A DNA stretch of 64,000 nt. Origin: an uncultured Opitutales bacterium (GTDB taxonomy: Bacteria; Verrucomicrobiota; Verrucomicrobiia; Opitutales; Intestinicryptomonadaceae). The stretch covers positions 1-64,000 of the forward strand of contig CALXQW010000004.1 of NCBI GenBank assembly GCA_944390805.1, in the 5' to 3' direction. Below are positions 1 through 64,000 of this stretch, one piece after another. Position numbers and translations under genes: made by a program. The notes beneath the pieces were generated by a model. The model ran no database searches. It saw only the letters and a program-made list of their open reading frames with translations, and was not told the origin of the DNA. Position 1 is the first letter of the stretch, and the number at the start of each line of letters is the position of its first letter.

Positions 1-413
1 GGCGCGGTAAAATGGAACTTGGGCCTAAAGCTTTCGGAGGACGGGTCCGCCTTGAAGCCCCACTGCTGTGCGGGGCGCGCGCTGACTAAGCGGGGAGCCG
101 CCTTTGAGTCCGCCTCCAAAAACTCGAACTTAAGAGCCCTTCCCTTGAAAGGCGCCATGTTGACGCAGGAAGTCCATTGGGCGCCCTCGGGCGACGGCGC
201 GAAACTGCCGTCGAAACGCGCGAGAGTCTCTCAGCTTTCGGCGTCTTTTACAAACAGTTTTCCGTGCGGATTGGCCGCCCCCGCGCCGAACTCGGCAAAA
301 TCCGAAGTCCATTTCTCCGCGGAGGCTGCCTGCGCAAAACCGCAAGATAAAAATAAAAGCACGCATACCCCCGCCGCCCTACGCAAAGATTCAAGTGATT
401 TTTTTCCATGCAT
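1..413 (-). pseudogene. GH32 fructanase-like gene, 5' part, with in-frame TGA (partial)
   Basis: Reading leftward from ATG at 413, the protein opens with a signal peptide (hydrophobic run AAGVCVLLFLSCGFAQA), then about 30 residues, then an in-frame TGA at 231-233. The same frame stays open beyond it to the window edge and carries a DUF4980-like N-terminal beta region and RPKFHFTA, which in GH32 levanases and inulinases comes just before the catalytic WMNDPNG box. That box would lie outside the window. GH32 enzymes hydrolyse beta-fructans outside the cytoplasm. Conservation on both sides of the stop suggests a single nonsense change, a base error, or recoding. TGA is an ordinary stop in neighbouring genes, for example the sugar kinase ending at 536. 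The family call rests on a short stretch. Confidence 0.5.
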
Positions 414-484
414 GAATTTCTTAAATTGCTACAGTCCACCGGGCGAGGCAAATATTTTGCAATACATTAAACCCTCGCAGGGTT

Positions 485-523
485 AAAAAACGGCCCAGAA
501 AAAAATAGCTTAAATGCGGGCCG
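485..523 (-). terminator. Rho-independent terminator of the sugar kinase operon
   Basis: On the minus strand CGGCCC pairs with GGGCCG across a loop of about 21 bases and is followed by six T residues. A second small palindrome, AACCCTGCGAGGGTT, follows at about 470-485. The site lies just after the kinase stop codon. Confidence 0.55.
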
Positions 524-535
524 CAAAAAGAGGGA

Positions 536-1528
536 TCATTTGCGCTCCGCTTCAAAGCCGAGCTTGAGCGCCTCGGCCACGGCGCGCGATATTTTCTTTA
601 TCCCTCCGCTTGCCGTAGGGTTAGCAAGGCACGCCGCGGCCGACGCCGTCCCCCAAAGCAGAGCCTCCTCAAAGCTCTTGTTCTCGTGCAGGGCGTATAG
701 AAACCCCGCATTCATAGCATCTCCGCAGCCGTTTGCCCCATTTATCCTGCTTTCCGGAACTTTTACCGCCCCGCGCCAGATATGCGCCCCGTCCCGCAAA
801 AATACGTAGGAACCCGCCCTGTGGTGTATGAGAGCCGCCTTGCCAAGCCCGAGCGAAAACATCTTGCCGGCCGCGGCTTTCATGGATTCAAACGAGTCTG
901 CCGCGCCCTTATACAAGCCTATCTTGGCAGCTTCGGTCTCGTTTAGGCTGATGTAGTCCAAACTCGCAAAAGCCCCGCGGGAAATTTTCAGCAAGCCGCC
1001 GCGCACGCTCGCAAAATCTGCGGCGGTCTCAAACCCCATAGACTTGGCCCGCGCGAAAAAACCACCGTAAGAAAGACGGGAATCCATCTTGTCGAGAAGC
1101 CCTATGTAGCCGCAAAGCAGAATCTTTGCGGAGTTGCAGGATATGTCAAAATCCGAAAAATCAAAATCTGCGCATGCGGCGGCATCGTAAAAAAAGGTGC
1201 GCCTGCCTGTGCGAGAATCTGTCATAACGTCGGTAGAGCTTGTGCGCGCCCCGCGGGTCTTTACGAGCATGCGGGTATCTATGCCCAAGGAGGCGCAGTC
1301 GCGCAGAATGAAGTCCGCCTCGGAATCGTCCCCAAGCAGGCCGGCGGCGTACAGAGGAAACTTCGCCCCCATAAGGCGCAGGTCCTTCAAGACATTGTAG
1401 GCGTAGCCGCCGTTTGCAAGATGCACGCCTTGCACGCGGCATAGATGGTCCTGCGCGGGAAAGGCGTCGAGCATCTTTACCCTGTCGACAAGCCAGTTGC
1501 CGCCCGCTATTACGCCGCTCCTAGCCAT
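536..1528 (-). CDS. PfkB-family carbohydrate kinase
   Basis: Cytoplasmic sugar kinase of the ribokinase/PfkB fold, 330 residues. The N-terminal part has the glycine-rich GGNWLVD and the NGGYAYNVL stretch typical of the substrate lid. The C-terminal ATP/anion-hole motif is NGANGCGDAMNAGF, with the catalytic Asp in GCGD. ATG at 1528 was chosen; a TTG six bases upstream is an alternative with a closer AAGGTG. The start overlaps the stop of the deacetylase gene by 8 bases, so the two are probably translationally coupled. It likely phosphorylates the sugar made by the deacetylase and isomerase-like genes upstream. Fructose is also possible because of the GH32 neighbour. Substrate unknown. Confidence 0.85.
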   Translation of the reverse strand: MARSGVIAGGNWLVDRVKMLDAFPAQDHLCRVQGVHLANGGYAYNVLKDLRLMGAKFPLYAAGLLGDDSEADFILRDCASLGIDTRMLVKTRGARTSSTDVMTDSRTGRRTFFYDAAACADFDFSDFDISCNSAKILLCGYIGLLDKMDSRLSYGGFFARAKSMGFETAADFASVRGGLLKISRGAFASLDYISLNETEAAKIGLYKGAADSFESMKAAAGKMFSLGLGKAALIHHRAGSYVFLRDGAHIWRGAVKVPESRINGANGCGDAMNAGFLYALHENKSFEEALLWGTASAAACLANPTASGGIKKISRAVAEALKLGFEAERK

Positions 1529-2297
1529 CGGCAAATTTCACCTTATCCCCGAGAGCCTCCACCAGCGGATTGAAACTCTCGTCCGCAAAACCCACGCTGT
1601 TGTGGCGTATCCACCCCTCCGCAAACTCGAAAGCACCGGATTCCTTGCCAAAATGCCGCGCCGCAGAAACCATGCCAGATATGTAGGAACCCTCCCCCTG
1701 GGTGCTGTCGAGCCAGTCCTTCTGGGTGGCATGGCAGGAGAGCATCTTTTCCTTCAGCTGCATCTTTGCGGCTATGTCGACAAACATATCCGCACGCACG
1801 GGGCGCCTGAGCTGGTCGGTTATGGAATGGGGCATGGAATGGTATATCGCCAGAGGCTGGTCAGTCACGGGGCACTCGTCGTTGAGCCTGAAGTTGGGCA
1901 TTCTTCTGCAAAATGCAGCGCTCACGGCAAGGCGGCAGGCGTTTATGTGGTCCTCCATATAGTCGTAGGGCCCGTGGGTCAGTATAATCTCGGGCGCAAC
2001 CTCGCGCACTACGGGCACGAGAGCGGCCAGGGTTCTGGCGTCGTAAAAGAGGGAAAGATCCTCGGCTATGCTGTCGTGGTAAACCGCCCCGCAAAGCTCG
2101 CAGGAGGCCTGGGACTCCGCACGGCGGGCGCGCGCGGTCATCTCGTTGTTCATATACATGCTGCCGAGCGCGCCGTTTGCCAGATTCATATAATGAATCT
2201 CGTATCCGGCGTCTTTCAGCAGAAGCAAAGTGCCCGACATCATAAACTCTATGTCGTCGGGATGGGCGCAAATCGCAAAAGCGGTTTTTGTTTTCAT
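1521..2297 (-). CDS. PIG-L/LmbE family N-acetylglucosaminyl deacetylase-like protein
   Basis: 258 residues. The start carries the zinc-binding AHPDDIEF motif (family AHPDDxE) at residues 12-19, and a later PYDYMEDHINACRLA segment supplies the second metal histidine. This family removes acetyl groups from N-acetylglucosamine-type moieties of sugars or glycoconjugates. There is no signal peptide, so it acts in the cytoplasm. It sits 43 bases after the NagB-like gene and overlaps the PfkB kinase, which supports one transcript that deacetylates, isomerises or deaminates, and phosphorylates an amino sugar. No clear Shine-Dalgarno is seen before the ATG. The true substrate is inference. Confidence 0.88.
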   Translation of the reverse strand: MKTKTAFAICAHPDDIEFMMSGTLLLLKDAGYEIHYMNLANGALGSMYMNNEMTARARRAESQASCELCGAVYHDSIAEDLSLFYDARTLAALVPVVREVAPEIILTHGPYDYMEDHINACRLAVSAAFCRRMPNFRLNDECPVTDQPLAIYHSMPHSITDQLRRPVRADMFVDIAAKMQLKEKMLSCHATQKDWLDSTQGEGSYISGMVSAARHFGKESGAFEFAEGWIRHNSVGFADESFNPLVEALGDKVKFADG

Positions 2298-2340
2298 ATT
2301 TAGAAATCTATCCGATTTTTAAATTTTGCGCAACAAAAAC

Positions 2341-3270
2341 TCAATGCATTTCCACCCGACATGTTCCGAAACCGCCAGCATAGAAGCTGAAACGGACGTC
2401 GTCGTGCAGCGAAAGCAAAGACATGGGAACCCTCGTGTCGGCTATTTTGTTGGCTATCATATAGGCGCTAAGGCGCATGCCGAAGGGGTTGTCGTGGTGG
2501 CCCGGGTGCCATATTGAAACCCGCTCGGCCTTCCATGTTTCCACGGGCCCCACGGTGACCGCCGCAGTGGGAATTGTGTGCACAGCCCCGCCGCCCGAAG
2601 TTCTGGCGTTTTGTATGAGCGTCATGGGGTGGAGCTCGACGACGCGGGTCGACTTTTTGAGAAACTCCTGCGGGGAGGGAGGCTCCTGCTCATAGGCGCC
2701 CTGGCGCCGCACGGGGTCGTTGAAGGCCCAATGCTTGGTGGACCCCTGCCCGCCCTGCATGACGACGCACCTGAACTTGTCGAAGGATTCTGAATATCCG
2801 TCTTGCGGGTTTTCGCTCGGGAAATGCATATTCTCAGGCGGCATGGCGAGCTCCGGCCTTATCCGCGAGAAGCACAGGTCCATATCAGCCTTGGCAAACC
2901 CGAGGGGAAAATCCCTGCCCACGGCGCGGCCGCCGACCACCCATTCGTCCATGCCCCAGAAATGGCAGTTTTTAAGGCTTATGCCAAGCCCGTTTACAAT
3001 CTGCGCGACGATGGGCAGCTGCTCCGTGGGCCCTATGGGGCCGCATATCCCAGCGGGCCTGCCGGGGGTTGCCAAAGTCCACGCAGAGACGTACTCGAGA
3101 GCCTCCGCGGCGTAGAACTCCTGGAGGGTCGGATATATATCTATTTTAAAACCCTTACGCTGAAGCTTGGGCAAATCCGATAGTTCTATTTTTGCTGCGG
3201 CGGAAAGTATGTCTTTGTCAAGGCATGTGTAATCCCACCATTGGGGGGCTATAGTGCTATGGGGTATCAT
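2341..3270 (-). CDS. Glucosamine-6-phosphate deaminase-like protein (divergent NagB fold)
   Basis: 309 residues from ATG 3270, chosen because AAGGAA lies about 8 bases upstream; a longer open frame to 3321 lacks a ribosome site. GMDEWV matches the NMDEY segment of NagB that holds the isomerisation base. [11 protein letters not shown] aligns with NagB GNDGHIAFNEP, so the histidine is kept, but the ring-opening Asp (E. coli D141) appears replaced by Thr and the nearby Glu by Asp. The fold is probably that of sugar-phosphate isomerases, but normal GlcN6P deaminase chemistry is uncertain. It is first in the operon with the PIG-L and PfkB genes and is transcribed away from the aldolase-like gene. 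Confidence 0.75.
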
Positions 3271-3455
3271 AATTTTTTCCTTATTTTTTCGTCGAGAGTT
3301 TGGACGATAATATACACGCATGCCGAAAATTGCGATAGAACTTTTTTTTATGTTTGTTGCATAAGGTTGACTTTATCGTACAATTCAAAAGATTTTTCCC
3401 AATTATAATCTGGTTAAAATCTTCCGCTCCTTCTAAAACCGCCCTGAAAAAGACC

Positions 3456-4484
3456 ATGAAGACCCTCGACAAAAAGCTTGAGAATTTTGCGCGCGGAAAA
3501 TGGTCGCGCAAAGATTTTATAATAGCCGACGCCAAAGACGCAGACATGGCTTTCGGCATAAGAAGCGGCGGCACAAAGCCCGACGGAACACCCCTTTCCG
3601 CGGAGGAATACAGGGAGAAAATCAGGAACGTAATAAGGCAGGCAAAAGTCGACATAGTGCTGATGTCGGCCTCCAATCTTGAGCATATAGCCGTCGACGA
3701 GGGGCTTTTCAGAAACTCCTCCGTCACCCCCGCCGCCCGGGCAAACGACGCAACCGACGTCTGGGCCGTGCGCTGGGGAAGCTACACGTCAAAACCTTCA
3801 AGGCCCTTCAGAAGCGCGGATATAAACTCCATAAAATACGGCTGCCCAGCGCCTAAGATTCCCCCGCGGGGCGTGCCTGGCGCGGACTTGGGGCTGTATT
3901 CAACCACCTTCAACAACGACATAGACTCCGACGCAAAAAGCCTCGAAGCCTTCGACAATTTCACCCTCGAGGCCAGCGCAAAAAATTTCAGATATTTCTG
4001 GGAGGTGTTCAACCCCAATGTTGACTGCGGCCTTGACAAAGAAAAAATTCCCCAGTTTGTAAACGACTGCATAGTCCGCTCTCTCGCGGGGCTGACAAAG
4101 GCGCGGCGCCCGAAGTTTTTAAAGGTGGTCTACAACGGCCCCGCCGCCATGGAGGAGCTTGCCTCCTACGACGCCTCCATGCCCGTGGGCATACTCGGCG
4201 GCTCCAGCGGGACTACCTTTGAGGCCTTCAACCTTCTGCAGCAGGCGCAAAAATACGGCGCGCGCGTCGCGCTCTTCGGCCGCAGGATAAACGCATCCGA
4301 AGACCAGCTTTCCTTCATAGAATGCCTGAGGGCCGTGGCCGACGGCGACATATCCGCCCGCGAAGCCGTAAAACTCTATCACGACATGCTTGGTAAGAAA
4401 AAAATACGCCCTCTGCGCACACTCGAGGAGGATCTCTCCCCGACCTTGCCTCCGCCCGGGGCAAATTCGTACGCGTCGCGTTAA
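3456..4484 (+). CDS. Putative class I aldolase-like TIM-barrel protein
   Basis: 342 residues from ATG 3456; an upstream in-frame ATG at 3354 would add a poorly conserved leader. I do not recognise a named family with certainty. The second half reads like a Schiff-base aldolase barrel of the DeoC/LacD type: a strand FLKVVYNG with a candidate Lys, then PVGILGGSSGT, then a final strand VALFGRRIN similar to the phosphate-binding end of those enzymes. It is divergent from the amino-sugar operon across about 185 bases, so shared control and a role in cleaving the phosphorylated sugar are plausible but inferred. The coding sequence is strikingly G+C-rich. Confidence 0.5.
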   Translation: MKTLDKKLENFARGKWSRKDFIIADAKDADMAFGIRSGGTKPDGTPLSAEEYREKIRNVIRQAKVDIVLMSASNLEHIAVDEGLFRNSSVTPAARANDATDVWAVRWGSYTSKPSRPFRSADINSIKYGCPAPKIPPRGVPGADLGLYSTTFNNDIDSDAKSLEAFDNFTLEASAKNFRYFWEVFNPNVDCGLDKEKIPQFVNDCIVRSLAGLTKARRPKFLKVVYNGPAAMEELASYDASMPVGILGGSSGTTFEAFNLLQQAQKYGARVALFGRRINASEDQLSFIECLRAVADGDISAREAVKLYHDMLGKKKIRPLRTLEEDLSPTLPPPGANSYASR

Positions 4485-4526
4485 ACGATTTTAACAAACA
4501 AGAGCCGCCACGCTAAAAAAGGGCAT

Positions 4527-4563
4527 AAAAAAGCCCGAAGCGCATTTTCAAAGAGCTTCGGGC
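4527..4563 (-). terminator. Terminator of the FKBP gene
   Basis: Perfect 9-bp stem GCCCGAAGC/GCTTCGGGC with a 13-base loop, followed on the minus strand by TTTTTTAT. It ends the minus-strand FKBP gene and also separates it from the converging aldolase-like gene. Confidence 0.85.
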
Positions 4564-4604
4564 CTAAATATAAAAACTTTTACGCCGCTGAAGGCGAATC
4601 TTCC

Positions 4605-5348
4605 TTAATTCTGCTGAATCTGCGGAACAGCGGGAGCCTCGGGCTGGGCGGGAGCATCGGCAACGTCGAGAAGGTCTACGTCAAATATAAGGGTAGACCC
4701 AGCCGGGATTCCCGGAAGAGCCTGGTTGCCATATCCGAGCTTTGCGGGTATGTACAAAGTTATCTTGCCGCCCTTGCCTATTTTCTGCAAGCCCTCGCGG
4801 AAACCAGCTATAACCTTGTCGAGCGGGAATACAGCAGGCTGACCGGCTTTCTCGGAAGAGTCAAACACCTCTCCGTTTATAAGCTTTCCGGTGTAGTTTA
4901 TTGTAACAACAGACTTATCCGTAGGCATGGGAGCCTTGCCCTGCTCTTTTATCTCGTAAGCCAAACCACTCGGAGTTTTTACAATCTTCTTGTTGTTGTC
5001 CAACTCCTTCCAGAAAGATGCAGATTTTTCCTCGTTCTTCTTGGCAATCTCCGCCAAATTCTTGTCGGCACGTTCGCGCAGATAATTGCTCATCTTCTCG
5101 CCTATGGCCTGCATGTCGGCAGGAGCCTTCTGCCCGCTGAGAGCCATCTTCATGCCGTCCATAAATATGGCAAGCTCCGCATCGGTAAACTGCAATTCCG
5201 AAAGGCCAGCACGCTCTCCCATAAGGAAACCGTAAGTTTTTATATAATTGTCAACCTCGGCCTTATCCTGCGCAAAAGAAGATGCCGCCGAAACGAAAAT
5301 AGCAGATGCCGCCAGGCAGCCCGCCGTGATATATTTGTTTAATTTCAT
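4605..5348 (-). CDS. FKBP-type peptidyl-prolyl cis-trans isomerase, exported (Mip-like)
   Basis: 247 residues. An N-terminal signal peptide ends near ASSFAQDKAE. Residues about 30-125 form the helical FKBP_N dimerisation region (LSELQFTDAELAIFMDGMK). About 130-235 is the FKBP domain with VTINYTGKLINGEVFDSS, VIAGFREGLQKIGKGGK and IPAKLGYGNQALPGIPAGST, which carry the usual Tyr, Phe, Asp and Ile pocket residues. The tail is Pro/Ala-rich. It catalyses prolyl isomerisation and assists folding in the periplasm. It is monocistronic with its own terminator; the next gene is divergent. Confidence 0.95.
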   Translation of the reverse strand: MKLNKYITAGCLAASAIFVSAASSFAQDKAEVDNYIKTYGFLMGERAGLSELQFTDAELAIFMDGMKMALSGQKAPADMQAIGEKMSNYLRERADKNLAEIAKKNEEKSASFWKELDNNKKIVKTPSGLAYEIKEQGKAPMPTDKSVVTINYTGKLINGEVFDSSEKAGQPAVFPLDKVIAGFREGLQKIGKGGKITLYIPAKLGYGNQALPGIPAGSTLIFDVDLLDVADAPAQPEAPAVPQIQQN

Positions 5349-5526
5349 ACCTAATTATGTTGGGTTATTTATTGCAAAGTCAAATACAATATCGACTTCA
5401 ATCGCGTCTTATTGAGCATTTTTCTAACGCGTTGAAATTTTCAGACAACCAAAAAAACGGCAAGTTCCCCGAGCATTTGCAAAATTATTGTTGCAGGCAG
5501 GAAAAAGCGCCTTAACTTTGTGTATT

Positions 5527-5808
5527 ATGCAAAAAGCAATAGGCAGAACGCGCGTCTGGTTTTCGGGGAGAGTCCAGGGAGTAGGCTTCAGATACAAAGC
5601 GCGCCAAGTGGCGCAGGGATACGACGTATCAGGAACGGTGGAAAATCTCGACGACGGCAGAGTGCTACTGTGCCTGCAAGGCCAAGAAGCCCAAAGAGAG
5701 GCCTACATAAAAGACCTCTCAACCGTAATGGCAGACTTTATCCGCAAGACGGAAGAGATAAAAGACGAAGTAGACTTCTCTTACAAGGGTTTTGAAATTA
5801 TACCTTGA
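5527..5808 (+). CDS. acyP: Acylphosphatase
   Basis: 93 residues from ATG 5527; a 13-residue upstream extension was rejected because the conserved fold starts at VWFSGRVQG. The signature GRVQGVGFRYKAR contains the catalytic Arg, and VSGTVENLDDGRV supplies the Asn in the N-x-x-D-G region. It hydrolyses acyl phosphates in the cytoplasm. About 57 bases separate it from the ABC transporter genes downstream. Confidence 0.93.
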   Translation: MQKAIGRTRVWFSGRVQGVGFRYKARQVAQGYDVSGTVENLDDGRVLLCLQGQEAQREAYIKDLSTVMADFIRKTEEIKDEVDFSYKGFEIIP

Positions 5809-5865
5809 GAGGAACTTCCGATAACAATTTTAAATATTAACAAACGCGCGCTGGTATACAATAAT

Positions 5866-6702
5866 ATGGAATACGTCCTCGAGGCGAAAAATCTGTGCAA
5901 ATATTTTAAGTTCGGGCTGCGGTCGATTGCGGTCGAAGCGCTCAAGAATGTTTCTTTCTCCGTGCCTAAAGGATGCATATTTGGGCTGCTCGGAGCCAAC
6001 GGCGCAGGGAAAAGCACGGCTATAAAAATTTTGCTCGGCCTGCTGAAACAAAATTCCGGAAGCGTGGAGATATTCTCGTCAAAGCTCAGCTCCGCAGTAA
6101 AGCGAAGAATGGGCTATCTGCCTGAAACCCCAAATTTCTACGGATTTCTTACGGGGCTTGAGCTTGTGTCGTTCTACGCAAGACTATGCGGATTAAGCGG
6201 AAAAGAAGCGCATATGAGGGCTTCCGACGCACTTGCTTTAGTTGGTCTTTCAGATGCGGCAAACAGGCGGGTTAGCCTGTATTCAAAAGGAATGCAGCAA
6301 AGGGCCGGATTGGCCCAGGCCATAGTGCACGACCCGGAACTTCTCGTCTTGGACGAGCCCGCATCGGGCCTTGATCCCGTTGGCATGGCGGACATGGCGG
6401 ATATAATACTTGAATTAAAGAGGCGCGGAAAAACCATACTGCTGTCTTCCCACATGCTTGCTGAAGTGGAGAAACTGTGCGACGAAGTATGTATATTATC
6501 GCGCGGGCAAGTGGCCGCCATGGGCAGTTTAGACGCTCTTCTAAACAAGCCGGACTCCGCTGTTTTAGGCATATCTGGAGTGTCGGCGCAAAATGTTGAG
6601 AAGATTGAAAGATACGCTGAGAGCCTCGGCGCAAAGATAGATGAAGCCCGCACGGGAAGAGAGAGTTTGTCGGAATTTTTCAAATCGGTTTCAAAAAGAT
6701 GA
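5866..6702 (+). CDS. ABC transporter ATP-binding protein
   Basis: 278 residues. Walker A is GANGAGKST, the signature is YSKGMQQRAGLAQAI, and Walker B is LLVLDEPASGLDP, followed by the switch His in LLSSHMLAEVEKLCDE. The layout is that of the ABC-2 export type (NatA/CcmA/GldA-like). It overlaps the permease gene by 4 bases (ATGA). With the permease and TPR gene it forms a tightly coupled operon. Substrate unknown. Confidence 0.93.
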   Translation: MEYVLEAKNLCKYFKFGLRSIAVEALKNVSFSVPKGCIFGLLGANGAGKSTAIKILLGLLKQNSGSVEIFSSKLSSAVKRRMGYLPETPNFYGFLTGLELVSFYARLCGLSGKEAHMRASDALALVGLSDAANRRVSLYSKGMQQRAGLAQAIVHDPELLVLDEPASGLDPVGMADMADIILELKRRGKTILLSSHMLAEVEKLCDEVCILSRGQVAAMGSLDALLNKPDSAVLGISGVSAQNVEKIERYAESLGAKIDEARTGRESLSEFFKSVSKR

Positions 6703-7493
6703 GAAATACCCTTCTTATAGCGCAAAACACCTTTAGGGAAGCGGTCAGGCAGAGGCTTGTGCTGCTTATAACGCTGGCGGCTCTGGCGCTGATACTGCTT
6801 TCAAAATATCTGCTCAGGCTGGATCTTGGGCATGGAGTTCTGAGGTTCGTTTCAGACTTTACCGGAGGAGCGCTGTCATTCTTCGGAATGATAATATCTG
6901 TTGTGGCCGTTTGCCAGCTTACCCATTCGGAAATCGAACGCAAGACAGTTGCAACTTTGCTGTCAAAACCCGTAAATTTTCTGCAATTTACATACGGCAA
7001 AACTCTGGGAGTGGCGGCTATGCTGTTTTGCTTTTGCTTTGCGGTTGGATTGTCGGGCTGGGCGATGGTTGAATATACGTCATTTTCACTATCGCATGTT
7101 CCGCCTGAGTTTCTATCGGACAAGCCCTTCAGCACATCCGGATTCTGGGTGTTCGTGTTGTGCCAGTGGTTTAAGTTGTGCCTGATAGCCGCAGTGGCGG
7201 AGGCGGTCTGCTCGGTGTCAAGCTCGCTTATGTTTTCGGTGACTGTATCTTTCATGCTCGTCGCAGGGGGGATACTATCTTCCATAGATATAAGCCCGCT
7301 TGCCGACAAAAACATTGCGCAAATCTTTGCGGCGGTTCTGCTGCCAGACTTCAACTTTTTCTCTGTCTCGGAAAAATATGCGTTTTCGGCTCCGTCGTAT
7401 GCGCAGACTTTAGCTGCTGGCGCCTATGCGGCAGTTTATTTTGCCCTGGCTGGCGCGGCGGCGGCATGGTGCTTTTCAAAAAAATCAATATGA
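6699..7493 (+). CDS. ABC-2 type transporter permease
   Basis: 264 residues with about six hydrophobic segments, the first at LVLLITLAALALILLSKYLL. It contains SEIERKTVATLLSKPV, the conserved cytoplasmic coupling segment of ABC-2 permeases (typically ExxxGTLxxLLSxPV). It overlaps the ATPase gene by ATGA at the start and the TPR gene by ATGA at the end. Integral inner-membrane partner of the preceding ATPase. Substrate unknown. Confidence 0.9.
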   Translation: MRNTLLIAQNTFREAVRQRLVLLITLAALALILLSKYLLRLDLGHGVLRFVSDFTGGALSFFGMIISVVAVCQLTHSEIERKTVATLLSKPVNFLQFTYGKTLGVAAMLFCFCFAVGLSGWAMVEYTSFSLSHVPPEFLSDKPFSTSGFWVFVLCQWFKLCLIAAVAEAVCSVSSSLMFSVTVSFMLVAGGILSSIDISPLADKNIAQIFAAVLLPDFNFFSVSEKYAFSAPSYAQTLAAGAYAAVYFALAGAAAAWCFSKKSI

Positions 7494-8287
7494 GCAAAAT
7501 ACCCGCGGCAGATTTCTTAAAAAAGGCATGCGTGCTAATATTGTGCGCGGCGGCGGCATGGCTGGCATCTTTGCCGCTCGGTAGAATTGCGGGGTTGCAA
7601 AACGAGACTGCAAAAGGAAGCCTTCAGATAAGGCTGGATTCGAGCCTCGGCAGCGGAATGCTGGTTGGGCTGCTTGGCGGATACGGGGCTTTGCTGTCGG
7701 ACTTTGCCTGGATAAGCGCGTATCTTGCATGGGAGAGAAAAGATTCCCCAAAATGTCTTGCCGCGATAGATCTGGCAGTGGCCTTAGACCCGGAAATGAG
7801 CCAATTTTGGATACAGGGGGCAAGAATGATTGCATATGACATGCCCCATTGGAAGATAGCGCAGCTAAATAAAATAAATGGTGCAGCACCCTCGGAGGAG
7901 GTAAAGAACGCCGTGCACAGGCGCCTGACATTGGAGGCATTGCGCTTTCTCGACAGAGCTTTGAAGATAATGCCGGACGACCAAGACATAATAGCTGAAA
8001 AGGGGCAGATGTACCTTAACCGCCTTGACGACTACGCCCATGCCGCAGAATGCTACGGAAAAATAATGAAAATCAGCAAAGATCCGCCGGTTTTCGTCCG
8101 GCGTATATACGCCGGATGCCTTGAGAAGCTCGGACGCGACGCCGAGAGCATAGCCGTGTTGGAAGACCTACTGAAGATACTTGAAAAAGACGAACCCCTC
8201 TACCCCATTATAACAAAACAGATATCCTCCCTAAAAGAAAAGCAAAAGGCGGCCGGTTTGGGAGGAAAAAGTCTTGAAGGCAATTAA
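7490..8287 (+). CDS. Membrane-anchored TPR-like protein of the ABC operon
   Basis: 265 residues from ATG 7490, which overlaps the permease stop (ATGA); longer upstream starts lie inside the permease. An N-terminal hydrophobic anchor (CVLILCAAAAWLASLPLG) is followed by helical repeats, with TPR-like pairs at about 75-110 (AAIDLAVALDPEMSQFW), 150-180 and 180-240 (YAHAAECYGKIMKI, AESIAVLEDLLKIL). It probably faces the periplasm and works with the ABC exporter. I cannot name a specific family. Confidence 0.75.
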   Translation: MSKIPAADFLKKACVLILCAAAAWLASLPLGRIAGLQNETAKGSLQIRLDSSLGSGMLVGLLGGYGALLSDFAWISAYLAWERKDSPKCLAAIDLAVALDPEMSQFWIQGARMIAYDMPHWKIAQLNKINGAAPSEEVKNAVHRRLTLEALRFLDRALKIMPDDQDIIAEKGQMYLNRLDDYAHAAECYGKIMKISKDPPVFVRRIYAGCLEKLGRDAESIAVLEDLLKILEKDEPLYPIITKQISSLKEKQKAAGLGGKSLEGN

Positions 8288-8332
8288 AGTGTTGAAAAGT
8301 TCGCGCCTTAATTTAGTAAATGGGGGAAGATT

Positions 8333-9547
8333 ATGATAAGAAAAGCCTTTTTCATTTTAGTGGCGGGCGCGATGGCGTTGTTTTCGCTTTTGTTGCACGC
8401 ACAAAGCAGAATAGACGCCGGAACAGTTGTAACCAGCGCCGGAACGCTGAATGTGCCCGTGTACAGAGTGGCGGTAGAGTGCGCCGATTCCGATGTTTCA
8501 GCCCTTGCAAGAAGAGTTCTGCCCACGCACGGAAGTTTCAATTTGGCGGCAAAATCAAACGCGCAGATAATATTTTCCATAACGAGAACGTCTCCTACGT
8601 CCGTAAGGCTTTCCTTAGGCGGAGTTAGAGGATTCGACAGGAGCTTTTCCGGAGAAGATTGGCGCGAGGCTCTCATGAAGGCTCTCGACGCAGCCACGGA
8701 GGCAATTCTGGGCACCCCCGGATACTTCAATGGAAAAATAGCCTTTACGCATTCTTCCGGAGCCAACAAGCCAAGCCAGATTTACCTTTCCGACATAGGT
8801 TTTCAGAAGGTTAAGGCCCTTACTGCCGACAAGACAGACTCCATCATGCCGCATATAAGCCCCGACGGAACAAAGGTATCATACACTGGATATTTCCGTT
8901 CAGGATTTATGGATTTGTTCGAGATAAACCTCAACACCAAGACCCGCAGAACTCTGGCCTCGTACAAGGGCAGTAACACCGGAGGAGCTTACAGTCCAGA
9001 CGGCTCTAAAATAGCCATGATACTCTCCACTACTGGCAATGCGGAAATTTGGGTTGGCTCTGCATCTGGCAAGGGGCTAAAACGCCTTACAAAAACTTCT
9101 GCCACGGAATCTTCTGCCTCATTCAATGCCGACGGCAGCAAGATAGTATTCTGTTCTGATCCGCGCGGGGCGCCGTTAATCTACACTATGCCCGTATCTG
9201 GCGGAAAAATTTCCTCTGTGCCGACAAACATAAGCAATTACTGTTCAGAGCCCGCATGGAACTGGAGAGATCCAAATAAGATAGCTTTCACAGCGGCGGT
9301 GTCGAGGGGCTTTCAGGTTGCCGTGTGCGACTTAAAACAGCGTCGCAGCGAATGGATAACAAGCGGCGGCAACACGTCTTGGCCCGTATGGCTCAACGAT
9401 GGCAGGCACCTTATATGCACTCGAGGAGTACGCGGCGGGAAAACCTCGCTATGGCTTGTAGACACCGCCACAAAGAAACAGACAAAACTGCACTCCGACG
9501 CATTTGGGAACACCTCGGAGGCGTCGTTTGCGTATCCGTCAAGATAG
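8333..9547 (+). CDS. TolB-like periplasmic beta-propeller protein
   Basis: 404 residues with GGGGGAAG 5-10 bases upstream of the ATG. Signal peptide ends near LLLHAQS. Residues about 25-135 resemble the TolB N-terminal domain, then WD40-like TolB repeats follow, with ISPDGTKVSYTG, YSPDGSKIAMI and FNADGSKIVFCSD as successive blades. TolB interacts with Pal in the periplasm in the Tol-Pal envelope system. ExbB/TolQ and ExbD/TolR relatives lie 30 kb away in this window, so a Tol-like link is possible but unproven. The SPDG repeats make the fold call firm. Confidence 0.85.
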   Translation: MIRKAFFILVAGAMALFSLLLHAQSRIDAGTVVTSAGTLNVPVYRVAVECADSDVSALARRVLPTHGSFNLAAKSNAQIIFSITRTSPTSVRLSLGGVRGFDRSFSGEDWREALMKALDAATEAILGTPGYFNGKIAFTHSSGANKPSQIYLSDIGFQKVKALTADKTDSIMPHISPDGTKVSYTGYFRSGFMDLFEINLNTKTRRTLASYKGSNTGGAYSPDGSKIAMILSTTGNAEIWVGSASGKGLKRLTKTSATESSASFNADGSKIVFCSDPRGAPLIYTMPVSGGKISSVPTNISNYCSEPAWNWRDPNKIAFTAAVSRGFQVAVCDLKQRRSEWITSGGNTSWPVWLNDGRHLICTRGVRGGKTSLWLVDTATKKQTKLHSDAFGNTSEASFAYPSR

Positions 9548-9554
9548 GCTGAAG

Positions 9555-10160
9555 ATGAAGCTTTTCACACTCGATTTGGAGGGGGTTTTAGTTCCTGAGA
9601 TATGGATAGCCCTCGCGGAGAAGACGGGCATAGAGCAGCTGCGCAGAACCACGCGCGACGAGCCCGACTATTCAAAACTAATGCGCTACCGCATGGATAT
9701 ACTCGACGAGCGCGGCATAAGCCTTGCGGACATAAGGTCTGTAATATCGGAGCTTGAGCCGCTCGACGGCGCAAAGGAATTTTACGGCTGGCTAAAGAGC
9801 GTAGCCCCCACGGTAATAATATCGGATACTTTTGAACAGTTTGCGGGGCCTCTGATGGAAAAGCTTGGGTACCCCACCCTGTTTTGCAATACGCTTGATG
9901 TATCGCCAAGGGGAATGATAAGCGGCTACAAGCTGCGCTGCAAAGACCAAAAAAGGCTGTCTGTTGAGGCTTTCAGGAGCATAGGATACGATGTGATATC
10001 GTCAGGAGATTCCTACAACGACCTTCCCATGCTCAGGGCAGCCAACAAAGCAGCTCTGTTCAAGCCGACGGCAAAATTTGCCGCGGAAAATTCAGATTTG
10101 CCCGTGGCGCAAAACTACGCGGAGCTAAAGGCCATATTTGAAAAATTTTTAAATTCGTAA
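9555..10160 (+). CDS. thrH: Phosphoserine phosphatase / homoserine phosphotransferase ThrH
   Basis: 201 residues from ATG 9555, 7 bases after the TolB-like stop. It matches the Pseudomonas ThrH pattern closely: [20 protein letters not shown] with the HAD nucleophile Asp7, IISDTFEQF as motif II, the Lys of CKDQKR, and [10 protein letters not shown] as motif III. ThrH dephosphorylates phosphoserine and can transfer phosphate to homoserine. It is followed after one base by purM. Confidence 0.93.
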
Positions 10161-10161
10161 G

Positions 10162-11367
10162 ATGAAATCTGACAAATCCAAAAACGGCAGATATGCGGCA
10201 AGGGGTGTATCTGCGGGCAAGGAGGAAGTACACGCGGCGGTGGACAAGCTCGACAGGGGCGTCTTTGCCGGCGCATTTTGCAAGATAACGCAAGACTTTC
10301 TGACGGGATCAAAATCTAAGTGCAACGTCATACATTCCGACGGCAGCGGCACAAAGAGCATAATTGCCTATCTGCACTACAAGGAAACCGGAGATGCAAG
10401 CGTATTTAAGGGGATATCGCAAGACTCCCTCGTGATGAACATAGACGACCTTTTGTGCATAGGGGCCGCCGAGCGCATACTGATATCCAACACTGTAAAC
10501 AGGAACGCCGTAAACTTCTCAGGCGCGGCTCTTGCGGAGCTTATTCTGGGAGCGGAAGAGTTCTTGGCAGACATGCGCAAGCTTGGCGTAAAGGCGTACT
10601 CCGGCGGCGGAGAGACGGCGGATGTGGGAGACCTTACGGGATCTGTGGTGGTTGACTCGTGCGCGGTTGCCGTAATGAACCGAAAAGACGTCATAACGGG
10701 GAAAGACATAAAGCCCGGTCTTGCGATAGTAGGATTGGCATCATACGGAAAAGCAAAATACGAGAAATTTGAAAACAGCGGAATAGGTTCAAACGGCCTT
10801 ACAAGCGCAAGGCACGATATGCTCTGCCCGTACTACCGCAAGAAATATCCTGAAACGTACGATTCCAACACGGATAAAAAGCTGGTCTATTGCGGGCCGT
10901 ACAAGCTTTCGGACCGTCTGCCGGAATCTGACATGACGGTAGGTGAGGCGTTGTTGTCGCCCACGCGTACATACGCGCCTGTGATATTGGCACTTTTGAA
11001 AAAATGCAGAAGCTCTGTGAAAGGACTTGTTCACTGCTCTGGAGGTGGACAGACAAAGTGCGTAAGATTCGGCAAGGGCGTGCATTTCATAAAGGACAAT
11101 CTTCTGCCCGTGCCCCCCATATTCAAGGCCATACAAAAAGCGAGCAAGACAACCGCTCGAGAGATGTATGAAGTTTACAACATGGGGCATAGAATGGAAG
11201 TTTACTGCCCGCATAAGGACGCGGAAAAGATAGTAAAGATAGCAAAATCTTTCGGCATTGAAGCGGCCGTCATAGGCAGAACGGAGAAATCAAAGCGCGA
11301 AGACGGCAAGAACCATGTAAGCATAGTCTGCGGGAAAGAAGTTTTGGAGTACGGCCCGAGAGACTAA
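10162..11367 (+). CDS. purM: Phosphoribosylformylglycinamidine cyclo-ligase (AIR synthase), Bacteroidetes-like long form
   Basis: 401 residues; PurM/ThiL/SelD superfamily with ATP and substrate motifs [20 protein letters not shown], and [19 protein letters not shown]. The sequence resembles the roughly 390-residue PurM of Bacteroidetes more than the 345-residue E. coli form, with the distinctive segments RGVSASKEDVH-like at the start and [10 protein letters not shown]. It makes AIR in de novo purine synthesis. It starts 1 base after thrH, so they are likely cotranscribed. Confidence 0.9.
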
Positions 11368-11451
11368 AGCAAACAATAACAAGCCCGCCGGCGCGCAAGA
11401 ACAAAACTTTCCAAGGCGCGCGGCGGCAAAGACTAAGGACATAAAATAGCC

Positions 11452-12555
11452 ATGTTAAAAGCAGGCATAGTAGGCTTGCCCAATGTGGGCAAAAGCACAC
11501 TTTTCAACGCGCTGACGCGCTCGCGCAAGGCGGAGGCGGCAAATTATCCATTCTGCACTATAGAGCCAAATGTGGGCGTGGTGGAAGTTCCAGACGACAG
11601 GCTTGCGCCCCTTGCAAAAATTGCAAAGACAAATGTGATAATACCGGCGGCGGTAGAGTTTGTGGACATAGCCGGCCTTGTTGCTGGAGCGAGCAAGGGA
11701 GAGGGGCTTGGGAACAAGTTTTTAGCCAACATAAGGGAAGTAGACGCAATAGTGCATGTTGTAAGATGCTTCGACAACGACGACATTCTCCACAACATGG
11801 GGTCAGTAGATCCTGTAAGGGATATAGATGTAATCACAACAGAGTTGGTATTGGCAGATTTGCAAAGTTGCGAAAAACAGCTTGAGTCAAACGCGCGCAA
11901 AGCCAAGGGCATGGACAAAGAAGCGATAAAGAATGTAGAGATTCTCAAGCGCGCAATAGATCATCTTAACGCCAACAAGCCCGTTTCAACAATGGAATGC
12001 TCCGACGAGGAGAAGGAGAGGCTGAAGGGGTTTTTTCTTCTGACGGCAAAGCCCGTAATATATGCGTGTAACGTGTCGGAAGACGACATCTCTGCGGCGG
12101 AGCCGAATGCGTATGTAAAGAGCGTTGCGGAGTATGCATCAAAGGAGCACGGGGCATCGAGTTGCGTAATATGCGCAAGGCTCGAGGAAGAGCTCGGAGA
12201 GCTCTCGAAGGAGGAGTCTGAAGCATTTTTAAAGGAGATGGGATTGTCGGATAGCGGGGTTGGAGAACTGATACGCCGCACTTACGATCTGCTTGGGTTG
12301 GCGTCGTACTTTACGGCCGGGGAAAAGGAAGTTAGAGCGTGGACTTTCGTAAAAGGAATGACCGCTCCGCAATGCGCAGGGGTTATCCATACCGATTTTG
12401 AAAGAGGCTTTATAAAGGCTGAAGTTGTCAGCTATGACGATCTAATCAAGGCCGGCTCTATAGCCGCCGCGCGCGAGGCTGGCACATATAGGCTGGAGGG
12501 CAAAGACTACAAGTTTGCGGACGGAGATGTTGCGCTGTTCCGCTTCAATGTCTGA
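11452..12555 (+). CDS. ychF: Redox-regulated ATPase YchF (OLA1 family)
   Basis: 367 residues. G1 GLPNVGKST, G3 DIAGLVAGASKGEGLGNKFL, and a C-terminal TGS-like domain (REVRAWTFVKGMTAPQCAGVIH, ending with the family hallmark of an F(K)ADGDVALFRFNV tail). YchF hydrolyses ATP rather than GTP and binds ribosomes. Full length. The last 8 bases overlap the ResB start. Confidence 0.97.
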   Translation: MLKAGIVGLPNVGKSTLFNALTRSRKAEAANYPFCTIEPNVGVVEVPDDRLAPLAKIAKTNVIIPAAVEFVDIAGLVAGASKGEGLGNKFLANIREVDAIVHVVRCFDNDDILHNMGSVDPVRDIDVITTELVLADLQSCEKQLESNARKAKGMDKEAIKNVEILKRAIDHLNANKPVSTMECSDEEKERLKGFFLLTAKPVIYACNVSEDDISAAEPNAYVKSVAEYASKEHGASSCVICARLEEELGELSKEESEAFLKEMGLSDSGVGELIRRTYDLLGLASYFTAGEKEVRAWTFVKGMTAPQCAGVIHTDFERGFIKAEVVSYDDLIKAGSIAAAREAGTYRLEGKDYKFADGDVALFRFNV

Positions 12556-13366
12556 GAATGGCTGGAAGGAAGATTTTGGGAGGCGCACATCTGTGGATTC
12601 TCTAAAGACAAAGCTTATAAAGATATGCTCGTCGCCGAGATTCACGGTGTTTTTGCTCATATACGGAACTATTCTGGTGTTTCTTTCGACAATAGAGCAA
12701 AGCTCCATAGGCATAGCAGCTGTTCAGGATAGGTATATAGATTCTTTCATATGCCTGTATCCGGCAAAGCCGCTTTTTGGATTCATAAAAATTCCGCTAT
12801 TTGGCGGAGCTGCTGTTGGGCTTGCAGCAATAGTAAATATCCTGGCAAGCGGCTTTAGATATGTTAAGACAAATGTCAGGGGATTTTGGTTTTGCGCGGT
12901 GCATCTTTCCATAGCCCTTTTGATTGCCTCGGGCTTCATACAATATTTCACACGGGTGCAGGGCAATATGGTAATTGCCCAGGGTACGGCAACAGATATA
13001 GTAAACCTGTCCGACCCGCGGGACACATTCCGCAAAACACTGCGCCTGCCATTCAAGATCAAACTTGAACAGTTCGATATAGACCTCTGGCCTGGAAGTT
13101 CAATAGCGAAGGGCTATTCGAGCAAAATAGCAATAATCAATGGTCCGTCGGAGCAGCACTTTACAGTGAAGATGAATTCTCCGGTGTCGTTCGGAGGGTG
13201 GACATTCTACCAATCGAGCTATATGCACGACGGCAAAACTACGGTTCTAAGCGCGGTGAGGAATCCGGCAAAAATTCTGCCGTGGTTCTCAGTTGGAGTG
13301 GCATTTATAGGAATGGCTGTGATGTTTTCCGTAAAGTTCCTCGGAGGGAAGAGGAGGGAGAAATGA
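12548..13366 (+). CDS. ResB-like cytochrome c biogenesis protein (CcsB part)
   Basis: 272 residues from ATG 12548. Transmembrane segments at about 27-46 (FTVFLLIYGTILVFLSTIEQ), 75-95, 108-128 and at the C terminus (FSVGVAFIGMAVMFSVKFLGG), with a periplasmic beta domain between (FGGWTFYQSSYMHDG, a ResB hallmark). It is shorter than classical ResB. With the next gene, which it overlaps by ATGA, it forms the system II heme delivery and apocytochrome ligation complex. The arrangement resembles Bacteroidetes and epsilon-type CcsBA broken into two genes. Confidence 0.88.
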   Translation: MSENGWKEDFGRRTSVDSLKTKLIKICSSPRFTVFLLIYGTILVFLSTIEQSSIGIAAVQDRYIDSFICLYPAKPLFGFIKIPLFGGAAVGLAAIVNILASGFRYVKTNVRGFWFCAVHLSIALLIASGFIQYFTRVQGNMVIAQGTATDIVNLSDPRDTFRKTLRLPFKIKLEQFDIDLWPGSSIAKGYSSKIAIINGPSEQHFTVKMNSPVSFGGWTFYQSSYMHDGKTTVLSAVRNPAKILPWFSVGVAFIGMAVMFSVKFLGGKRREK

Positions 13367-15210
13367 AGAAGCTGTTTATACTCTCCGCTGTTGCAATTGC
13401 GGCAATAGTAAGCGTATCTGGCATAGGCATGGAACTTGCAAAAAAATTGTCCCGCCCATATGAGGATTACGCGCTATATTCGGAGCTGGCGTCTATACCG
13501 GTAAACAGAGCCGGAAGAATAATGCCCATATCAAGCGCGGCAGCAGATGCACTGAGACTTGTAAGCGGAAAGTCGACTTACAAAGATGTATCAGGCAAAA
13601 AACAGTCGGCTTCAAAATGGATATGGCTCTTAAATGCAAAGCCGCTCGAATTTCAGAAGCTGCCAATTTTTAGAACTGACAATCCAGAAATTGCAAAATT
13701 GATGGGATCAAGCGGCAGATATTATACGCCGGAAGCTCTTGAAAAAAACCATTCCGCACTTATCGCAGGGCTAAAATCTGCCGACAAGCGCTACGCGCAA
13801 GCGTGCGAATCTGCATTGGCCGGTTCTTTAGATTACTCTTTGGCATCTGCGGCGCTCGGTTTTTCATTTGCCCAATCTACGCCGCGAAAAACGGCGGAAG
13901 ACTGGTTTAAGGCAATAGAAACCGCAGCGGGAGAGCTGAACAAGGCAAGAGCGGAAAATAGGCCTCCGGCCGACGCAAAACTCGCCGAGGCAAGCGCCAC
14001 GCTGAAGATTTTAAATGAGATAAAGCTTTACGAGGATTCCTACCCAAATTCCCTAATACGCATAGTTCCCGAAGCCGACGGCCATTGGCTGACGAGCGCA
14101 GGCGCACTAATAAAAAGAGATATAACTCCCGCCGAAAAACAGATACTTATGCTCTTTGCGGGAATAGTTTCCGACATAGCCGATGGAAACACATCGGCCG
14201 TAAGCGACAACGCCCGCATGTTAAAATCTAAGATGTCGGAGGCAATAGGCAAAAAGGCGGTTCTAAAGGCCGAATTTGAAAATTTCTTCAACAATTTTGA
14301 TCCGTTTACAAATGGGTTTATCCTGTATGCGGCGGCTTTTCTGCTGTCTGTAGGAGGGCTTGCGGCAAGAGGAGAAACGGCAAAGACTCTCTCTATATGC
14401 TCTGGTATTTTCTTTGCGTTTGCGCTGGCAAACCAAACTTTTGGGATATTTGCAAGAATGTATATACAATCGCGGCCTCCGGTTACAAACTTGTATTCTT
14501 CAATAGTATTTACCGGCTGGGGTGCGGCGGCATTGGCGTTGATAACGATGAGAAGGGGCGGATTGCTATTTTTGCTGGCTGGTTCAATAACAGGAGGAGC
14601 TTCTTTGCTGTTGGCTTTAAATATGCCCCATTCCGGCGACTCAATGGGAATGATGAGCGCAGTCTTAAATTCAAACTTCTGGCTGACAGCCCATGTGGTA
14701 ACAATTATGCTTGGCTATTGTGGAGTATTCTTAGCGGGATTTCTCGCGTCTATAAAGATAATATCCTACTCCATATTTAGAATCCCACTGAATAGGGAAA
14801 ACTCTGAAAATTTCTTTAAGAATCTGTATGCACTGCTGTGCTTTGCCCTGCTCTTTTCCTTTGCCGGAACTATGCTTGGTGGAATCTGGGCGGACTTCAG
14901 CTGGGGCAGATTCTGGGGGTGGGATCCAAAGGAAAACGGCGCGCTTATGATAATACTCTGGGTTGGCGCGGCAATACATGCAAAAACTTTGCATATAATT
15001 TCAGACAGGACGTTTCTGTCGATGTGCGCATGCGGAAATATTGTGGCGGCATGGGCATGGTTTGGGGTAAATATGCTGGGAGTTGGGCTTCACTCTTACG
15101 GATTTATGTCTGGAGGCTGGAAGTGGCTTACGATATTTGCAATCTTGCAGGCGGCTATTGCCATTGCGGCATTCGTCTCTCCGCCGCACGAAGAAAAAAA
15201 ATCTGCTTGA
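13363..15210 (+). CDS. CcsA-like cytochrome c biogenesis protein with long N-terminal periplasmic domain
   Basis: 615 residues from ATG 13363, preceded by GGAGGGAG; the start overlaps the ResB stop. After an N-terminal membrane segment, residues about 30-310 are periplasmic and include PVNRAGRIMPISS, the region found in fused CcsBA proteins. The rest has about eight membrane helices with the heme-handling tryptophan-rich WWD-type motif FWGWDPKENGALMIILW and flanking histidines (HVVTIMLGYCG, HAKTLH). Function: heme export and attachment to c-type cytochromes, so the organism should make cytochrome c. Confidence 0.92.
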   Translation: MKKLFILSAVAIAAIVSVSGIGMELAKKLSRPYEDYALYSELASIPVNRAGRIMPISSAAADALRLVSGKSTYKDVSGKKQSASKWIWLLNAKPLEFQKLPIFRTDNPEIAKLMGSSGRYYTPEALEKNHSALIAGLKSADKRYAQACESALAGSLDYSLASAALGFSFAQSTPRKTAEDWFKAIETAAGELNKARAENRPPADAKLAEASATLKILNEIKLYEDSYPNSLIRIVPEADGHWLTSAGALIKRDITPAEKQILMLFAGIVSDIADGNTSAVSDNARMLKSKMSEAIGKKAVLKAEFENFFNNFDPFTNGFILYAAAFLLSVGGLAARGETAKTLSICSGIFFAFALANQTFGIFARMYIQSRPPVTNLYSSIVFTGWGAAALALITMRRGGLLFLLAGSITGGASLLLALNMPHSGDSMGMMSAVLNSNFWLTAHVVTIMLGYCGVFLAGFLASIKIISYSIFRIPLNRENSENFFKNLYALLCFALLFSFAGTMLGGIWADFSWGRFWGWDPKENGALMIILWVGAAIHAKTLHIISDRTFLSMCACGNIVAAWAWFGVNMLGVGLHSYGFMSGGWKWLTIFAILQAAIAIAAFVSPPHEEKKSA

Positions 15211-15273
15211 CCGAAATATTTCAAGAGATTTGAATTTCGACAGCTTGCAACTGCTATTAACCAGATATAAACA

Positions 15274-16011
15274 ATGAAAAGATATTTATGCCTTATTTTA
15301 GCCCTCGCGCTTATGCCGTGCATATGGGCAGCTTCCGACAAAGACCCCGCTCCGGAGGAAAAACCTCTCAGCAAAACCGAACTTAGAAACTTCTTTAAAG
15401 AACGGGTTAAGACGGAAGATAATGGAGACGTACTAGTCGACATTAGAAATATAAAACCGATAGAGTTTCCAAAGGAAAGTAGTATAAGTTTTGTGGAGGC
15501 AATGTTCCTATCTTATGTGGACAAGAATCTCGATGTAAAAAAGCTCTCAGAGATGATAGATAAGGCAAATAGCAAAAAGAGCGCCTCTAAAGGATTGATA
15601 ACTCTTGATGCGCTGTTTTCGTCTATAGCAAAATATCTCGCGCCAAAAAATATGAACCTTCAGAAGATGTCGTTTTCGGAGGGAAATATACGCCAGCGTC
15701 TTGGAGACGGGCTCCCAATTTTATGCATTGTGGCCTCTTCCGACGAATATGGAGCCATAGCATCAAGGAACTCCGAGCGCGACGAAAAATTCAAAGATGC
15801 CTCCCAGAAGAAAGAATGGAGCTCTTATGTGTCAAAAAATGCTGTAAAGATAAAAGACAAGAACAAGAGGGTTCTAACGTCGGCTATGCTCATAGGATTT
15901 AACCCAGATACGGACGAATATCTTGTTCTGGGGTTGAACTCGGAGATATTTTGGATGCATGCAAAGGAAATAAAGCAAGTATTCCACAGTGCGTATGCCT
16001 TAAGATTCTAA
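15274..16011 (+). CDS. Secreted protein of unknown function, possibly C39-peptidase-like
   Basis: 245 residues with signal peptide (LCLILALALMPCIWAAS). A charged linker follows. The C-terminal half contains RLGDGLPILCIVASSDEY, then RVLTSAMLIGFNPDTDEYLVLG and FWMHAKEIKQVF. This order (GxP strand, then a G-(Y/F)-N turn, then a final M-x-A-KEI helix) is reminiscent of inactive C39-like papain-fold domains, but the catalytic Cys/His pair is not convincing. It follows ccsA by 64 bases and ends at a terminator. Confidence 0.55.
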   Translation: MKRYLCLILALALMPCIWAASDKDPAPEEKPLSKTELRNFFKERVKTEDNGDVLVDIRNIKPIEFPKESSISFVEAMFLSYVDKNLDVKKLSEMIDKANSKKSASKGLITLDALFSSIAKYLAPKNMNLQKMSFSEGNIRQRLGDGLPILCIVASSDEYGAIASRNSERDEKFKDASQKKEWSSYVSKNAVKIKDKNKRVLTSAMLIGFNPDTDEYLVLGLNSEIFWMHAKEIKQVFHSAYALRF

Positions 16012-16039
16012 AGAAATGCACAAGTAATTTTTTAATACG

Positions 16040-16074
16040 AACGCGGGTGTTCTTCCACCTGCGTTCTTTTATTT
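16040..16074 (+). terminator. Terminator after the secreted protein gene
   Basis: Stem AACGCGGGTG/CACCTGCGTT (one G-T wobble) with a 6-base loop, then CTTTTATTTT. Confidence 0.8.
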
Positions 16075-16364
16075 TACAAATATCTATTACACATAATCTC
16101 CATTCTCATATTTAAAGGACAAAAACAAGAACGAGATATACGTATATATATTTATAAAGAGGCACAATTTCATAGAATACAAGAAGCTTATATTCTTATA
16201 AAAAATATAACGCTTTATAATTTAAGTATAATACTATAAATAATATGCCCAATAAGTCTGATAAAACTTGCAACATACCTATGCAAGATCTCATAAGGAT
16301 AAGACGATACCAGCTGTTTCGGGCAAAAGATATATTCACAATAAAAACTGGCTGAAAATATAAA
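16075..16364. other. AT-rich intergenic stretch without a gene
   Basis: About 290 bases between two converging terminators. No open frame with a ribosome site and no RNA gene was recognised. It contains the 12-bp palindrome ATATACGTATAT at 16136-16147 and otherwise A/T runs. Confidence 0.6.
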
Positions 16365-16397
16365 TAAAAAAAGGCGCAAGGAAATACTCCTGCGCCT
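16365..16397 (-). terminator. Terminator of rpmB
   Basis: On the minus strand AGGCGCAGGA pairs with TCCTTGCGCCT (one bulge), followed by seven T residues. It lies about 36 bases past the rpmB stop. Confidence 0.8.
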
Positions 16398-16433
16398 AAA
16401 GCTAATTATTATAAAAGCTTTTAGAATTTACAC

Positions 16434-16664
16434 TTAAGCTTTTACGACCTTGCCAGCCTTGAGAGCCTTTACGCTCACCCACATTTTCTTAACCTGGCCG
16501 TTCTCAAGACGGACACGTATATGCTGAAGGTTGGGCCTGAAAGTACGGTTGTTCTGTTTGACAAGCTGCAAACCTATACCGCCGCTTTTCTTGCTCTGAC
16601 CTTTGTGAATGATTTTGCGGCCGCTAACGGGACGCTTGCCTGTAATTGCGCATATTCTTGACAT
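16434..16664 (-). CDS. rpmB: 50S ribosomal protein bL28
   Basis: 76 residues, normal length. It opens with MSRICAITGKRPVSGRKI, the typical L28 start but without a CxxC zinc pair, and continues with TFRPNLQHIRVRLENG and KMWVSVKALKAGKV. Component of the large ribosomal subunit. It lies 69 bases after a small basic gene on the same strand, which may be cotranscribed. Confidence 0.97.
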   Translation of the reverse strand: MSRICAITGKRPVSGRKIIHKGQSKKSGGIGLQLVKQNNRTFRPNLQHIRVRLENGQVKKMWVSVKALKAGKVVKA

Positions 16665-16733
16665 GGTATTTTCTCTTCCGAATGTTTGCGGGATTATATT
16701 GTTAAAAAGCAGATTCCGCTTTGTATTAATGTA

Positions 16734-16922
16734 TTATTTCTCGGCTACAGCCGCGGCTATTTCCGCTTTTCTTGCCTTGTTAAGGCTCTTTGCTTTGGCC
16801 AAAGCCCTTCTCTTGGCGCGAATCGCCGCAACCCTCTGGTTGCGAGAGGAGGGCTTGTTGCCGGCAGCCTTCTTTTGGCTCTTGCGTTTCGCCTTGGAAC
16901 TCCATTGAATTAAACCGCTCAT
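16734..16922 (-). CDS. Very small basic protein of unknown function upstream of rpmB
   Basis: 62 residues, with roughly a third Lys/Arg and many Ala/Ser. It reads like an RNA- or DNA-binding peptide (RRALAKAKSLNKARKAEIAAAVAEK). I could not match it to a known ribosomal protein: it is too short for bS20 and lacks the bL34 and bL33 motifs. The frame is a clean ORF with AGAAAG 8 bases before the ATG, and it is the only plausible gene in its slot. Position next to rpmB suggests a ribosome-associated role. This is inference. Confidence 0.55.
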   Translation of the reverse strand: MSGLIQWSSKAKRKSQKKAAGNKPSSRNQRVAAIRAKRRALAKAKSLNKARKAEIAAAVAEK

Positions 16923-17011
16923 CTGAAAACTTTCTGTTTGATTGAAAAATAAAACAATGCACGATAACGGTTTTTTTCAAGTAATCCAGTCTTTTTTTTA
17001 AAATTTTATTT

Positions 17012-17044
17012 GAAACATTGACGAGGCAGTTTTGTTATATAAAA
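17012..17044 (+). promoter_or_regulatory. Candidate promoter of the ECF sigma operon
   Basis: GAAAC at 17012-17016 and TATATAAAA from 17036 lie just upstream of the sigma gene. GAAAC resembles the AAC-containing -35 elements of ECF promoters, so autoregulation is possible. Weak evidence. Confidence 0.25.
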
Positions 17045-17067
17045 CAGATATGCAAGAGGCGGAAAGA

Positions 17068-17616
17068 ATGTCGGAAGATTCCATAGATGCCGACGCCATC
17101 CTTATGACAAGAGTATCCGATGGCGACGAACACGCATTGCGTATGCTCATAGAGAAATGGAAAAATCCGCTTCTAAATTTCTTTTATCGATCTGTAAAAG
17201 ATATTCACACCTCTGAGGACTTGGCCCAGAAGACATTTATAAATCTTTACAGAACACGAGAAGGATATTCCGTTAGGGGAAAATTTTCCACATACATTTT
17301 TCATATAGCGCGGAGCATTTTGATAAACGAATATAGGCGAGCAAAAAGAAAACCAGCAGAAGCGACAGATCCTGCGGATATGCCGGCAGTTGCCGTTGAA
17401 GATTCCGGAGCAAGAATGTCAGAGTTGGAAGAGATCTTTCAGAATGCGTTAAACAAGATGCCCGAGAACCAGCGAACAAGCATACTTTTATTAAAGCAGC
17501 AAGAATTAAGCTACGATGAGATTGCGGAAGTAATGCACGCAAGCGTTGCAAACGTAAAAACATGGATACACAGGGCAAGAATAACGCTCAAGGAGGCGTT
17601 GACGGAGCATGAATAG
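17068..17616 (+). CDS. ECF-family RNA polymerase sigma factor
   Basis: 182 residues from ATG 17068, preceded by AGAGG; ATGs at 17032 and 17050 are alternatives. Region 2 is visible at about 15-85: LAQKTFINLYRTREGY and FSTYIFHIARSILINEYRR, the -10 recognition helix. Region 4 at about 125-175 has LPxxQR-like MPENQRTSILL and the helix-turn-helix LSYDEIAEVMHASVANVKTW. No region 1 or 3, as expected for ECF. It overlaps by 8 bases a gene encoding a probable anti-sigma factor and lies about 780 bases upstream of the giant pseudopilin-like gene. Confidence 0.93.
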   Translation: MSEDSIDADAILMTRVSDGDEHALRMLIEKWKNPLLNFFYRSVKDIHTSEDLAQKTFINLYRTREGYSVRGKFSTYIFHIARSILINEYRRAKRKPAEATDPADMPAVAVEDSGARMSELEEIFQNALNKMPENQRTSILLLKQQELSYDEIAEVMHASVANVKTWIHRARITLKEALTEHE

Positions 17617-18046
17617 AGAAGATGCAGACATTTTAATAGATAGATTTTTCAAAAAGACCTGCGTAGAGGCAAAAGACAGGTTTATAGACGATACACTCTT
17701 AAAGCTATATATTGACGAGGAAAAATCCGAATATGCCGAAGAGCAGATAGATAATCTATTGCGCAGATTGCCATTAAATGCCAAACAGAACTTCTGCGAT
17801 AGGGTACTGTCAAAAATTAGAAGAGCTGATGAGAGAAGACTCCATGTTGGGCATATTATGGAAAGAGTAGGATTCTTTGCTGCAAGCGTAGCCGTAGCGG
17901 TGGCGCTATTTATTTCTATGCCGAGAAAGGAAATATTAGACTCTTCAACGGAATATTTGCAAGATGCGTATTTTCAAGAAGATATGTTATATACCTTAGC
18001 GTCGGTAGTAGAGACGGAAGAATTCTTTGACAAAACCCGTCAATAG
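17609..18046 (+). CDS. Probable anti-sigma factor (single-pass membrane protein)
   Basis: 145 residues, start overlapping the sigma factor stop by 8 bases. A charged cytoplasmic N-terminal half of about 85 residues (LLRRLPLNAKQNFCDRVLSKI) is followed by one membrane segment at about 87-104 (ERVGFFAASVAVAVALFIS) and a 40-residue acidic periplasmic tail. I see no zinc-binding HxxxCxxC motif. The role is inferred from the overlap, topology and position next to an ECF sigma factor. Confidence 0.6.
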   Translation: MNREDADILIDRFFKKTCVEAKDRFIDDTLLKLYIDEEKSEYAEEQIDNLLRRLPLNAKQNFCDRVLSKIRRADERRLHVGHIMERVGFFAASVAVAVALFISMPRKEILDSSTEYLQDAYFQEDMLYTLASVVETEEFFDKTRQ

Positions 18047-18397
18047 GGTTATGCCTCGCAAAAGCAATAAAAATTGCAAGACTATTGTTTTAAATAAATT
18101 ACAAAATAAGTTAGGTTAAAAATACCTTATTCTATAAGATCGGAATAATGTATTATATATGTGCCGGGGAACAAGTACGAAACTTTAAGTGTCGAAAAAT
18201 CTGCATATAATATATAAAAAAGCAGACGGACAATTCCAACAAGTATATGTTCTCTAAAACTCCATATTCTTTAGGCATAGCCAACTATTTTTAAGAGTAA
18301 TCCAACTTTCAAAAATAAGGCTTATGGCCACAAAAGAATATGTCCAAAAATAAATATTTGCTTGCGTTTAAATAAGCATGAAATAGGAAGTATATAT
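18047..18397. other. AT-rich leader region upstream of the giant gene
   Basis: About 350 bases with no convincing gene or RNA. Besides the candidate promoter elements near 18179-18211 only AT-rich sequence is seen. Confidence 0.5.
18179..18211 (+). promoter_or_regulatory. Candidate promoter of the pseudopilin cassette
   Basis: A perfect TATAAT at 18206-18211 lies about 190 bases upstream of the giant gene, with no good sigma-70 -35. GAAAC at 18179-18183 echoes the GAAAC before the ECF sigma gene, though the spacing to the A/T box is about 3 bases longer. Confidence 0.3.
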
Positions 18398-21300
18398 ATG
18401 ACTTTTTCACTTACTCGTTCACACCCCACCCCAATGAAAAAAAATAGAAAAGCATTTGCGCTGGTATTGGCACTGGCGCTCATGGGCTTTATGGTGTTGC
18501 TCGTGGTGACTCTCGCGGCGATAGTACAGATGCAGCTGCGCATAACCAGACAGTCTATAACAGACGCCAAAGCTCGACAGACGGCAAAATTCTCGGCTTA
18601 CCAGGCCTTAAACCAGGTTCAAAAGAGCCTTGGTCCGGACAAGCGCATAACTGCCAACGCCTCCATGTTTGAAGACCTGTCTACGGCGTTTCAGCGTCAG
18701 GAGAGGGACGCTCGCACTCGCTACGACTGGTGGGAGAATCCGCTGAATACCCGCAGAAGAGACTTAGAAAGCCTATCAGGAGCCCAAATAAAGAACAACT
18801 ACTGGGTTGGAGTATGGGAGTCTGGAGACGGATTCGAATCTAAGGAACGTTCCACGAAGAATATTAAAATCGGAATGGACGAGACCAGAAAGGAATACCG
18901 CGAGCGCGTTATGAACCACGCAAAAGCTTGGTTAGTATCCGGTAATATAGGCAAAGAAGTAGACGGAGCGGATAACCTTGAAGATAGGCTAACTTCACTC
19001 AACAATGCCGGGCAGAGGTTTGAACATCTTCCGAGCGATATCCTTGAGCCTGATAAGAGCATAACGGTAGTCAGTGCGGCGTCTGCTGCGGACGAATCTG
19101 GGGAAAAAGGATTTGACGAGTATAAACGCGGAGTAAGCGTTCCGCTGGTGACATTGAAAGAGTCTGAGGAAGACTCTTTCAATGCGACCTCACAAAAGCG
19201 CATAGCATGGTGGGTATCTGACGAAGGCCAAAAGGCGTCTATAAACGCTATAGCGTCAAACGAGATGTTTGAAGTGGCTGATGCAAATGCAAAGAATTTC
19301 TACAAACAGAGCCTGCCCTATTATTCTGGAGTTCAGGGATTGACAATGCCTGTTTCTGGAGAGAAGGCTGTCAATCTCGACATGGAAAAAGACCCGGCAG
19401 CAAGAGATGTAGTAAGATCTTTATCTGGTCCCGGTGATCTGGACTTTATAAAAGCTGCAAATGTAAAGAACAATGTATCTTTGGGAAAGATATTCTTCCA
19501 CGACCTAACGGCGGATACAAAAGGAGTTCTTGTAAATGTACGTTATGGAGGCCTAAAGAAAGACTTGTCTTTGGGTCTGCTTCAGTCAAACAGGAAGAAC
19601 GACGGCTGGACTAACGACGAAACTCCAAGAGAAGTCTCCGTATCGGAAAGATTCACTCTTTATACAAATTCATCATACGGTATTGGCGGTGGATATTTCC
19701 CGCGCCCGATAGGACAGACCGGATACAACTTTAAGATATCCGGATATAATACCATAATGCCGCCGGAGAATACTACAAAAGACAATATAACAGATAGGTA
19801 CAAGTTCAATTATTATACGTCTCTTTCGGAGCAGAACGCCTATCGTAGGCCGACTGGGCACATGTTTGGTCCGCAGCTTCCATTGAATTCCACATGGATG
19901 CGAAGGTTCAATACAGAGACTAATTCAAGGTTCAATTCAAGCAACATAGACAATATATGGCATGACAACTCCTTCCATAAGGATCCAGGCGGTCCATTGT
20001 GGGATCAGCTGCGTTCCTATTATAATTTTAGAGCGATGAGCTCCAACTACTCAAAGGAAATACGCACAAGATTGCAAAGCGACGACCGAATAGGGTTTTA
20101 TCCGGTATTGCAGAGGTTTCAGGTATATTTTGTGCCTACTCCTGTCAGATACACAAGCAATGTTGAAGGGTCTGAGAGTTATGGAATAAGAATGCACATG
20201 ATACCAATTGCGGTATTGTGGAATCCTTATGATGTTAAGATAGCGAAGGACAATTACTATCTGTTGCATATAGAAACTACAGGTGCAACTCAGATGGGAT
20301 TCAGAATAGCGCTCGGTGTAAAAAAGAACAATTATTTCCATTGTTTGAGGGATATCCGAGCGGAGAAGTTAAATGCTAAGAACAACTCTCTTGTATTCCC
20401 GACAAACGGATTTGCAGGTGGTTCTACGGACTACGGCAGTGGAGATAGAGTAGGTTTTTTGGGATATGGCGGCATTGTTGATTTAAGTGATATAGATAGT
20501 CCAAAGATAGTACCGGCCGGCGATACAGATAATCTGTATCCAGGAATACTATATAGAAGGCAATTAAGCATCAGACAATGCATGTATCCGTTGCCAATAT
20601 ATTTAAATGACATATATCTGACATTTGGATACAATCCGGACCTAGATTGTGACAACAACCATAGGCAGACACCATCTCCCTATAAAAAGGATAATTACTC
20701 AAATAATGCCGGCGACTTACGTTTCATAATATATGACGATGAAGGAATCATGCCAGGCGCAGCCCAGATGTTCATGCCCAGAAAGTGTGTAAACTACTTT
20801 AAATCTTTCAGGGACATGTATAATGGCAGAGATATAGAGGACACATACCTTAGGCCATTCCATGGTAGCAGATCTCAATATGGGTCTTTATATGTAGATG
20901 TTCCGCATCCGGCAAGAACTGTAGCGGCTCTGGTTTCGAACAGTAAGACAATGTACGGGAATCCGTATGTATTATTTGATCTGGCAGAACTGAGAGAAGC
21001 GGTTGCATACGATAGGGTTGGAAACATAAACAGGAATCTGACCCAAGGAGATATGTCTCTTAATAATATATATATAGATATACAAAATCTTATAAATCTC
21101 CACACGCAGCCGACGCAGAAAGCGGGAAATAACGATTATAAGACCTATTATACATTCATGCCCAGGAGGAAGATGATAGCGGAATCTTGGAGTGGGAATT
21201 TTAATCCAGCCCAATATTATAGAACTACGCTTCATTTCTGGAACATAGGCAGGAGAGAACCTTATCGCAGCAGTGATGAGCGTTGGGCTGACGGTATAGA

Positions 21301-23824
21301 ACCAGCATGGATAGGAAACAGTACAATTTATGTTAGAGGACCAGTTCTTGCATACTTCAGATTGAATCGAGATGCATCCTTCTACGACTTTAATAATCCA
21401 AAAGGAGGAGAGTCAAATCCGAGTTATCCAGATAGTCTATGTCCAAACTCCGCCATATCAGGGTATGACGACGGGTATTATAATCTTGTCAGAGATCTAA
21501 GAGATAAGACTGTAGATATGACTAATTCCGACGGAGACACTATAAGATATATATTCAGTGTATACCATTTCTTCCGCCAGAATGGCAATAGTGATGCCTA
21601 TGGAATAGATCCAAGAAGAGCCTCTCAGATATCATGGCAGGTAGCCGACGATCTAGCTCCGACATCAGTATCTCTTGAAGATTTGGATATAGATTTGAGG
21701 GAAGGTGATGAGAACTACTGTTCAAGGCTGTATTCTTTGGTTTCAAACAAAGCAAAGAAGAGAGTAAACATGTATGGATTGGTGTGGATGAAGCCCACTG
21801 CGTATAATGATGACACCTCATTGCCAGAATTAAACAGAAAATATCTTATAAACAATTCACTGTTGGCATGCGCGTTTGATTACGATTATTCTCCCCGAGA
21901 TGTACGTTATGGCCGGACAAACGGAGCGGGACTAATAAACGGCGATAATGAGAAGATTTACAACTCATGGTCAAGTAGGCCTAAGGCGATGTACGCGAGA
22001 AATCAGGCTTATGCAAGCGATACGAGCGGAACAGGATCGTCATATCCTGCAGTGTTCGAAATTCCATCAGGAGGAGTTGCAAATGTTGGTCTTGACGGAA
22101 AGGCAACCTACGGAGATACGCAATTTGCAACGCTGATGCATATATTGCGAGACAATGAGGTTGTGACAAATCCAGCAAATCTTTCTGCTGCGAATTTAAA
22201 TTTCGGACCTGGAGCTATGAGATTGTATGGAGGTACAAGCAAACAGGAGAAGGCAAGAGAATTTTATCTCTGCTACGGCATGCAGCAGGTTGACTCGATA
22301 AATCAGACATATCCAATAGGAAACTCTCTTGCACCACTCAGAGTGGTTCCAGAGCGTTCATATAGGATAAGCTGGGTTGACGGAGGCGACGGCGGTGGTG
22401 AAGGTACCGACGGTGGTTCTTATTACAACAATGCAAAGCCTCGTTTGGACGGCAGATGGGATACCGGAAACAATGGTATCTCAGAGGAAAGAGCTCTAAT
22501 TTACGATTATGCCTACCATTTGAACGATATACTTTGGGACGAGTATTTCTTCTCAACCCTACCCTATCGTTGGGATGAAAGGGACGACGATTTCTCCAGG
22601 CTGGAGGAAGAACATGTTATTCCGAGAAACCCGAGGATGGTATATACTGCAAATGCCGACATGCCTAACGATGCTAAGTTGACGGAGGATGCGTCTAATA
22701 AAATGGGAACTTTCGGAGAGACTGGATTTGACACGAATGCTGCGAATTTGATGATAAATGGGCCATTCAATGTCAATTCCACCAGCATAGATGCTTGGAA
22801 GACGCTGCTTAACACCCACTACGGAGACACTGTTGATGCATATGTCCAGGGAAGGAAGCATTACAAGAATAAGACGCCATTTGTGCGCTGGCAGGCTCCA
22901 TTCTACGACAAGCACCTTGAGAGCGGCACCTTCCGTGATCCTGAGATCTTGAAAGGATACAGAGTTTTGTCCGAGAAGGAAATAGAGCAGCTTGCTGTTG
23001 CGATAGTGGAAAACATCAAAGACAGAGGGCCGTTCTATTCCATGAGCGACTTTGTCAATAGAGTGGTTGAAAATAGGACAACGGAGTCCATATATAATTA
23101 CAATTCCTCACGAGGGCGCAATTCCGGTTTAACGGAGATGCCCGATGATATTTATATAAATCCGCGTAAGGACAAGAACGACTCAGACAGGTATATATAT
23201 AGGCATACCCACATGCAAAAGGGCGTGTTACAGGCTGCGATAGATTCTACGAGCATAAACAGAATATTCCATTCTAGCAGGAGCAATAAGTTCATAATAT
23301 CTTCAGACGGATCTTCCACAATATACAATCCGAATCTGACTTATCTATTCAGGCAGTCTACTCCTGAATATAGGCTATTCCACTATCCGCAAGACACATG
23401 GGAGAACTGGAGAGCTGCGATAGGTCCGCAGGCGCAAGGCATACCGGAATATCTCATGCAGCAGGATATACTTGCAAAATTGGGTTCGCTGATGACTGTG
23501 CGTTCTGACACTTTCAAGATTAGAGCGTACGGAGAGATAAGGAATCCATTGACAAATGTTGTCGAGGGTAAGGCCTGGTGCGAAATGACTGTACAGAGGA
23601 TTCCGGAATATGTCGACGATTCCGATAAGCCGTGGGAGATCCATGGCAGAGAAGTAGAGATAGGACCAAATTTCGATGAGAGAATTGGCAATGTAAACCT
23701 TGATGAGTACATTAAGGAATACGATTCCGGTGGAGATCCTGTTTCAATCTCTAAAATAAACGCAAAGCTGGGCAGAAGATTTAAGATAGTGTCCTTCCGC
23801 TGGCTCAACGAGAAAGAAATCTAA
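18398..23824 (+). CDS. Giant GspK-like pseudopilin, Verru_Chthon cassette protein A type
   Basis: 1,808 residues from ATG 18398 (AGGAAG 8 bases upstream; a later ATG at 18434 has none). N terminus RKAFALVLALALMGF is a class III-like leader and hydrophobic helix, with Ala at -1, Phe20 as +1 and Leu rather than Glu at +5, as in the tip pseudopilin GspK. The next helix region (RQSITDAKARQTAKFSAYQAL) is pilin-like. The bulk is Tyr/Asn/Asp-rich, presumably extracytoplasmic, with a Gly-rich stretch near residue 1330. Near residue 1700 comes SDTFKIRAYGE, later AWCEMTVQRIPEYVD and a final GRRFKIVSFRWLNEKEI, which match my memory of Verru_Chthon cassette protein A. Function unknown; it may cap a pseudopilus. 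Confidence 0.8.
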   Translation: MTFSLTRSHPTPMKKNRKAFALVLALALMGFMVLLVVTLAAIVQMQLRITRQSITDAKARQTAKFSAYQALNQVQKSLGPDKRITANASMFEDLSTAFQRQERDARTRYDWWENPLNTRRRDLESLSGAQIKNNYWVGVWESGDGFESKERSTKNIKIGMDETRKEYRERVMNHAKAWLVSGNIGKEVDGADNLEDRLTSLNNAGQRFEHLPSDILEPDKSITVVSAASAADESGEKGFDEYKRGVSVPLVTLKESEEDSFNATSQKRIAWWVSDEGQKASINAIASNEMFEVADANAKNFYKQSLPYYSGVQGLTMPVSGEKAVNLDMEKDPAARDVVRSLSGPGDLDFIKAANVKNNVSLGKIFFHDLTADTKGVLVNVRYGGLKKDLSLGLLQSNRKNDGWTNDETPREVSVSERFTLYTNSSYGIGGGYFPRPIGQTGYNFKISGYNTIMPPENTTKDNITDRYKFNYYTSLSEQNAYRRPTGHMFGPQLPLNSTWMRRFNTETNSRFNSSNIDNIWHDNSFHKDPGGPLWDQLRSYYNFRAMSSNYSKEIRTRLQSDDRIGFYPVLQRFQVYFVPTPVRYTSNVEGSESYGIRMHMIPIAVLWNPYDVKIAKDNYYLLHIETTGATQMGFRIALGVKKNNYFHCLRDIRAEKLNAKNNSLVFPTNGFAGGSTDYGSGDRVGFLGYGGIVDLSDIDSPKIVPAGDTDNLYPGILYRRQLSIRQCMYPLPIYLNDIYLTFGYNPDLDCDNNHRQTPSPYKKDNYSNNAGDLRFIIYDDEGIMPGAAQMFMPRKCVNYFKSFRDMYNGRDIEDTYLRPFHGSRSQYGSLYVDVPHPARTVAALVSNSKTMYGNPYVLFDLAELREAVAYDRVGNINRNLTQGDMSLNNIYIDIQNLINLHTQPTQKAGNNDYKTYYTFMPRRKMIAESWSGNFNPAQYYRTTLHFWNIGRREPYRSSDERWADGIEPAWIGNSTIYVRGPVLAYFRLNRDASFYDFNNPKGGESNPSYPDSLCPNSAISGYDDGYYNLVRDLRDKTVDMTNSDGDTIRYIFSVYHFFRQNGNSDAYGIDPRRASQISWQVADDLAPTSVSLEDLDIDLREGDENYCSRLYSLVSNKAKKRVNMYGLVWMKPTAYNDDTSLPELNRKYLINNSLLACAFDYDYSPRDVRYGRTNGAGLINGDNEKIYNSWSSRPKAMYARNQAYASDTSGTGSSYPAVFEIPSGGVANVGLDGKATYGDTQFATLMHILRDNEVVTNPANLSAANLNFGPGAMRLYGGTSKQEKAREFYLCYGMQQVDSINQTYPIGNSLAPLRVVPERSYRISWVDGGDGGGEGTDGGSYYNNAKPRLDGRWDTGNNGISEERALIYDYAYHLNDILWDEYFFSTLPYRWDERDDDFSRLEEEHVIPRNPRMVYTANADMPNDAKLTEDASNKMGTFGETGFDTNAANLMINGPFNVNSTSIDAWKTLLNTHYGDTVDAYVQGRKHYKNKTPFVRWQAPFYDKHLESGTFRDPEILKGYRVLSEKEIEQLAVAIVENIKDRGPFYSMSDFVNRVVENRTTESIYNYNSSRGRNSGLTEMPDDIYINPRKDKNDSDRYIYRHTHMQKGVLQAAIDSTSINRIFHSSRSNKFIISSDGSSTIYNPNLTYLFRQSTPEYRLFHYPQDTWENWRAAIGPQAQGIPEYLMQQDILAKLGSLMTVRSDTFKIRAYGEIRNPLTNVVEGKAWCEMTVQRIPEYVDDSDKPWEIHGREVEIGPNFDERIGNVNLDEYIKEYDSGGDPVSISKINAKLGRRFKIVSFRWLNEKEI

Positions 23825-23836
23825 ATAAATCTGACA

Positions 23837-24700
23837 ATGTCAAAAAAACATCTTTCAATAGCTTTATTAGCAGTATTTGCGTCGTTATTGGTCAATATTC
23901 CAGCAAATGCGCAGGATTCAGCCAACGAACAGATCGCCCAGGCTGCAAAGACAGGAAATGCAGCACAGGCTTCAGAACAGAAGGCTAATCCGGCTGAAGA
24001 AGGTAGCGATTCCTCCGAGGGGGCCACTGATTTAGTAAATGTGAATTTGCGGATAATGAAGGTTATTTTTTCTAATAACCTCAATATCAGCTACGGAAGT
24101 GGCTCAAAGAAGAGAGCGAAGTCCACAAAGGAGACGATAACTCTATGGTACAAATCTGGATTGGGAGATACTGCGGCATGGAAGAGCGTTGAGATCAACG
24201 ACGGAGAAGCTACACAGAGGATATCGTACGAAGGTCCAAATAAGCTTGTATTCTATGTGCGAAAGCCTCCGGCTGGTCCTGAACAGCCTCCGACATTTAC
24301 GGAAGTATGCGACACATTCATTCCCGACGGAGTTCAAGATATGTATCTACTGATGTTTAAATCGGGACAGAACATAACATTCTACTCTATGAATGTCTCG
24401 CCGAATTCTCTTCCGCGCGGAAAGACTGTGCTTGTTAACATGACAAACTATCCACTTTTGGTATCTCTTGGAGGAGGAAAGCCCTTCCTTCTTGCGAGAG
24501 GAAGAAATGTTGTATGTTCAGCGAGAAATATGGATGAAAACGATGCCGAATTAATATTGGCATGGCGAGTAGGGAAGAAATGGGAGCGTTGCGCGCGAAC
24601 AACGGTACCGATGTCGAGCGAAGACACCCGCACGGTTCTTCTGGCGTACAAGCCCGAGAAGAACGCAAAGCACCTGAATATAAATGTGCTGAACTACTAA
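23837..24700 (+). CDS. Secreted protein of unknown function in the pseudopilin cassette
   Basis: 287 residues, 12 bases after the giant gene. A signal peptide (LLAVFASLLVNIPANAQDS) is followed by an acidic Ala/Glu/Ser-rich linker to about residue 60 and then a beta-rich region (MYLLMFKSGQNITFYSMN, VLVNMTNYPLLVSLGGG, LLARGRNVVCSARN). No catalytic motif is apparent and I do not recognise the family. Tight spacing to the giant gene suggests a partner or cargo. Gene position is the only functional clue. Confidence 0.7.
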   Translation: MSKKHLSIALLAVFASLLVNIPANAQDSANEQIAQAAKTGNAAQASEQKANPAEEGSDSSEGATDLVNVNLRIMKVIFSNNLNISYGSGSKKRAKSTKETITLWYKSGLGDTAAWKSVEINDGEATQRISYEGPNKLVFYVRKPPAGPEQPPTFTEVCDTFIPDGVQDMYLLMFKSGQNITFYSMNVSPNSLPRGKTVLVNMTNYPLLVSLGGGKPFLLARGRNVVCSARNMDENDAELILAWRVGKKWERCARTTVPMSSEDTRTVLLAYKPEKNAKHLNINVLNY

Positions 24701-24718
24701 AGAGATATCCAAGAGACA

Positions 24719-25726
24719 ATGAAATATCAGAGCTTTGAGGTGGAAAATGGCGGATTAAAGATTCGGGTATGGAATCTTGGAGGAATCATAGCCAATTTAT
24801 TTGTAAAGAACGCCAAAGGCAGGTATATAGATGTTGTGCTTGGACATGACAAAGCGGAGGAATATCTCAAGAGCGGATGTTATTTTGGAGCGATAGCCGG
24901 GAGAGTTGCAAATAGGATAGGTTCGGCATCGTTTTCAATCGACGGGAAGAGGTATTCTCTTGCGAAGAATGACGGCAAGAACAGTTTGCACGGCGGTATA
25001 AAGGGATTCGACAAAAAAACATGGAATGTAGATGAATGCTCCGGAGACGGCTGGAAAGGATTGAGGCTTTCCACCCTGAGTTCAGATATGGAGGAAGGAT
25101 TCCCCGGAAACCTGGATATTACGGTTTACTATAAGCTTACCGACAAGAAGGAATTAGTTATAGAATATATAGCTTTTTCAGATAAGCCAACATTGTGTGC
25201 ACCTACGCAGCATTCGTACTTCAATCTATCCGGAACAGGAGATGTATATTCGCATACTCTAAAGATAAATGCTGATTATTATACGCCGTCTGATTCGGAA
25301 TTGATTCCGACGGGTGAAGTTTTGTCGGTAAAGGATACTCCGTTGGACTTCAGAAAAGATAAAAAGCTTGGCGAGGTATTGAAAAACGGCGGGGAGATTT
25401 TGGAATCTGCTGGGGGCGGTTTAGACCATAACTTTGTATTGAAATCTGGAAAGAATGGGCTTGTTGAGGCTGCAACATTTGCAGACAAAGGCTCTGGGAT
25501 AGAGATGAAAGTATTTACAACGGCGCCCGGATTGCAGGTATATTCAGCAAACTTTATAGGGGGGAAGCGCGGAAAGGGCGGAAAGACCTACAAAAAGCAC
25601 GGCGCAGTATGCCTTGAGACGCAGTTCTGGCCAGATGCTCCAAACAAGCCGCATTTTCCGTCCATACAGCTGAATCCTAACGAGCAGTTCTACAGCGCGA
25701 CGGTATACAAATTTAAGAATATCTAA
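24719..25726 (+). CDS. galM: Aldose 1-epimerase (galactose mutarotase)
   Basis: 335 residues. Conserved GRVANRIG, the NGLHGG-like KNSLHGGIKGFDKK, PTQHSYFNLSG with the catalytic His, LDHNFVL (Asp), and near the end CLETQFWPDAPN with the catalytic Glu. It interconverts alpha and beta anomers of hexoses. No signal peptide is visible. It is 18 bases after the preceding gene and 37 before obg, so it is embedded in the cassette transcript even though no link to pseudopilins is known. Confidence 0.96.
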   Translation: MKYQSFEVENGGLKIRVWNLGGIIANLFVKNAKGRYIDVVLGHDKAEEYLKSGCYFGAIAGRVANRIGSASFSIDGKRYSLAKNDGKNSLHGGIKGFDKKTWNVDECSGDGWKGLRLSTLSSDMEEGFPGNLDITVYYKLTDKKELVIEYIAFSDKPTLCAPTQHSYFNLSGTGDVYSHTLKINADYYTPSDSELIPTGEVLSVKDTPLDFRKDKKLGEVLKNGGEILESAGGGLDHNFVLKSGKNGLVEAATFADKGSGIEMKVFTTAPGLQVYSANFIGGKRGKGGKTYKKHGAVCLETQFWPDAPNKPHFPSIQLNPNEQFYSATVYKFKNI

Positions 25727-25763
25727 AGGCGCAGCAGCTTTTAAAAGACAGACATTAAAAATA

Positions 25764-26798
25764 ATGTTTATAGACGAGGCACAGATAACTTTGAAGGCGG
25801 GGAACGGCGGCAATGGGTCCTCCAGTTTCCGCAGGGAAAAGTTTATTCCGAAGGGTGGACCCGACGGTGGAGACGGCGGCAATGGCGGCAGCGTATACGC
25901 TCTTTGCGACGACAACATAACAGATCTTGAACAGTACAAATACACTCCAAATCTCAGGGCCGGAGACGGCGGCAACGGATCCGGGAGATTGAAGAAGGGA
26001 GAAAACGGAGAGGATCTATTTCTAAAGGTTCCTCCGGGAACAATTTTTATAAATCTACAAACCGGTCTACAAAGCGCGGAAGTGCTCAAAAAAGGAGAGA
26101 AGGTGCTGCTCTTAAAGGGCGGTAAAGGCGGTTTGGGTAATGTTCATTTCAAGACATCGGTGAACAGGGCTCCGCGCCAGTTTACTTACGGTTCGGACGG
26201 AGAGTTTGGGGAATTCAAGCTTGTATTGAAGACCATAGCGGACGCCGGATTTGTAGGGTTCCCAAATGCGGGGAAGTCTTCATTGATGGGGCTTCTGACA
26301 ATGGCAAAACCAAAGGTTGCGGCCTACCCTTTTACAACATTGCACGCCAATGTGGGTATGATAGATTATCCGGATATTTACGAGCGGCTTTTTGTTGCGG
26401 ATATACCCGGCCTTATAAAGGGAGCATCGCAAAACAAGGGGCTTGGGCACAGATTCCTAAGGCATATAGAAAGATGTAAAGCTCTGGTGTTTGTGATAGA
26501 CATGGCGGCAACCGATGGGAGGAATCCTATTGGTGATTATGAGGATTTATTGTCAGAGCTGAAGTTGTACAATCCGATGTTGTTGGAAAAACCTAGAATA
26601 GTTGCTGCGAACAAGATGGACGAGCCTTCAGCAAACGAGAACTTGGATAAATTCAAGGCGAAATATCCAAATATTGATATAGTAGCAATATCATGCCTCA
26701 GCGAGGAAGGAATTCCTTCTCTGAAGGAAGAGATTTACAAAACGGTAAAACTTGCAAGCAACAACGCATTTGCCACGGCTGAACAATCTCCTTTTTGA
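25764..26798 (+). CDS. obg: GTPase Obg/CgtA
   Basis: 344 residues. The N-terminal Obg glycine-rich domain spans about 1-158 (AGNGGNGSSSFRREKFIPKG, GKGGLGNVHFKTS). The G domain has GFPNAGKSS, the G3 DIPGLIKGASQNKGLGHRFL, and NKMD. It ends without a long C-terminal extension. Essential ribosome-assembly GTPase. It lies between galM and the first pseudopilin, 49 bases upstream. Confidence 0.97.
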   Translation: MFIDEAQITLKAGNGGNGSSSFRREKFIPKGGPDGGDGGNGGSVYALCDDNITDLEQYKYTPNLRAGDGGNGSGRLKKGENGEDLFLKVPPGTIFINLQTGLQSAEVLKKGEKVLLLKGGKGGLGNVHFKTSVNRAPRQFTYGSDGEFGEFKLVLKTIADAGFVGFPNAGKSSLMGLLTMAKPKVAAYPFTTLHANVGMIDYPDIYERLFVADIPGLIKGASQNKGLGHRFLRHIERCKALVFVIDMAATDGRNPIGDYEDLLSELKLYNPMLLEKPRIVAANKMDEPSANENLDKFKAKYPNIDIVAISCLSEEGIPSLKEEIYKTVKLASNNAFATAEQSPF

Positions 26799-26847
26799 AG
26801 AATAAATTTTTGACAATTTCCATAAAAGAAACAAACTTTAACCAAAC

Positions 26848-27513
26848 ATGAAAAACCTCAATACCCCGATAAGCCGCAACAAAAGGCGCGGCGCATTTAC
26901 CCTTATAGAAATACTCATAGTCATAGGCATACTTTCCATGCTTTTGGCGCTAACAAGCCCCATCATAGGAATGGTTGGCGGAGCTCAAAATAGAGCGAGA
27001 GCCAAGAGTGATATTTCTCTAATAGCAACAGCGCTTGAGGCGTTTAAAGGGCGTTTTAGCATATATCCGCTCTGCAACGCAGCTGAAGACGAGATAACGG
27101 CGGCTAAGAACCTATACAAATGTTTGGACGGCAAACTTTATCCTAAGGCGGAAGGCGGTGTGATAAGCTTTGTTGACGCCCCCAAGGGTGTGAAGCCATT
27201 CTTGGACAGATCTAAGATGAATGTGTGCTCTCAGGCCGACAGATACAACAGGGACTTGGATTTTGACTCTCTAACTGACGTATTTTTAGCAGATCCGTGG
27301 TTGGAGCCTTATTTATACTTTTACGACACGAACAATATAGTAGGTGAGCGCGGTTCATGGCGCAATCCTGGATTTATTTTGATGAGCAAAGGGCAGGATA
27401 ACAAGGCAGTACAGGTAGGAGACATGTACACATCGGGAATGATGCCCGATGAGGATTCTTACAGAACTCCTGTTGAAAACGTAGACAATATAGTTTTTGG
27501 ATTTGACGACTAA
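26848..27513 (+). CDS. GspG-like prepilin-type protein
   Basis: 221 residues. Leader RRGA then FTLIEILIVIGILSMLLAL: cleavage expected between Ala16 and Phe17, with Glu at +5. The pilin helix continues with RARAKSDISLIATALEAFKGRFSIYP, a typical major-pseudopilin stretch. A long C-terminal domain ends near RTPVENVDNIVFGFDD; the NVDNIVF(S/G)FD-like end is similar to that of many GspG-type proteins. Inner-membrane subunit of a pseudopilus after processing. Spacing to the next gene is 40 bases. Confidence 0.9.
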   Translation: MKNLNTPISRNKRRGAFTLIEILIVIGILSMLLALTSPIIGMVGGAQNRARAKSDISLIATALEAFKGRFSIYPLCNAAEDEITAAKNLYKCLDGKLYPKAEGGVISFVDAPKGVKPFLDRSKMNVCSQADRYNRDLDFDSLTDVFLADPWLEPYLYFYDTNNIVGERGSWRNPGFILMSKGQDNKAVQVGDMYTSGMMPDEDSYRTPVENVDNIVFGFDD

Positions 27514-27553
27514 AATTTAAAAAACAAACAACACACATAAGGAACCCCATAAT

Positions 27554-28186
27554 ATGAAACAGACACGCAAAGCTTTCACTCTGGTGGAACTACTGATAGT
27601 AATAACCATAATAGGCGTTTTGGTAGGATTGATAATGCCGGCGATATCGAACGCACAAAACAATGCGCTGAAGACGACAACTCGAACTTTTTTGACGAAT
27701 ATGGCAACGGCGCTGACGCAATATCAGGCAGATTACGGATATTTTCCGGAATTTCTGACAGCTGCGCCAAGAATAAATCTGGCGGAAGGCTCTAACTCTG
27801 AGAACTGTGTAAAGGCGCTAACCGGAAAGGATTCAGACGGAAATGCCTTGTCTCCTGATGACAGAAAAGCGTTAAACCGCAGAGCGAGAACTTATATAAC
27901 GTTCAATGCGAAGAATCTTATAAAGAAGTCGGCCGATGCTCCCTGGCAGATAGTAGACTCATTTGAGAATCCGAACATATACATATGTGTGGACGCAGAC
28001 GGTGACGGATTCATAAATCAGGGGTTCCCAACTGTGGCCGATGGGATAGATTCAGATTTATTCAGCGAGCTTGTGCCTAATCCAACGAAGGGAGTAAGGT
28101 CAAAGGTTATACTTTTCACGCTCAGGAAAGACTCAAAGAGCGCAAAGGCCACGGCGCCTTCCGAGGACGTATTCAGCTGGCAATAA
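27554..28186 (+). CDS. Second GspG-like prepilin-type protein
   Basis: 210 residues; AGGAA lies about 11 bases upstream. Leader MKQTRKA, then FTLVELLIVITIIGVLVGL with Glu at +5; helix continues through NNALKTTTRTFLTNMATALTQYQADYGYFP. It contains a calcium-site-like loop DADGDGFINQG. Similar in size to the preceding gene but divergent in the soluble domain, so this is not a simple recent duplication. Likely a major or alternative pseudopilin. Confidence 0.9.
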   Translation: MKQTRKAFTLVELLIVITIIGVLVGLIMPAISNAQNNALKTTTRTFLTNMATALTQYQADYGYFPEFLTAAPRINLAEGSNSENCVKALTGKDSDGNALSPDDRKALNRRARTYITFNAKNLIKKSADAPWQIVDSFENPNIYICVDADGDGFINQGFPTVADGIDSDLFSELVPNPTKGVRSKVILFTLRKDSKSAKATAPSEDVFSWQ

Positions 28187-28256
28187 ATAGTTCTTGTCAG
28201 GGGGCCGCAGTGTAGAAAGCGGCATACGCAAAGAGAAACGAAACGGAGCAATATTT

Positions 28257-28958
28257 ATGTCAAGACCAAGTAGAAGAGCGTTCACGCTGATAGAAATGCT
28301 TATTGTGATAGCAATAATTGCGATTTTATCGGTGGGCATAACGCAGGTGAACATAGAGGGTATAGGACAGAAGACCTATACTGCGCAGCGCAATTTGATG
28401 ACAGCCTTCCAAGAGGCCAGAATGACCGCTCTAACGAAGCAGACCAACGCGAGGGTAATAATCTACAAGGGCGACGATATATCGAAGAAGTTGCGTCTTT
28501 ACGGAGTAATCTACGAGACTAGCAACGGCTGGGTCGCCCTCAACAGCGGAGGAATGTTGCCAGAGGGAACATTCTTTGTTCCGCCTGAGCAGGAGTTCGA
28601 CAAGTTTGTGTCGATTCCAAAGAGCGCAGATTTCACCTCGCAGCAGGTATTTAAGAGCACGTTCAACTATGCAAGAACCGGAGCTATGCCGGTGATTGGG
28701 ATAGGAGAATTTCCGAGCAACGAGCCGCAAACTCTGCATTTGGGAGCCGGCGGAGATTGGTATTCCTATCAGTTTTCATCAGATGGAATGTCGGAGAATC
28801 CAGGAGCGAGAGTCATGATAGCCACAGGCAAGGTCAACAACAAACAAATGCTTCAGATAGACCAGGTTTACGACGAGGTAGGATTTGTTGTCAGGAAATT
28901 CGGCAACACGATAGCGTTTACGGATTACACCGAGATGGAGGAAGTCCTAATTAAGTAG
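28257..28958 (+). CDS. GspH-like prepilin-type protein
   Basis: 233 residues from ATG 28257; upstream in-frame codons were rejected because the leader MSRPSRRA, then FTLIEMLIVIAIIAILSVG starts here. The helix is followed by YTAQRNLMTAFQEARMTALTKQTNARVII, the GspH/FimT pattern of a beta domain holding small strands. Resembles the cassette protein usually called D. 12 bases before the next gene. Confidence 0.88.
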   Translation: MSRPSRRAFTLIEMLIVIAIIAILSVGITQVNIEGIGQKTYTAQRNLMTAFQEARMTALTKQTNARVIIYKGDDISKKLRLYGVIYETSNGWVALNSGGMLPEGTFFVPPEQEFDKFVSIPKSADFTSQQVFKSTFNYARTGAMPVIGIGEFPSNEPQTLHLGAGGDWYSYQFSSDGMSENPGARVMIATGKVNNKQMLQIDQVYDEVGFVVRKFGNTIAFTDYTEMEEVLIK

Positions 28959-28970
28959 AGAAGGATTAAC

Positions 28971-29603
28971 ATGAAATTTTCCAAGAAGAGAAAGGGTGGA
29001 TTCACCCTGATAGAAGTTATGGTTGCTGTTGGAATAATAGCGGTGTCGCTGACGGCCCTGATAGGCTTGCTTGCTGCTATACTCGACAACACAAAGCAGA
29101 TAGAAAATCAGACGGCGGCCATATCGATAAGTTCGGCGCTTGAATCAATAATCAAGCAGAAGGATTTCAACGAAGTATACGAGAAAATGAGCCGCATGGA
29201 AGAGCCGTATGTGGTATATTTCTGGAATCAGTTTCAAAATCCGGACGATGTTGACAATTCCAGCATGGTGTTGATGTCTTCGGAGCATCCCGGCAAGACG
29301 CCAGGGCAGCCTCCAAGTATGGAAGACTTGAAGAATTCAGAAGGAGACATATTCAGGGTTGTAATAACTCCGTATCAGGCCGGGCTCGACGGTGAATATC
29401 TGAACGGGGCCATAGAGACAGAAGCATACAAAGCTGGTACGCCCCTGCCGAACGATCCTTCCGACTACATAATGTTCTTTTTGCCGCTGAATCTCAAGAT
29501 ATATGCAGATCCGCGCAACGACATAATAGAGGGGGCCGGAACAGAAGAAATAAACGAGCAAAGACTCGTACTTTCCGACATGATAATAGTCAAGACAAGG
29601 TAA
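28971..29603 (+). CDS. GspI-like prepilin-type protein
   Basis: 210 residues; AGAAGGA lies about 7 bases upstream. Leader MKFSKKRKGG, then FTLIEVMVAVGIIAVSLTAL; this is the only one of the set with Gly at -1. FTLIEVMVAVGI is typical of GspI/PilV. Resembles cassette protein B. The stop overlaps the next start by one base (TAATG). Confidence 0.88.
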   Translation: MKFSKKRKGGFTLIEVMVAVGIIAVSLTALIGLLAAILDNTKQIENQTAAISISSALESIIKQKDFNEVYEKMSRMEEPYVVYFWNQFQNPDDVDNSSMVLMSSEHPGKTPGQPPSMEDLKNSEGDIFRVVITPYQAGLDGEYLNGAIETEAYKAGTPLPNDPSDYIMFFLPLNLKIYADPRNDIIEGAGTEEINEQRLVLSDMIIVKTR

Positions 29604-30706
29604 TGAAAATGAATTTCAGAGCAAGAAAGGCATTCACGCTAATAGAGATTATGGCGGCAAGCGCCATAATGTCTGGCATAGTTGTTTTGGTTCTAATACT
29701 TACGTCGAATGTGCTGAACACATGGACCAGCGCAAGCAGCCGTTTGCAGAGCTTCTTTGACGGAGGAGTTGTTGGCTCCATAATACAGGAAGATCTGGAA
29801 AGCATGTTTGTAAGAAAAGACGGCAACATATGGTTTACGGTAAACTATCCGCCAACTCCGGTCGGAATGCTCTCGGGGAGATCAAATTTTGAAATGACGC
29901 CGATGCGTCCTCCGGAGCTGATGTTCTTTTCCCGCACATCATACAGGCCTCTGTTTACATTTCAGAACAACACAAAGATAACTCTTCCAGGAAATCTCTG
30001 TGCGATAAAATATCAGATTGCCGTAAAGAATCCGTTCCTTGACAGCACTGGTAACTATTCTGAAGACGAGATGCAAAACAATGCGTTCTATGGAATATAT
30101 CGCGCTGTGATAGATTCCAGGTCCACAATGACTGAGGTAATTCCGACGGTTGCCGAGGCGTCTGCGAACAATATCTTTGCCCTTTCAGATATGTGGGAGA
30201 GAGGCAAAAGTTCAATTCTTGCAGAGGACGGATCATTCAAGCAGGGAGTGGAATTGAACAAGTGGGCGCTATCTCCAGAGAATCTGCTCACGATGAATCT
30301 TATAGACTTTAGGTTGACCTTTGCTGTTACTTATCCAAATCCTGAGGCGGGAGAATTTCAGCAAGGAGCGAATGTTCCGAAATACAAGGTTGCATATATT
30401 CCGCCGGGCGTTCCATTTACGGTTGGAGATACAATAAGCGTAAGCCAAGATGGGATAGCTGAAATCTATGAATATACAGACAGAGGCAAGTCTCATGGCA
30501 CGGTTGATCCAGATGCTCTCGGGAGGGGATACATAAGTTCGATAGATGTTTCTATGGTATTCATATCCGAGCAGGGAGCAAGAGAGATGCGCGCCCTAAT
30601 GAAGAGCGGAAACATGACTGAGGAAAAGTTCAAAGACTTGGCTACAAGATACGGTAGCAAGGCCATATCAAAGACGATAGAACTTGTTTCCGAGCCTCAG
30701 GAGTAG
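29603..30706 (+). CDS. GspJ-like prepilin-type protein
   Basis: 367 residues; ATG at 29609 is an alternative. Leader ending ARKA, then FTLIEIMAASAIMSGIVVLVL. Size and N-terminal pattern fit GspJ, and it resembles cassette protein C. The C-terminal part includes ISSIDVSMVFISEQGAREM, reminiscent of GspJ-type final strands. The gene order G-G-H-I-J after the GspK-like gene covers every pseudopilin role. Confidence 0.88.
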   Translation: MKMNFRARKAFTLIEIMAASAIMSGIVVLVLILTSNVLNTWTSASSRLQSFFDGGVVGSIIQEDLESMFVRKDGNIWFTVNYPPTPVGMLSGRSNFEMTPMRPPELMFFSRTSYRPLFTFQNNTKITLPGNLCAIKYQIAVKNPFLDSTGNYSEDEMQNNAFYGIYRAVIDSRSTMTEVIPTVAEASANNIFALSDMWERGKSSILAEDGSFKQGVELNKWALSPENLLTMNLIDFRLTFAVTYPNPEAGEFQQGANVPKYKVAYIPPGVPFTVGDTISVSQDGIAEIYEYTDRGKSHGTVDPDALGRGYISSIDVSMVFISEQGAREMRALMKSGNMTEEKFKDLATRYGSKAISKTIELVSEPQE

Positions 30707-30715
30707 GAAAAATAT

Positions 30716-31153
30716 ATGACAATAACTGACGAACAAAAACAGGCGATAAAATCCTGGATTGATGAGGGCAAGAAGATTTCTGAAGTCCAGACCCTTCTAT
30801 CCGAGAAATTCGGGATAAACATTACCTATATGGATTTGCGCTTTCTTATAGACGATTTGAATATAGAGCTAAAGAAAGAGCCGGATCCCGTAGAGGAGAA
30901 GAAAGACTCTTCCGTTGAAGAGAAAGAATCAGCCGATGATCAGACAGGAAAAGTGTCTGTGGAGTTGGACAAGGTTCAAAGACCTGGAATATTAGCGAGC
31001 GGAAGTGTTGTATTTTCGGACGGCGTAAAGGGGACATGGCAGCTTGACCAGCTTGGGCGTTTTGGTTTGTCAACCGACAAGGGCGCAGATTACCGTCCTT
31101 CTGAAAGCGACATGCTTGAATTCCAAAATTCTTTAAGAACTCTATTGGGGTAA
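30716..31153 (+). CDS. Small conserved soluble protein ending the pseudopilin operon
   Basis: 145 residues; GGAG and TAGGAAA precede the ATG. Residues 1-50 form a helical, HTH-like unit (AIKSWIDEGKKISEVQTLLSEKFG); about 50-80 is an acidic linker (EPDPVEEKKDSSVEEKE); about 85-125 is a small beta unit (GILASGSVVFSDGVKGTWQLDQLGRFGL). No signal peptide, so it is cytoplasmic. I do not recognise a function. It is 9 bases after the GspJ-like gene and before a terminator, so it belongs to the same transcript. Confidence 0.75.
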   Translation: MTITDEQKQAIKSWIDEGKKISEVQTLLSEKFGINITYMDLRFLIDDLNIELKKEPDPVEEKKDSSVEEKESADDQTGKVSVELDKVQRPGILASGSVVFSDGVKGTWQLDQLGRFGLSTDKGADYRPSESDMLEFQNSLRTLLG

Positions 31154-31184
31154 AATTTGCAAATAGCTACAATATGTTATGGAG

Positions 31185-31218
31185 AAAAGTTCAAGGGAGA
31201 AATTCCTTGAACTTTTTT
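31185..31218 (+). terminator. Terminator ending the pseudopilin operon
   Basis: Perfect 12-bp stem AAAAGTTCAAGG/CCTTGAACTTTT with an 8-base loop and following T residues. Confidence 0.92.
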
Positions 31219-31318
31219 ATGCGGCATATCTGGGAAACTGGCAATTATGGAAATTGCATAAGAAAATATAATTTAGAAGCTTGAAGTGGCATTTTTATAT
31301 GGATACTCTTCAAAAAGA

Positions 31319-32731
31319 ATGGCACTACAATATCTTTTTAAGATCTGCGCATTTACTTTAATATCTTGTATTGCGCAGCAAATATGCTGCGCGAGGGAAC
31401 AGAGCAAGATAAGGGTTGCATGCGTGGGGGACAGCATAACATATGGCGCGGGAATAAGAGAGCCTGAGTCAACCTACCCTATGCGTTTAGCAGAATTGTT
31501 GGGAAACAAATACGAGGTTCAAAACTTTGGTGAAAACGGCGCCACATTATCATGCGAGGCAGACAAACCTTATGTAAAGCAACAAGCCTATAAGAAGAGT
31601 CTGGAGTATAAGCCTAACATAGTTGTAATAAGTCTAGGCACTAACGACTCAAAACCCCACAACATTTCCAGCGAAAAAAATATTTTAAACGACGCAAAAA
31701 ACTTGGTTTTGTCTTACAGACAGATAGATACCAAGCCAAAAATTTATTTATGCCGCCCTATTCCCGTAGAAACCGACAGGTGGGGAATCTCAGAGAAGGG
31801 AATATCAGAAAATATCTGGCCAAAAATAGAAAAAGCCGCAAAAGATTTAGGCATACAGACAATCAATCTGCACTCCGCATTGGACGGAGAAAGTGGGGAA
31901 TATTCCGACGGGGTACATCCAAATCCGTACGGGGCATATAAAATAGCGGCAGAGATATATAAAAACATAACGGGGAAAAATGCCCCCAAAAGGCCAAGAC
32001 CCGTTGAATTTCCGCTCGACGACGGAAATGGATATAAAATATACAACTTTAAATTCGGCTTAAGAGACGTAAAAATTCTTGCGCCAAAATTGCCGCTTAA
32101 GGGCAATCCGTGGATATGGCGCCCGGCATTCTTCGGGGCTTTCGACAACGCTGATAGAGCATTGTTGAGAAGAGGCTTTTACATAGTATATTGCGATTTC
32201 ACCCATGAATATGGGAGTCCAGACGCAGTAAAGGAAGGAAAAAAATTCTTTGATATGATGACTAAGCGCTACAACCTTTACGAAAAGGTTGTGCTTGAAG
32301 GGTTGAGCAGGGGCGGACTCTACGCAATAAACTACGCAAAGACATATCCAGATACCGTCTGCTGTATATATGTCGATGCCCCCGTATGCAATCTTGCCTC
32401 CTGGCCGGGAAGGAAATCTGCGCTGTGGAAAGACGTTGAAAAGAAATGGGCATGTTCAGACATAGGCGATGAGTTTGAGGGAAATGCATACATGGGATTG
32501 GAAAAGTTGGCAGAAAACAAAGTTCCCGTGCTTTTAATTAGCGGAGATTCTGATAGAACAGTTCCATTTAAAGACAATGGTGGTGTATTTGAGAGCCAAT
32601 ACAAGAATTGCGGCGGAGAAGTTATCAGCATAATAAAACCCGGAGGAGATCATCATCCGCATGGGTTAAGCAATCCAAAGCCGATAGTTGATTTTATCAT
32701 GGGAAATTATATTAAAGACACAAATCCTTAA
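31319..32731 (+). CDS. Secreted fusion of an SGNH esterase and an alpha/beta hydrolase
   Basis: 470 residues from ATG 31319; a GTG at 31286 is less likely. Signal peptide to about residue 25. Domain 1, about 30-220, is an SGNH/GDSL hydrolase: GDSI (Ser39), GTND (Asn109) and DGVHP (Asp197, His200). Domain 2, about 235-465, is an alpha/beta hydrolase: GLSRGG (Ser330), ISGDSDRTVPF for the acid, and GGDHHPHG for the His. Both catalytic sets look intact. Probably a bifunctional deacylase of plant or mucin polysaccharide, acting in the periplasm or outside. Substrate inferred only from type. Confidence 0.85.
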   Translation: MALQYLFKICAFTLISCIAQQICCAREQSKIRVACVGDSITYGAGIREPESTYPMRLAELLGNKYEVQNFGENGATLSCEADKPYVKQQAYKKSLEYKPNIVVISLGTNDSKPHNISSEKNILNDAKNLVLSYRQIDTKPKIYLCRPIPVETDRWGISEKGISENIWPKIEKAAKDLGIQTINLHSALDGESGEYSDGVHPNPYGAYKIAAEIYKNITGKNAPKRPRPVEFPLDDGNGYKIYNFKFGLRDVKILAPKLPLKGNPWIWRPAFFGAFDNADRALLRRGFYIVYCDFTHEYGSPDAVKEGKKFFDMMTKRYNLYEKVVLEGLSRGGLYAINYAKTYPDTVCCIYVDAPVCNLASWPGRKSALWKDVEKKWACSDIGDEFEGNAYMGLEKLAENKVPVLLISGDSDRTVPFKDNGGVFESQYKNCGGEVISIIKPGGDHHPHGLSNPKPIVDFIMGNYIKDTNP

Positions 32732-33042
32732 AGTGGCAAAGCAGGCCTATTGTGAATATAAAACCCATGTAGGCATGGCACAGATTACAAAGACGAATTG
32801 CATATGCAAATAAGCAATGCACAAATACACACCCATAAGTTGTTGATAAGATATGCGCATATTATTTTAATTAAATATGCGCATATTATTTTAATTAAAT
32901 ATGCGCATGCTAAATGGCATAAAACAACTAAAACAAAACTTCTTCAAAAGAGACGATGCGGCAAAAAAAAGTTTGCCAAAGAACAAATATACGCCATGCT
33001 CTCTGGCTAAAACATTTTTAATTCAAACACTCGAATATCAAT
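32732..33042. other. Intergenic region upstream of the phosphofructokinase gene
   Basis: No convincing gene. An open frame of about 70 codons runs through the palindromic repeats and has repeat-driven composition. The repeats at 32851-32908 are the only notable structure. Confidence 0.6.
32851..32908. repeat. Three palindromic repeats at 24-bp spacing
   Basis: The palindrome ATATGCGCAT occurs at 32851, 32875 and 32899, each separated by the same 14-base A/T spacer (ATTATTTTAATTAA between copies one and two, and two and three). Spacing and dyad symmetry suggest operator sites or tandem duplication. They end about 135 bases before the phosphofructokinase start. Confidence 0.85.
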
Positions 33043-34305
33043 ATGGAAGACAATCTTGTAGGAAATGTGCTCGTGGCCCAGTCGGGCGGACCAACGGCGG
33101 TTATAAACGCCAGTCTTGCGGGCATAGTTACGGAGGCTTTAAACCACGAATGCATAGAGGAAATTTACGGCGGCCTAAATGGAGTGGCTGGAATCCTCAA
33201 AGAAGAACTTATAGACCTTGCGGCTGAATCTCAGCAGGTTATCAGAGGATTGAAATATACGCCCGGATCGGCACTTGGAACATGCAGATTCAAGCTCAAG
33301 AAGGAGCAGGACTTTGCAAGAATAATAGAGGTATGCAAGGCGCATAATATACGCTATTTCTTCTACATTGGCGGCAATGACTCTCAGGATACCGCTGCAA
33401 AGATATCTGAGGCTGCACAAGCCCAGGGCTACGAGATGCGCGTAATAGGAGTGCCCAAGACTGTAGATAACGATCTGCAACATACTGACCACTGCCCCGG
33501 ATACGGCAGCGTTGTAAAATATCTTGCTAGCACAATAAGGGAGCTTGCCTGCGACCACGAGTCTATGGGCAAGAACAATTTGGTTTCCATAGTTGAGGTT
33601 ATGGGGCGCAACGCCGGCTGGATAGCGGCAGGCACATCAATAGCAAAACGCAGAAATCAGCCTGAGGACGCTCCACATATCATACTTTTGCCTGAGGTTG
33701 CGTTCAATGCCGAGTATTTCATAGCTCAGGTGCAGGAATGCCTGAAGAAGAACAAATTCTGTCTTGTTGTGGCAAGCGAAGGCCTGGTTGATGCCAACGG
33801 CAATTTTGTTGCCGCGCTCGACAACAAAGACGCATTTGGGCACGAGCAGCTTGGCGGAGTTGGAGAATATCTCCAGCACTTGGTTGAGACAAGTCTGCAA
33901 GGTGTTCAGGCGCGTTCGTGCAAGCTTGGGCACGCGCAGAGAGCGGCGTCAATATGCGCTTCTGCGACAGATATGAATGAGGCATTCATGTGCGGCCGTG
34001 AAGCCGTCAAGGCTGCGGTCGATGGCAAGAGCGGAAAGATGGTTGCGCTTGTGAGAGCAGATTCAGACAAGTACGCCTGCGAGACAATCCTTGTTGATTT
34101 GCACGAAGTTGCAAACGGGGTAAAACATTTCCCCGAAAATTGGATATCGGAAGACAGGGTGTCAATAGGATATCAGTTCAACAAATATATACAGCCGCTC
34201 ATTCAGGGAGAGGTTGCTGTGCCGTTTGAGAATGGATTGCCGGCGTTTGTAAGGCTGGCGAAAACTCCTGTACAGCCGCTTCTGCCTCCGTACGAGTTAG
34301 TCTAA
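33043..34305 (+). CDS. pfp: 6-phosphofructokinase, probably pyrophosphate-dependent
   Basis: 420 residues. SGGPTAVINAS is the phosphate-binding loop. IGGNDSQDTAAK carries Asp113 where ATP enzymes have Gly, and VPKTVDNDLQHTDHCPGYGS carries Lys139; both residues mark PPi-dependent enzymes. MGRNAGWIAAG and the ASEGL segment complete the substrate site. GGND instead of the usual GGDD is a variant. It phosphorylates fructose 6-phosphate with PPi, reversibly, in glycolysis. Ends 65 bases before aspS. Confidence 0.88.
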   Translation: MEDNLVGNVLVAQSGGPTAVINASLAGIVTEALNHECIEEIYGGLNGVAGILKEELIDLAAESQQVIRGLKYTPGSALGTCRFKLKKEQDFARIIEVCKAHNIRYFFYIGGNDSQDTAAKISEAAQAQGYEMRVIGVPKTVDNDLQHTDHCPGYGSVVKYLASTIRELACDHESMGKNNLVSIVEVMGRNAGWIAAGTSIAKRRNQPEDAPHIILLPEVAFNAEYFIAQVQECLKKNKFCLVVASEGLVDANGNFVAALDNKDAFGHEQLGGVGEYLQHLVETSLQGVQARSCKLGHAQRAASICASATDMNEAFMCGREAVKAAVDGKSGKMVALVRADSDKYACETILVDLHEVANGVKHFPENWISEDRVSIGYQFNKYIQPLIQGEVAVPFENGLPAFVRLAKTPVQPLLPPYELV

Positions 34306-34326
34306 TTTTAAGAATAAAAAATAAAT

Positions 34327-34356
34327 ATCGGCGTTCGGGGAAAACCGAATGCCGAT
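34327..34356 (+). promoter_or_regulatory. Hairpin between pfp and aspS (terminator or attenuator-like)
   Basis: Stem ATCGGCGTTCGG/CCGAATGCCGAT with one mismatch pair and a 6-base loop, ending 14 bases before the aspS start. There is no T run after it, so it is a weak terminator at best. It could fold in the aspS leader. Confidence 0.45.
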
Positions 34357-34369
34357 TCAGTTTGTAAAA

Positions 34370-36169
34370 ATGAAGAGAACGCATACATGCAACCAACTGA
34401 GAGCTTCGGATATAGGCTCTCAAGCAACGCTCATAGGATGGGTTAACTCCGTGAGAGACCACGGCGGTGTAATCTTTGTAGACCTCAGGGACAGGGACGG
34501 AATCACCCAGGTGGTGTTTCATCCGGAGAATGCCGACGTATACGAGGCTGCGCAGAAACTGCGCGACGAAAGCGTAATACAGGTAAGCGGCGCGGTAAGA
34601 AAGCGCGAAGAGGGAACAATAAACGAATCTTTGGCTACCGGAGAAGTTGAGTTAGACTGCACAAAGATGACAATTCACAACATCTGCGATGTGCTCCCCT
34701 TCCCTCTCGACGACGATAAGGCAGACAAGGTCAATGAGGACCTCAGGCTGCAATACAGATATTTGGATTTGAGGCGTCCGCGCAATATAAAGCTTATGCG
34801 CATGAGGCACAAGGCCGCCAAGGCTGTGAGGGACTATTTGGACAGCCAAGACTTTACAGAAGTAGAGACACCAGTACTGTTCAAGAGCACACCCGAGGGT
34901 GCAAGAGAATTTCTTGTTCCGAGCAGGTTAAATCCGGGCCAATTCTATGCGCTCAACCAGTCGCCCCAGCAGTACAAGCAGATGCTCATGGTTGCCGGCA
35001 TAGAGAGGTACTACCAGCTGGCGAAATGTTTCCGCGATGAAGATTTGAGGGCAGACAGACAGCCTGAATTTACGCAGATAGACATAGAGTTAAGCTTTGT
35101 CGAGCGCGAGGACATGTACGCGCTGATAGAGAACATGCTCAAGAAGGTCTGGAAGGACACTCTTGGGATGGACATAAAGACTCCGTTTTTGAGAATGCCC
35201 TTTAAGGAGGCAATGAACAAATACGGCGTGGACAAGCCCGATATGCGTTTTGAAATGCTCATAGAGGATTTCACCGATACATTCAAGGGCAGTGCCTTCA
35301 AGGTATTTGCATCTGCGGCAAACGACGAAGGCGGAGCCGTAAAGGCAATAAACGCCAAGGGCCTGGCAGACATAACCCAGGGCGAGCTAAAGAATCTTGA
35401 GGACATAGCAAAGACTCTCGGCGCAAAGGGATTGGCCTTTATCAAGGCGGAGAACGGCGCATGGAAGAGCCCCATATTAAAGTTCCTATCGCAGGAGGAG
35501 CAGGACGAATTGAAAAAGCGCCTCAACATAGAAGACGGAGATATTGTTTTCTTTGCTGCGTCAAAATGGGAGCAAGCTTGCGCTATACTTGGAAGGATAC
35601 GTCTGGAAGCCGCAAAGCTTCTTATTGCGCGCGGTAAGTTAAACATACCGGCGGACGATTTCCGTTTCCTGTGGGTTGTAGATTTTCCGTTGATGACGTA
35701 CGACGAGGAGGCGGGCAGGTATGTTTCTACGCACCACCCATTCACATCTCCTGTGGAAGAGGATATTCCGCTTTTGGATACAAATCCGACCGTAGTTCGC
35801 GGGCAGCATTACGACATAGTCTTAAACGGCGTGGAGCTTGGCGGTGGTTCTATAAGGATACATAATCCAACATTGCAGGAAAAGGTATTCAAGGATGTGC
35901 TCAAGATACCGGCCGACGTGGTGGAAAGCAGATTTGGATACATGCTTAAGGCCTTTAGATTTGGAGCTCCGCCGCACGGCGGAATAGCGCTCGGCTTGGA
36001 CAGGCTTGTAAGCATACTTACAAATCGCCAGAGCATAAGAGACATTATAGCATTCCCCAAGACGCAAAAGGGCCAAGATTTAATGGCTCAAAGCCCCTGC
36101 CCTGTGACGGAAAAGCAGCTGAAAGACTTGTTTATATCGGTAAACGAAGTCGACGTGGCGGGCAAATAG
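34370..36169 (+). CDS. aspS: Aspartyl-tRNA synthetase
   Basis: 599 residues from ATG 34370; an upstream ATG at 34349 lies in the hairpin and adds nothing conserved. N-terminal OB anticodon-binding domain (LIGWVNSVRDHGGVIFVDLRD), class II motif 2 (RYYQLAKCFRDEDLR), the bacterial GAD insertion around 300-410, and motif 3 GGIALGLDRLVSIL. Charges tRNA-Asp in the cytoplasm. Full bacterial length. Discriminating versus non-discriminating behaviour cannot be read here. Confidence 0.97.
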   Translation: MKRTHTCNQLRASDIGSQATLIGWVNSVRDHGGVIFVDLRDRDGITQVVFHPENADVYEAAQKLRDESVIQVSGAVRKREEGTINESLATGEVELDCTKMTIHNICDVLPFPLDDDKADKVNEDLRLQYRYLDLRRPRNIKLMRMRHKAAKAVRDYLDSQDFTEVETPVLFKSTPEGAREFLVPSRLNPGQFYALNQSPQQYKQMLMVAGIERYYQLAKCFRDEDLRADRQPEFTQIDIELSFVEREDMYALIENMLKKVWKDTLGMDIKTPFLRMPFKEAMNKYGVDKPDMRFEMLIEDFTDTFKGSAFKVFASAANDEGGAVKAINAKGLADITQGELKNLEDIAKTLGAKGLAFIKAENGAWKSPILKFLSQEEQDELKKRLNIEDGDIVFFAASKWEQACAILGRIRLEAAKLLIARGKLNIPADDFRFLWVVDFPLMTYDEEAGRYVSTHHPFTSPVEEDIPLLDTNPTVVRGQHYDIVLNGVELGGGSIRIHNPTLQEKVFKDVLKIPADVVESRFGYMLKAFRFGAPPHGGIALGLDRLVSILTNRQSIRDIIAFPKTQKGQDLMAQSPCPVTEKQLKDLFISVNEVDVAGK

Positions 36170-36205
36170 AAATTAAGAAACCTCCGCATGGCAACATGCG
36201 TGCTA

Positions 36206-36240
36206 AAAAGCTCCGGGAAGGGAAATCCCGGAGCTTTTTT
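36206..36240 (+). terminator. Terminator after aspS
   Basis: Perfect 13-bp stem AAAAGCTCCGGGA/TCCCGGAGCTTTT with a 7-base loop and following T residues. Confidence 0.95.
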
Positions 36241-36437
36241 ATGGTACTGGCGCAGATAGAATACCGTCTCTTTGATAAAGGAGAAAAAACAGATTCATTC
36301 TGTTGGAGGTCATTTATAAAAATAAGGCAAAGCGGCGCTATTCATGTAATAGCAAATTAAAAAATTTTTCATTTAAAAACCGCACAAAGGCAAAAACATT
36401 GTTGCAAAAAAATGGTCTATGAAAGATAAATTTATGT

Positions 36438-39059
36438 ATGTTTAGGCGGATTGGCGCAAAAATAAGAGCTGGAATGGGCATTCTTGCGGCGGTAGGAATG
36501 TTGTGCGCAAACGCAGTGTACGCGGCGGAGAATTCTGGTGTGCCGTTTTCGATAGATGCAAAGACGGAGTCGGAGCAAAATGCGGATTCGCTTATAAAAA
36601 TATCGAGGTTTGCGCTTGAATCCGGAATGAGCGCGCTATCCGAGATGATAAGCAGGCAGGTAGTGGAAGGCGGAGGGCTTTCCGAGGCTTCAAAGAAGAG
36701 CATAAATACAATACTTTCTGCCTCGCTGATATCGCAGGGAAGATTTGAAGAAGCACTCCCGATAATAAACGAGGCAGACCCCAAAGGCATTGACGACGAA
36801 GCAAACTTGCAGAGGGCGCTGATATACGTTGGAATGAATAATCCAGACGAGGCGGAACGCTGCATAGAGAAGGTAAGGCCTGCCAATCTGCCGAAGGAGA
36901 TGCTCTCTTGGTATTACCTTGCCAGAGGATATATATTTTACGCCCGCGATAAATTTGAGAGCGCCCGCAAGAACTTTGAGAAGTCTTTGCAGGAAGCCTC
37001 AAGCGTATCGGCAAAGGCAGACAGCGCCTTGGCGATAAGCATAAGCAGATTTTCCGAAGGGCTTACAGACGACAACTTGCAAGATCTTGCCGAAAGTCTT
37101 AAGACGAAATGTTCCCTTTACATAGGAACTGAGCAAGGAGCAAACTTTGCAAAGCAGTATGCGGTTGTTCTAAACAGGCTTGGCAAACGTGGCGAGGCAT
37201 TGGAGCTTATAGAGGATAGGCTTTTACTTCCTCTTATGCCCGACAAAGACGTTGACGACTTCAAGCTTCTAAAGGCAATGATACTTCGGGATTTTCCAGA
37301 GAGAAGCAATCAGGTGTTAAAAGAGCTGATGTACACGACAAAATCGCCCGAGGTGCTAGACTATGCAATAAGAATACTTAGGGTAAATTTCAAAGGGAAC
37401 ACAGATTCTTTAGAAGCTGCCCTTTCCGATGTTCTAAAGAACGGCTCGCAATTGGTCAGAGATAAAATACTCATAGAGCTTGCGTTTTTAGCGGTAAAAA
37501 AGAACGACATGGCTTCAGCAGCAAAATATGCAAACGATCTTTTGAAGAATTATCCGGCGTCGCAATCCAAGAAGGAAGCATTGAGAATTCTAACATGGAC
37601 GGCGTTTTCGGAGAAGGGAGCATCACCGGCAAAGTTCAGGCTTGCTGCAAATTACCTGCTGAACATAGCATCGCTGGAAGATTCTCCGGAAGATGAAGCC
37701 AGAGCAAAGATGATGGCCGCTGACTGTTATTTTTTAGGCGATAAGGATTACGAGAGCGCTGTAAAGATATATGTAGATTTGCTGAAGACGGGGTTGCCGT
37801 CGGATTCACAGGGAACCGCGCTAAACAGGGCGGCGGAATCAATGTTAAAGTTAGGAAAGATAAAAGAGGCTGAAAAGACCATAGATGCCGCCTACTCTAA
37901 TGAAATGATAAAGCCAGACGAGATTTGGAATGCAGAATGGGCTCTGTTAAATGCAATGCGCTCTTCCGGGAAAATTGCAGACGCCTCAAAGCGCGTGGAC
38001 AAGATTTTGGCTGATAATATTAGGTCTGCCTCAAAATTAAATCCGGTATTGATGTTCAAGATGCAGTGGCTTCAGGCAAAGTTTGCCAATACAAACGGAC
38101 GTTTTGAAGATGCGGTATCTTTGGCGGAGAAATTAGTTTCAGATATAGAATCACAGCAGAAGAATCCGGAGGACGCCGAGATTTTAGACGAGATAGCCTC
38201 TGCGGCACTTCTTATAAGGGCAAACTCTCTTGTGCAGCTAAACAAGCAGGAAGGCCCCGGCGGAGCATTTGAAAACTTTGTGTACATACGTGAGAAATAC
38301 CCATCTACGGAAGCGGCGCAGATATCTTCTCTAATGCACGCGCAAAATCTTGCGCAGGCTGGTAAATATACGGAGGCCGCAAAGCTTTGCAAAGAACTTG
38401 CAGATAATCTTCCGCAGAGTCCGAGAGCGGCGTTATCGCTGTTTGAAGCGGCGCAGTACCTTAAGCTTGCCGGGTCGGAGGACGATTTAAAGCAGGCTCT
38501 TACGTTGCTTGACAGGCTGTGCAAGGATTATCCGTCAGATGCGCGATTTTTTTACGCCCGCATGATGCAGGGAGATATTTTAAGAATAATGAATCGTTTT
38601 CCGGAGGCGCGCGCGATATATTCCGACTTAATAAACACGCATTCCGCCCATCCGGAGATTTATTCGGCATGGATGGGGCTTGGGGACAGCCAGCTGGCAA
38701 ATCCCGACAGGGAGCTTGACGCTGCCGCAACATTTGAGAGGCTCTATTCTTTGGCAAATATTCCCTTTGAGGCGCGAGCAGAAGCGGCATTCAAATGGGG
38801 ATTTGCCATGTCGAGGCTTGGGCGCGACCGCGAGGCCGCCGAGATATGGCTTTTGACAACAAAGGAGCTTGCCGGGCTTGCCGACAGATCCGAGAAACTT
38901 GGAAAATACTGGTTGGGACGTTCCATGCTTGAGCTTGCAAAGAATCTTGAAAGGCTAGGACTTTTATCCGACGCCCGCGCCGCATATAAGACCATACTCG
39001 ACAAGCGTCTTGCGGGGGAAAGCATAGCCAGAAAGAAACTTGGTTTGGAGGGCAAATAA
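36438..39059 (+). CDS. Large exported TPR-repeat protein
   Basis: 873 residues with signal peptide ending near NAVYAAENS. The rest is almost entirely helical hairpins with TPR spacing and residues (AEKTIDAAYSNEM, FARARAIYSDLINTHSAHPE-like, AATFERLYSLANIPFEARAEAAFKWGFAM). It is the first gene of an operon with ExbB-, ExbD- and TonB-like genes; ExbB starts 4 bases after its stop. Probably a periplasmic or outer-membrane-facing scaffold for the energised complex, as TPR proteins beside ExbBD often are. Confidence 0.85.
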   Translation: MFRRIGAKIRAGMGILAAVGMLCANAVYAAENSGVPFSIDAKTESEQNADSLIKISRFALESGMSALSEMISRQVVEGGGLSEASKKSINTILSASLISQGRFEEALPIINEADPKGIDDEANLQRALIYVGMNNPDEAERCIEKVRPANLPKEMLSWYYLARGYIFYARDKFESARKNFEKSLQEASSVSAKADSALAISISRFSEGLTDDNLQDLAESLKTKCSLYIGTEQGANFAKQYAVVLNRLGKRGEALELIEDRLLLPLMPDKDVDDFKLLKAMILRDFPERSNQVLKELMYTTKSPEVLDYAIRILRVNFKGNTDSLEAALSDVLKNGSQLVRDKILIELAFLAVKKNDMASAAKYANDLLKNYPASQSKKEALRILTWTAFSEKGASPAKFRLAANYLLNIASLEDSPEDEARAKMMAADCYFLGDKDYESAVKIYVDLLKTGLPSDSQGTALNRAAESMLKLGKIKEAEKTIDAAYSNEMIKPDEIWNAEWALLNAMRSSGKIADASKRVDKILADNIRSASKLNPVLMFKMQWLQAKFANTNGRFEDAVSLAEKLVSDIESQQKNPEDAEILDEIASAALLIRANSLVQLNKQEGPGGAFENFVYIREKYPSTEAAQISSLMHAQNLAQAGKYTEAAKLCKELADNLPQSPRAALSLFEAAQYLKLAGSEDDLKQALTLLDRLCKDYPSDARFFYARMMQGDILRIMNRFPEARAIYSDLINTHSAHPEIYSAWMGLGDSQLANPDRELDAAATFERLYSLANIPFEARAEAAFKWGFAMSRLGRDREAAEIWLLTTKELAGLADRSEKLGKYWLGRSMLELAKNLERLGLLSDARAAYKTILDKRLAGESIARKKLGLEGK

Positions 39060-39063
39060 TACC

Positions 39064-39732
39064 ATGGATAACTTTTTGCACATATTAAATCTTGGCGGGC
39101 CTATGATGATTCCGCTAATAGCTCTTGCGTTAGTAGGGCTGACAATATTCTTGGAGAGGGTATTTTTTCTGCACAAGGGGCAGATACGAGCGGAGGAGTT
39201 TGTATCTGGAATAAAGACTGCCCTTAAGAAGCGCAGGCTATTGGAGGCTCTTACCATATGCGATGAAACCCCCGGGGTAATTCCGCGAATTGTAAGAACT
39301 GCTTTACTCAATTCAGAGAAACCTTTCGACGTCATGAGGCAAGCCGTATTGGCACAGAGTAATACGGAGATACCTCTTCTTGAAAGGCGCATATCCAGCA
39401 TGGCTCTCATAGCAAAGACGGCGCCTTATCTTGGACTGATGGGAACGGTTTTATCCTTGTTGGGGGTTTTCTACAAGATGGGGGAAAGCGGCTCGTACGC
39501 AACCGCGGCGACATTTTCAGCCGAGGTTTACAGCGCGCTTATTTCAAGTGCAGCAGGTCTTATGATTTTCATAGCTGCCATGATAGGATACAGCTTTTTA
39601 AATAGCAGGCTGAAGGCCATAGTTTACGACATGCAGTTTGCAGCAAATTCCATATTGCTATTCATAGCCGACGGCATGCCTGAAGATGAGAATCTGAAGA
39701 TAGGCGGTTCTCCAGTGGAGGATAAAGAATGA
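39064..39732 (+). CDS. MotA/TolQ/ExbB-type proton channel protein
   Basis: 222 residues from ATG 39064. Three membrane segments: about 12-30 (MMIPLIALALVGLTIFLERV), about 120-145 (APYLGLMGTVLSLLGVFY, the family signature) and about 155-185 (LISSAAGLMIFIAAMIGY). Forms the inner-membrane channel that harvests the proton gradient with ExbD. Overlaps the ExbD gene by 4 bases. Confidence 0.92.
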   Translation: MDNFLHILNLGGPMMIPLIALALVGLTIFLERVFFLHKGQIRAEEFVSGIKTALKKRRLLEALTICDETPGVIPRIVRTALLNSEKPFDVMRQAVLAQSNTEIPLLERRISSMALIAKTAPYLGLMGTVLSLLGVFYKMGESGSYATAATFSAEVYSALISSAAGLMIFIAAMIGYSFLNSRLKAIVYDMQFAANSILLFIADGMPEDENLKIGGSPVEDKE

Positions 39733-40217
39733 ACTACCCATCTGAATCTGGGTTCAAGGCGGTGAGATTCCAAGTACCCAAGAAGATGGATGTTGGTTTG
39801 GAGTTTGCCCCGCTTTTCGACATACTTCTAATAGCGTTGCTCTTTACGCTGATAGGATCGTGTTTCATAACGGCGCCGGGGTTTGGCATAAATCTTTCTG
39901 GGGGACAGGCTGCCGGTGGGCACCGCTCGCTGTTGGAACTGCCTCAAACAGCCCCGGGGAAAGCCCTTCCTGGAGTTACGGTTGACGAATCTGTCAGCGT
40001 ATTGAATATAAGGGGAAAAGCTATGATAATTTTCCAGGGGCACATATACTCAGAGGATACATTTGCCCAGGCTATGAAAGATTTTAAGGCAAAGGGAACG
40101 CTGCTTGTTAAGATGGACAAATCTGTAGACGCCCAAACTTTCTTGCGCATATGCCAGCTTGCTAAAGAATCCGGATTTGAGCGGGCGCAGATTGCTGCAA
40201 AACCCTCAGAATATTGA
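39729..40217 (+). CDS. ExbD/TolR-type biopolymer transport protein
   Basis: 162 residues. A single membrane helix at about 25-50 has the conserved proton-carrying Asp in FAPLFDILLIALLFTL. The periplasmic domain is about 95-155 (ISVNxxG-like LNIRGKAMIIFQGHIYSEDTF; LLVKMDKSVDAQTFLRICQLAKESG). Partner of the preceding channel. Starts ATGA-coupled. Confidence 0.9.
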   Translation: MNYPSESGFKAVRFQVPKKMDVGLEFAPLFDILLIALLFTLIGSCFITAPGFGINLSGGQAAGGHRSLLELPQTAPGKALPGVTVDESVSVLNIRGKAMIIFQGHIYSEDTFAQAMKDFKAKGTLLVKMDKSVDAQTFLRICQLAKESGFERAQIAAKPSEY

Positions 40218-40238
40218 CATCAATAAGAATAAGTATCA

Positions 40239-40970
40239 ATGGCAGATTTAGGCTCAGGTAGGGCATATAAGGCCGGCGGTTTTTTGTATTCCGCTGGAAT
40301 TGCTATTGTTGCGGTTTTGGTTGCCGGATTTTTTCTGCCAGAAGTTGATTTTCCAGAATTTGGCTCGCCCGACAGGGCGTTTTTCGATATGGATTTCTCC
40401 GATAATACAAGCGGAGATTTCAGCGAGAGCGAGCTTTCAGACTATACGCCAATGTTTCTTCCCACGCGCTGGAATTTCAGGAGACAGGCAGGTTCGGAGG
40501 CAGAAACAGACGAATACGGCGGGGTATTTTCAAGCTCCGTAGACTCAGACAATTCCTCGGTGGCTGAGTATTTCGAGCCGAAGCACCCAAAGTCTGAACC
40601 GCTCGACGATGTAAAAAGCGCCATAATGCAGATAGCTTCAAGAGGATTCTTCCAAGGATTTGCCTCAAAAGATACCCAGCCAGAAAAGGATCTATCAGAT
40701 AATATTGTAGATGTATATGTAATAGACATGGCTACGGGAAAGACGGTGGACAACTTCCGTGCTAATGTAAAGGGGCTTCCGACAGATTCTCTGTGGGAAT
40801 CGGCAAAATTTACAATTTTAAAAAGTGCCATTGGTGGAGGCGGCATTCCAACTTTTCTGGAGAAATCAGGCTCTTCGGAGGCAGATGCCGCGCTTGCAAA
40901 AGAGGCGGCAAAAAATCCGCGCATAACAGCTCTGCCATATGGATATTACAAAATAGTTTTTACAAGATAG
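40239..40970 (+). CDS. TonB-like energy transducer candidate
   Basis: 243 residues: an N-terminal membrane anchor at about 14-33 (FLYSAGIAIVAVLVAGFFLP), a long acidic Ser/Asp/Glu-rich linker to about 125, and a C-terminal domain of about 90 residues (VDVYVIDMATGKTVDNFRAN ending LPYGYYKIVFTR) whose strand order resembles TonB_C. It lacks a Pro-rich spacer. The position after ExbB and ExbD supports a TonB or TolA role; homology is not certain. Confidence 0.55.
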   Translation: MADLGSGRAYKAGGFLYSAGIAIVAVLVAGFFLPEVDFPEFGSPDRAFFDMDFSDNTSGDFSESELSDYTPMFLPTRWNFRRQAGSEAETDEYGGVFSSSVDSDNSSVAEYFEPKHPKSEPLDDVKSAIMQIASRGFFQGFASKDTQPEKDLSDNIVDVYVIDMATGKTVDNFRANVKGLPTDSLWESAKFTILKSAIGGGGIPTFLEKSGSSEADAALAKEAAKNPRITALPYGYYKIVFTR

Positions 40971-40982
40971 GCTTGAAAATAT

Positions 40983-41762
40983 ATGTTTGAATTTCAAGTT
41001 ATAGAAAGTTCAAGCGCGGGCAACTGCGCATTTTTTAATTACAACGGAAACTGCGCGCTTATAGATGCGGGTATAGGCATAAGAAAAATAGAGAAATTTT
41101 TATCAAGCCGGAACATGGGCTTATCTGATATCAAAGCCGTGTTCATAACCCACGAACATAGCGACCATTGCAAAGGACTACAAAGTTTCTACAAATATCC
41201 GCACATAGAAGTATTTGCCAATATTCCCACAGCCGAGGCCATAAAATCTTCCGTTCCGCGAACAAAGCAGTTGAACTGGAAATGCTTTAGAACCGGGGAT
41301 ATATTCGATTTCATGGGGCTGAGTATAAACCCATTTTCCATTCCGCACGATACTTCCGACGCCGTAGGATACTTCTTTTGCGCGGGCAGTCTCCATGCCG
41401 TATGGCTTACGGATTTGGGTAAGGTTACAACTCTTGCGGCAAGTATGGCAAGACAGGCTGAAGTGCTTGTTCTTGAGAGCAACTTCTGCCCGCAGATGCT
41501 CGACGCCTCTGACAGACCGTACAAATTAAAAAGCAGAATAAAAGGCTCTCAAGGACATCTCTCAAATGAAGATGCAATAAATTTGTTGTCCACTCTCGAT
41601 CCCCAAAAGGTGCGCAAGATATACCTTGCGCACATATCGCGCGAGTGCAACAGCCTATCCAAGATAGGTGAGCTTATAAGCACCTTACCAGATACTCTTA
41701 GAGATTCCATAGAGATAGTATCGCCCGTTGAAGGGTTAAGCTCAGTCTTTCGTATAGAGTAG
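40983..41762 (+). CDS. MBL-fold metallohydrolase (YycJ/WalJ-like)
   Basis: 259 residues. SSSAGNC opens the domain, metal ligands are in THEHSDHCKG, and AVWLTDLGKVT and LAHISRECN supply the later ligands. The order fits the small YycJ-type exonuclease-like metallo-beta-lactamase family. It follows the TonB-like gene by 12 bases. Cytoplasmic; role in DNA metabolism is family knowledge, not shown here. Confidence 0.88.
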   Translation: MFEFQVIESSSAGNCAFFNYNGNCALIDAGIGIRKIEKFLSSRNMGLSDIKAVFITHEHSDHCKGLQSFYKYPHIEVFANIPTAEAIKSSVPRTKQLNWKCFRTGDIFDFMGLSINPFSIPHDTSDAVGYFFCAGSLHAVWLTDLGKVTTLAASMARQAEVLVLESNFCPQMLDASDRPYKLKSRIKGSQGHLSNEDAINLLSTLDPQKVRKIYLAHISRECNSLSKIGELISTLPDTLRDSIEIVSPVEGLSSVFRIE

Positions 41763-41994
41763 CTTACCTTTGATTAGAGGCAGCGCAGGCGTAAAAATAT
41801 GCTGCTCAGAAAAAATCTGCTGATTTTAACAATAAATGTGTGCGGTAAATCCTTGCCCCACTCTATCCCTATAAAAATATTAATTAGAAAAAATCTCCGG
41901 TTAAAATTCCTCAAAAGTAATCATATCATAAAAACATATATATTAATATTACAATAAAAAACATCTATGCTCTTGTGAGTAAGAATATGAGCAT
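41763..41994. other. Intergenic, nothing recognised
   Basis: About 230 bases of AT-rich sequence between converging genes. No gene, RNA or strong repeat was seen. Confidence 0.5.
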
Positions 41995-42030
41995 AAAAAA
42001 GCCGCGTTTTACGCATATCGCAAAACGCGG
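41995..42030 (-). terminator. Terminator of smc
   Basis: Stem CCGCGTTTT/AAAACGCGG with a loop of 11 bases, followed on the minus strand by C and TTTTTT. Confidence 0.88.
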
Positions 42031-42059
42031 TACAAAAGCAAATTTTTGGCGGATATTAT

Positions 42060-45000
42060 TTAGGGTTGCTCCGTGTTTGCTTCAACCTCAGAGGAAGCCT
42101 TGTTGAAACGCATGCTAACCATCTTTGTCACGCCGCGCTCCTGCTGGGTAACACCGTATATGGTGTCGGCAACAGAAACAGTATGCTTGTTGTGGGATAT
42201 TACAAGGAACTGCGAGTATCTGGTAAACTCGCGCAGCATATCGGTATAGCGGCCAATGTTGGCGTCGTCGAGAGGAGCGTCGAGCTCGTCAAGCACGCAG
42301 AACGGAGACGGCTTTACCATGTATATGGCAAAGAGCAAAGAGACCGCCGTCATAGTGCGCTGCCCGCCGGATAGCAAAGACAAGCTCTTTAAGACCGTAC
42401 TCGGCGGGCGAGCAATTATCTCTATGCCGCTGTCCAAGATATCCTCATTTTCAACAAGCTTTAAGTCTGCCGTGCCGCCGCCGAATATCTTTTGGAATGT
42501 AAACTCAAAATTCTTCCTTATCTGCTCGAAAGTTTCGGAGAACATCTTTTGGGACGTGGCGTTTATCTCGTCTATGGCGGAGACAAGCTCGTTCTTAGAC
42601 TTCCATAAATCCTCGCTCTGAGTCTTGAGGAAATCGAATCTCTCCCTAAGCTCGGCGTACTCCTCTATGGCGACAAGGTTCACAGCTCCCATTGCACCTA
42701 TGCGCTCGCGCAGATCTTTTACCTCGGCTTCTACAAGAGAGAAATCTGTAGAATCCATCGCGGCAAAATCGGCCTCGGTTGGCTCTCCCCTGTCGCGCTT
42801 GCTCTTGGCCTTAACTTCGCCGTCGTCAAGCTCGTCGAGATTTACCTTAACCTCAAATTCCTCGTCAGACTTCCAAAGCTCCATCTTCCAATCAACAGAG
42901 GATATGTCGCAATCGTACTCTCCCCTTATGCGCTCCAATATGTAGTCCCTGCGAGACTTAAGCTTTGTCAGGCGCACCTCTATCTCATTGCATGCCGCCG
43001 CCAGCACCCTGTGCTTTTCCCTCTCGGCATTTATAGACTGCTCGAACTCCTCTACACTTTTCTCGCACTCGGCAAGCGCCCCGCGGGAATCCTCTATCTT
43101 AGACAAACTCTCAGCGAGCTCGGCGGCAAGGCGTTCCGATTGCTCCCTGTCCTTTAGGCACTGGGCGTCCAACTCGGCTGTCTGCGCGGCTATAGCCGCC
43201 CTTTCCGACTCACGCTTTTCTATGAGAATGCGCGTCTCCGATTGCTGCTCCATTATTGCACCTATGCCGCGCTCCAAACTCTGCAGACGCGCGCGCTTGT
43301 CGGCCAAATCCAAACGAGTCTCCGAAAGGACCGAATATTTCTCGTCTTTCTGGCGGCGCAGTTCGGCTATGGCCGCCTCTCTTGCTTCTATTCCGCTCTT
43401 GCCCTCGGAGACGGTTTTTTCCGCGGCCTCAAGCTCCGCAACAGCGCTCTTGAGTTTGTCCTCCGCCTCAAAACGGGAATTTTCCATCTCCCTTACAACC
43501 GCAGATTTCTTCTCAAGCTCAGAATTCTTTTCAGACTCCGAATTCCGCAAAGCCTCTATCTGCGCTCCGATGGAAGAAATCTCCCTCTTGCATTCCGCAA
43601 GCATATTCTTCCTGTTCTCAGATTCCTCCTCCGCGGCATTGAGGCTCTCGTTTATGCGCATGGCTTCCTCGTTGAGTTCAGTAAGACGCATATTGTCGGC
43701 CTCTGTCTCCTGCTTAAGGCGCTTTATCTCGTTTGCGCGCAATATAAAGCTGCTCTCCGTATCAGACTTCTCCCCACTGGAAACATAAACAAGCCCCTTC
43801 GAAGAAAACATGTCGCCATCTTTTGAAACTGCCAACAAAAACTTTATTCCGCTCTCGCGGGCGAAATCCACAAAAGCAGATATGTTGTCGCAAAAATAGC
43901 AGCCCTCGGAGAGCTTCTCCAAGAGCGCCGCAACGTTTGCATCGGCTCCGGCAGAAGCCTTGATACAATCGGAAACCTTTCTTATCCCGCCAGGCAGCAC
44001 CCCGCTGAAATCGTAGGACAAATCCTTTGGCATTTCCAACTGTATGCAGGCCTTGCCCAAAGATCTTTCCTTTATGGCGCCTATAGCCCCGCCAAGATTT
44101 CCTCCGACAGGCATAGATATGGCATCTATGGCAGACCCCATCAACGCCTCAAAAGCCTGTTCATAGCCGCTCTCAACATCGGCACATTGGCTTACTACCA
44201 CAGTATTTTGAGGATCTATAAACTCTGAAATTCTACCCTTTAAAACTGCCTTAACACCTTCGGAAAAGCCCTCCATCCTCTCGTGGAAATCGTTTAACAA
44301 ACTCAATCTGGCAGACTTGCTCGCAAGAGTACGGTCAAGCTCCTGAATCTGAGACTGCTTGTCTCTATAGGCACTTCTCAATGTATTTACATTCTCGGCA
44401 GCCGTGTAAATGTCGGCCTCGGCCTGCGCGCAGCGCTCTCTTGCGGCTTCCAATGCAGATTCTGTCTCCTGTATCTTTCGGCCCAGAACGGCGGTCTCTT
44501 CCTTTAACTGAAATATGGAATCCGCCGCCGTAGAATGCCTAACCTGATACGATTTTAAATCAACCTCCAAGCTTGTGCATCTGCTGCGCAGACGCGTTAT
44601 GGCTCCCTCGCTGACAAGCAAATCTTGCTTGAATGCCGCCAAATCCCTCTCCGCCTGAACAAGAGAGGCCTCTATTTGGGAAAGCTCCTCGCTCTGTTTC
44701 TTGAATACCTCGTCAGAACCGGAGACAAGGTCAAGCTGCATCTGCTTGACTTCCTCGTCTCCGCGGGCGCGCCCCTCCAGAGACTCCAACTGCTCGCGCA
44801 AAGACTCAAGCTCTGTGCCTATCTGCTCCGACCTCTGCTCCAAGTCCCTCTTTCTAACTTGGGCAAATTCCCCGTTCATCTGAGCTTGCTCCTTCATACT
44901 TCTAAGCTCGGCGGCGGCAGAACGCATCTGTTCGAGCCGCTCAGACATCTGCGCCCTCGATGTGCGCAATCTGGCAAGTTCTTCCTCGGATACGGCAAGG

Positions 45001-45782
45001 CTCTTTTCAAAATCCAAAAGCTCGGCCCGGCGCGCGTCGAAATCGCGCTCGTCGGAAGATATAGATGATGTCTGGTCGGAATAGCTCTTTGCGTTGAATG
45101 CCAAATCTAAATGGCGCAACCTGTGGCTTAGGCGCTTGTAGCGCAGAGCTTTGCTCGCCTGACGCCGTAGGGAACCTATCTGGCGCTCTATCTCGCCTAT
45201 CCTGTCTGTGACGCGCGCAAGATTCTGGTCTACAAGGGCAAGCTTGTTTAAGGCCTCTTTGCGCTGGGTCTTGTAGCGGGTTATTCCTGCGGCCTCCTCA
45301 AAGATTGCGCGGCGCTCGCCGGGGTTAGACGATAAAATCTGGTCTATCTGCCCCTGCACCATAAATGAATAAGAGACTCTGCCCACTCCCGTATCCATAA
45401 AGAGCCTCTGTATGTCTTTAAGGCGCGCAGCCTTGCCGTTTATGTAATAGTCGCTCCCGCCGTCGCGCGAAACGCTTCTGGTAATCTCCACTTCATTAAA
45501 TTCGGTACCCAGCTGACCTTCGCAATCGGAAAACAGCAAGCTTACCGAACACATCTGAAGGGGCTTGCGCTTGTCCGTACCCTGAAAGATTACGTCCTGC
45601 ATCTTGCCCCCTCTGAGCGCCTTTGCGGACTGTTCTCCAAGTACCCATCTTATGGAATCTACTATGTTGCTCTTTCCGCAGCCGTTGGGGCCTACTATGC
45701 AGGTTATCCCTTTTGGGAAAACCAGCGATGTCCTATCGGCAAAACTCTTGAAGCCGTTGATTGTAACCTGCTTTAAAAACAT
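42060..45782 (-). CDS. smc: Chromosome segregation protein SMC
   Basis: 1,240 residues from ATG 45782; the frame opens 35 codons earlier but the conserved start is MFLKQVTINGFKSFAD. N-terminal Walker A is VGPNGCGKSN; long coiled coils flank a hinge at about 490-680 (ISEFIDPQNTVVVSQ, GGAIGAIKERSLGKAC). The C-terminal signature LLSGGQRTMTAVSLLFAIY precedes Walker B FCVLDELDAPLDDANIGR. Condenses DNA with ScpA/B. No Shine-Dalgarno is seen. Confidence 0.97.
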   Translation of the reverse strand: MFLKQVTINGFKSFADRTSLVFPKGITCIVGPNGCGKSNIVDSIRWVLGEQSAKALRGGKMQDVIFQGTDKRKPLQMCSVSLLFSDCEGQLGTEFNEVEITRSVSRDGGSDYYINGKAARLKDIQRLFMDTGVGRVSYSFMVQGQIDQILSSNPGERRAIFEEAAGITRYKTQRKEALNKLALVDQNLARVTDRIGEIERQIGSLRRQASKALRYKRLSHRLRHLDLAFNAKSYSDQTSSISSDERDFDARRAELLDFEKSLAVSEEELARLRTSRAQMSERLEQMRSAAAELRSMKEQAQMNGEFAQVRKRDLEQRSEQIGTELESLREQLESLEGRARGDEEVKQMQLDLVSGSDEVFKKQSEELSQIEASLVQAERDLAAFKQDLLVSEGAITRLRSRCTSLEVDLKSYQVRHSTAADSIFQLKEETAVLGRKIQETESALEAARERCAQAEADIYTAAENVNTLRSAYRDKQSQIQELDRTLASKSARLSLLNDFHERMEGFSEGVKAVLKGRISEFIDPQNTVVVSQCADVESGYEQAFEALMGSAIDAISMPVGGNLGGAIGAIKERSLGKACIQLEMPKDLSYDFSGVLPGGIRKVSDCIKASAGADANVAALLEKLSEGCYFCDNISAFVDFARESGIKFLLAVSKDGDMFSSKGLVYVSSGEKSDTESSFILRANEIKRLKQETEADNMRLTELNEEAMRINESLNAAEEESENRKNMLAECKREISSIGAQIEALRNSESEKNSELEKKSAVVREMENSRFEAEDKLKSAVAELEAAEKTVSEGKSGIEAREAAIAELRRQKDEKYSVLSETRLDLADKRARLQSLERGIGAIMEQQSETRILIEKRESERAAIAAQTAELDAQCLKDREQSERLAAELAESLSKIEDSRGALAECEKSVEEFEQSINAEREKHRVLAAACNEIEVRLTKLKSRRDYILERIRGEYDCDISSVDWKMELWKSDEEFEVKVNLDELDDGEVKAKSKRDRGEPTEADFAAMDSTDFSLVEAEVKDLRERIGAMGAVNLVAIEEYAELRERFDFLKTQSEDLWKSKNELVSAIDEINATSQKMFSETFEQIRKNFEFTFQKIFGGGTADLKLVENEDILDSGIEIIARPPSTVLKSLSLLSGGQRTMTAVSLLFAIYMVKPSPFCVLDELDAPLDDANIGRYTDMLREFTRYSQFLVISHNKHTVSVADTIYGVTQQERGVTKMVSMRFNKASSEVEANTEQP

Positions 45783-46020
45783 ATAAAAAAAACTCGCATT
45801 TATTAAAGTTTTGGGGCGCCTCCTATGCAACAAAAAAAGCCCCTCCGGCTCGATGCTGAATTTTGCATCATCTCCGCTAAAATTCAAGAGTGCCTACTAT
45901 AATATCCGCCTTTCAGAATGGACAATATAATAGGAATAACTTGTCCGTTTTATCAAATTCACCAGAAACAGCATCATCAGGCAGAAGTTATAAACGTTGA
46001 CACGCAAAATATCGTAAAAT

Positions 46021-47070
46021 ATGCATACGCGCATGGTTCGCATAAATTTGTTTATTTTATCTACAATACTTACTTTTGCAATATTGCCTGTATATTCCGC
46101 AGGCGATAGTGTCGCTGTTTCGGAAGAATCTACCGAATACAATATTCCCGCCGAGAGCATAAATGTGCGCGATCCCTACATATTTGCCGATTCAAGAACT
46201 GGGAAATACTATCTTCATGTAAATGCCTCATCAATGGGTAAGAAAGGCTTATTCTGCTACGAGAGCAAAGACCTTAAGAATTGGCGCGCCGTGGGAATGT
46301 CTTTTGAGCCCGATTCGAACTTTTGGGGCAAGAGAGACTTTTGGGCGCCCGATATGTTTTTTATAGACGGCAAATATTACATAATAGCAACATTTTCAAA
46401 CGACGACGAAGTAGAAGGGCCAGGCGGCAAGCCGTTAAAATTCAGGGGTTGTGGCGTTCTTGTATCCGACAGACCCGACGGTGGATACACTCCTCTTGAA
46501 AATAAGCCCATAACCCCTAAAGACTGGATGTGCCTTGACGGAACCATATACGAAGACACAGACAAGAATTTATGGTTAATCTACTGCCATGAATGGCTGC
46601 AAGTTGGCAACGGAGAGATAATCGCCCAGCGCATATCCAGAGACTTAAAGAAGACCATAGGAGAACCCATTGTTATATTGAAAGCGCTCGATGCCCCATG
46701 GTACAATAAAAGGCGCGGAGACGATAAAGCCGTAACTGATGCCGGTTTGATTACGCGTACGGACGATGGCATCTTATATCTTACATGGTCAAGTTTTGAG
46801 AAGAAAAAGGGTGCTTACGCAATAGGTGTTGCCGTGTCAAAATCAGGAAAGGTAGAGGGGCCGTGGAGGCATTTAAGAAATCCTTTAAACTCCGACGACG
46901 GCGGGCATGCCATGATTTTCACAACCTTTGACGGAAAGACAAAGATATCCTACCACAGTCCCAACAGCACCATATCCGGCAAAAACGGCACGCTCAAAAA
47001 ACCCGGGATGAAAATAAGAGACATAAAATTCAAAAACGGCAGAGTGGAAATTTTAGATGCCGATAAATAA
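46021..47070 (+). CDS. Secreted GH43-family glycosidase
   Basis: 349 residues with an N-terminal signal peptide (LFILSTILTFAILPVYSAG). Five-blade propeller motifs are visible: NVRDPYIFADSRTGKYYLH (catalytic base Asp51), DFWAPDMFFIDGKYYIIAT, CLDGTIYEDTDKNLWLIYC and GGHAMIFTTFDGKTKIS. GH43 enzymes attack arabinan, xylan and galactan side chains. Single gene with its own terminator, divergent from smc. The ATG at 46033 is an alternative start. Confidence 0.88.
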   Translation: MHTRMVRINLFILSTILTFAILPVYSAGDSVAVSEESTEYNIPAESINVRDPYIFADSRTGKYYLHVNASSMGKKGLFCYESKDLKNWRAVGMSFEPDSNFWGKRDFWAPDMFFIDGKYYIIATFSNDDEVEGPGGKPLKFRGCGVLVSDRPDGGYTPLENKPITPKDWMCLDGTIYEDTDKNLWLIYCHEWLQVGNGEIIAQRISRDLKKTIGEPIVILKALDAPWYNKRRGDDKAVTDAGLITRTDDGILYLTWSSFEKKKGAYAIGVAVSKSGKVEGPWRHLRNPLNSDDGGHAMIFTTFDGKTKISYHSPNSTISGKNGTLKKPGMKIRDIKFKNGRVEILDADK

Positions 47071-47132
47071 TTCTCATATTTTCAAAGACAATCCTGGCGC
47101 AGAATAAAGATATTATCCGCAATTTAAGCACC

Positions 47133-47170
47133 AAGGCTGTATTCTTATTTTAAGAATAGGGCCTTTTTTT
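47133..47170 (+). terminator. Terminator after the GH43 gene
   Basis: Stem AAGGCtgTATTCTTA pairs with TAAGAATAgggCCTT with small internal loops, followed by TTTTT. Confidence 0.75.
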
Positions 47171-47202
47171 TATTATTGGGCAATGAGAAACTGTTCCTAG
47201 AG

Positions 47203-47610
47203 CTACTGGGAGACAACAAGAAGATATTCCCTTGTATTATCAGGCCAGACATAATTTTCGAGCCTGGCTGTAAGGGGTTTTAGAGCTTCTTTGCTCTTAT
47301 CGCCTTTAGGCACATAGTAATTTTTAAAGAAGTCCTGAGCTCTCCATGTTGGAACTATGGCTTTTATATATCCGCCAAACATTCCTCCAAAAGAGGTCTC
47401 ACATTCAAAAACAAGGTAATTCCCCAAAGGCGCCGCTGTAAGAAGCCTTACATTGCTGACGTTGACCGTGGCATTTTGCCCAATTAGATTGCTGGAATTT
47501 AATATGCAATAAAACGCCGTATTTGGCGGCACATCTGACGCCTTTGCGCTGGTGGCAAACGCATAGAAAAATATAAATGCAACAGGCAGTAATCTTATAA
47601 ATCTTTTCAT
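47203..47610 (-). CDS. Small secreted protein of unknown function
   Basis: 135 residues with signal peptide (LLPVAFIFFYAFATSAKAS). The mature 110 residues look beta-rich (ATVNVSNVRLLTAAPLGNYLVFECETSF) and end in NTREYLLVVSQ. Two Cys could form a disulfide. No family recognised. Monocistronic between converging and diverging neighbours. Confidence 0.65.
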   Translation of the reverse strand: MKRFIRLLPVAFIFFYAFATSAKASDVPPNTAFYCILNSSNLIGQNATVNVSNVRLLTAAPLGNYLVFECETSFGGMFGGYIKAIVPTWRAQDFFKNYYVPKGDKSKEALKPLTARLENYVWPDNTREYLLVVSQ

Positions 47611-47764
47611 ATTTTTAACATCGGATTTCGATATTAATAACTTATAAAAAATATAATAAACTTTATCTTTTATTCAGGTAAAAGATAATATTTCTATTGT
47701 CCGACAAACAGAAAACTGTCAGAATTCCATCAATATAAAAACATAAAAGATATTTGTATTAAAA

Positions 47765-48145
47765 ATGAAAATCTCGGCAAAATTCGATCACTTCAACATA
47801 AATGTGCAAGATCTGCAAAGGAGCATAGATTTTTACAATAAGGCTTTAGGTCTATCTGAGGTCTCCCGCTACGAACCAGAAGACAAGTCTTTTACATTGG
47901 TATACCTTGGAGACGGCAAAAGCCCGTTCAGGCTTGAGCTTACTTGTTTAAAATCTCATACAGACCACCCCTACGAGCTTGGCGAGAACGAAAGCCATAT
48001 ATGCTTTAGGGTTTCAGGAGATTACACAGAAGTCAGGCGCTTTCACAAACAGATGGGTTGCGTATGTTTTGAAAACGAAACTATGGGCCTTTACTTTATT
48101 GAAGATCCCGACGGCTATTGGATAGAAGTTCTACCGGAAAAGTAA
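47765..48145 (+). CDS. VOC-family (glyoxalase I-like) protein
   Basis: 126 residues. It opens FDHFNINVQDLQRSIDFYNKALGL, holds a beta-alpha-beta-beta-beta repeat with FRLELTC, and ends YFIEDPDGYWIEVLP, which carries the metal-binding Glu of the glyoxalase fold; His8 and Glu positions match GloA. It may be lactoylglutathione lyase, but the substrate cannot be fixed. Confidence 0.85.
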   Translation: MKISAKFDHFNINVQDLQRSIDFYNKALGLSEVSRYEPEDKSFTLVYLGDGKSPFRLELTCLKSHTDHPYELGENESHICFRVSGDYTEVRRFHKQMGCVCFENETMGLYFIEDPDGYWIEVLPEK

Positions 48146-48360
48146 TTCTTCTCCATTTGCTTTTACAAAACATTCTTCTGAAAACGTAAATGTGCCTTTT
48201 CATGTGCGGTAAAGGTGGAGATAACAATATTTCCGCCCGTAAATATATGGCAAAATAAGTTCTCAGTTAGAAGAAGGCATATTCTTATGCAAAAGAAATA
48301 AAATCAGAAAAAAACTATCCTTATATTGCGCAATATCTGCGGCAAAAATAAATGACGCAA
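48146..48360. other. Intergenic, nothing recognised
   Basis: About 215 bases of AT-rich DNA after the VOC gene, before a terminator; no gene seen. Confidence 0.5.
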
Positions 48361-48400
48361 AAAAAAGTTCCACCATTAAAAGCGTGGCGGAACTTTTTTA
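48361..48400. terminator. Bidirectional terminator between the VOC gene and gyrA
   Basis: AAAAAAGTTCC pairs with GGAACTTTTTT, extended by CC/GG with one mismatch; the run of A on one side and T on the other lets it work for gyrA (minus) and for plus-strand readthrough. Confidence 0.85.
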
Positions 48401-48453
48401 ATTTTTAGCAGAGCTCTCTTCCAAAAGAGATGCCTGAATTTACGGCAAGGAAA

Positions 48454-50961
48454 TTAATCTTGCGAATTTATCTCGGCATCGGCGCCGTCGGGAGCGTCGG
48501 AAGAGGATGAATCTTCGGCAGAAGCTGCTCCTGCCGCGGAATCTTCGTCTTTCGTGTTAACAACACGGCATACGCCTATCAGCTTATCTCCTTCGGCAAG
48601 ATTTATCAAGCGGACGCCCTGCGTTGTGCGCCCTATTACCCTGATATCCTTAACCGGAGAGCGAACCGCCTGGCCGCCCTGCGTAAACATCATAATTTCG
48701 TCGTCCTCTTTAACCGACAGCGCGCCAGCAACCCCGTGCGTCTTGATTGCTATTACGCCGCTGCCGCCCCTGTTTTGGAGACGGTATTCCGAGTATTCCG
48801 TTCTCTTGCCCTGCCCTTGCTCTCCAGCGATAAGCAGCGTGGAACCTTCGTCGACAACAACTATTGCCTTGACGGAGTCGTTCTCCTTTTTGAGCGTAAC
48901 ACCGCGCACTCCGCGCGTTGCCCTGCCCTGGGCGCGCAAGTCGGCCTCGTCGAAACGTATGGACATTCCCTGCTGGGTTACAAGGATGACATTCGCGTTC
49001 TTCTCAACTAAAACTACGCCTATTAGGGTATCTCCCTCGTCGAGATTTATTCCTATTATACCGCCCTTTCTGCAATTCTTGTAGTCAGGCAGCATGGTCT
49101 TTTTGACTACGCCATTCTTAGTGGCCATAATCAGGCCCTTATCGTCCTCGAGGCTCTTTACGCATATCATGGCGGCGACCTTCTCGTCGGGCTGAAGATC
49201 CAATACGTTCTTTATAGATCTGCCCTTGGATATTCTCGTGCCCTCGGGTATCTCGTAGACCTTGTTCACATACACGCGCCCATTGTTCATAAAGAACATG
49301 ATTGTATCGTGAGTGGAAGCCGTAAATATGTGCTCTATAAAGTCTTCATCGTACTGCCCAGAACCTATCACGCCTTTGCCGCCGCGCCTCTGCGAGCGGT
49401 ACGCGCTTACTCCTGTGCGCTTGATAAATCCGTTGTGAGAGACAGATATTATGCAGCCCTCGTTTGCAATTACGTCCTCTATTCTGAACTCGCCCTCAGC
49501 AGCTATAAGGCGTGTACGGCGCTCAGACGGGTATTTTTCCTTCATCTCGCGCAGTTCCTTTTTTATCACTCCAAGAAGCTTTTTCTCGTTGGCAAGTATA
49601 GAGCGGAACTCCTCTATCTGGCGCATGAGCTCCATGTATTCCTTCTCTATCTTGTCGCGCTCCATGCCCGTCAACTGGTGCAGGCGCAAATCCAATATGG
49701 CGTTGGCCTGGCGCTCGGTTAGTGGATACTTGGCCATGAGGGATACCCTCGCGGTGTCTCTGTCTTTAGAGGCGCGTATTATGCGGATAAAATCGTCGAG
49801 ATTGTTCAGCGCAATCTTGTAGCCTTCCAATATGTGGGCTCTGTCCTCAGCCTTGCGCAACAAGAACTGAGTGCGGCGGTAAACGACCTCGCGGCGGTGC
49901 TCTATGTAGCACTCTATCATCTCGCGTATATTCATCTGCTTGGGCCTGCGTTTGTCCAAGGCAAGCATTATCACGCCAAAGCTCGACTCAAGCTGAGTAT
50001 GTTTAAACAGCTTATTCAAAACCACCCTCGGAGCTTCGCCGCGCTTGAGCTCTATAACCACTCTTGTGTTCTCGTCGGACTCGTTTCGTATGTCTGAAAC
50101 CTCCGTAAGCACCTTTTCCGACACAAGCTGCGCTATACTCTCCACAAGAGAGTTGCGGTTTACATTGTACGGAATTTCCGTAATTACAATCTGCTCCTTG
50201 CCATTCTTAAGCTCCTCTACATTGGCAACTCCGCGCACCTTTACGATACCCCTGCCCGTCTTCATGTAGCTCTCTATGCCAGAACGACCAACTATCACTC
50301 CACCTGTGGGAAAGTCCGGCCCCTTGATTACATTCATCAGCTCCTCTATGGGAGTTGCCGGATTGTCTATCAACATGCATGTTGCATCTATAAGCTCGCC
50401 CAAATTGTGCGGCGGAATATTTGTTGTCATGCCAACGGCAATACCTGTGGAGCCGTTCATCAAAAGCCCCGGAAGCGCCGACGGCAACACGGTAGGCTCG
50501 CGCGTGCTCTCCTTGTAGTTCGGCATGAAATCAACAGTATCGGAATCCAAATCCGCAAGAAGATCCTCCGATATCTCTGCAAGCTTACACTCTGTGTATC
50601 GGTACGCAGCGGGAGAGTCGCCCTCTATGGAACCAAAGTTTCCCTGCGGCATCACCAGCGGATAGCGCATAACCCAGTCTTGCGCAAGCCTCGCAAGAGT
50701 GTCGTAAACAGACGAGTCTCCGTGCGGATGGTAGTTCTTGAGCACCTCGCCAACAACGCCCGCGCATTTGTCAAACGCCCTGTTGTGGAGCAAACCCTCC
50801 CTAAACATAGCATACAGCACGCGCCTCTGCACAGGTTTTAGACCGTCGCGCACGTCGGGAAGCGCACGCGATACTATCACAGACATGGAGTAGTCTATGT
50901 AGGCGCTTTGCATTATCTGCGTAATGCTCGCGTCTGAAATTTTTTCGTTTTCCGTATACAT
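48454..50961 (-). CDS. gyrA: DNA gyrase subunit A
   Basis: 835 residues. The catalytic tyrosine region is AAYRYTECKL. The quinolone-resistance region is HPHGDSSVYDTLARLAQ: Ser83- and Asp87-equivalent residues are unmutated. GyrA-box QRRGGKG at about 530 distinguishes it from ParC, and beta-pinwheel repeats follow. The tail (SAAGAASAEDSSSSDAPDG) is acidic and Ser-rich. It starts 25 bases after gyrB on the same strand. Confidence 0.98.
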   Translation of the reverse strand: MYTENEKISDASITQIMQSAYIDYSMSVIVSRALPDVRDGLKPVQRRVLYAMFREGLLHNRAFDKCAGVVGEVLKNYHPHGDSSVYDTLARLAQDWVMRYPLVMPQGNFGSIEGDSPAAYRYTECKLAEISEDLLADLDSDTVDFMPNYKESTREPTVLPSALPGLLMNGSTGIAVGMTTNIPPHNLGELIDATCMLIDNPATPIEELMNVIKGPDFPTGGVIVGRSGIESYMKTGRGIVKVRGVANVEELKNGKEQIVITEIPYNVNRNSLVESIAQLVSEKVLTEVSDIRNESDENTRVVIELKRGEAPRVVLNKLFKHTQLESSFGVIMLALDKRRPKQMNIREMIECYIEHRREVVYRRTQFLLRKAEDRAHILEGYKIALNNLDDFIRIIRASKDRDTARVSLMAKYPLTERQANAILDLRLHQLTGMERDKIEKEYMELMRQIEEFRSILANEKKLLGVIKKELREMKEKYPSERRTRLIAAEGEFRIEDVIANEGCIISVSHNGFIKRTGVSAYRSQRRGGKGVIGSGQYDEDFIEHIFTASTHDTIMFFMNNGRVYVNKVYEIPEGTRISKGRSIKNVLDLQPDEKVAAMICVKSLEDDKGLIMATKNGVVKKTMLPDYKNCRKGGIIGINLDEGDTLIGVVLVEKNANVILVTQQGMSIRFDEADLRAQGRATRGVRGVTLKKENDSVKAIVVVDEGSTLLIAGEQGQGKRTEYSEYRLQNRGGSGVIAIKTHGVAGALSVKEDDEIMMFTQGGQAVRSPVKDIRVIGRTTQGVRLINLAEGDKLIGVCRVVNTKDEDSAAGAASAEDSSSSDAPDGADAEINSQD

Positions 50962-50986
50962 TTTTTAAAGCCTTTTGTTCTTCTGG

Positions 50987-53836
<2,850 letters not shown>

Positions 53837-53910
53837 CGGGCCGTAGCGCAGTCTGGTAGCGCGCTTGCATGGGGTGCAAGAGGTCCCGAGTTCGATCCTC
53901 GGCGGCCCGA
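53837..53910 (+). tRNA. tRNA-Pro (anticodon GGG)
   Basis: Cloverleaf assembled by eye: acceptor CGGGCCG/CGGCCCG, D stem GCGC/GCGC, anticodon stem CTTGC/GCAAG around loop ATGGGGT giving anticodon GGG at 53871-53873, T arm CCGAG-TTCGATC-CTCGG, discriminator A. CCA is not encoded. It reads CCC and CCU proline codons. Confidence 0.96.
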
Positions 53911-53920
53911 TAAAATAAAA

Positions 53921-53952
53921 AAACGCCACATCTAAATATGTGGCGTTTTTTT
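53921..53952 (+). terminator. Terminator after tRNA-Pro
   Basis: Perfect 11-bp stem AAACGCCACAT/ATGTGGCGTTT with a 6-base loop and a T run. Confidence 0.93.
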
Positions 53953-54072
53953 GTGTGTATATCAATTTAAAATGAGTCTTCTCATACCTACTTATTTTAG
54001 CTCAATATTTGGAAAACACCGATAAATTTAGAAGGCATAAAAAGATATTTATTCAGAATAGCCTTTTACTTT

Positions 54073-55917
54073 TTAAAACTCTATTCCCTCAACTTTAGAC
54101 CCTATTATATATATAGGGCTTTGGTTTACAGTTATAGAAAAAGATTTTCCTTTTGCATGCTCCACCGGAATCTCTTTTCCGGAAACATCAAGAACCTTAA
54201 AATTGCCTCCAGCCATTCTTACATTTATCTGTTCGTCATTTTTAAATGTCCAAAGGCTGCATACATTACTGCCTTGCGGAGATATCCAATTGGCCCTGCA
54301 AAACCCGTCGCTCTCCGAATATTTGACTTTTGAATCCCCCAATATTTCAACAAGAGTCTTATATGCGTAAAACGCCTTCTTGCGGCGAAAGTCCTTGCCA
54401 ACTATTCCAAAATGGCCCTCGTATACAGAGACCAACTCATGCGAACGAAAACTATATATAAACACCTTCTCAACACCCTCTGAGAACGCGTACATGTAAT
54501 CGCGCGCAAGCAGAGCTGCCTGTGCATCTTCAGATACGTAAGTTGCAAATTTATTGGAAATAAAAACCCCAATTCCACCGTTTTTAAATTTATAGGCGGC
54601 TGCCATTGCAATCTTGCCGCCATCGGTGTCGGAACAGACTATCGGAATAAACTTCTCCCCTGCCTCAAGCAAAGCAGAGTTATAATTGAATCCTCTAAAT
54701 CCATCAACCTTCTTAAGCGATATATCTTCAAAGCCTTCCGCTCCGCGACAACGTTTTACATCTATAAAATCTGGCACACCTTTCATTGTCCAGTGGGGAA
54801 CAAGGTTAACCCTCAGCCTACGGAGAAGTTCGTCTCCTCTAACATTGCCGTCCGAATCTTTAAAGAACGGAAAGCCTCCTCCGGGATAAATAAGTGTGCC
54901 TCCACGCCCGACAAAATCAACCAAGTCATCGGCAAAATTGTAATCGAATGTCTCTCCGGCTGGAACAATAAGAACGCTGTCCGATGGAAGATTTCCTATT
55001 TGAGAGTATCTTATAGGAGTTATCTTCTCCGCCTGTGTAAAGAAAGATTTTGCAAAGAACGACGCATCTTCAAACAGACTGTCTTTTATAGCGTAAACTT
55101 TTTTAGGCGATAACCCCAACTTTTCAACCGCAGCGCGCAGAGGATACATTGAAGAAATCTCAGGAGGAGTTGTTGATCCAATTTCGGTAATCCAGATTGG
55201 TTTTTCTCCAGTTGACATTCCCATGCTTTCGCGGGCGGATTTTATCTTCTCTGCCAATACTTTTTCCGGAGGCCTGGGCGCGGGATATGAATGAAAATTC
55301 ATTATGTCGAAATCTTCCGCTGAACATTCGGCTATAACCGCCTTTGCAAATGCCGAAGCCGGATCTGCAAACCCCGCTATCAGAAGTTTGGCGGAAGGAT
55401 TTACCGTATGAACTATCTTTGAGGTAGTTTTTAGAGCTTTTACATAGTCGGCTACGGCGCTATCACCTTTTAAGTGCAAATCTGGCTCGTTGACGAACTC
55501 CCAGCAATCCACCCTGCCCTTGAAATGTTCCACAGTCTTTTTAATGTATTCCGCCCACTCTTTAGTATCATTTGCCGCGTCTCTTTCTTTTCTGGCGTTG
55601 TACGAAAGTATTCCCAAAACCTTTATCCCGCGATTGGATAAGGAATCTACTATATTATCGTATATGGAAAAATCGAACTTACCGCGTTCAGGCTCTATCA
55701 ATCCCCAATGAAAATCTGTGCGCATCCAGCAGACTCCCGCCTCTTTCATTGAGTCGAAAAGTTCTGGCTGTATTCCTAGTTCATGATGGGCAAAGGGGTG
55801 CGAGCATATTCCAAATCGGCTATTTTGCAGATGTTCTTCCCCGTACAAGAAAGACGAAAGAATGCACACAGACATAAATAGCGCAAAATGCAAAACCGAA
55901 CGATGTTTATTTTTCAC
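54073..55917 (-). CDS. Secreted clan GH-A glycoside hydrolase with extra domains
   Basis: 614 residues with signal peptide (FALFMSVCILSSFLYG). The barrel spans about 30-290: WMRTDFHWGLIEPERGKFDF is the GH-A loop, CWEFVNEPDLH holds the acid/base Glu144, and PIWITEIGST the nucleophile Glu245, a spacing of 101 residues normal for the clan. About 290-370 (SDSVLIVPAGETFDYNFADD, GRGGTLIYPGGG) looks like a class I GATase-type Rossmann domain as in beta-galactosidases, and a C-terminal beta domain follows. Resembles GH39 and GH5 relatives but I cannot assign a family. Diverges from the GH43-CE7 pair. Confidence 0.85.
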   Translation of the reverse strand: MKNKHRSVLHFALFMSVCILSSFLYGEEHLQNSRFGICSHPFAHHELGIQPELFDSMKEAGVCWMRTDFHWGLIEPERGKFDFSIYDNIVDSLSNRGIKVLGILSYNARKERDAANDTKEWAEYIKKTVEHFKGRVDCWEFVNEPDLHLKGDSAVADYVKALKTTSKIVHTVNPSAKLLIAGFADPASAFAKAVIAECSAEDFDIMNFHSYPAPRPPEKVLAEKIKSARESMGMSTGEKPIWITEIGSTTPPEISSMYPLRAAVEKLGLSPKKVYAIKDSLFEDASFFAKSFFTQAEKITPIRYSQIGNLPSDSVLIVPAGETFDYNFADDLVDFVGRGGTLIYPGGGFPFFKDSDGNVRGDELLRRLRVNLVPHWTMKGVPDFIDVKRCRGAEGFEDISLKKVDGFRGFNYNSALLEAGEKFIPIVCSDTDGGKIAMAAAYKFKNGGIGVFISNKFATYVSEDAQAALLARDYMYAFSEGVEKVFIYSFRSHELVSVYEGHFGIVGKDFRRKKAFYAYKTLVEILGDSKVKYSESDGFCRANWISPQGSNVCSLWTFKNDEQINVRMAGGNFKVLDVSGKEIPVEHAKGKSFSITVNQSPIYIIGSKVEGIEF

Positions 55918-56018
55918 ATCAATATTTTTGAAGCTTCTAAAAGTTTAGTCAACACAAACCAAGACTTGTTGACATACCCCAAAAACAGATAATATTGTTT
56001 TGAAAAATCTAAACACAT

Positions 56019-57062
56019 ATGAACATTCTTTTAAAAATAGGCAAATTATCGGCGGCACTTGCAGCTTCTTTTATATTATTTTCGGCCTCCGCTGCAGATT
56101 TCAAACCCGCCCAACCTTTTTTAGATTCGGCAAAGAAAGTAATAAACGCGCATGGCGGCAACGTCATTTTCCATGACGGCGTCTATTATCTTTATGGTGA
56201 GGAAAAGGAAAAGGGCCTATCGGAAAAGACTCATGCCGACGCTGGAATACGCTGCTACGCTTCAAAAGACTTGGTTGTATGGCACGATTTCGGCCCGATG
56301 CTCTCACTTACAAAGACAGATCCTCTTTCCGATCTAGCCTTTGATTGCAATCAAGACAGGCCCAAAGTTGTCTATAACGAAAAGACCAAGACATTTGTAA
56401 TGTTCTTCAAATTGTATTTGCGTGGAATGGGAACAAATGTGGGCTTTGTGGGCGTGGCAACATCGCCGAGCCCAGCGGGCCCGTTTAAATATTCGCATAA
56501 ATTTGTTGCGGGAAATTCTCCAAACGGAACAGGAGACTTCAGCATATTTAAGGATACCGATGGAAGCTTGTACCACATGGCAGTAAGAAAGCCCGACAAG
56601 GCTTTCGTTGCCGCAAAAATGCGTCCAGACTATCTACTTCCAGAAGGCGAATATGTTGTATGCAAGGGTATAACCGTCAAGACAGAAGCACCTTGTGTAT
56701 TTAAGAAGGACGGCAAATATTACATGCTTGCATCTGGTTCCACCGGCTGGGCTCCTAATGCGGCAAGAAGTTTTGTATCATCGGACGGCATTTTTGGAGA
56801 ATGGAAGAGCCTTGGAAACCCTTGCCAGGGAGTAAATCCTATCAATGGTCTTGGGCCCGATAAAACCTTTGGGGGGCAAGCGTCTAGTGTCATAAAGGTT
56901 GAGGGCAAAGACAATGCCTATATTGCCGCATTTGATATAAACAGGCCCGAACACCCCTACGACAGCGGCTACATATGGCTTCCGATAGAGTTTAACGACG
57001 ATGGCTCATTTAAGGTTGTATGGCGCGACGAATGGGATATATCTTTTTTTGATAAAGAATAA
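56019..57062 (+). CDS. Secreted GH43-like glycosidase (galactanase-type subgroup)
   Basis: 347 residues with signal peptide (LAASFILFSASAADF). NAHGGNVIFHDGVYYLYGEE and DCNQDRPKVVYNEKTKTFVMFF follow the pattern of GH43 subfamilies related to exo-beta-1,3-galactanases, where the usual base Asp is replaced in the HGG motif. GDFSIFKDTDGSLYHMA and KTEAPCVFKKDGKYYMLASG mark later blades. Followed after 50 bases by a CE7 esterase. Confidence 0.85.
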   Translation: MNILLKIGKLSAALAASFILFSASAADFKPAQPFLDSAKKVINAHGGNVIFHDGVYYLYGEEKEKGLSEKTHADAGIRCYASKDLVVWHDFGPMLSLTKTDPLSDLAFDCNQDRPKVVYNEKTKTFVMFFKLYLRGMGTNVGFVGVATSPSPAGPFKYSHKFVAGNSPNGTGDFSIFKDTDGSLYHMAVRKPDKAFVAAKMRPDYLLPEGEYVVCKGITVKTEAPCVFKKDGKYYMLASGSTGWAPNAARSFVSSDGIFGEWKSLGNPCQGVNPINGLGPDKTFGGQASSVIKVEGKDNAYIAAFDINRPEHPYDSGYIWLPIEFNDDGSFKVVWRDEWDISFFDKE

Positions 57063-57112
57063 ACGCATCAAAGCCTCTCATGATTTAACATATTTTAGCG
57101 GGGGGGAAATAT

Positions 57113-58468
57113 ATGATATATTGCAAGCTATATAAGGCATTGCTTGTTTTCTTATATTTTATTTGCTTCCTTGCGGGCGCAAATGCGGAGACAAAAAACT
57201 TCGGTAAGAACGGGGAATACACGGCAAGCCTGAAGGTAGACAGGAAAGACGGCCTGTATTCTGTGGGTGAGCCCTGTTCTTTTACCCTTAAAATAACAAG
57301 GGAAAATCGCGCTATTGCTAATATTCCGTTCCGCGCGGAAATTTCAAAGGACGGCTGTGCCCCGATACAGAAAGTATCCGGGAAAACCGACCATTTAGGG
57401 GAGGCCCACTTGAGCGGTACACTTGACGAAGCCGGATTTGTCAGATGTACCTTGACTCTGTCCACAGAGAAAACAGTTTTAGTTGCCGGCGCCGCTTATG
57501 ATCCGCTCAATATTAAACCTGCCCTGCCCATTCCTGAAGATTTTGAAAGTTATTGGCAGACCCAGCGCAATCTTCTCAATTCTCAAGATGCAAATTTGAA
57601 GATAACAAAGTTGAAAGTTCTTCCATACGGGGAAAAAATACCTGACAATATAGAAATCTTCGACGTTCAGGCCGACATAATCGGCGGCAAATTTAGCGCA
57701 TACATGGCTTTGCCAAAAGGCTCAAAAGACAAATCTCTTCCTGCCATAATTACCTGCCATGGAGCCGGAGTTAGAGGCTCATACACACACCTACCAATAC
57801 ACTGGGCAAGAAACGGATTTCTCGCAATAGACTTCAACGCCAACGGCCTGCCAAACGGACTTCCGGAATCCGAGTACAAAAAGCTTTGGGACGGTCCCCT
57901 CCACGAATATTACTTTAAGGGGTTAGACATCAAAGACACCGCGTTTTTCAGATTTCTATATCTGCGTATAATGCGGGCCATAGACATCATCACATCGCAG
58001 AGGCAATGGGACGGCAAGATACTAATTTCGTCGGGTCGCAGCCAGGGCGGAGGGCAAGCCATAGTGGCAGCTGGTTTAGACAAGCGTATAACATTCATCG
58101 CCTCGCATATAGCCGCCTTGTGCGATCTTGGGGCAATTTCCATCAATCGCGCCAACGGCTGGCCAAGAGACCACGCAAAGTTGGATAAAAACGGCAACTA
58201 CGATAAAAACATAGTTGAGAATATGCGTTATATGGACGCCGCAAATTTTGCCGCTATCACAAATGCCGATGCGTTTTTCTCCATAGGATATGCCGATGTC
58301 GTATGTCCTCCAACAACCACGTACGCCGCATATAACCAAATAAAAGGCAAAAAACAGATGTTCGTAACGGTAGATATGGGCCATGCCTACAACAGAGACG
58401 CCGATCTTGCAGAGCTTGCCGCTGTAAAGGAACACGTGCGCAAAATGCGCGCAAAAGCCTCAAATTAA
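57113..58468 (+). CDS. Secreted CE7-family acetyl xylan esterase-like protein
   Basis: 451 residues. Signal peptide to about residue 25; a beta-sandwich Big-like domain at about 30-128; then an alpha/beta hydrolase with LPAIITCHGAGVRG, nucleophile Ser310 in SSGRSQGGGQA, acid Asp395 in IGYADVVCPP and His424 in DMGHAYNRD. These match the AXE1/cephalosporin C deacetylase (CE7) layout. Preceded by GGGGGGAAA, so well translated. Probably removes acetyl groups from hemicellulose alongside the GH43 gene. Confidence 0.9.
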   Translation: MIYCKLYKALLVFLYFICFLAGANAETKNFGKNGEYTASLKVDRKDGLYSVGEPCSFTLKITRENRAIANIPFRAEISKDGCAPIQKVSGKTDHLGEAHLSGTLDEAGFVRCTLTLSTEKTVLVAGAAYDPLNIKPALPIPEDFESYWQTQRNLLNSQDANLKITKLKVLPYGEKIPDNIEIFDVQADIIGGKFSAYMALPKGSKDKSLPAIITCHGAGVRGSYTHLPIHWARNGFLAIDFNANGLPNGLPESEYKKLWDGPLHEYYFKGLDIKDTAFFRFLYLRIMRAIDIITSQRQWDGKILISSGRSQGGGQAIVAAGLDKRITFIASHIAALCDLGAISINRANGWPRDHAKLDKNGNYDKNIVENMRYMDAANFAAITNADAFFSIGYADVVCPPTTTYAAYNQIKGKKQMFVTVDMGHAYNRDADLAELAAVKEHVRKMRAKASN

Positions 58469-58613
58469 AAGCCAGGTTTAAATAAAACAGCATCTTTCCA
58501 GGCATTTATAAAGAGCCTAATATTAAAAAAAACATCTGTTCATAAGCTTGCTTCAGACGTAAGATTCTTATGCGTACTTAAGAGATCTTCTCCCAGAAAA
58601 ATTTTGTGTTTAA
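58469..58613. other. Intergenic, nothing recognised
   Basis: About 145 bases of AT-rich sequence between converging genes, before the shared terminator. Confidence 0.5.
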
Positions 58614-58653
58614 ACAAAAAATCCCGCAGGACCTTTCTATTATCCTGCGGGAT
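58614..58653 (-). terminator. Terminator of guaA
   Basis: Perfect 11-bp stem ATCCCGCAGGA/TCCTGCGGGAT with an 11-base loop; TTTTT follows on the minus strand. The plus-strand side (TTTAATTTT) may also act for the CE7 gene. Confidence 0.9.
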
Positions 58654-58696
58654 TTAATTTTCCTATTCCAAAAACTTTTCTAAAGCGCAAACAAAG

Positions 58697-60235
58697 TTAT
58701 TCCCACTCTATGGTGGACGGCGGCTTGGAGGATATATCCAAACACACTCTGTTTATGCCTTTAACCTCGTTTATTATACGGTTGGAAATCTTTGCGAGAA
58801 GCTCGTGCGGTATGTGCGCCCAGTCGGCCGTCATAGCGTCTGTGCTTTCAACAATTCTAAGCGCTACAGCATTGTCGTAAGTGCGCTCGTCTCCCATAAC
58901 TCCAACTGTCTTTACAGGCAGGAATACCGCAAAAGACTGCCATACCTTCTCGTAGTATCCACTCGAGCGCATCTCCTGCATGAGAATATCGTCTGCCTCG
59001 CGCAAGACATCAAGATACGCCTTCTTTATCTCGCCAACAACGCGCACGCCCAAGCCTGGCCCGGGGAACGGATGGCGCCACAGAACCTCGTGAGAAAGCC
59101 CCAATTCCTTGCCAAGAGCGCGGACCTCGTCTTTAAACAATTCGCGCAGAGGCTCAAGCAGCTTAAGTTTCATGCGTTTTGGAAGCCCGCCAACATTGTG
59201 GTGGCTCTTTATCAGGCTGGCAGGATTACCCGCTATCGGAACACTTTCGATAACGTCCGGATAAAGCGTTCCCTGAGCGAGAAAATCAACATCTCCAATA
59301 GATTTAACCGCCTTGTCGAACACCTCAATAAAGGTCTTTCCTATTATCTTACGCTTGCGCTCTGGATCCTTGACGCCCTTTAACCTGTCGAGGAATATCC
59401 TCTCCGCGCGAACCGTGCGCATGCGCATTTTAAAGTTGTCCCTGAAAAGTTTTTCAACCTTGACGCGCTCGTCCTTGCGCAGAAGCCCATTATCTACAAA
59501 CACGCAAGTCAGCTGGTCTCCAATTGCCTTATGAATCAGCGCCGCCGCCACGGAAGAGTCAACCCCGCCGCTAAGCCCCAATATAACCTTTTTGTCTCCA
59601 ACGGTATTCCTTATATTCTCAACAGCCCTCGAGACATAGTCAGACATCTTCCAGTCTCCAGTGCAGCCGCAAATGTCGTACAGGAAATTTTTAATAATCT
59701 TTATTCCCTCTGGTGTATGAACAACCTCCGGGTGGAATTGCATTCCGTAGAAGCTCCTGCCCAAGTCCTCAATCAGCGCATAGGGAGAGTTCTCCGTTGT
59801 ACCAATAGCCTTAAAGCCTTTGGGCAGCTTGACAATTTTATCGCCGTGGGAGTTCCAAACCTTCATCGGAGACTTTATCCCCTTCAGCAGTCTTCCGGAA
59901 TCTTTAAAGGAAAGCATTCCATGGCCGTACTCGCGCTCCTTGCTTGAAACCACCTCTCCGCCAAGCAAAGATCCCATAAGCTGAAGCCCGTAACAGATCC
60001 CTAAAACGGGAACACCCAGCTCAAATATTTTCTTATCGGGCTTGGGCGCCCCTTTTGAAAGCACGCTTGCCGGCCCGCCCGAAAGTATAACTCCGCAAAC
60101 TCCCAATTTCTTAAGCTCCGACGCTTTCGTGTTGAACGGGAATATCTGCGAGTACACATTGCACTCGCGAATGCGGCGCGCTATGACTTGCGTATATTGT
60201 GAACCAAAATCCAATACAGCTATTTTCTGATTCAT
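58697..60235 (-). CDS. guaA: GMP synthase (glutamine-hydrolysing)
   Basis: 512 residues from ATG 60235; a 27-codon upstream extension was rejected because [20 protein letters not shown] is the conserved start. GATase with [11 protein letters not shown] (Cys nucleophile) and [10 protein letters not shown], then the ATP pyrophosphatase loop [15 protein letters not shown], and the C-terminal dimerisation end [18 protein letters not shown]. Converts XMP to GMP. Confidence 0.98.
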
Positions 60236-60282
60236 GGCATGCAGTGTTTTAGAAGGTGAATAATGTAGGTGGTGTTGAAATT

Positions 60283-60513
60283 TTAAAATTTTAATCTGCC
60301 GTTTTTGTATCCACAATTAGGGCATGTCGCCGATTCCTCCTGATCCGACGAAACATAGACGCTGTCGCAACGCAAACAATGATATGTCTTAGAATTTGTC
60401 ATCGCCTCATATATTTTCTTGCGCCTGCGCGAAAACACATAGGAAGCCACCGCGAAAACCGCAATCAATATTCCCGTTAGAACAGCAAAATATATGGATA
60501 ATGCAGAAACCAT
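60283..60513 (-). CDS. Small membrane protein with zinc-ribbon tail
   Basis: 76 residues. One membrane segment at about 5-28 ([21 protein letters not shown]), a short basic stretch SRRRKK, and a C-terminal CxxC...CxxC ribbon ([16 protein letters not shown]). Unknown function. It lies 47 bases upstream of guaA on the same strand and may be cotranscribed. Confidence 0.7.
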
Positions 60514-60591
60514 CAGATATATTTAATTTTCCCTAAATCTTATTTCATCTGTGCGTTTTTGAGATGAAAGCTTTTTGGGAAAAAGCAAAAC

Positions 60592-60664
60592 GCGCAAACG
60601 GTTTTGCGCCGCCCGCGCGTCTGTCTGTTAAAAAAATGCACGCGCGCGGAAGAGACCCGCGCAC
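60592..60664 (-). terminator. Tandem terminators after rplQ
   Basis: On the minus strand the first hairpin GTGCGCGG/CCGCGCGC (60642-60664) is followed by a T run at 60630-60636; the second, GCGCAAA/TTTGCGC (60592-60609), is followed by GTTTTGCTTTTT. They end the alpha operon. Confidence 0.75.
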
Positions 60665-60674
60665 GGCTTAAAGC

Positions 60675-61226
60675 TTAGGCCTCTTTCTTGTCGGCCTCAG
60701 CAGCAGGCTGCTCTGCCGCCTCTGCGGCGGGAGCCTCAGTCTTAGCTGCCTTCTTAGCCGTCTTTTTGGCAGTCTTCTTAGCGGCCTTCTTAGCCGGAGC
60801 CTTCTTGGCAGCAGCCTTCTTAGGCTGGTCCTTATAGCCCTTGTCGTCCGCCTCTATGAGCTCTATGAGAGCCATATTTGCAGCGTCGCCCGCGCGGGGA
60901 ACAAGCTTGTATATGCGAGTATACCCGCCCTTGCGCTCGAGGAATTTCTCAACCTTTTTTACAAAGAGCTGATAAACGGCCTCGTCGTCGCGAATTCTGG
61001 CAAGAGCCATGCGGCGATAGTGAAGCTTTTCAGCTTTGTCCTCGGTGGCAGCTGCCTTCTTGGCCAAAGTTATAACTTTCTCCGCAAATGGACGAAGAGC
61101 CTTCGCCGCGCTGAGAGTTGTTTTGATTCTGTCATGACGGAAGAGTGCCGCCGCAAGGGAGGCCATCATCGACGCGCGATGCTCTTTCTTCACGCCCAAT
61201 GTGTGAGTATGTTTGCTGTGACGTAT
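60675..61226 (-). CDS. rplQ: 50S ribosomal protein bL17 with Lys/Ala-rich tail and apparent ATA start
   Basis: 183 residues if started at ATA 61226. The reading frame upstream of the nearest accepted start (TTG 61199) reads RHSKHTHTL in frame directly onto GVKKEHRASMM, the conserved L17 beginning (family MRHRK...LGR...HRxAM), and an in-frame stop (the rpoA TAA) lies 7 codons before it. No ATG, GTG or TTG is available, so AUA is the apparent initiator. The core ends near residue 130; the last 50 residues are a KKAAKKTAKKTAKK-like repeat and acidic Ala-rich tail. Gap to rpoA 21 bases; no Shine-Dalgarno. Confidence 0.9.
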   Translation of the reverse strand: MRHSKHTHTLGVKKEHRASMMASLAAALFRHDRIKTTLSAAKALRPFAEKVITLAKKAAATEDKAEKLHYRRMALARIRDDEAVYQLFVKKVEKFLERKGGYTRIYKLVPRAGDAANMALIELIEADDKGYKDQPKKAAAKKAPAKKAAKKTAKKTAKKAAKTEAPAAEAAEQPAAEADKKEA

Positions 61227-61247
61227 TTTCTGAAATATTTTTTGTTG

Positions 61248-62258
61248 TTATTGGATTGCAGGAGTGGAAGCCGAATCTATAAGACGCTCGTCTATCTTCA
61301 TGCCGAGTGAAAGCCCAAGCTGCTCGAGCTTGCTCTTTATCTCGTTCAAGGACTTCTTTCCGAAATTCCTGTATTTTAGCATCTCCTGCTCGCTCTTCAT
61401 TGCAAGCTCGCCTACGGTGGTTATGTTGGCGTTGTTCAGGCAGTTTGCCGCGCGAACGGAAAGCTCAATCTCATTTACGCTCATATTGAGCAGCTTTCTG
61501 AGCCTGTTCTGTTCCTCGCTGACCTCCTTGCCGGCCGACTCAAACTCTATCTCCTGATCGTTTATTTTGTCGAAGAGATCTATGTGGTGCTTGAGTATTA
61601 CCGCAGCGTCTTTCATGGCCTCGTCGGGAGTGATTCTGCCGTCGGTGGTTATCTCAATGGTGAGCTTGTCAAAATCCGTCATCTGGCCAACGCGCGTGGC
61701 TTCCACGCCGTACTTTACCAGCTGTATCGGACTGAAAAGCGAATCCACCGCTATAACCCCTATGGGCTGATCCTCATATTTGTTCTCCTCGGCGGGTCTC
61801 CAGCCTCTGCCTACCGAAATCTCCACTTCGGCTACAAAGTGCTTCTTGGTGTCGAGCGTGCAAATAACCTGCTCGGGATTGACAATCTGTATATCGGCGT
61901 CGGGCTGTATGTCGGCGGCTGTTACCTCGCCCTCTTTCTCGACGTCTATCATCAGGCGCTTCTTGTCTCTCGAAGCGCTCTTTATCTTGATCTTCTTGAG
62001 GTTGAGAACTATCTCAGTAACGTCCTCGACTATGCCGTCAACGCTCTGAAATTCGTGGTCAACTCCCTCTATCTTGATGGAACTGATTGCCGCACCCTCT
62101 ATCGAACTGAGAAGAACCCTGCGCAGAGCGTTGCCTATCGTGTGTCCGAATCCCGTTTCAAAAGGCTCGGCGATAAACTTAGCGTAGGTGTCCGTAGCCG
62201 TGGCCTCGTCCTTAACGAGGCGCTTCGGCAATTCAAATTTTCCAAGGCGTTTTGCCAT
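61248..62258 (-). CDS. rpoA: RNA polymerase alpha subunit
   Basis: 336 residues. N-terminal assembly domain with FETGFGHTIGNALRRVLLSS and C-terminal domain ELSVRAANCLNNANITTVGE that binds UP elements and activators. GGAG precedes the ATG by 5 bases. Part of the alpha operon, 41 bases after rpsD. Confidence 0.99.
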   Translation of the reverse strand: MAKRLGKFELPKRLVKDEATATDTYAKFIAEPFETGFGHTIGNALRRVLLSSIEGAAISSIKIEGVDHEFQSVDGIVEDVTEIVLNLKKIKIKSASRDKKRLMIDVEKEGEVTAADIQPDADIQIVNPEQVICTLDTKKHFVAEVEISVGRGWRPAEENKYEDQPIGVIAVDSLFSPIQLVKYGVEATRVGQMTDFDKLTIEITTDGRITPDEAMKDAAVILKHHIDLFDKINDQEIEFESAGKEVSEEQNRLRKLLNMSVNEIELSVRAANCLNNANITTVGELAMKSEQEMLKYRNFGKKSLNEIKSKLEQLGLSLGMKIDERLIDSASTPAIQ

Positions 62259-62299
62259 TTTTTACTCCGTTCTTTAGGGTTATGGGTTAGTTGCAACTA

Positions 62300-62908
62300 C
62301 TATCTGGAGTAGAACTCAACTATGAGCTGCTCGTTGATGGTCTTATCCATTTCGTCGCGTATCGGAGCGCGGCTTACCGTGCCCTTGAAAGAGGCGTCGT
62401 CGCGCTCGAGCCATGCCGGAACAGCGCGGGATGTGGAATCTTCCATGCAGTGCTGCGCCAACTGGCGGGAGCTGCTCTTCTCGGAAACCTCAACAACATC
62501 GCCCTCTTTGCACTCGTAGGAAGGTATATCCACCTTGTGGCCGTTTACCTTTACGTGCCCGTGCGTTACAAACTGGCGGGCCGCCTTGCGGCTGCGGGCA
62601 AATCCGAGACAATATACAACATTGTCCAAACGCATCTCCAAGAAGCGCATGAATATCTCACCCGTTACTCCGGGTATTCTCTTGGCGCGTTCAAATGTAA
62701 GACGGAACTGCTTTTCCGAAAGACCGAACATAAAACGAAGCTTCTGCTTCTCGTTCAAGCCCATGGAATAGTCCGACACGCGGCGACGCAAACGCGGACC
62801 GTGCTGACCGGGCAGATAGGGCTTGTGGCCGTTGGACTTCTTCTCCGCAAAAAGCGGCTGTCCGAAACGGCGGTTTAATCTGGTTACTGGACCTGTATAA
62901 CGGGACAT
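62300..62908 (-). CDS. rpsD: 30S ribosomal protein uS4
   Basis: 202 residues. RLNRRFGQPLF near the start, with no zinc-binding cysteines (the Cys-free type), and the S4 RNA-binding domain MRLDNVVYCLGFARSRKAA followed by HVKVNGHKVDIPSYECKEGD. AAGGAG lies 8 bases before the ATG. A primary 30S assembly protein that in many bacteria represses its own operon. Confidence 0.98.
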   Translation of the reverse strand: MSRYTGPVTRLNRRFGQPLFAEKKSNGHKPYLPGQHGPRLRRRVSDYSMGLNEKQKLRFMFGLSEKQFRLTFERAKRIPGVTGEIFMRFLEMRLDNVVYCLGFARSRKAARQFVTHGHVKVNGHKVDIPSYECKEGDVVEVSEKSSSRQLAQHCMEDSTSRAVPAWLERDDASFKGTVSRAPIRDEMDKTINEQLIVEFYSR

Positions 62909-62930
62909 CTGAAATTCTCCTTATTAAAAG

Positions 62931-63446
62931 TTAGACTCTCCTGCGTTTCGGAGGACGGCATCCGTTGTGCGGTACGGGTGTTACGTCGGCAATGGCCGTT
63001 ACAACAAACCCAAGCGCCTGAAGCGCGCGTATGGCGGAATCACGTCCCATTCCTGGCCCGCGAACCTTAACGGCAACTTCCTTCATACCGTGGCTCATCG
63101 CAACCTTGCCGGCGTCCTGCGTTACAACCTGCGCAGCATAGGCTGTGCTCTTGCGGCTGCCGCGGAAATTCATCTTGCCGGCGCTCGACCAGCTTATGAC
63201 ATTGCCCTGCTGATCCGTAAAGGAAACCTTCGTGTTATTGAAAGTAGCATTGATGTTGCATATGCCGGAATGGACATTCTTGCTGCCCTTGGCCTTCCTT
63301 ATCTTAAGTTCTCCCACGTCCTCGGAAAGAAGATCCTTTGCGGTGGGCTGAGAGGGCTTTGCAGGCTCTTCCGCCACAGTCTGCTGGGGAGTTTCGGCGG
63401 CATTCTCTGCTGCCTTAGTTTCGAGTTCTTTCTTATCTTCGCTCAT
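62931..63446 (-). CDS. rpsK: 30S ribosomal protein uS11 with acidic N-terminal extension
   Basis: 171 residues against the usual roughly 130. Residues 1-45 are an acidic Glu/Ala/Pro-rich extension ([19 protein letters not shown]); the S11 core follows with [26 protein letters not shown]-like [14 protein letters not shown] and the C terminus [12 protein letters not shown]. No Shine-Dalgarno before the ATG. Sits between rpsM and rpsD. Confidence 0.97.
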
Positions 63447-63474
63447 TTTCTATTAATAAAGTTTGCGAGTATGT

Positions 63475-63852
63475 TTAGTCTTTCTTGGAAACAACGCCCA
63501 CTGTCTTACGAACACCCTTGCGCGTGCGCGCATTGGTGCGGGTACGCTGGCCGCGCACAGGCAGACCCTTCATGTGGCGCAAGCCCCTGTACGATTTCAC
63601 CGCAACCAGACGCTTCAAATTGCTTGTAACTTCCCTGCGCAAATCGCCCTCAAGCTTAAACTGCTTCTCGGCTACAAACGACATTATCTTGTTGATATGC
63701 TCGTCGGTCAGCTCCTTGGCGCGCATCTCCTCCGGAATACCAACTGCCTCGCAAATCATCTTTGCGCGGGCCGGCCCTATTCCGTAGATGTATCTGAGCG
63801 CGAACTCGACGCGCTTGTTGTCGGGAATGTCAACTCCTAATAATCTTGGCAT
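63475..63852 (-). CDS. rpsM: 30S ribosomal protein uS13
   Basis: 125 residues, normal length. [21 protein letters not shown] start, then [14 protein letters not shown]-like [13 protein letters not shown], and the basic C terminus [20 protein letters not shown]. First gene of the alpha operon. It lacks a Shine-Dalgarno. rpmJ, often just upstream, is absent. Confidence 0.98.
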
Positions 63853-63950
63853 ATGTTTTGTTTGTTGAAAAAAGTTGTCAGTATGATGATTTTTTTTCTT
63901 TTGAAAAGTCTTTTTTTATCAAAATTTTCAAATTCTCCGACCCCTCATTA

Positions 63951-64000
63951 TCAGGGACGAAAATTTAAATCCGGCAGAGTCAGAATCTCGGGATCGCCGT
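63951..64000 (-). CDS. Partial: C-terminus of an upstream gene, possibly methionine aminopeptidase
   Basis: Only 16 codons: GDPEILTLPDLNFRP then TGA at 63951. The GPEILT-like end recalls the last strand of MetAP, which commonly lies upstream of rpsM in this operon. The evidence is a few residues plus expected gene order. Confidence 0.35.
   Translation of the reverse strand, partial: GDPEILTLPDLNFRP

Follow-up and report, generated by a model that had tools for sequence, protein, structure and literature searches.

An ATA codon at the conserved start position of rplQ, the gene for ribosomal protein L17, in an uncultured Opitutales bacterium

The usual carrier of AUU and AUA start codons is infC (IF3), where these starts are conserved and regulatory and serve the autoregulation of IF3. 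The rplQ gene considered here has an ATA codon at its start position and no usual in-frame start upstream, which would place it in the same class of non-AUG, IF3-sensitive starts on genes of the translation machinery. Unlike the infC case, however, the ATA is found in one genome only, and ATG is the start codon of infC in this lineage.

In S. aureus, AUA starts are established for infC, ccpN and, in a lineage-specific manner, citZ (PMC13009471). The AUA sites tested in that organism gave approximately 10% of the AUG level, with ccpN reaching up to 30% in rich medium, and the non-canonical sites of infC, cvfC1 and ccpN have an extended Shine-Dalgarno (SD) sequence (PMC13009471). For the citZ AUA, which belongs to the NCTC 8325 laboratory lineage, ribosome profiling revealed use of the codon and a reporter was employed to test it (PMC13009471). 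A reconstruction of start codon evolution lists no AUG to AUA switch among 61,358 ancestral AUG starts and one AUG to AUU switch (PMC5622118), although annotation habits may hide AUG to AUA cases from such a reconstruction. From the rare S. aureus precedents and the reconstruction, this kind of start is known and rare, and rplQ would be an unusual carrier. A close parallel is citZ, in that both are housekeeping genes whose start reads AUA in one lineage. In contrast to citZ, rplQ encodes a stoichiometric ribosomal protein, is read here from the sequence and has no SD; the extended or strong SD of the characterized S. aureus AUA cases is thus missing.

The window, a stretch of 64,000 nucleotides, carries an alpha operon on its minus strand in the order of ribosomal proteins S13, S11 and S4 followed by rpoA and rplQ. 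The features of the locus are collected in Table 1. On the minus strand, rpoA ends with GCA ATC CAA TAA (TAA at 61250–61248) and is followed by CAA CAA AAA ATA TTT CAG AAA, giving a leader of CAACAAAAAATATTTCAGAAA before the ATA codon 21 nt after the stop. The leader holds an additional in-frame ATA at 61238–61236. After the leader, the minus strand reads ATA CGT CAC AGC AAA CAT ACT CAC ACA TTG GGC GTG, in which the codons 3' of the ATA encode RHSKHTHTLGV, the conserved beginning of L17. Beyond the TTG, a further usual in-frame codon is GTG 61193, an internal valine codon of L17. The preliminary description had placed the ATA at 61226–61224 at the expected L17 start position, seven codons after the in-frame rpoA TAA with no ATG, GTG or TTG between, and had named TTG 61199 as the first usual in-frame start; the sequence, coordinates and frame all bear this out.

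Table 1. Features of the rpoA–rplQ junction in the window.
Feature	Position	Strand	Remarks
rplQ (ribosomal protein L17)	60675..61226	(-)	read from ATA 61226; 183 codons and stop; lysine/alanine-rich C-terminal tail
ATA codon at conserved L17 start position	61224..61226	(-)	ATG in the sister and relatives
TTG, first usual in-frame start	61197..61199	(-)	L17 codon 10, conserved leucine codon; the sister has the same
Intercistronic leader, 21 nt	61227..61247	(-)	A-rich, without Shine-Dalgarno, predicted unstructured
rpoA (RNA polymerase alpha subunit)	61248..62258	(-)	TIGR02027, 383 bits; same frame as rplQ

The identity of the gene is well supported. Its product matches the L17 model TIGR00059 of NCBIfam with 104 bits against a cut-off of 70 and PF01196 with 103.5 bits against a cut-off of 27, the reading frame is otherwise intact across its 183 codons, and the gene lies directly 3' of rpoA. 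It is also the sole L17 match in the assembly (2.30 Mb, 41 contigs, approximately 90% complete). Compared to the sister genome, rplQ has a dN/dS of 0.065 with a dS of 0.56, while its neighbours range from 0.006 to 0.050. As judged by these ratios, rplQ has been under purifying selection until recently; thus, the loss of the ATG is either young or not real. The L17 tail, encoded at 60678–60820 of the window on the minus strand, is long, rich in Lys, Ala and Pro (AAKKAPAKKAAKKTAKK...) and lies outside the L17 domain. The length of the L17 open frame differs among relatives.

In the alignment, the ATA falls exactly in the column that holds the ATG at which L17 starts. In the single congeneric genome compared (G001, an uncultured Opitutales bacterium, referred to as the sister), rplQ starts at ATG and the start reads ...TTTTCAGAAAATGCGTCACAGC. 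The two L17 proteins are 95% identical, with the 12 residues after the start codon unchanged, and the DNA is 90% identical over 846 bases. Among the loci read at this column, drawn from 22 other related genomes and 26 loci of a genome collection that partly overlap, every complete L17 locus has ATG with the exception of GTG in a distant zetaproteobacterium. A pattern for the L17 start was then validated on the window and these loci and scanned against 378 genomes of the phylum; its third base was open and its first two bases were fixed as AT, so that GTG and TTG starts go uncounted. True L17 starts were identified in 53 other genomes, all in the order of the window, and all 53 have ATG. ATA at this position occurred in this genome only, the five extra matches being clearly due to chance. 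A search of viral contigs found no relative. Among the genomes compared, the ATA occurs in this assembly alone and is neither a conserved feature nor a conserved control. The contigs of this genome and of the sister, although from separate assemblies, are each interrupted a short way upstream of the S13 gene; contig C4, which holds the window, ends at 64,665 and the counterpart break in the sister is the start of its contig C37.

To place the ATA in a genome-wide context, approximately 1.22 Mb of this genome was set against 1.45 Mb from the sister. For 492 of 511 orthologue pairs in which both upstream ends were visible, the two genomes have a common start codon at about the same site. In 424 pairs selected more strictly, a start loss was defined as an ATG facing a non-start codon, with conserved residues following and no alternative start, and rplQ is alone in losing its start with nothing to replace it. 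AUA thus does not serve as a general start codon here. For the sampled genes, its genome-wide use as a start was rejected, as the other mismatches of ATG with a non-start codon have a usable start nearby, either with an extra methionine beside a common start or with another N-terminal start, or are shadow frames. Reassignment of AUA to methionine was likewise rejected. Of about 7,700 ATA codons in this genome, 6706 align with isoleucine in the sister, and the genetic code is thus standard. ATA is the dominant isoleucine codon, at 69% (7761/11240) in the compared genes (approximately 1.2 Mb sampled). A conserved regulation of the IF3 type was not seen, given that infC has an ATG start both here and in the relatives. 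The comparison of rplQ starts that the preliminary description had proposed therefore returned ATG in the sister as well as in 53 further genomes of the order, a single distant GTG and no second ATA; together with the uniqueness among 424 pairs and the ATG of infC, this does not sustain AUA initiation as an established or regulatory feature.

Two readings of the codon carry nearly all of the weight. The first, which is favored at a probability close to even, is that this is an ordinary alpha-operon rplQ in which a recent ATG to ATA change occurred in this lineage only, with L17 most likely still started at that codon. The change would be a single G to A transition, a simple substitution in a region where this genome and the sister differ at approximately 10% of bases. 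Against it, L17 is a stoichiometric ribosomal protein, and a weak start should therefore be strongly disfavored by selection. As read from the sequences, the codon also lacks an SD, is absent from the sister and other relatives, and amounts to one base of one assembly built from metagenomic DNA.

These same points feed the second reading, which is given a probability somewhat short of even: the ATA may be a consensus error of assembly or sequencing, or else a strain allele, in the minority or not fixed, that was taken up into the consensus, with most cells of the species carrying ATG. The ATA is seen in one metagenome assembly while the sister and the order have ATG, and the change would be costly in a gene needed at full stoichiometry with no compensating SD. 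The case was also picked by scanning many genes, a procedure that enriches for rare errors, and one start loss in 424 pairs is a number similar to the one clear frameshift in the assembly. On the other side, none of the window genes compared is clearly broken, and the assembly has 41 contigs, the longest seen being 186 kb, with 0% estimated contamination; the fairly long contigs and the absence of estimated contamination suggest decent coverage. The change is also an ordinary transition between genomes that are about 10% different at this locus, a divergence at which changes of this sort are common. A real but weak start and an artefact or minority allele are thus nearly equal in weight, with a slight lean to the real change. 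With respect to the frameshift, the affected gene (G000:C1, about 1200–2115) is intact in the sister and shifted near position 1757 in this genome, either as a pseudogene or through assembly error. Most flags raised by the broken-gene scan are non-coding stops in the upstream part of stop-to-stop frames, and the C1 frameshift alone was taken as clear.

If the change is real, it would show that a highly expressed and probably essential ribosomal protein gene can run on one of the weakest natural start codons without an SD, and the locus would be a natural experiment on the extent to which coupling to an upstream gene rescues initiation. If it is not real, missing starts in conserved genes of metagenome assemblies deserve to be checked in the reads. 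In both cases, a gene caller that accepts only ATG, GTG and TTG would place the L17 start at the TTG and so annotate a shortened protein.

Under the favored reading of a real ATG to ATA change, initiation would proceed through the initiator tRNA, which would read AUA with a C-A mismatch at the third position and place fMet at reduced efficiency. It would be aided by the A-rich, unstructured leader and by ribosomes that reach it from the stop of rpoA, 21 nt upstream. The reality of the base, the use of AUA, the contribution of coupling and the lower efficiency are inferred in this account. The 47 nt around the ATA have a predicted folding energy of 0 kcal/mol. The absence of an SD before the ATA, as had been noted in the preliminary description, was upheld on reading the leader. 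A core SD motif is present at only 25% of 353 start sites of this genome (positions −20 to −4), compared to 12% in shuffled leaders, so the missing SD of rplQ is ordinary here. No 16S rRNA, from which the anti-Shine-Dalgarno sequence could be read, was found in this assembly.

Since the leader is A-rich, unstructured and only 21 nt long behind a stop codon, it is possible that rplQ translation is coupled to that of rpoA. In translationally coupled pairs, re-initiation is helped by an SD but does not require one, drops with distance and is lowered by excess IF3 (PMC2268962). The rpoA–rplQ pair resembles these in the short gap behind the upstream stop and differs from them in its ATA start. At 61242–61250 of the window (minus strand), where the sister has a tandem in-frame stop, TAACAATAA, this genome reads TAACAACAA. 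With the sister's second in-frame TAA lost, only one stop separates rpoA from rplQ.

This arrangement bears on readthrough of the rpoA UAA, by which L17 would be supplied as an alpha–L17 fusion. Although rpoA and rplQ are in the same frame and this genome (TAACAACAA) lacks the sister's second stop (TAACAATAA), the shared frame is not constant among relatives and a bulky fusion at the N-terminus of L17 is implausible, leaving this with a negligible probability. Readthrough of UAA is normally very low.

Translation might instead begin at TTG 61199 or GTG 61193, the first usual start codons in the rplQ frame, giving an L17 that lacks the first 9 or 11 residues. These are internal leucine and valine codons that are also present in the sister, whose start is the upstream ATG, and the order conserves the residues missing from such a product. 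There is also no SD before TTG 61199. Thus, while the preliminary description was correct in its naming of the TTG, a start at either codon is very unlikely, the TTG being a conserved internal leucine codon.

A start could in principle be restored in the mRNA by TadA, which would edit AUA to AUI to be read as AUG. The AUACGU sequence holds the UACG core motif and the genome encodes tRNA-Arg(ACG), on which TadA normally acts; however, UACG arises automatically when ATG-CGT becomes ATA-CGT. The site, ATACGTC, differs from YTACGAA at 3 of 7 positions, and no stem-loop resembling an anticodon arm is present around it, where the minimum free energy is 0 kcal/mol. Sites that deviate by two or three bases make up 5% of known TadA sites, and single changes to the motif abolished or nearly abolished editing in two transcripts tested (PMC12255301). 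With both the fuller YTACGAA motif and the stem-loop missing, restoration of the start by editing is unlikely in the extreme.

A last candidate concerns the initiator tRNA. The three G-C pairs of its anticodon stem are highly conserved in all domains according to a review (PMC7949028). One may speculate that A29-U41, which replaces the first of these pairs here, is linked to start selection. By extension, the ATA would be real and working without an SD for the abundant L17, tolerated through the laxer start discrimination of an A29-U41 tRNA; this is improbable, and a counterpoint to such laxity is that no other AUA start was seen in 424 gene pairs. The anticodon arm of this genome's initiator tRNA was identified in all 28 matched genomes among relatives, this genome included, and, using a pattern that left positions 28–30 and 40–42 open, in 53 of 53 matched phylum genomes, while 6 of 59 gave no match. 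As A29-U41 is phylum-wide, it cannot by itself explain the ATA of one genome. The initiator tRNA of this genome (G000:C2:77761–77837) has an anticodon stem of A29-U41, G30-C40 and G31-C39, and carries a C1-A72 mismatch.
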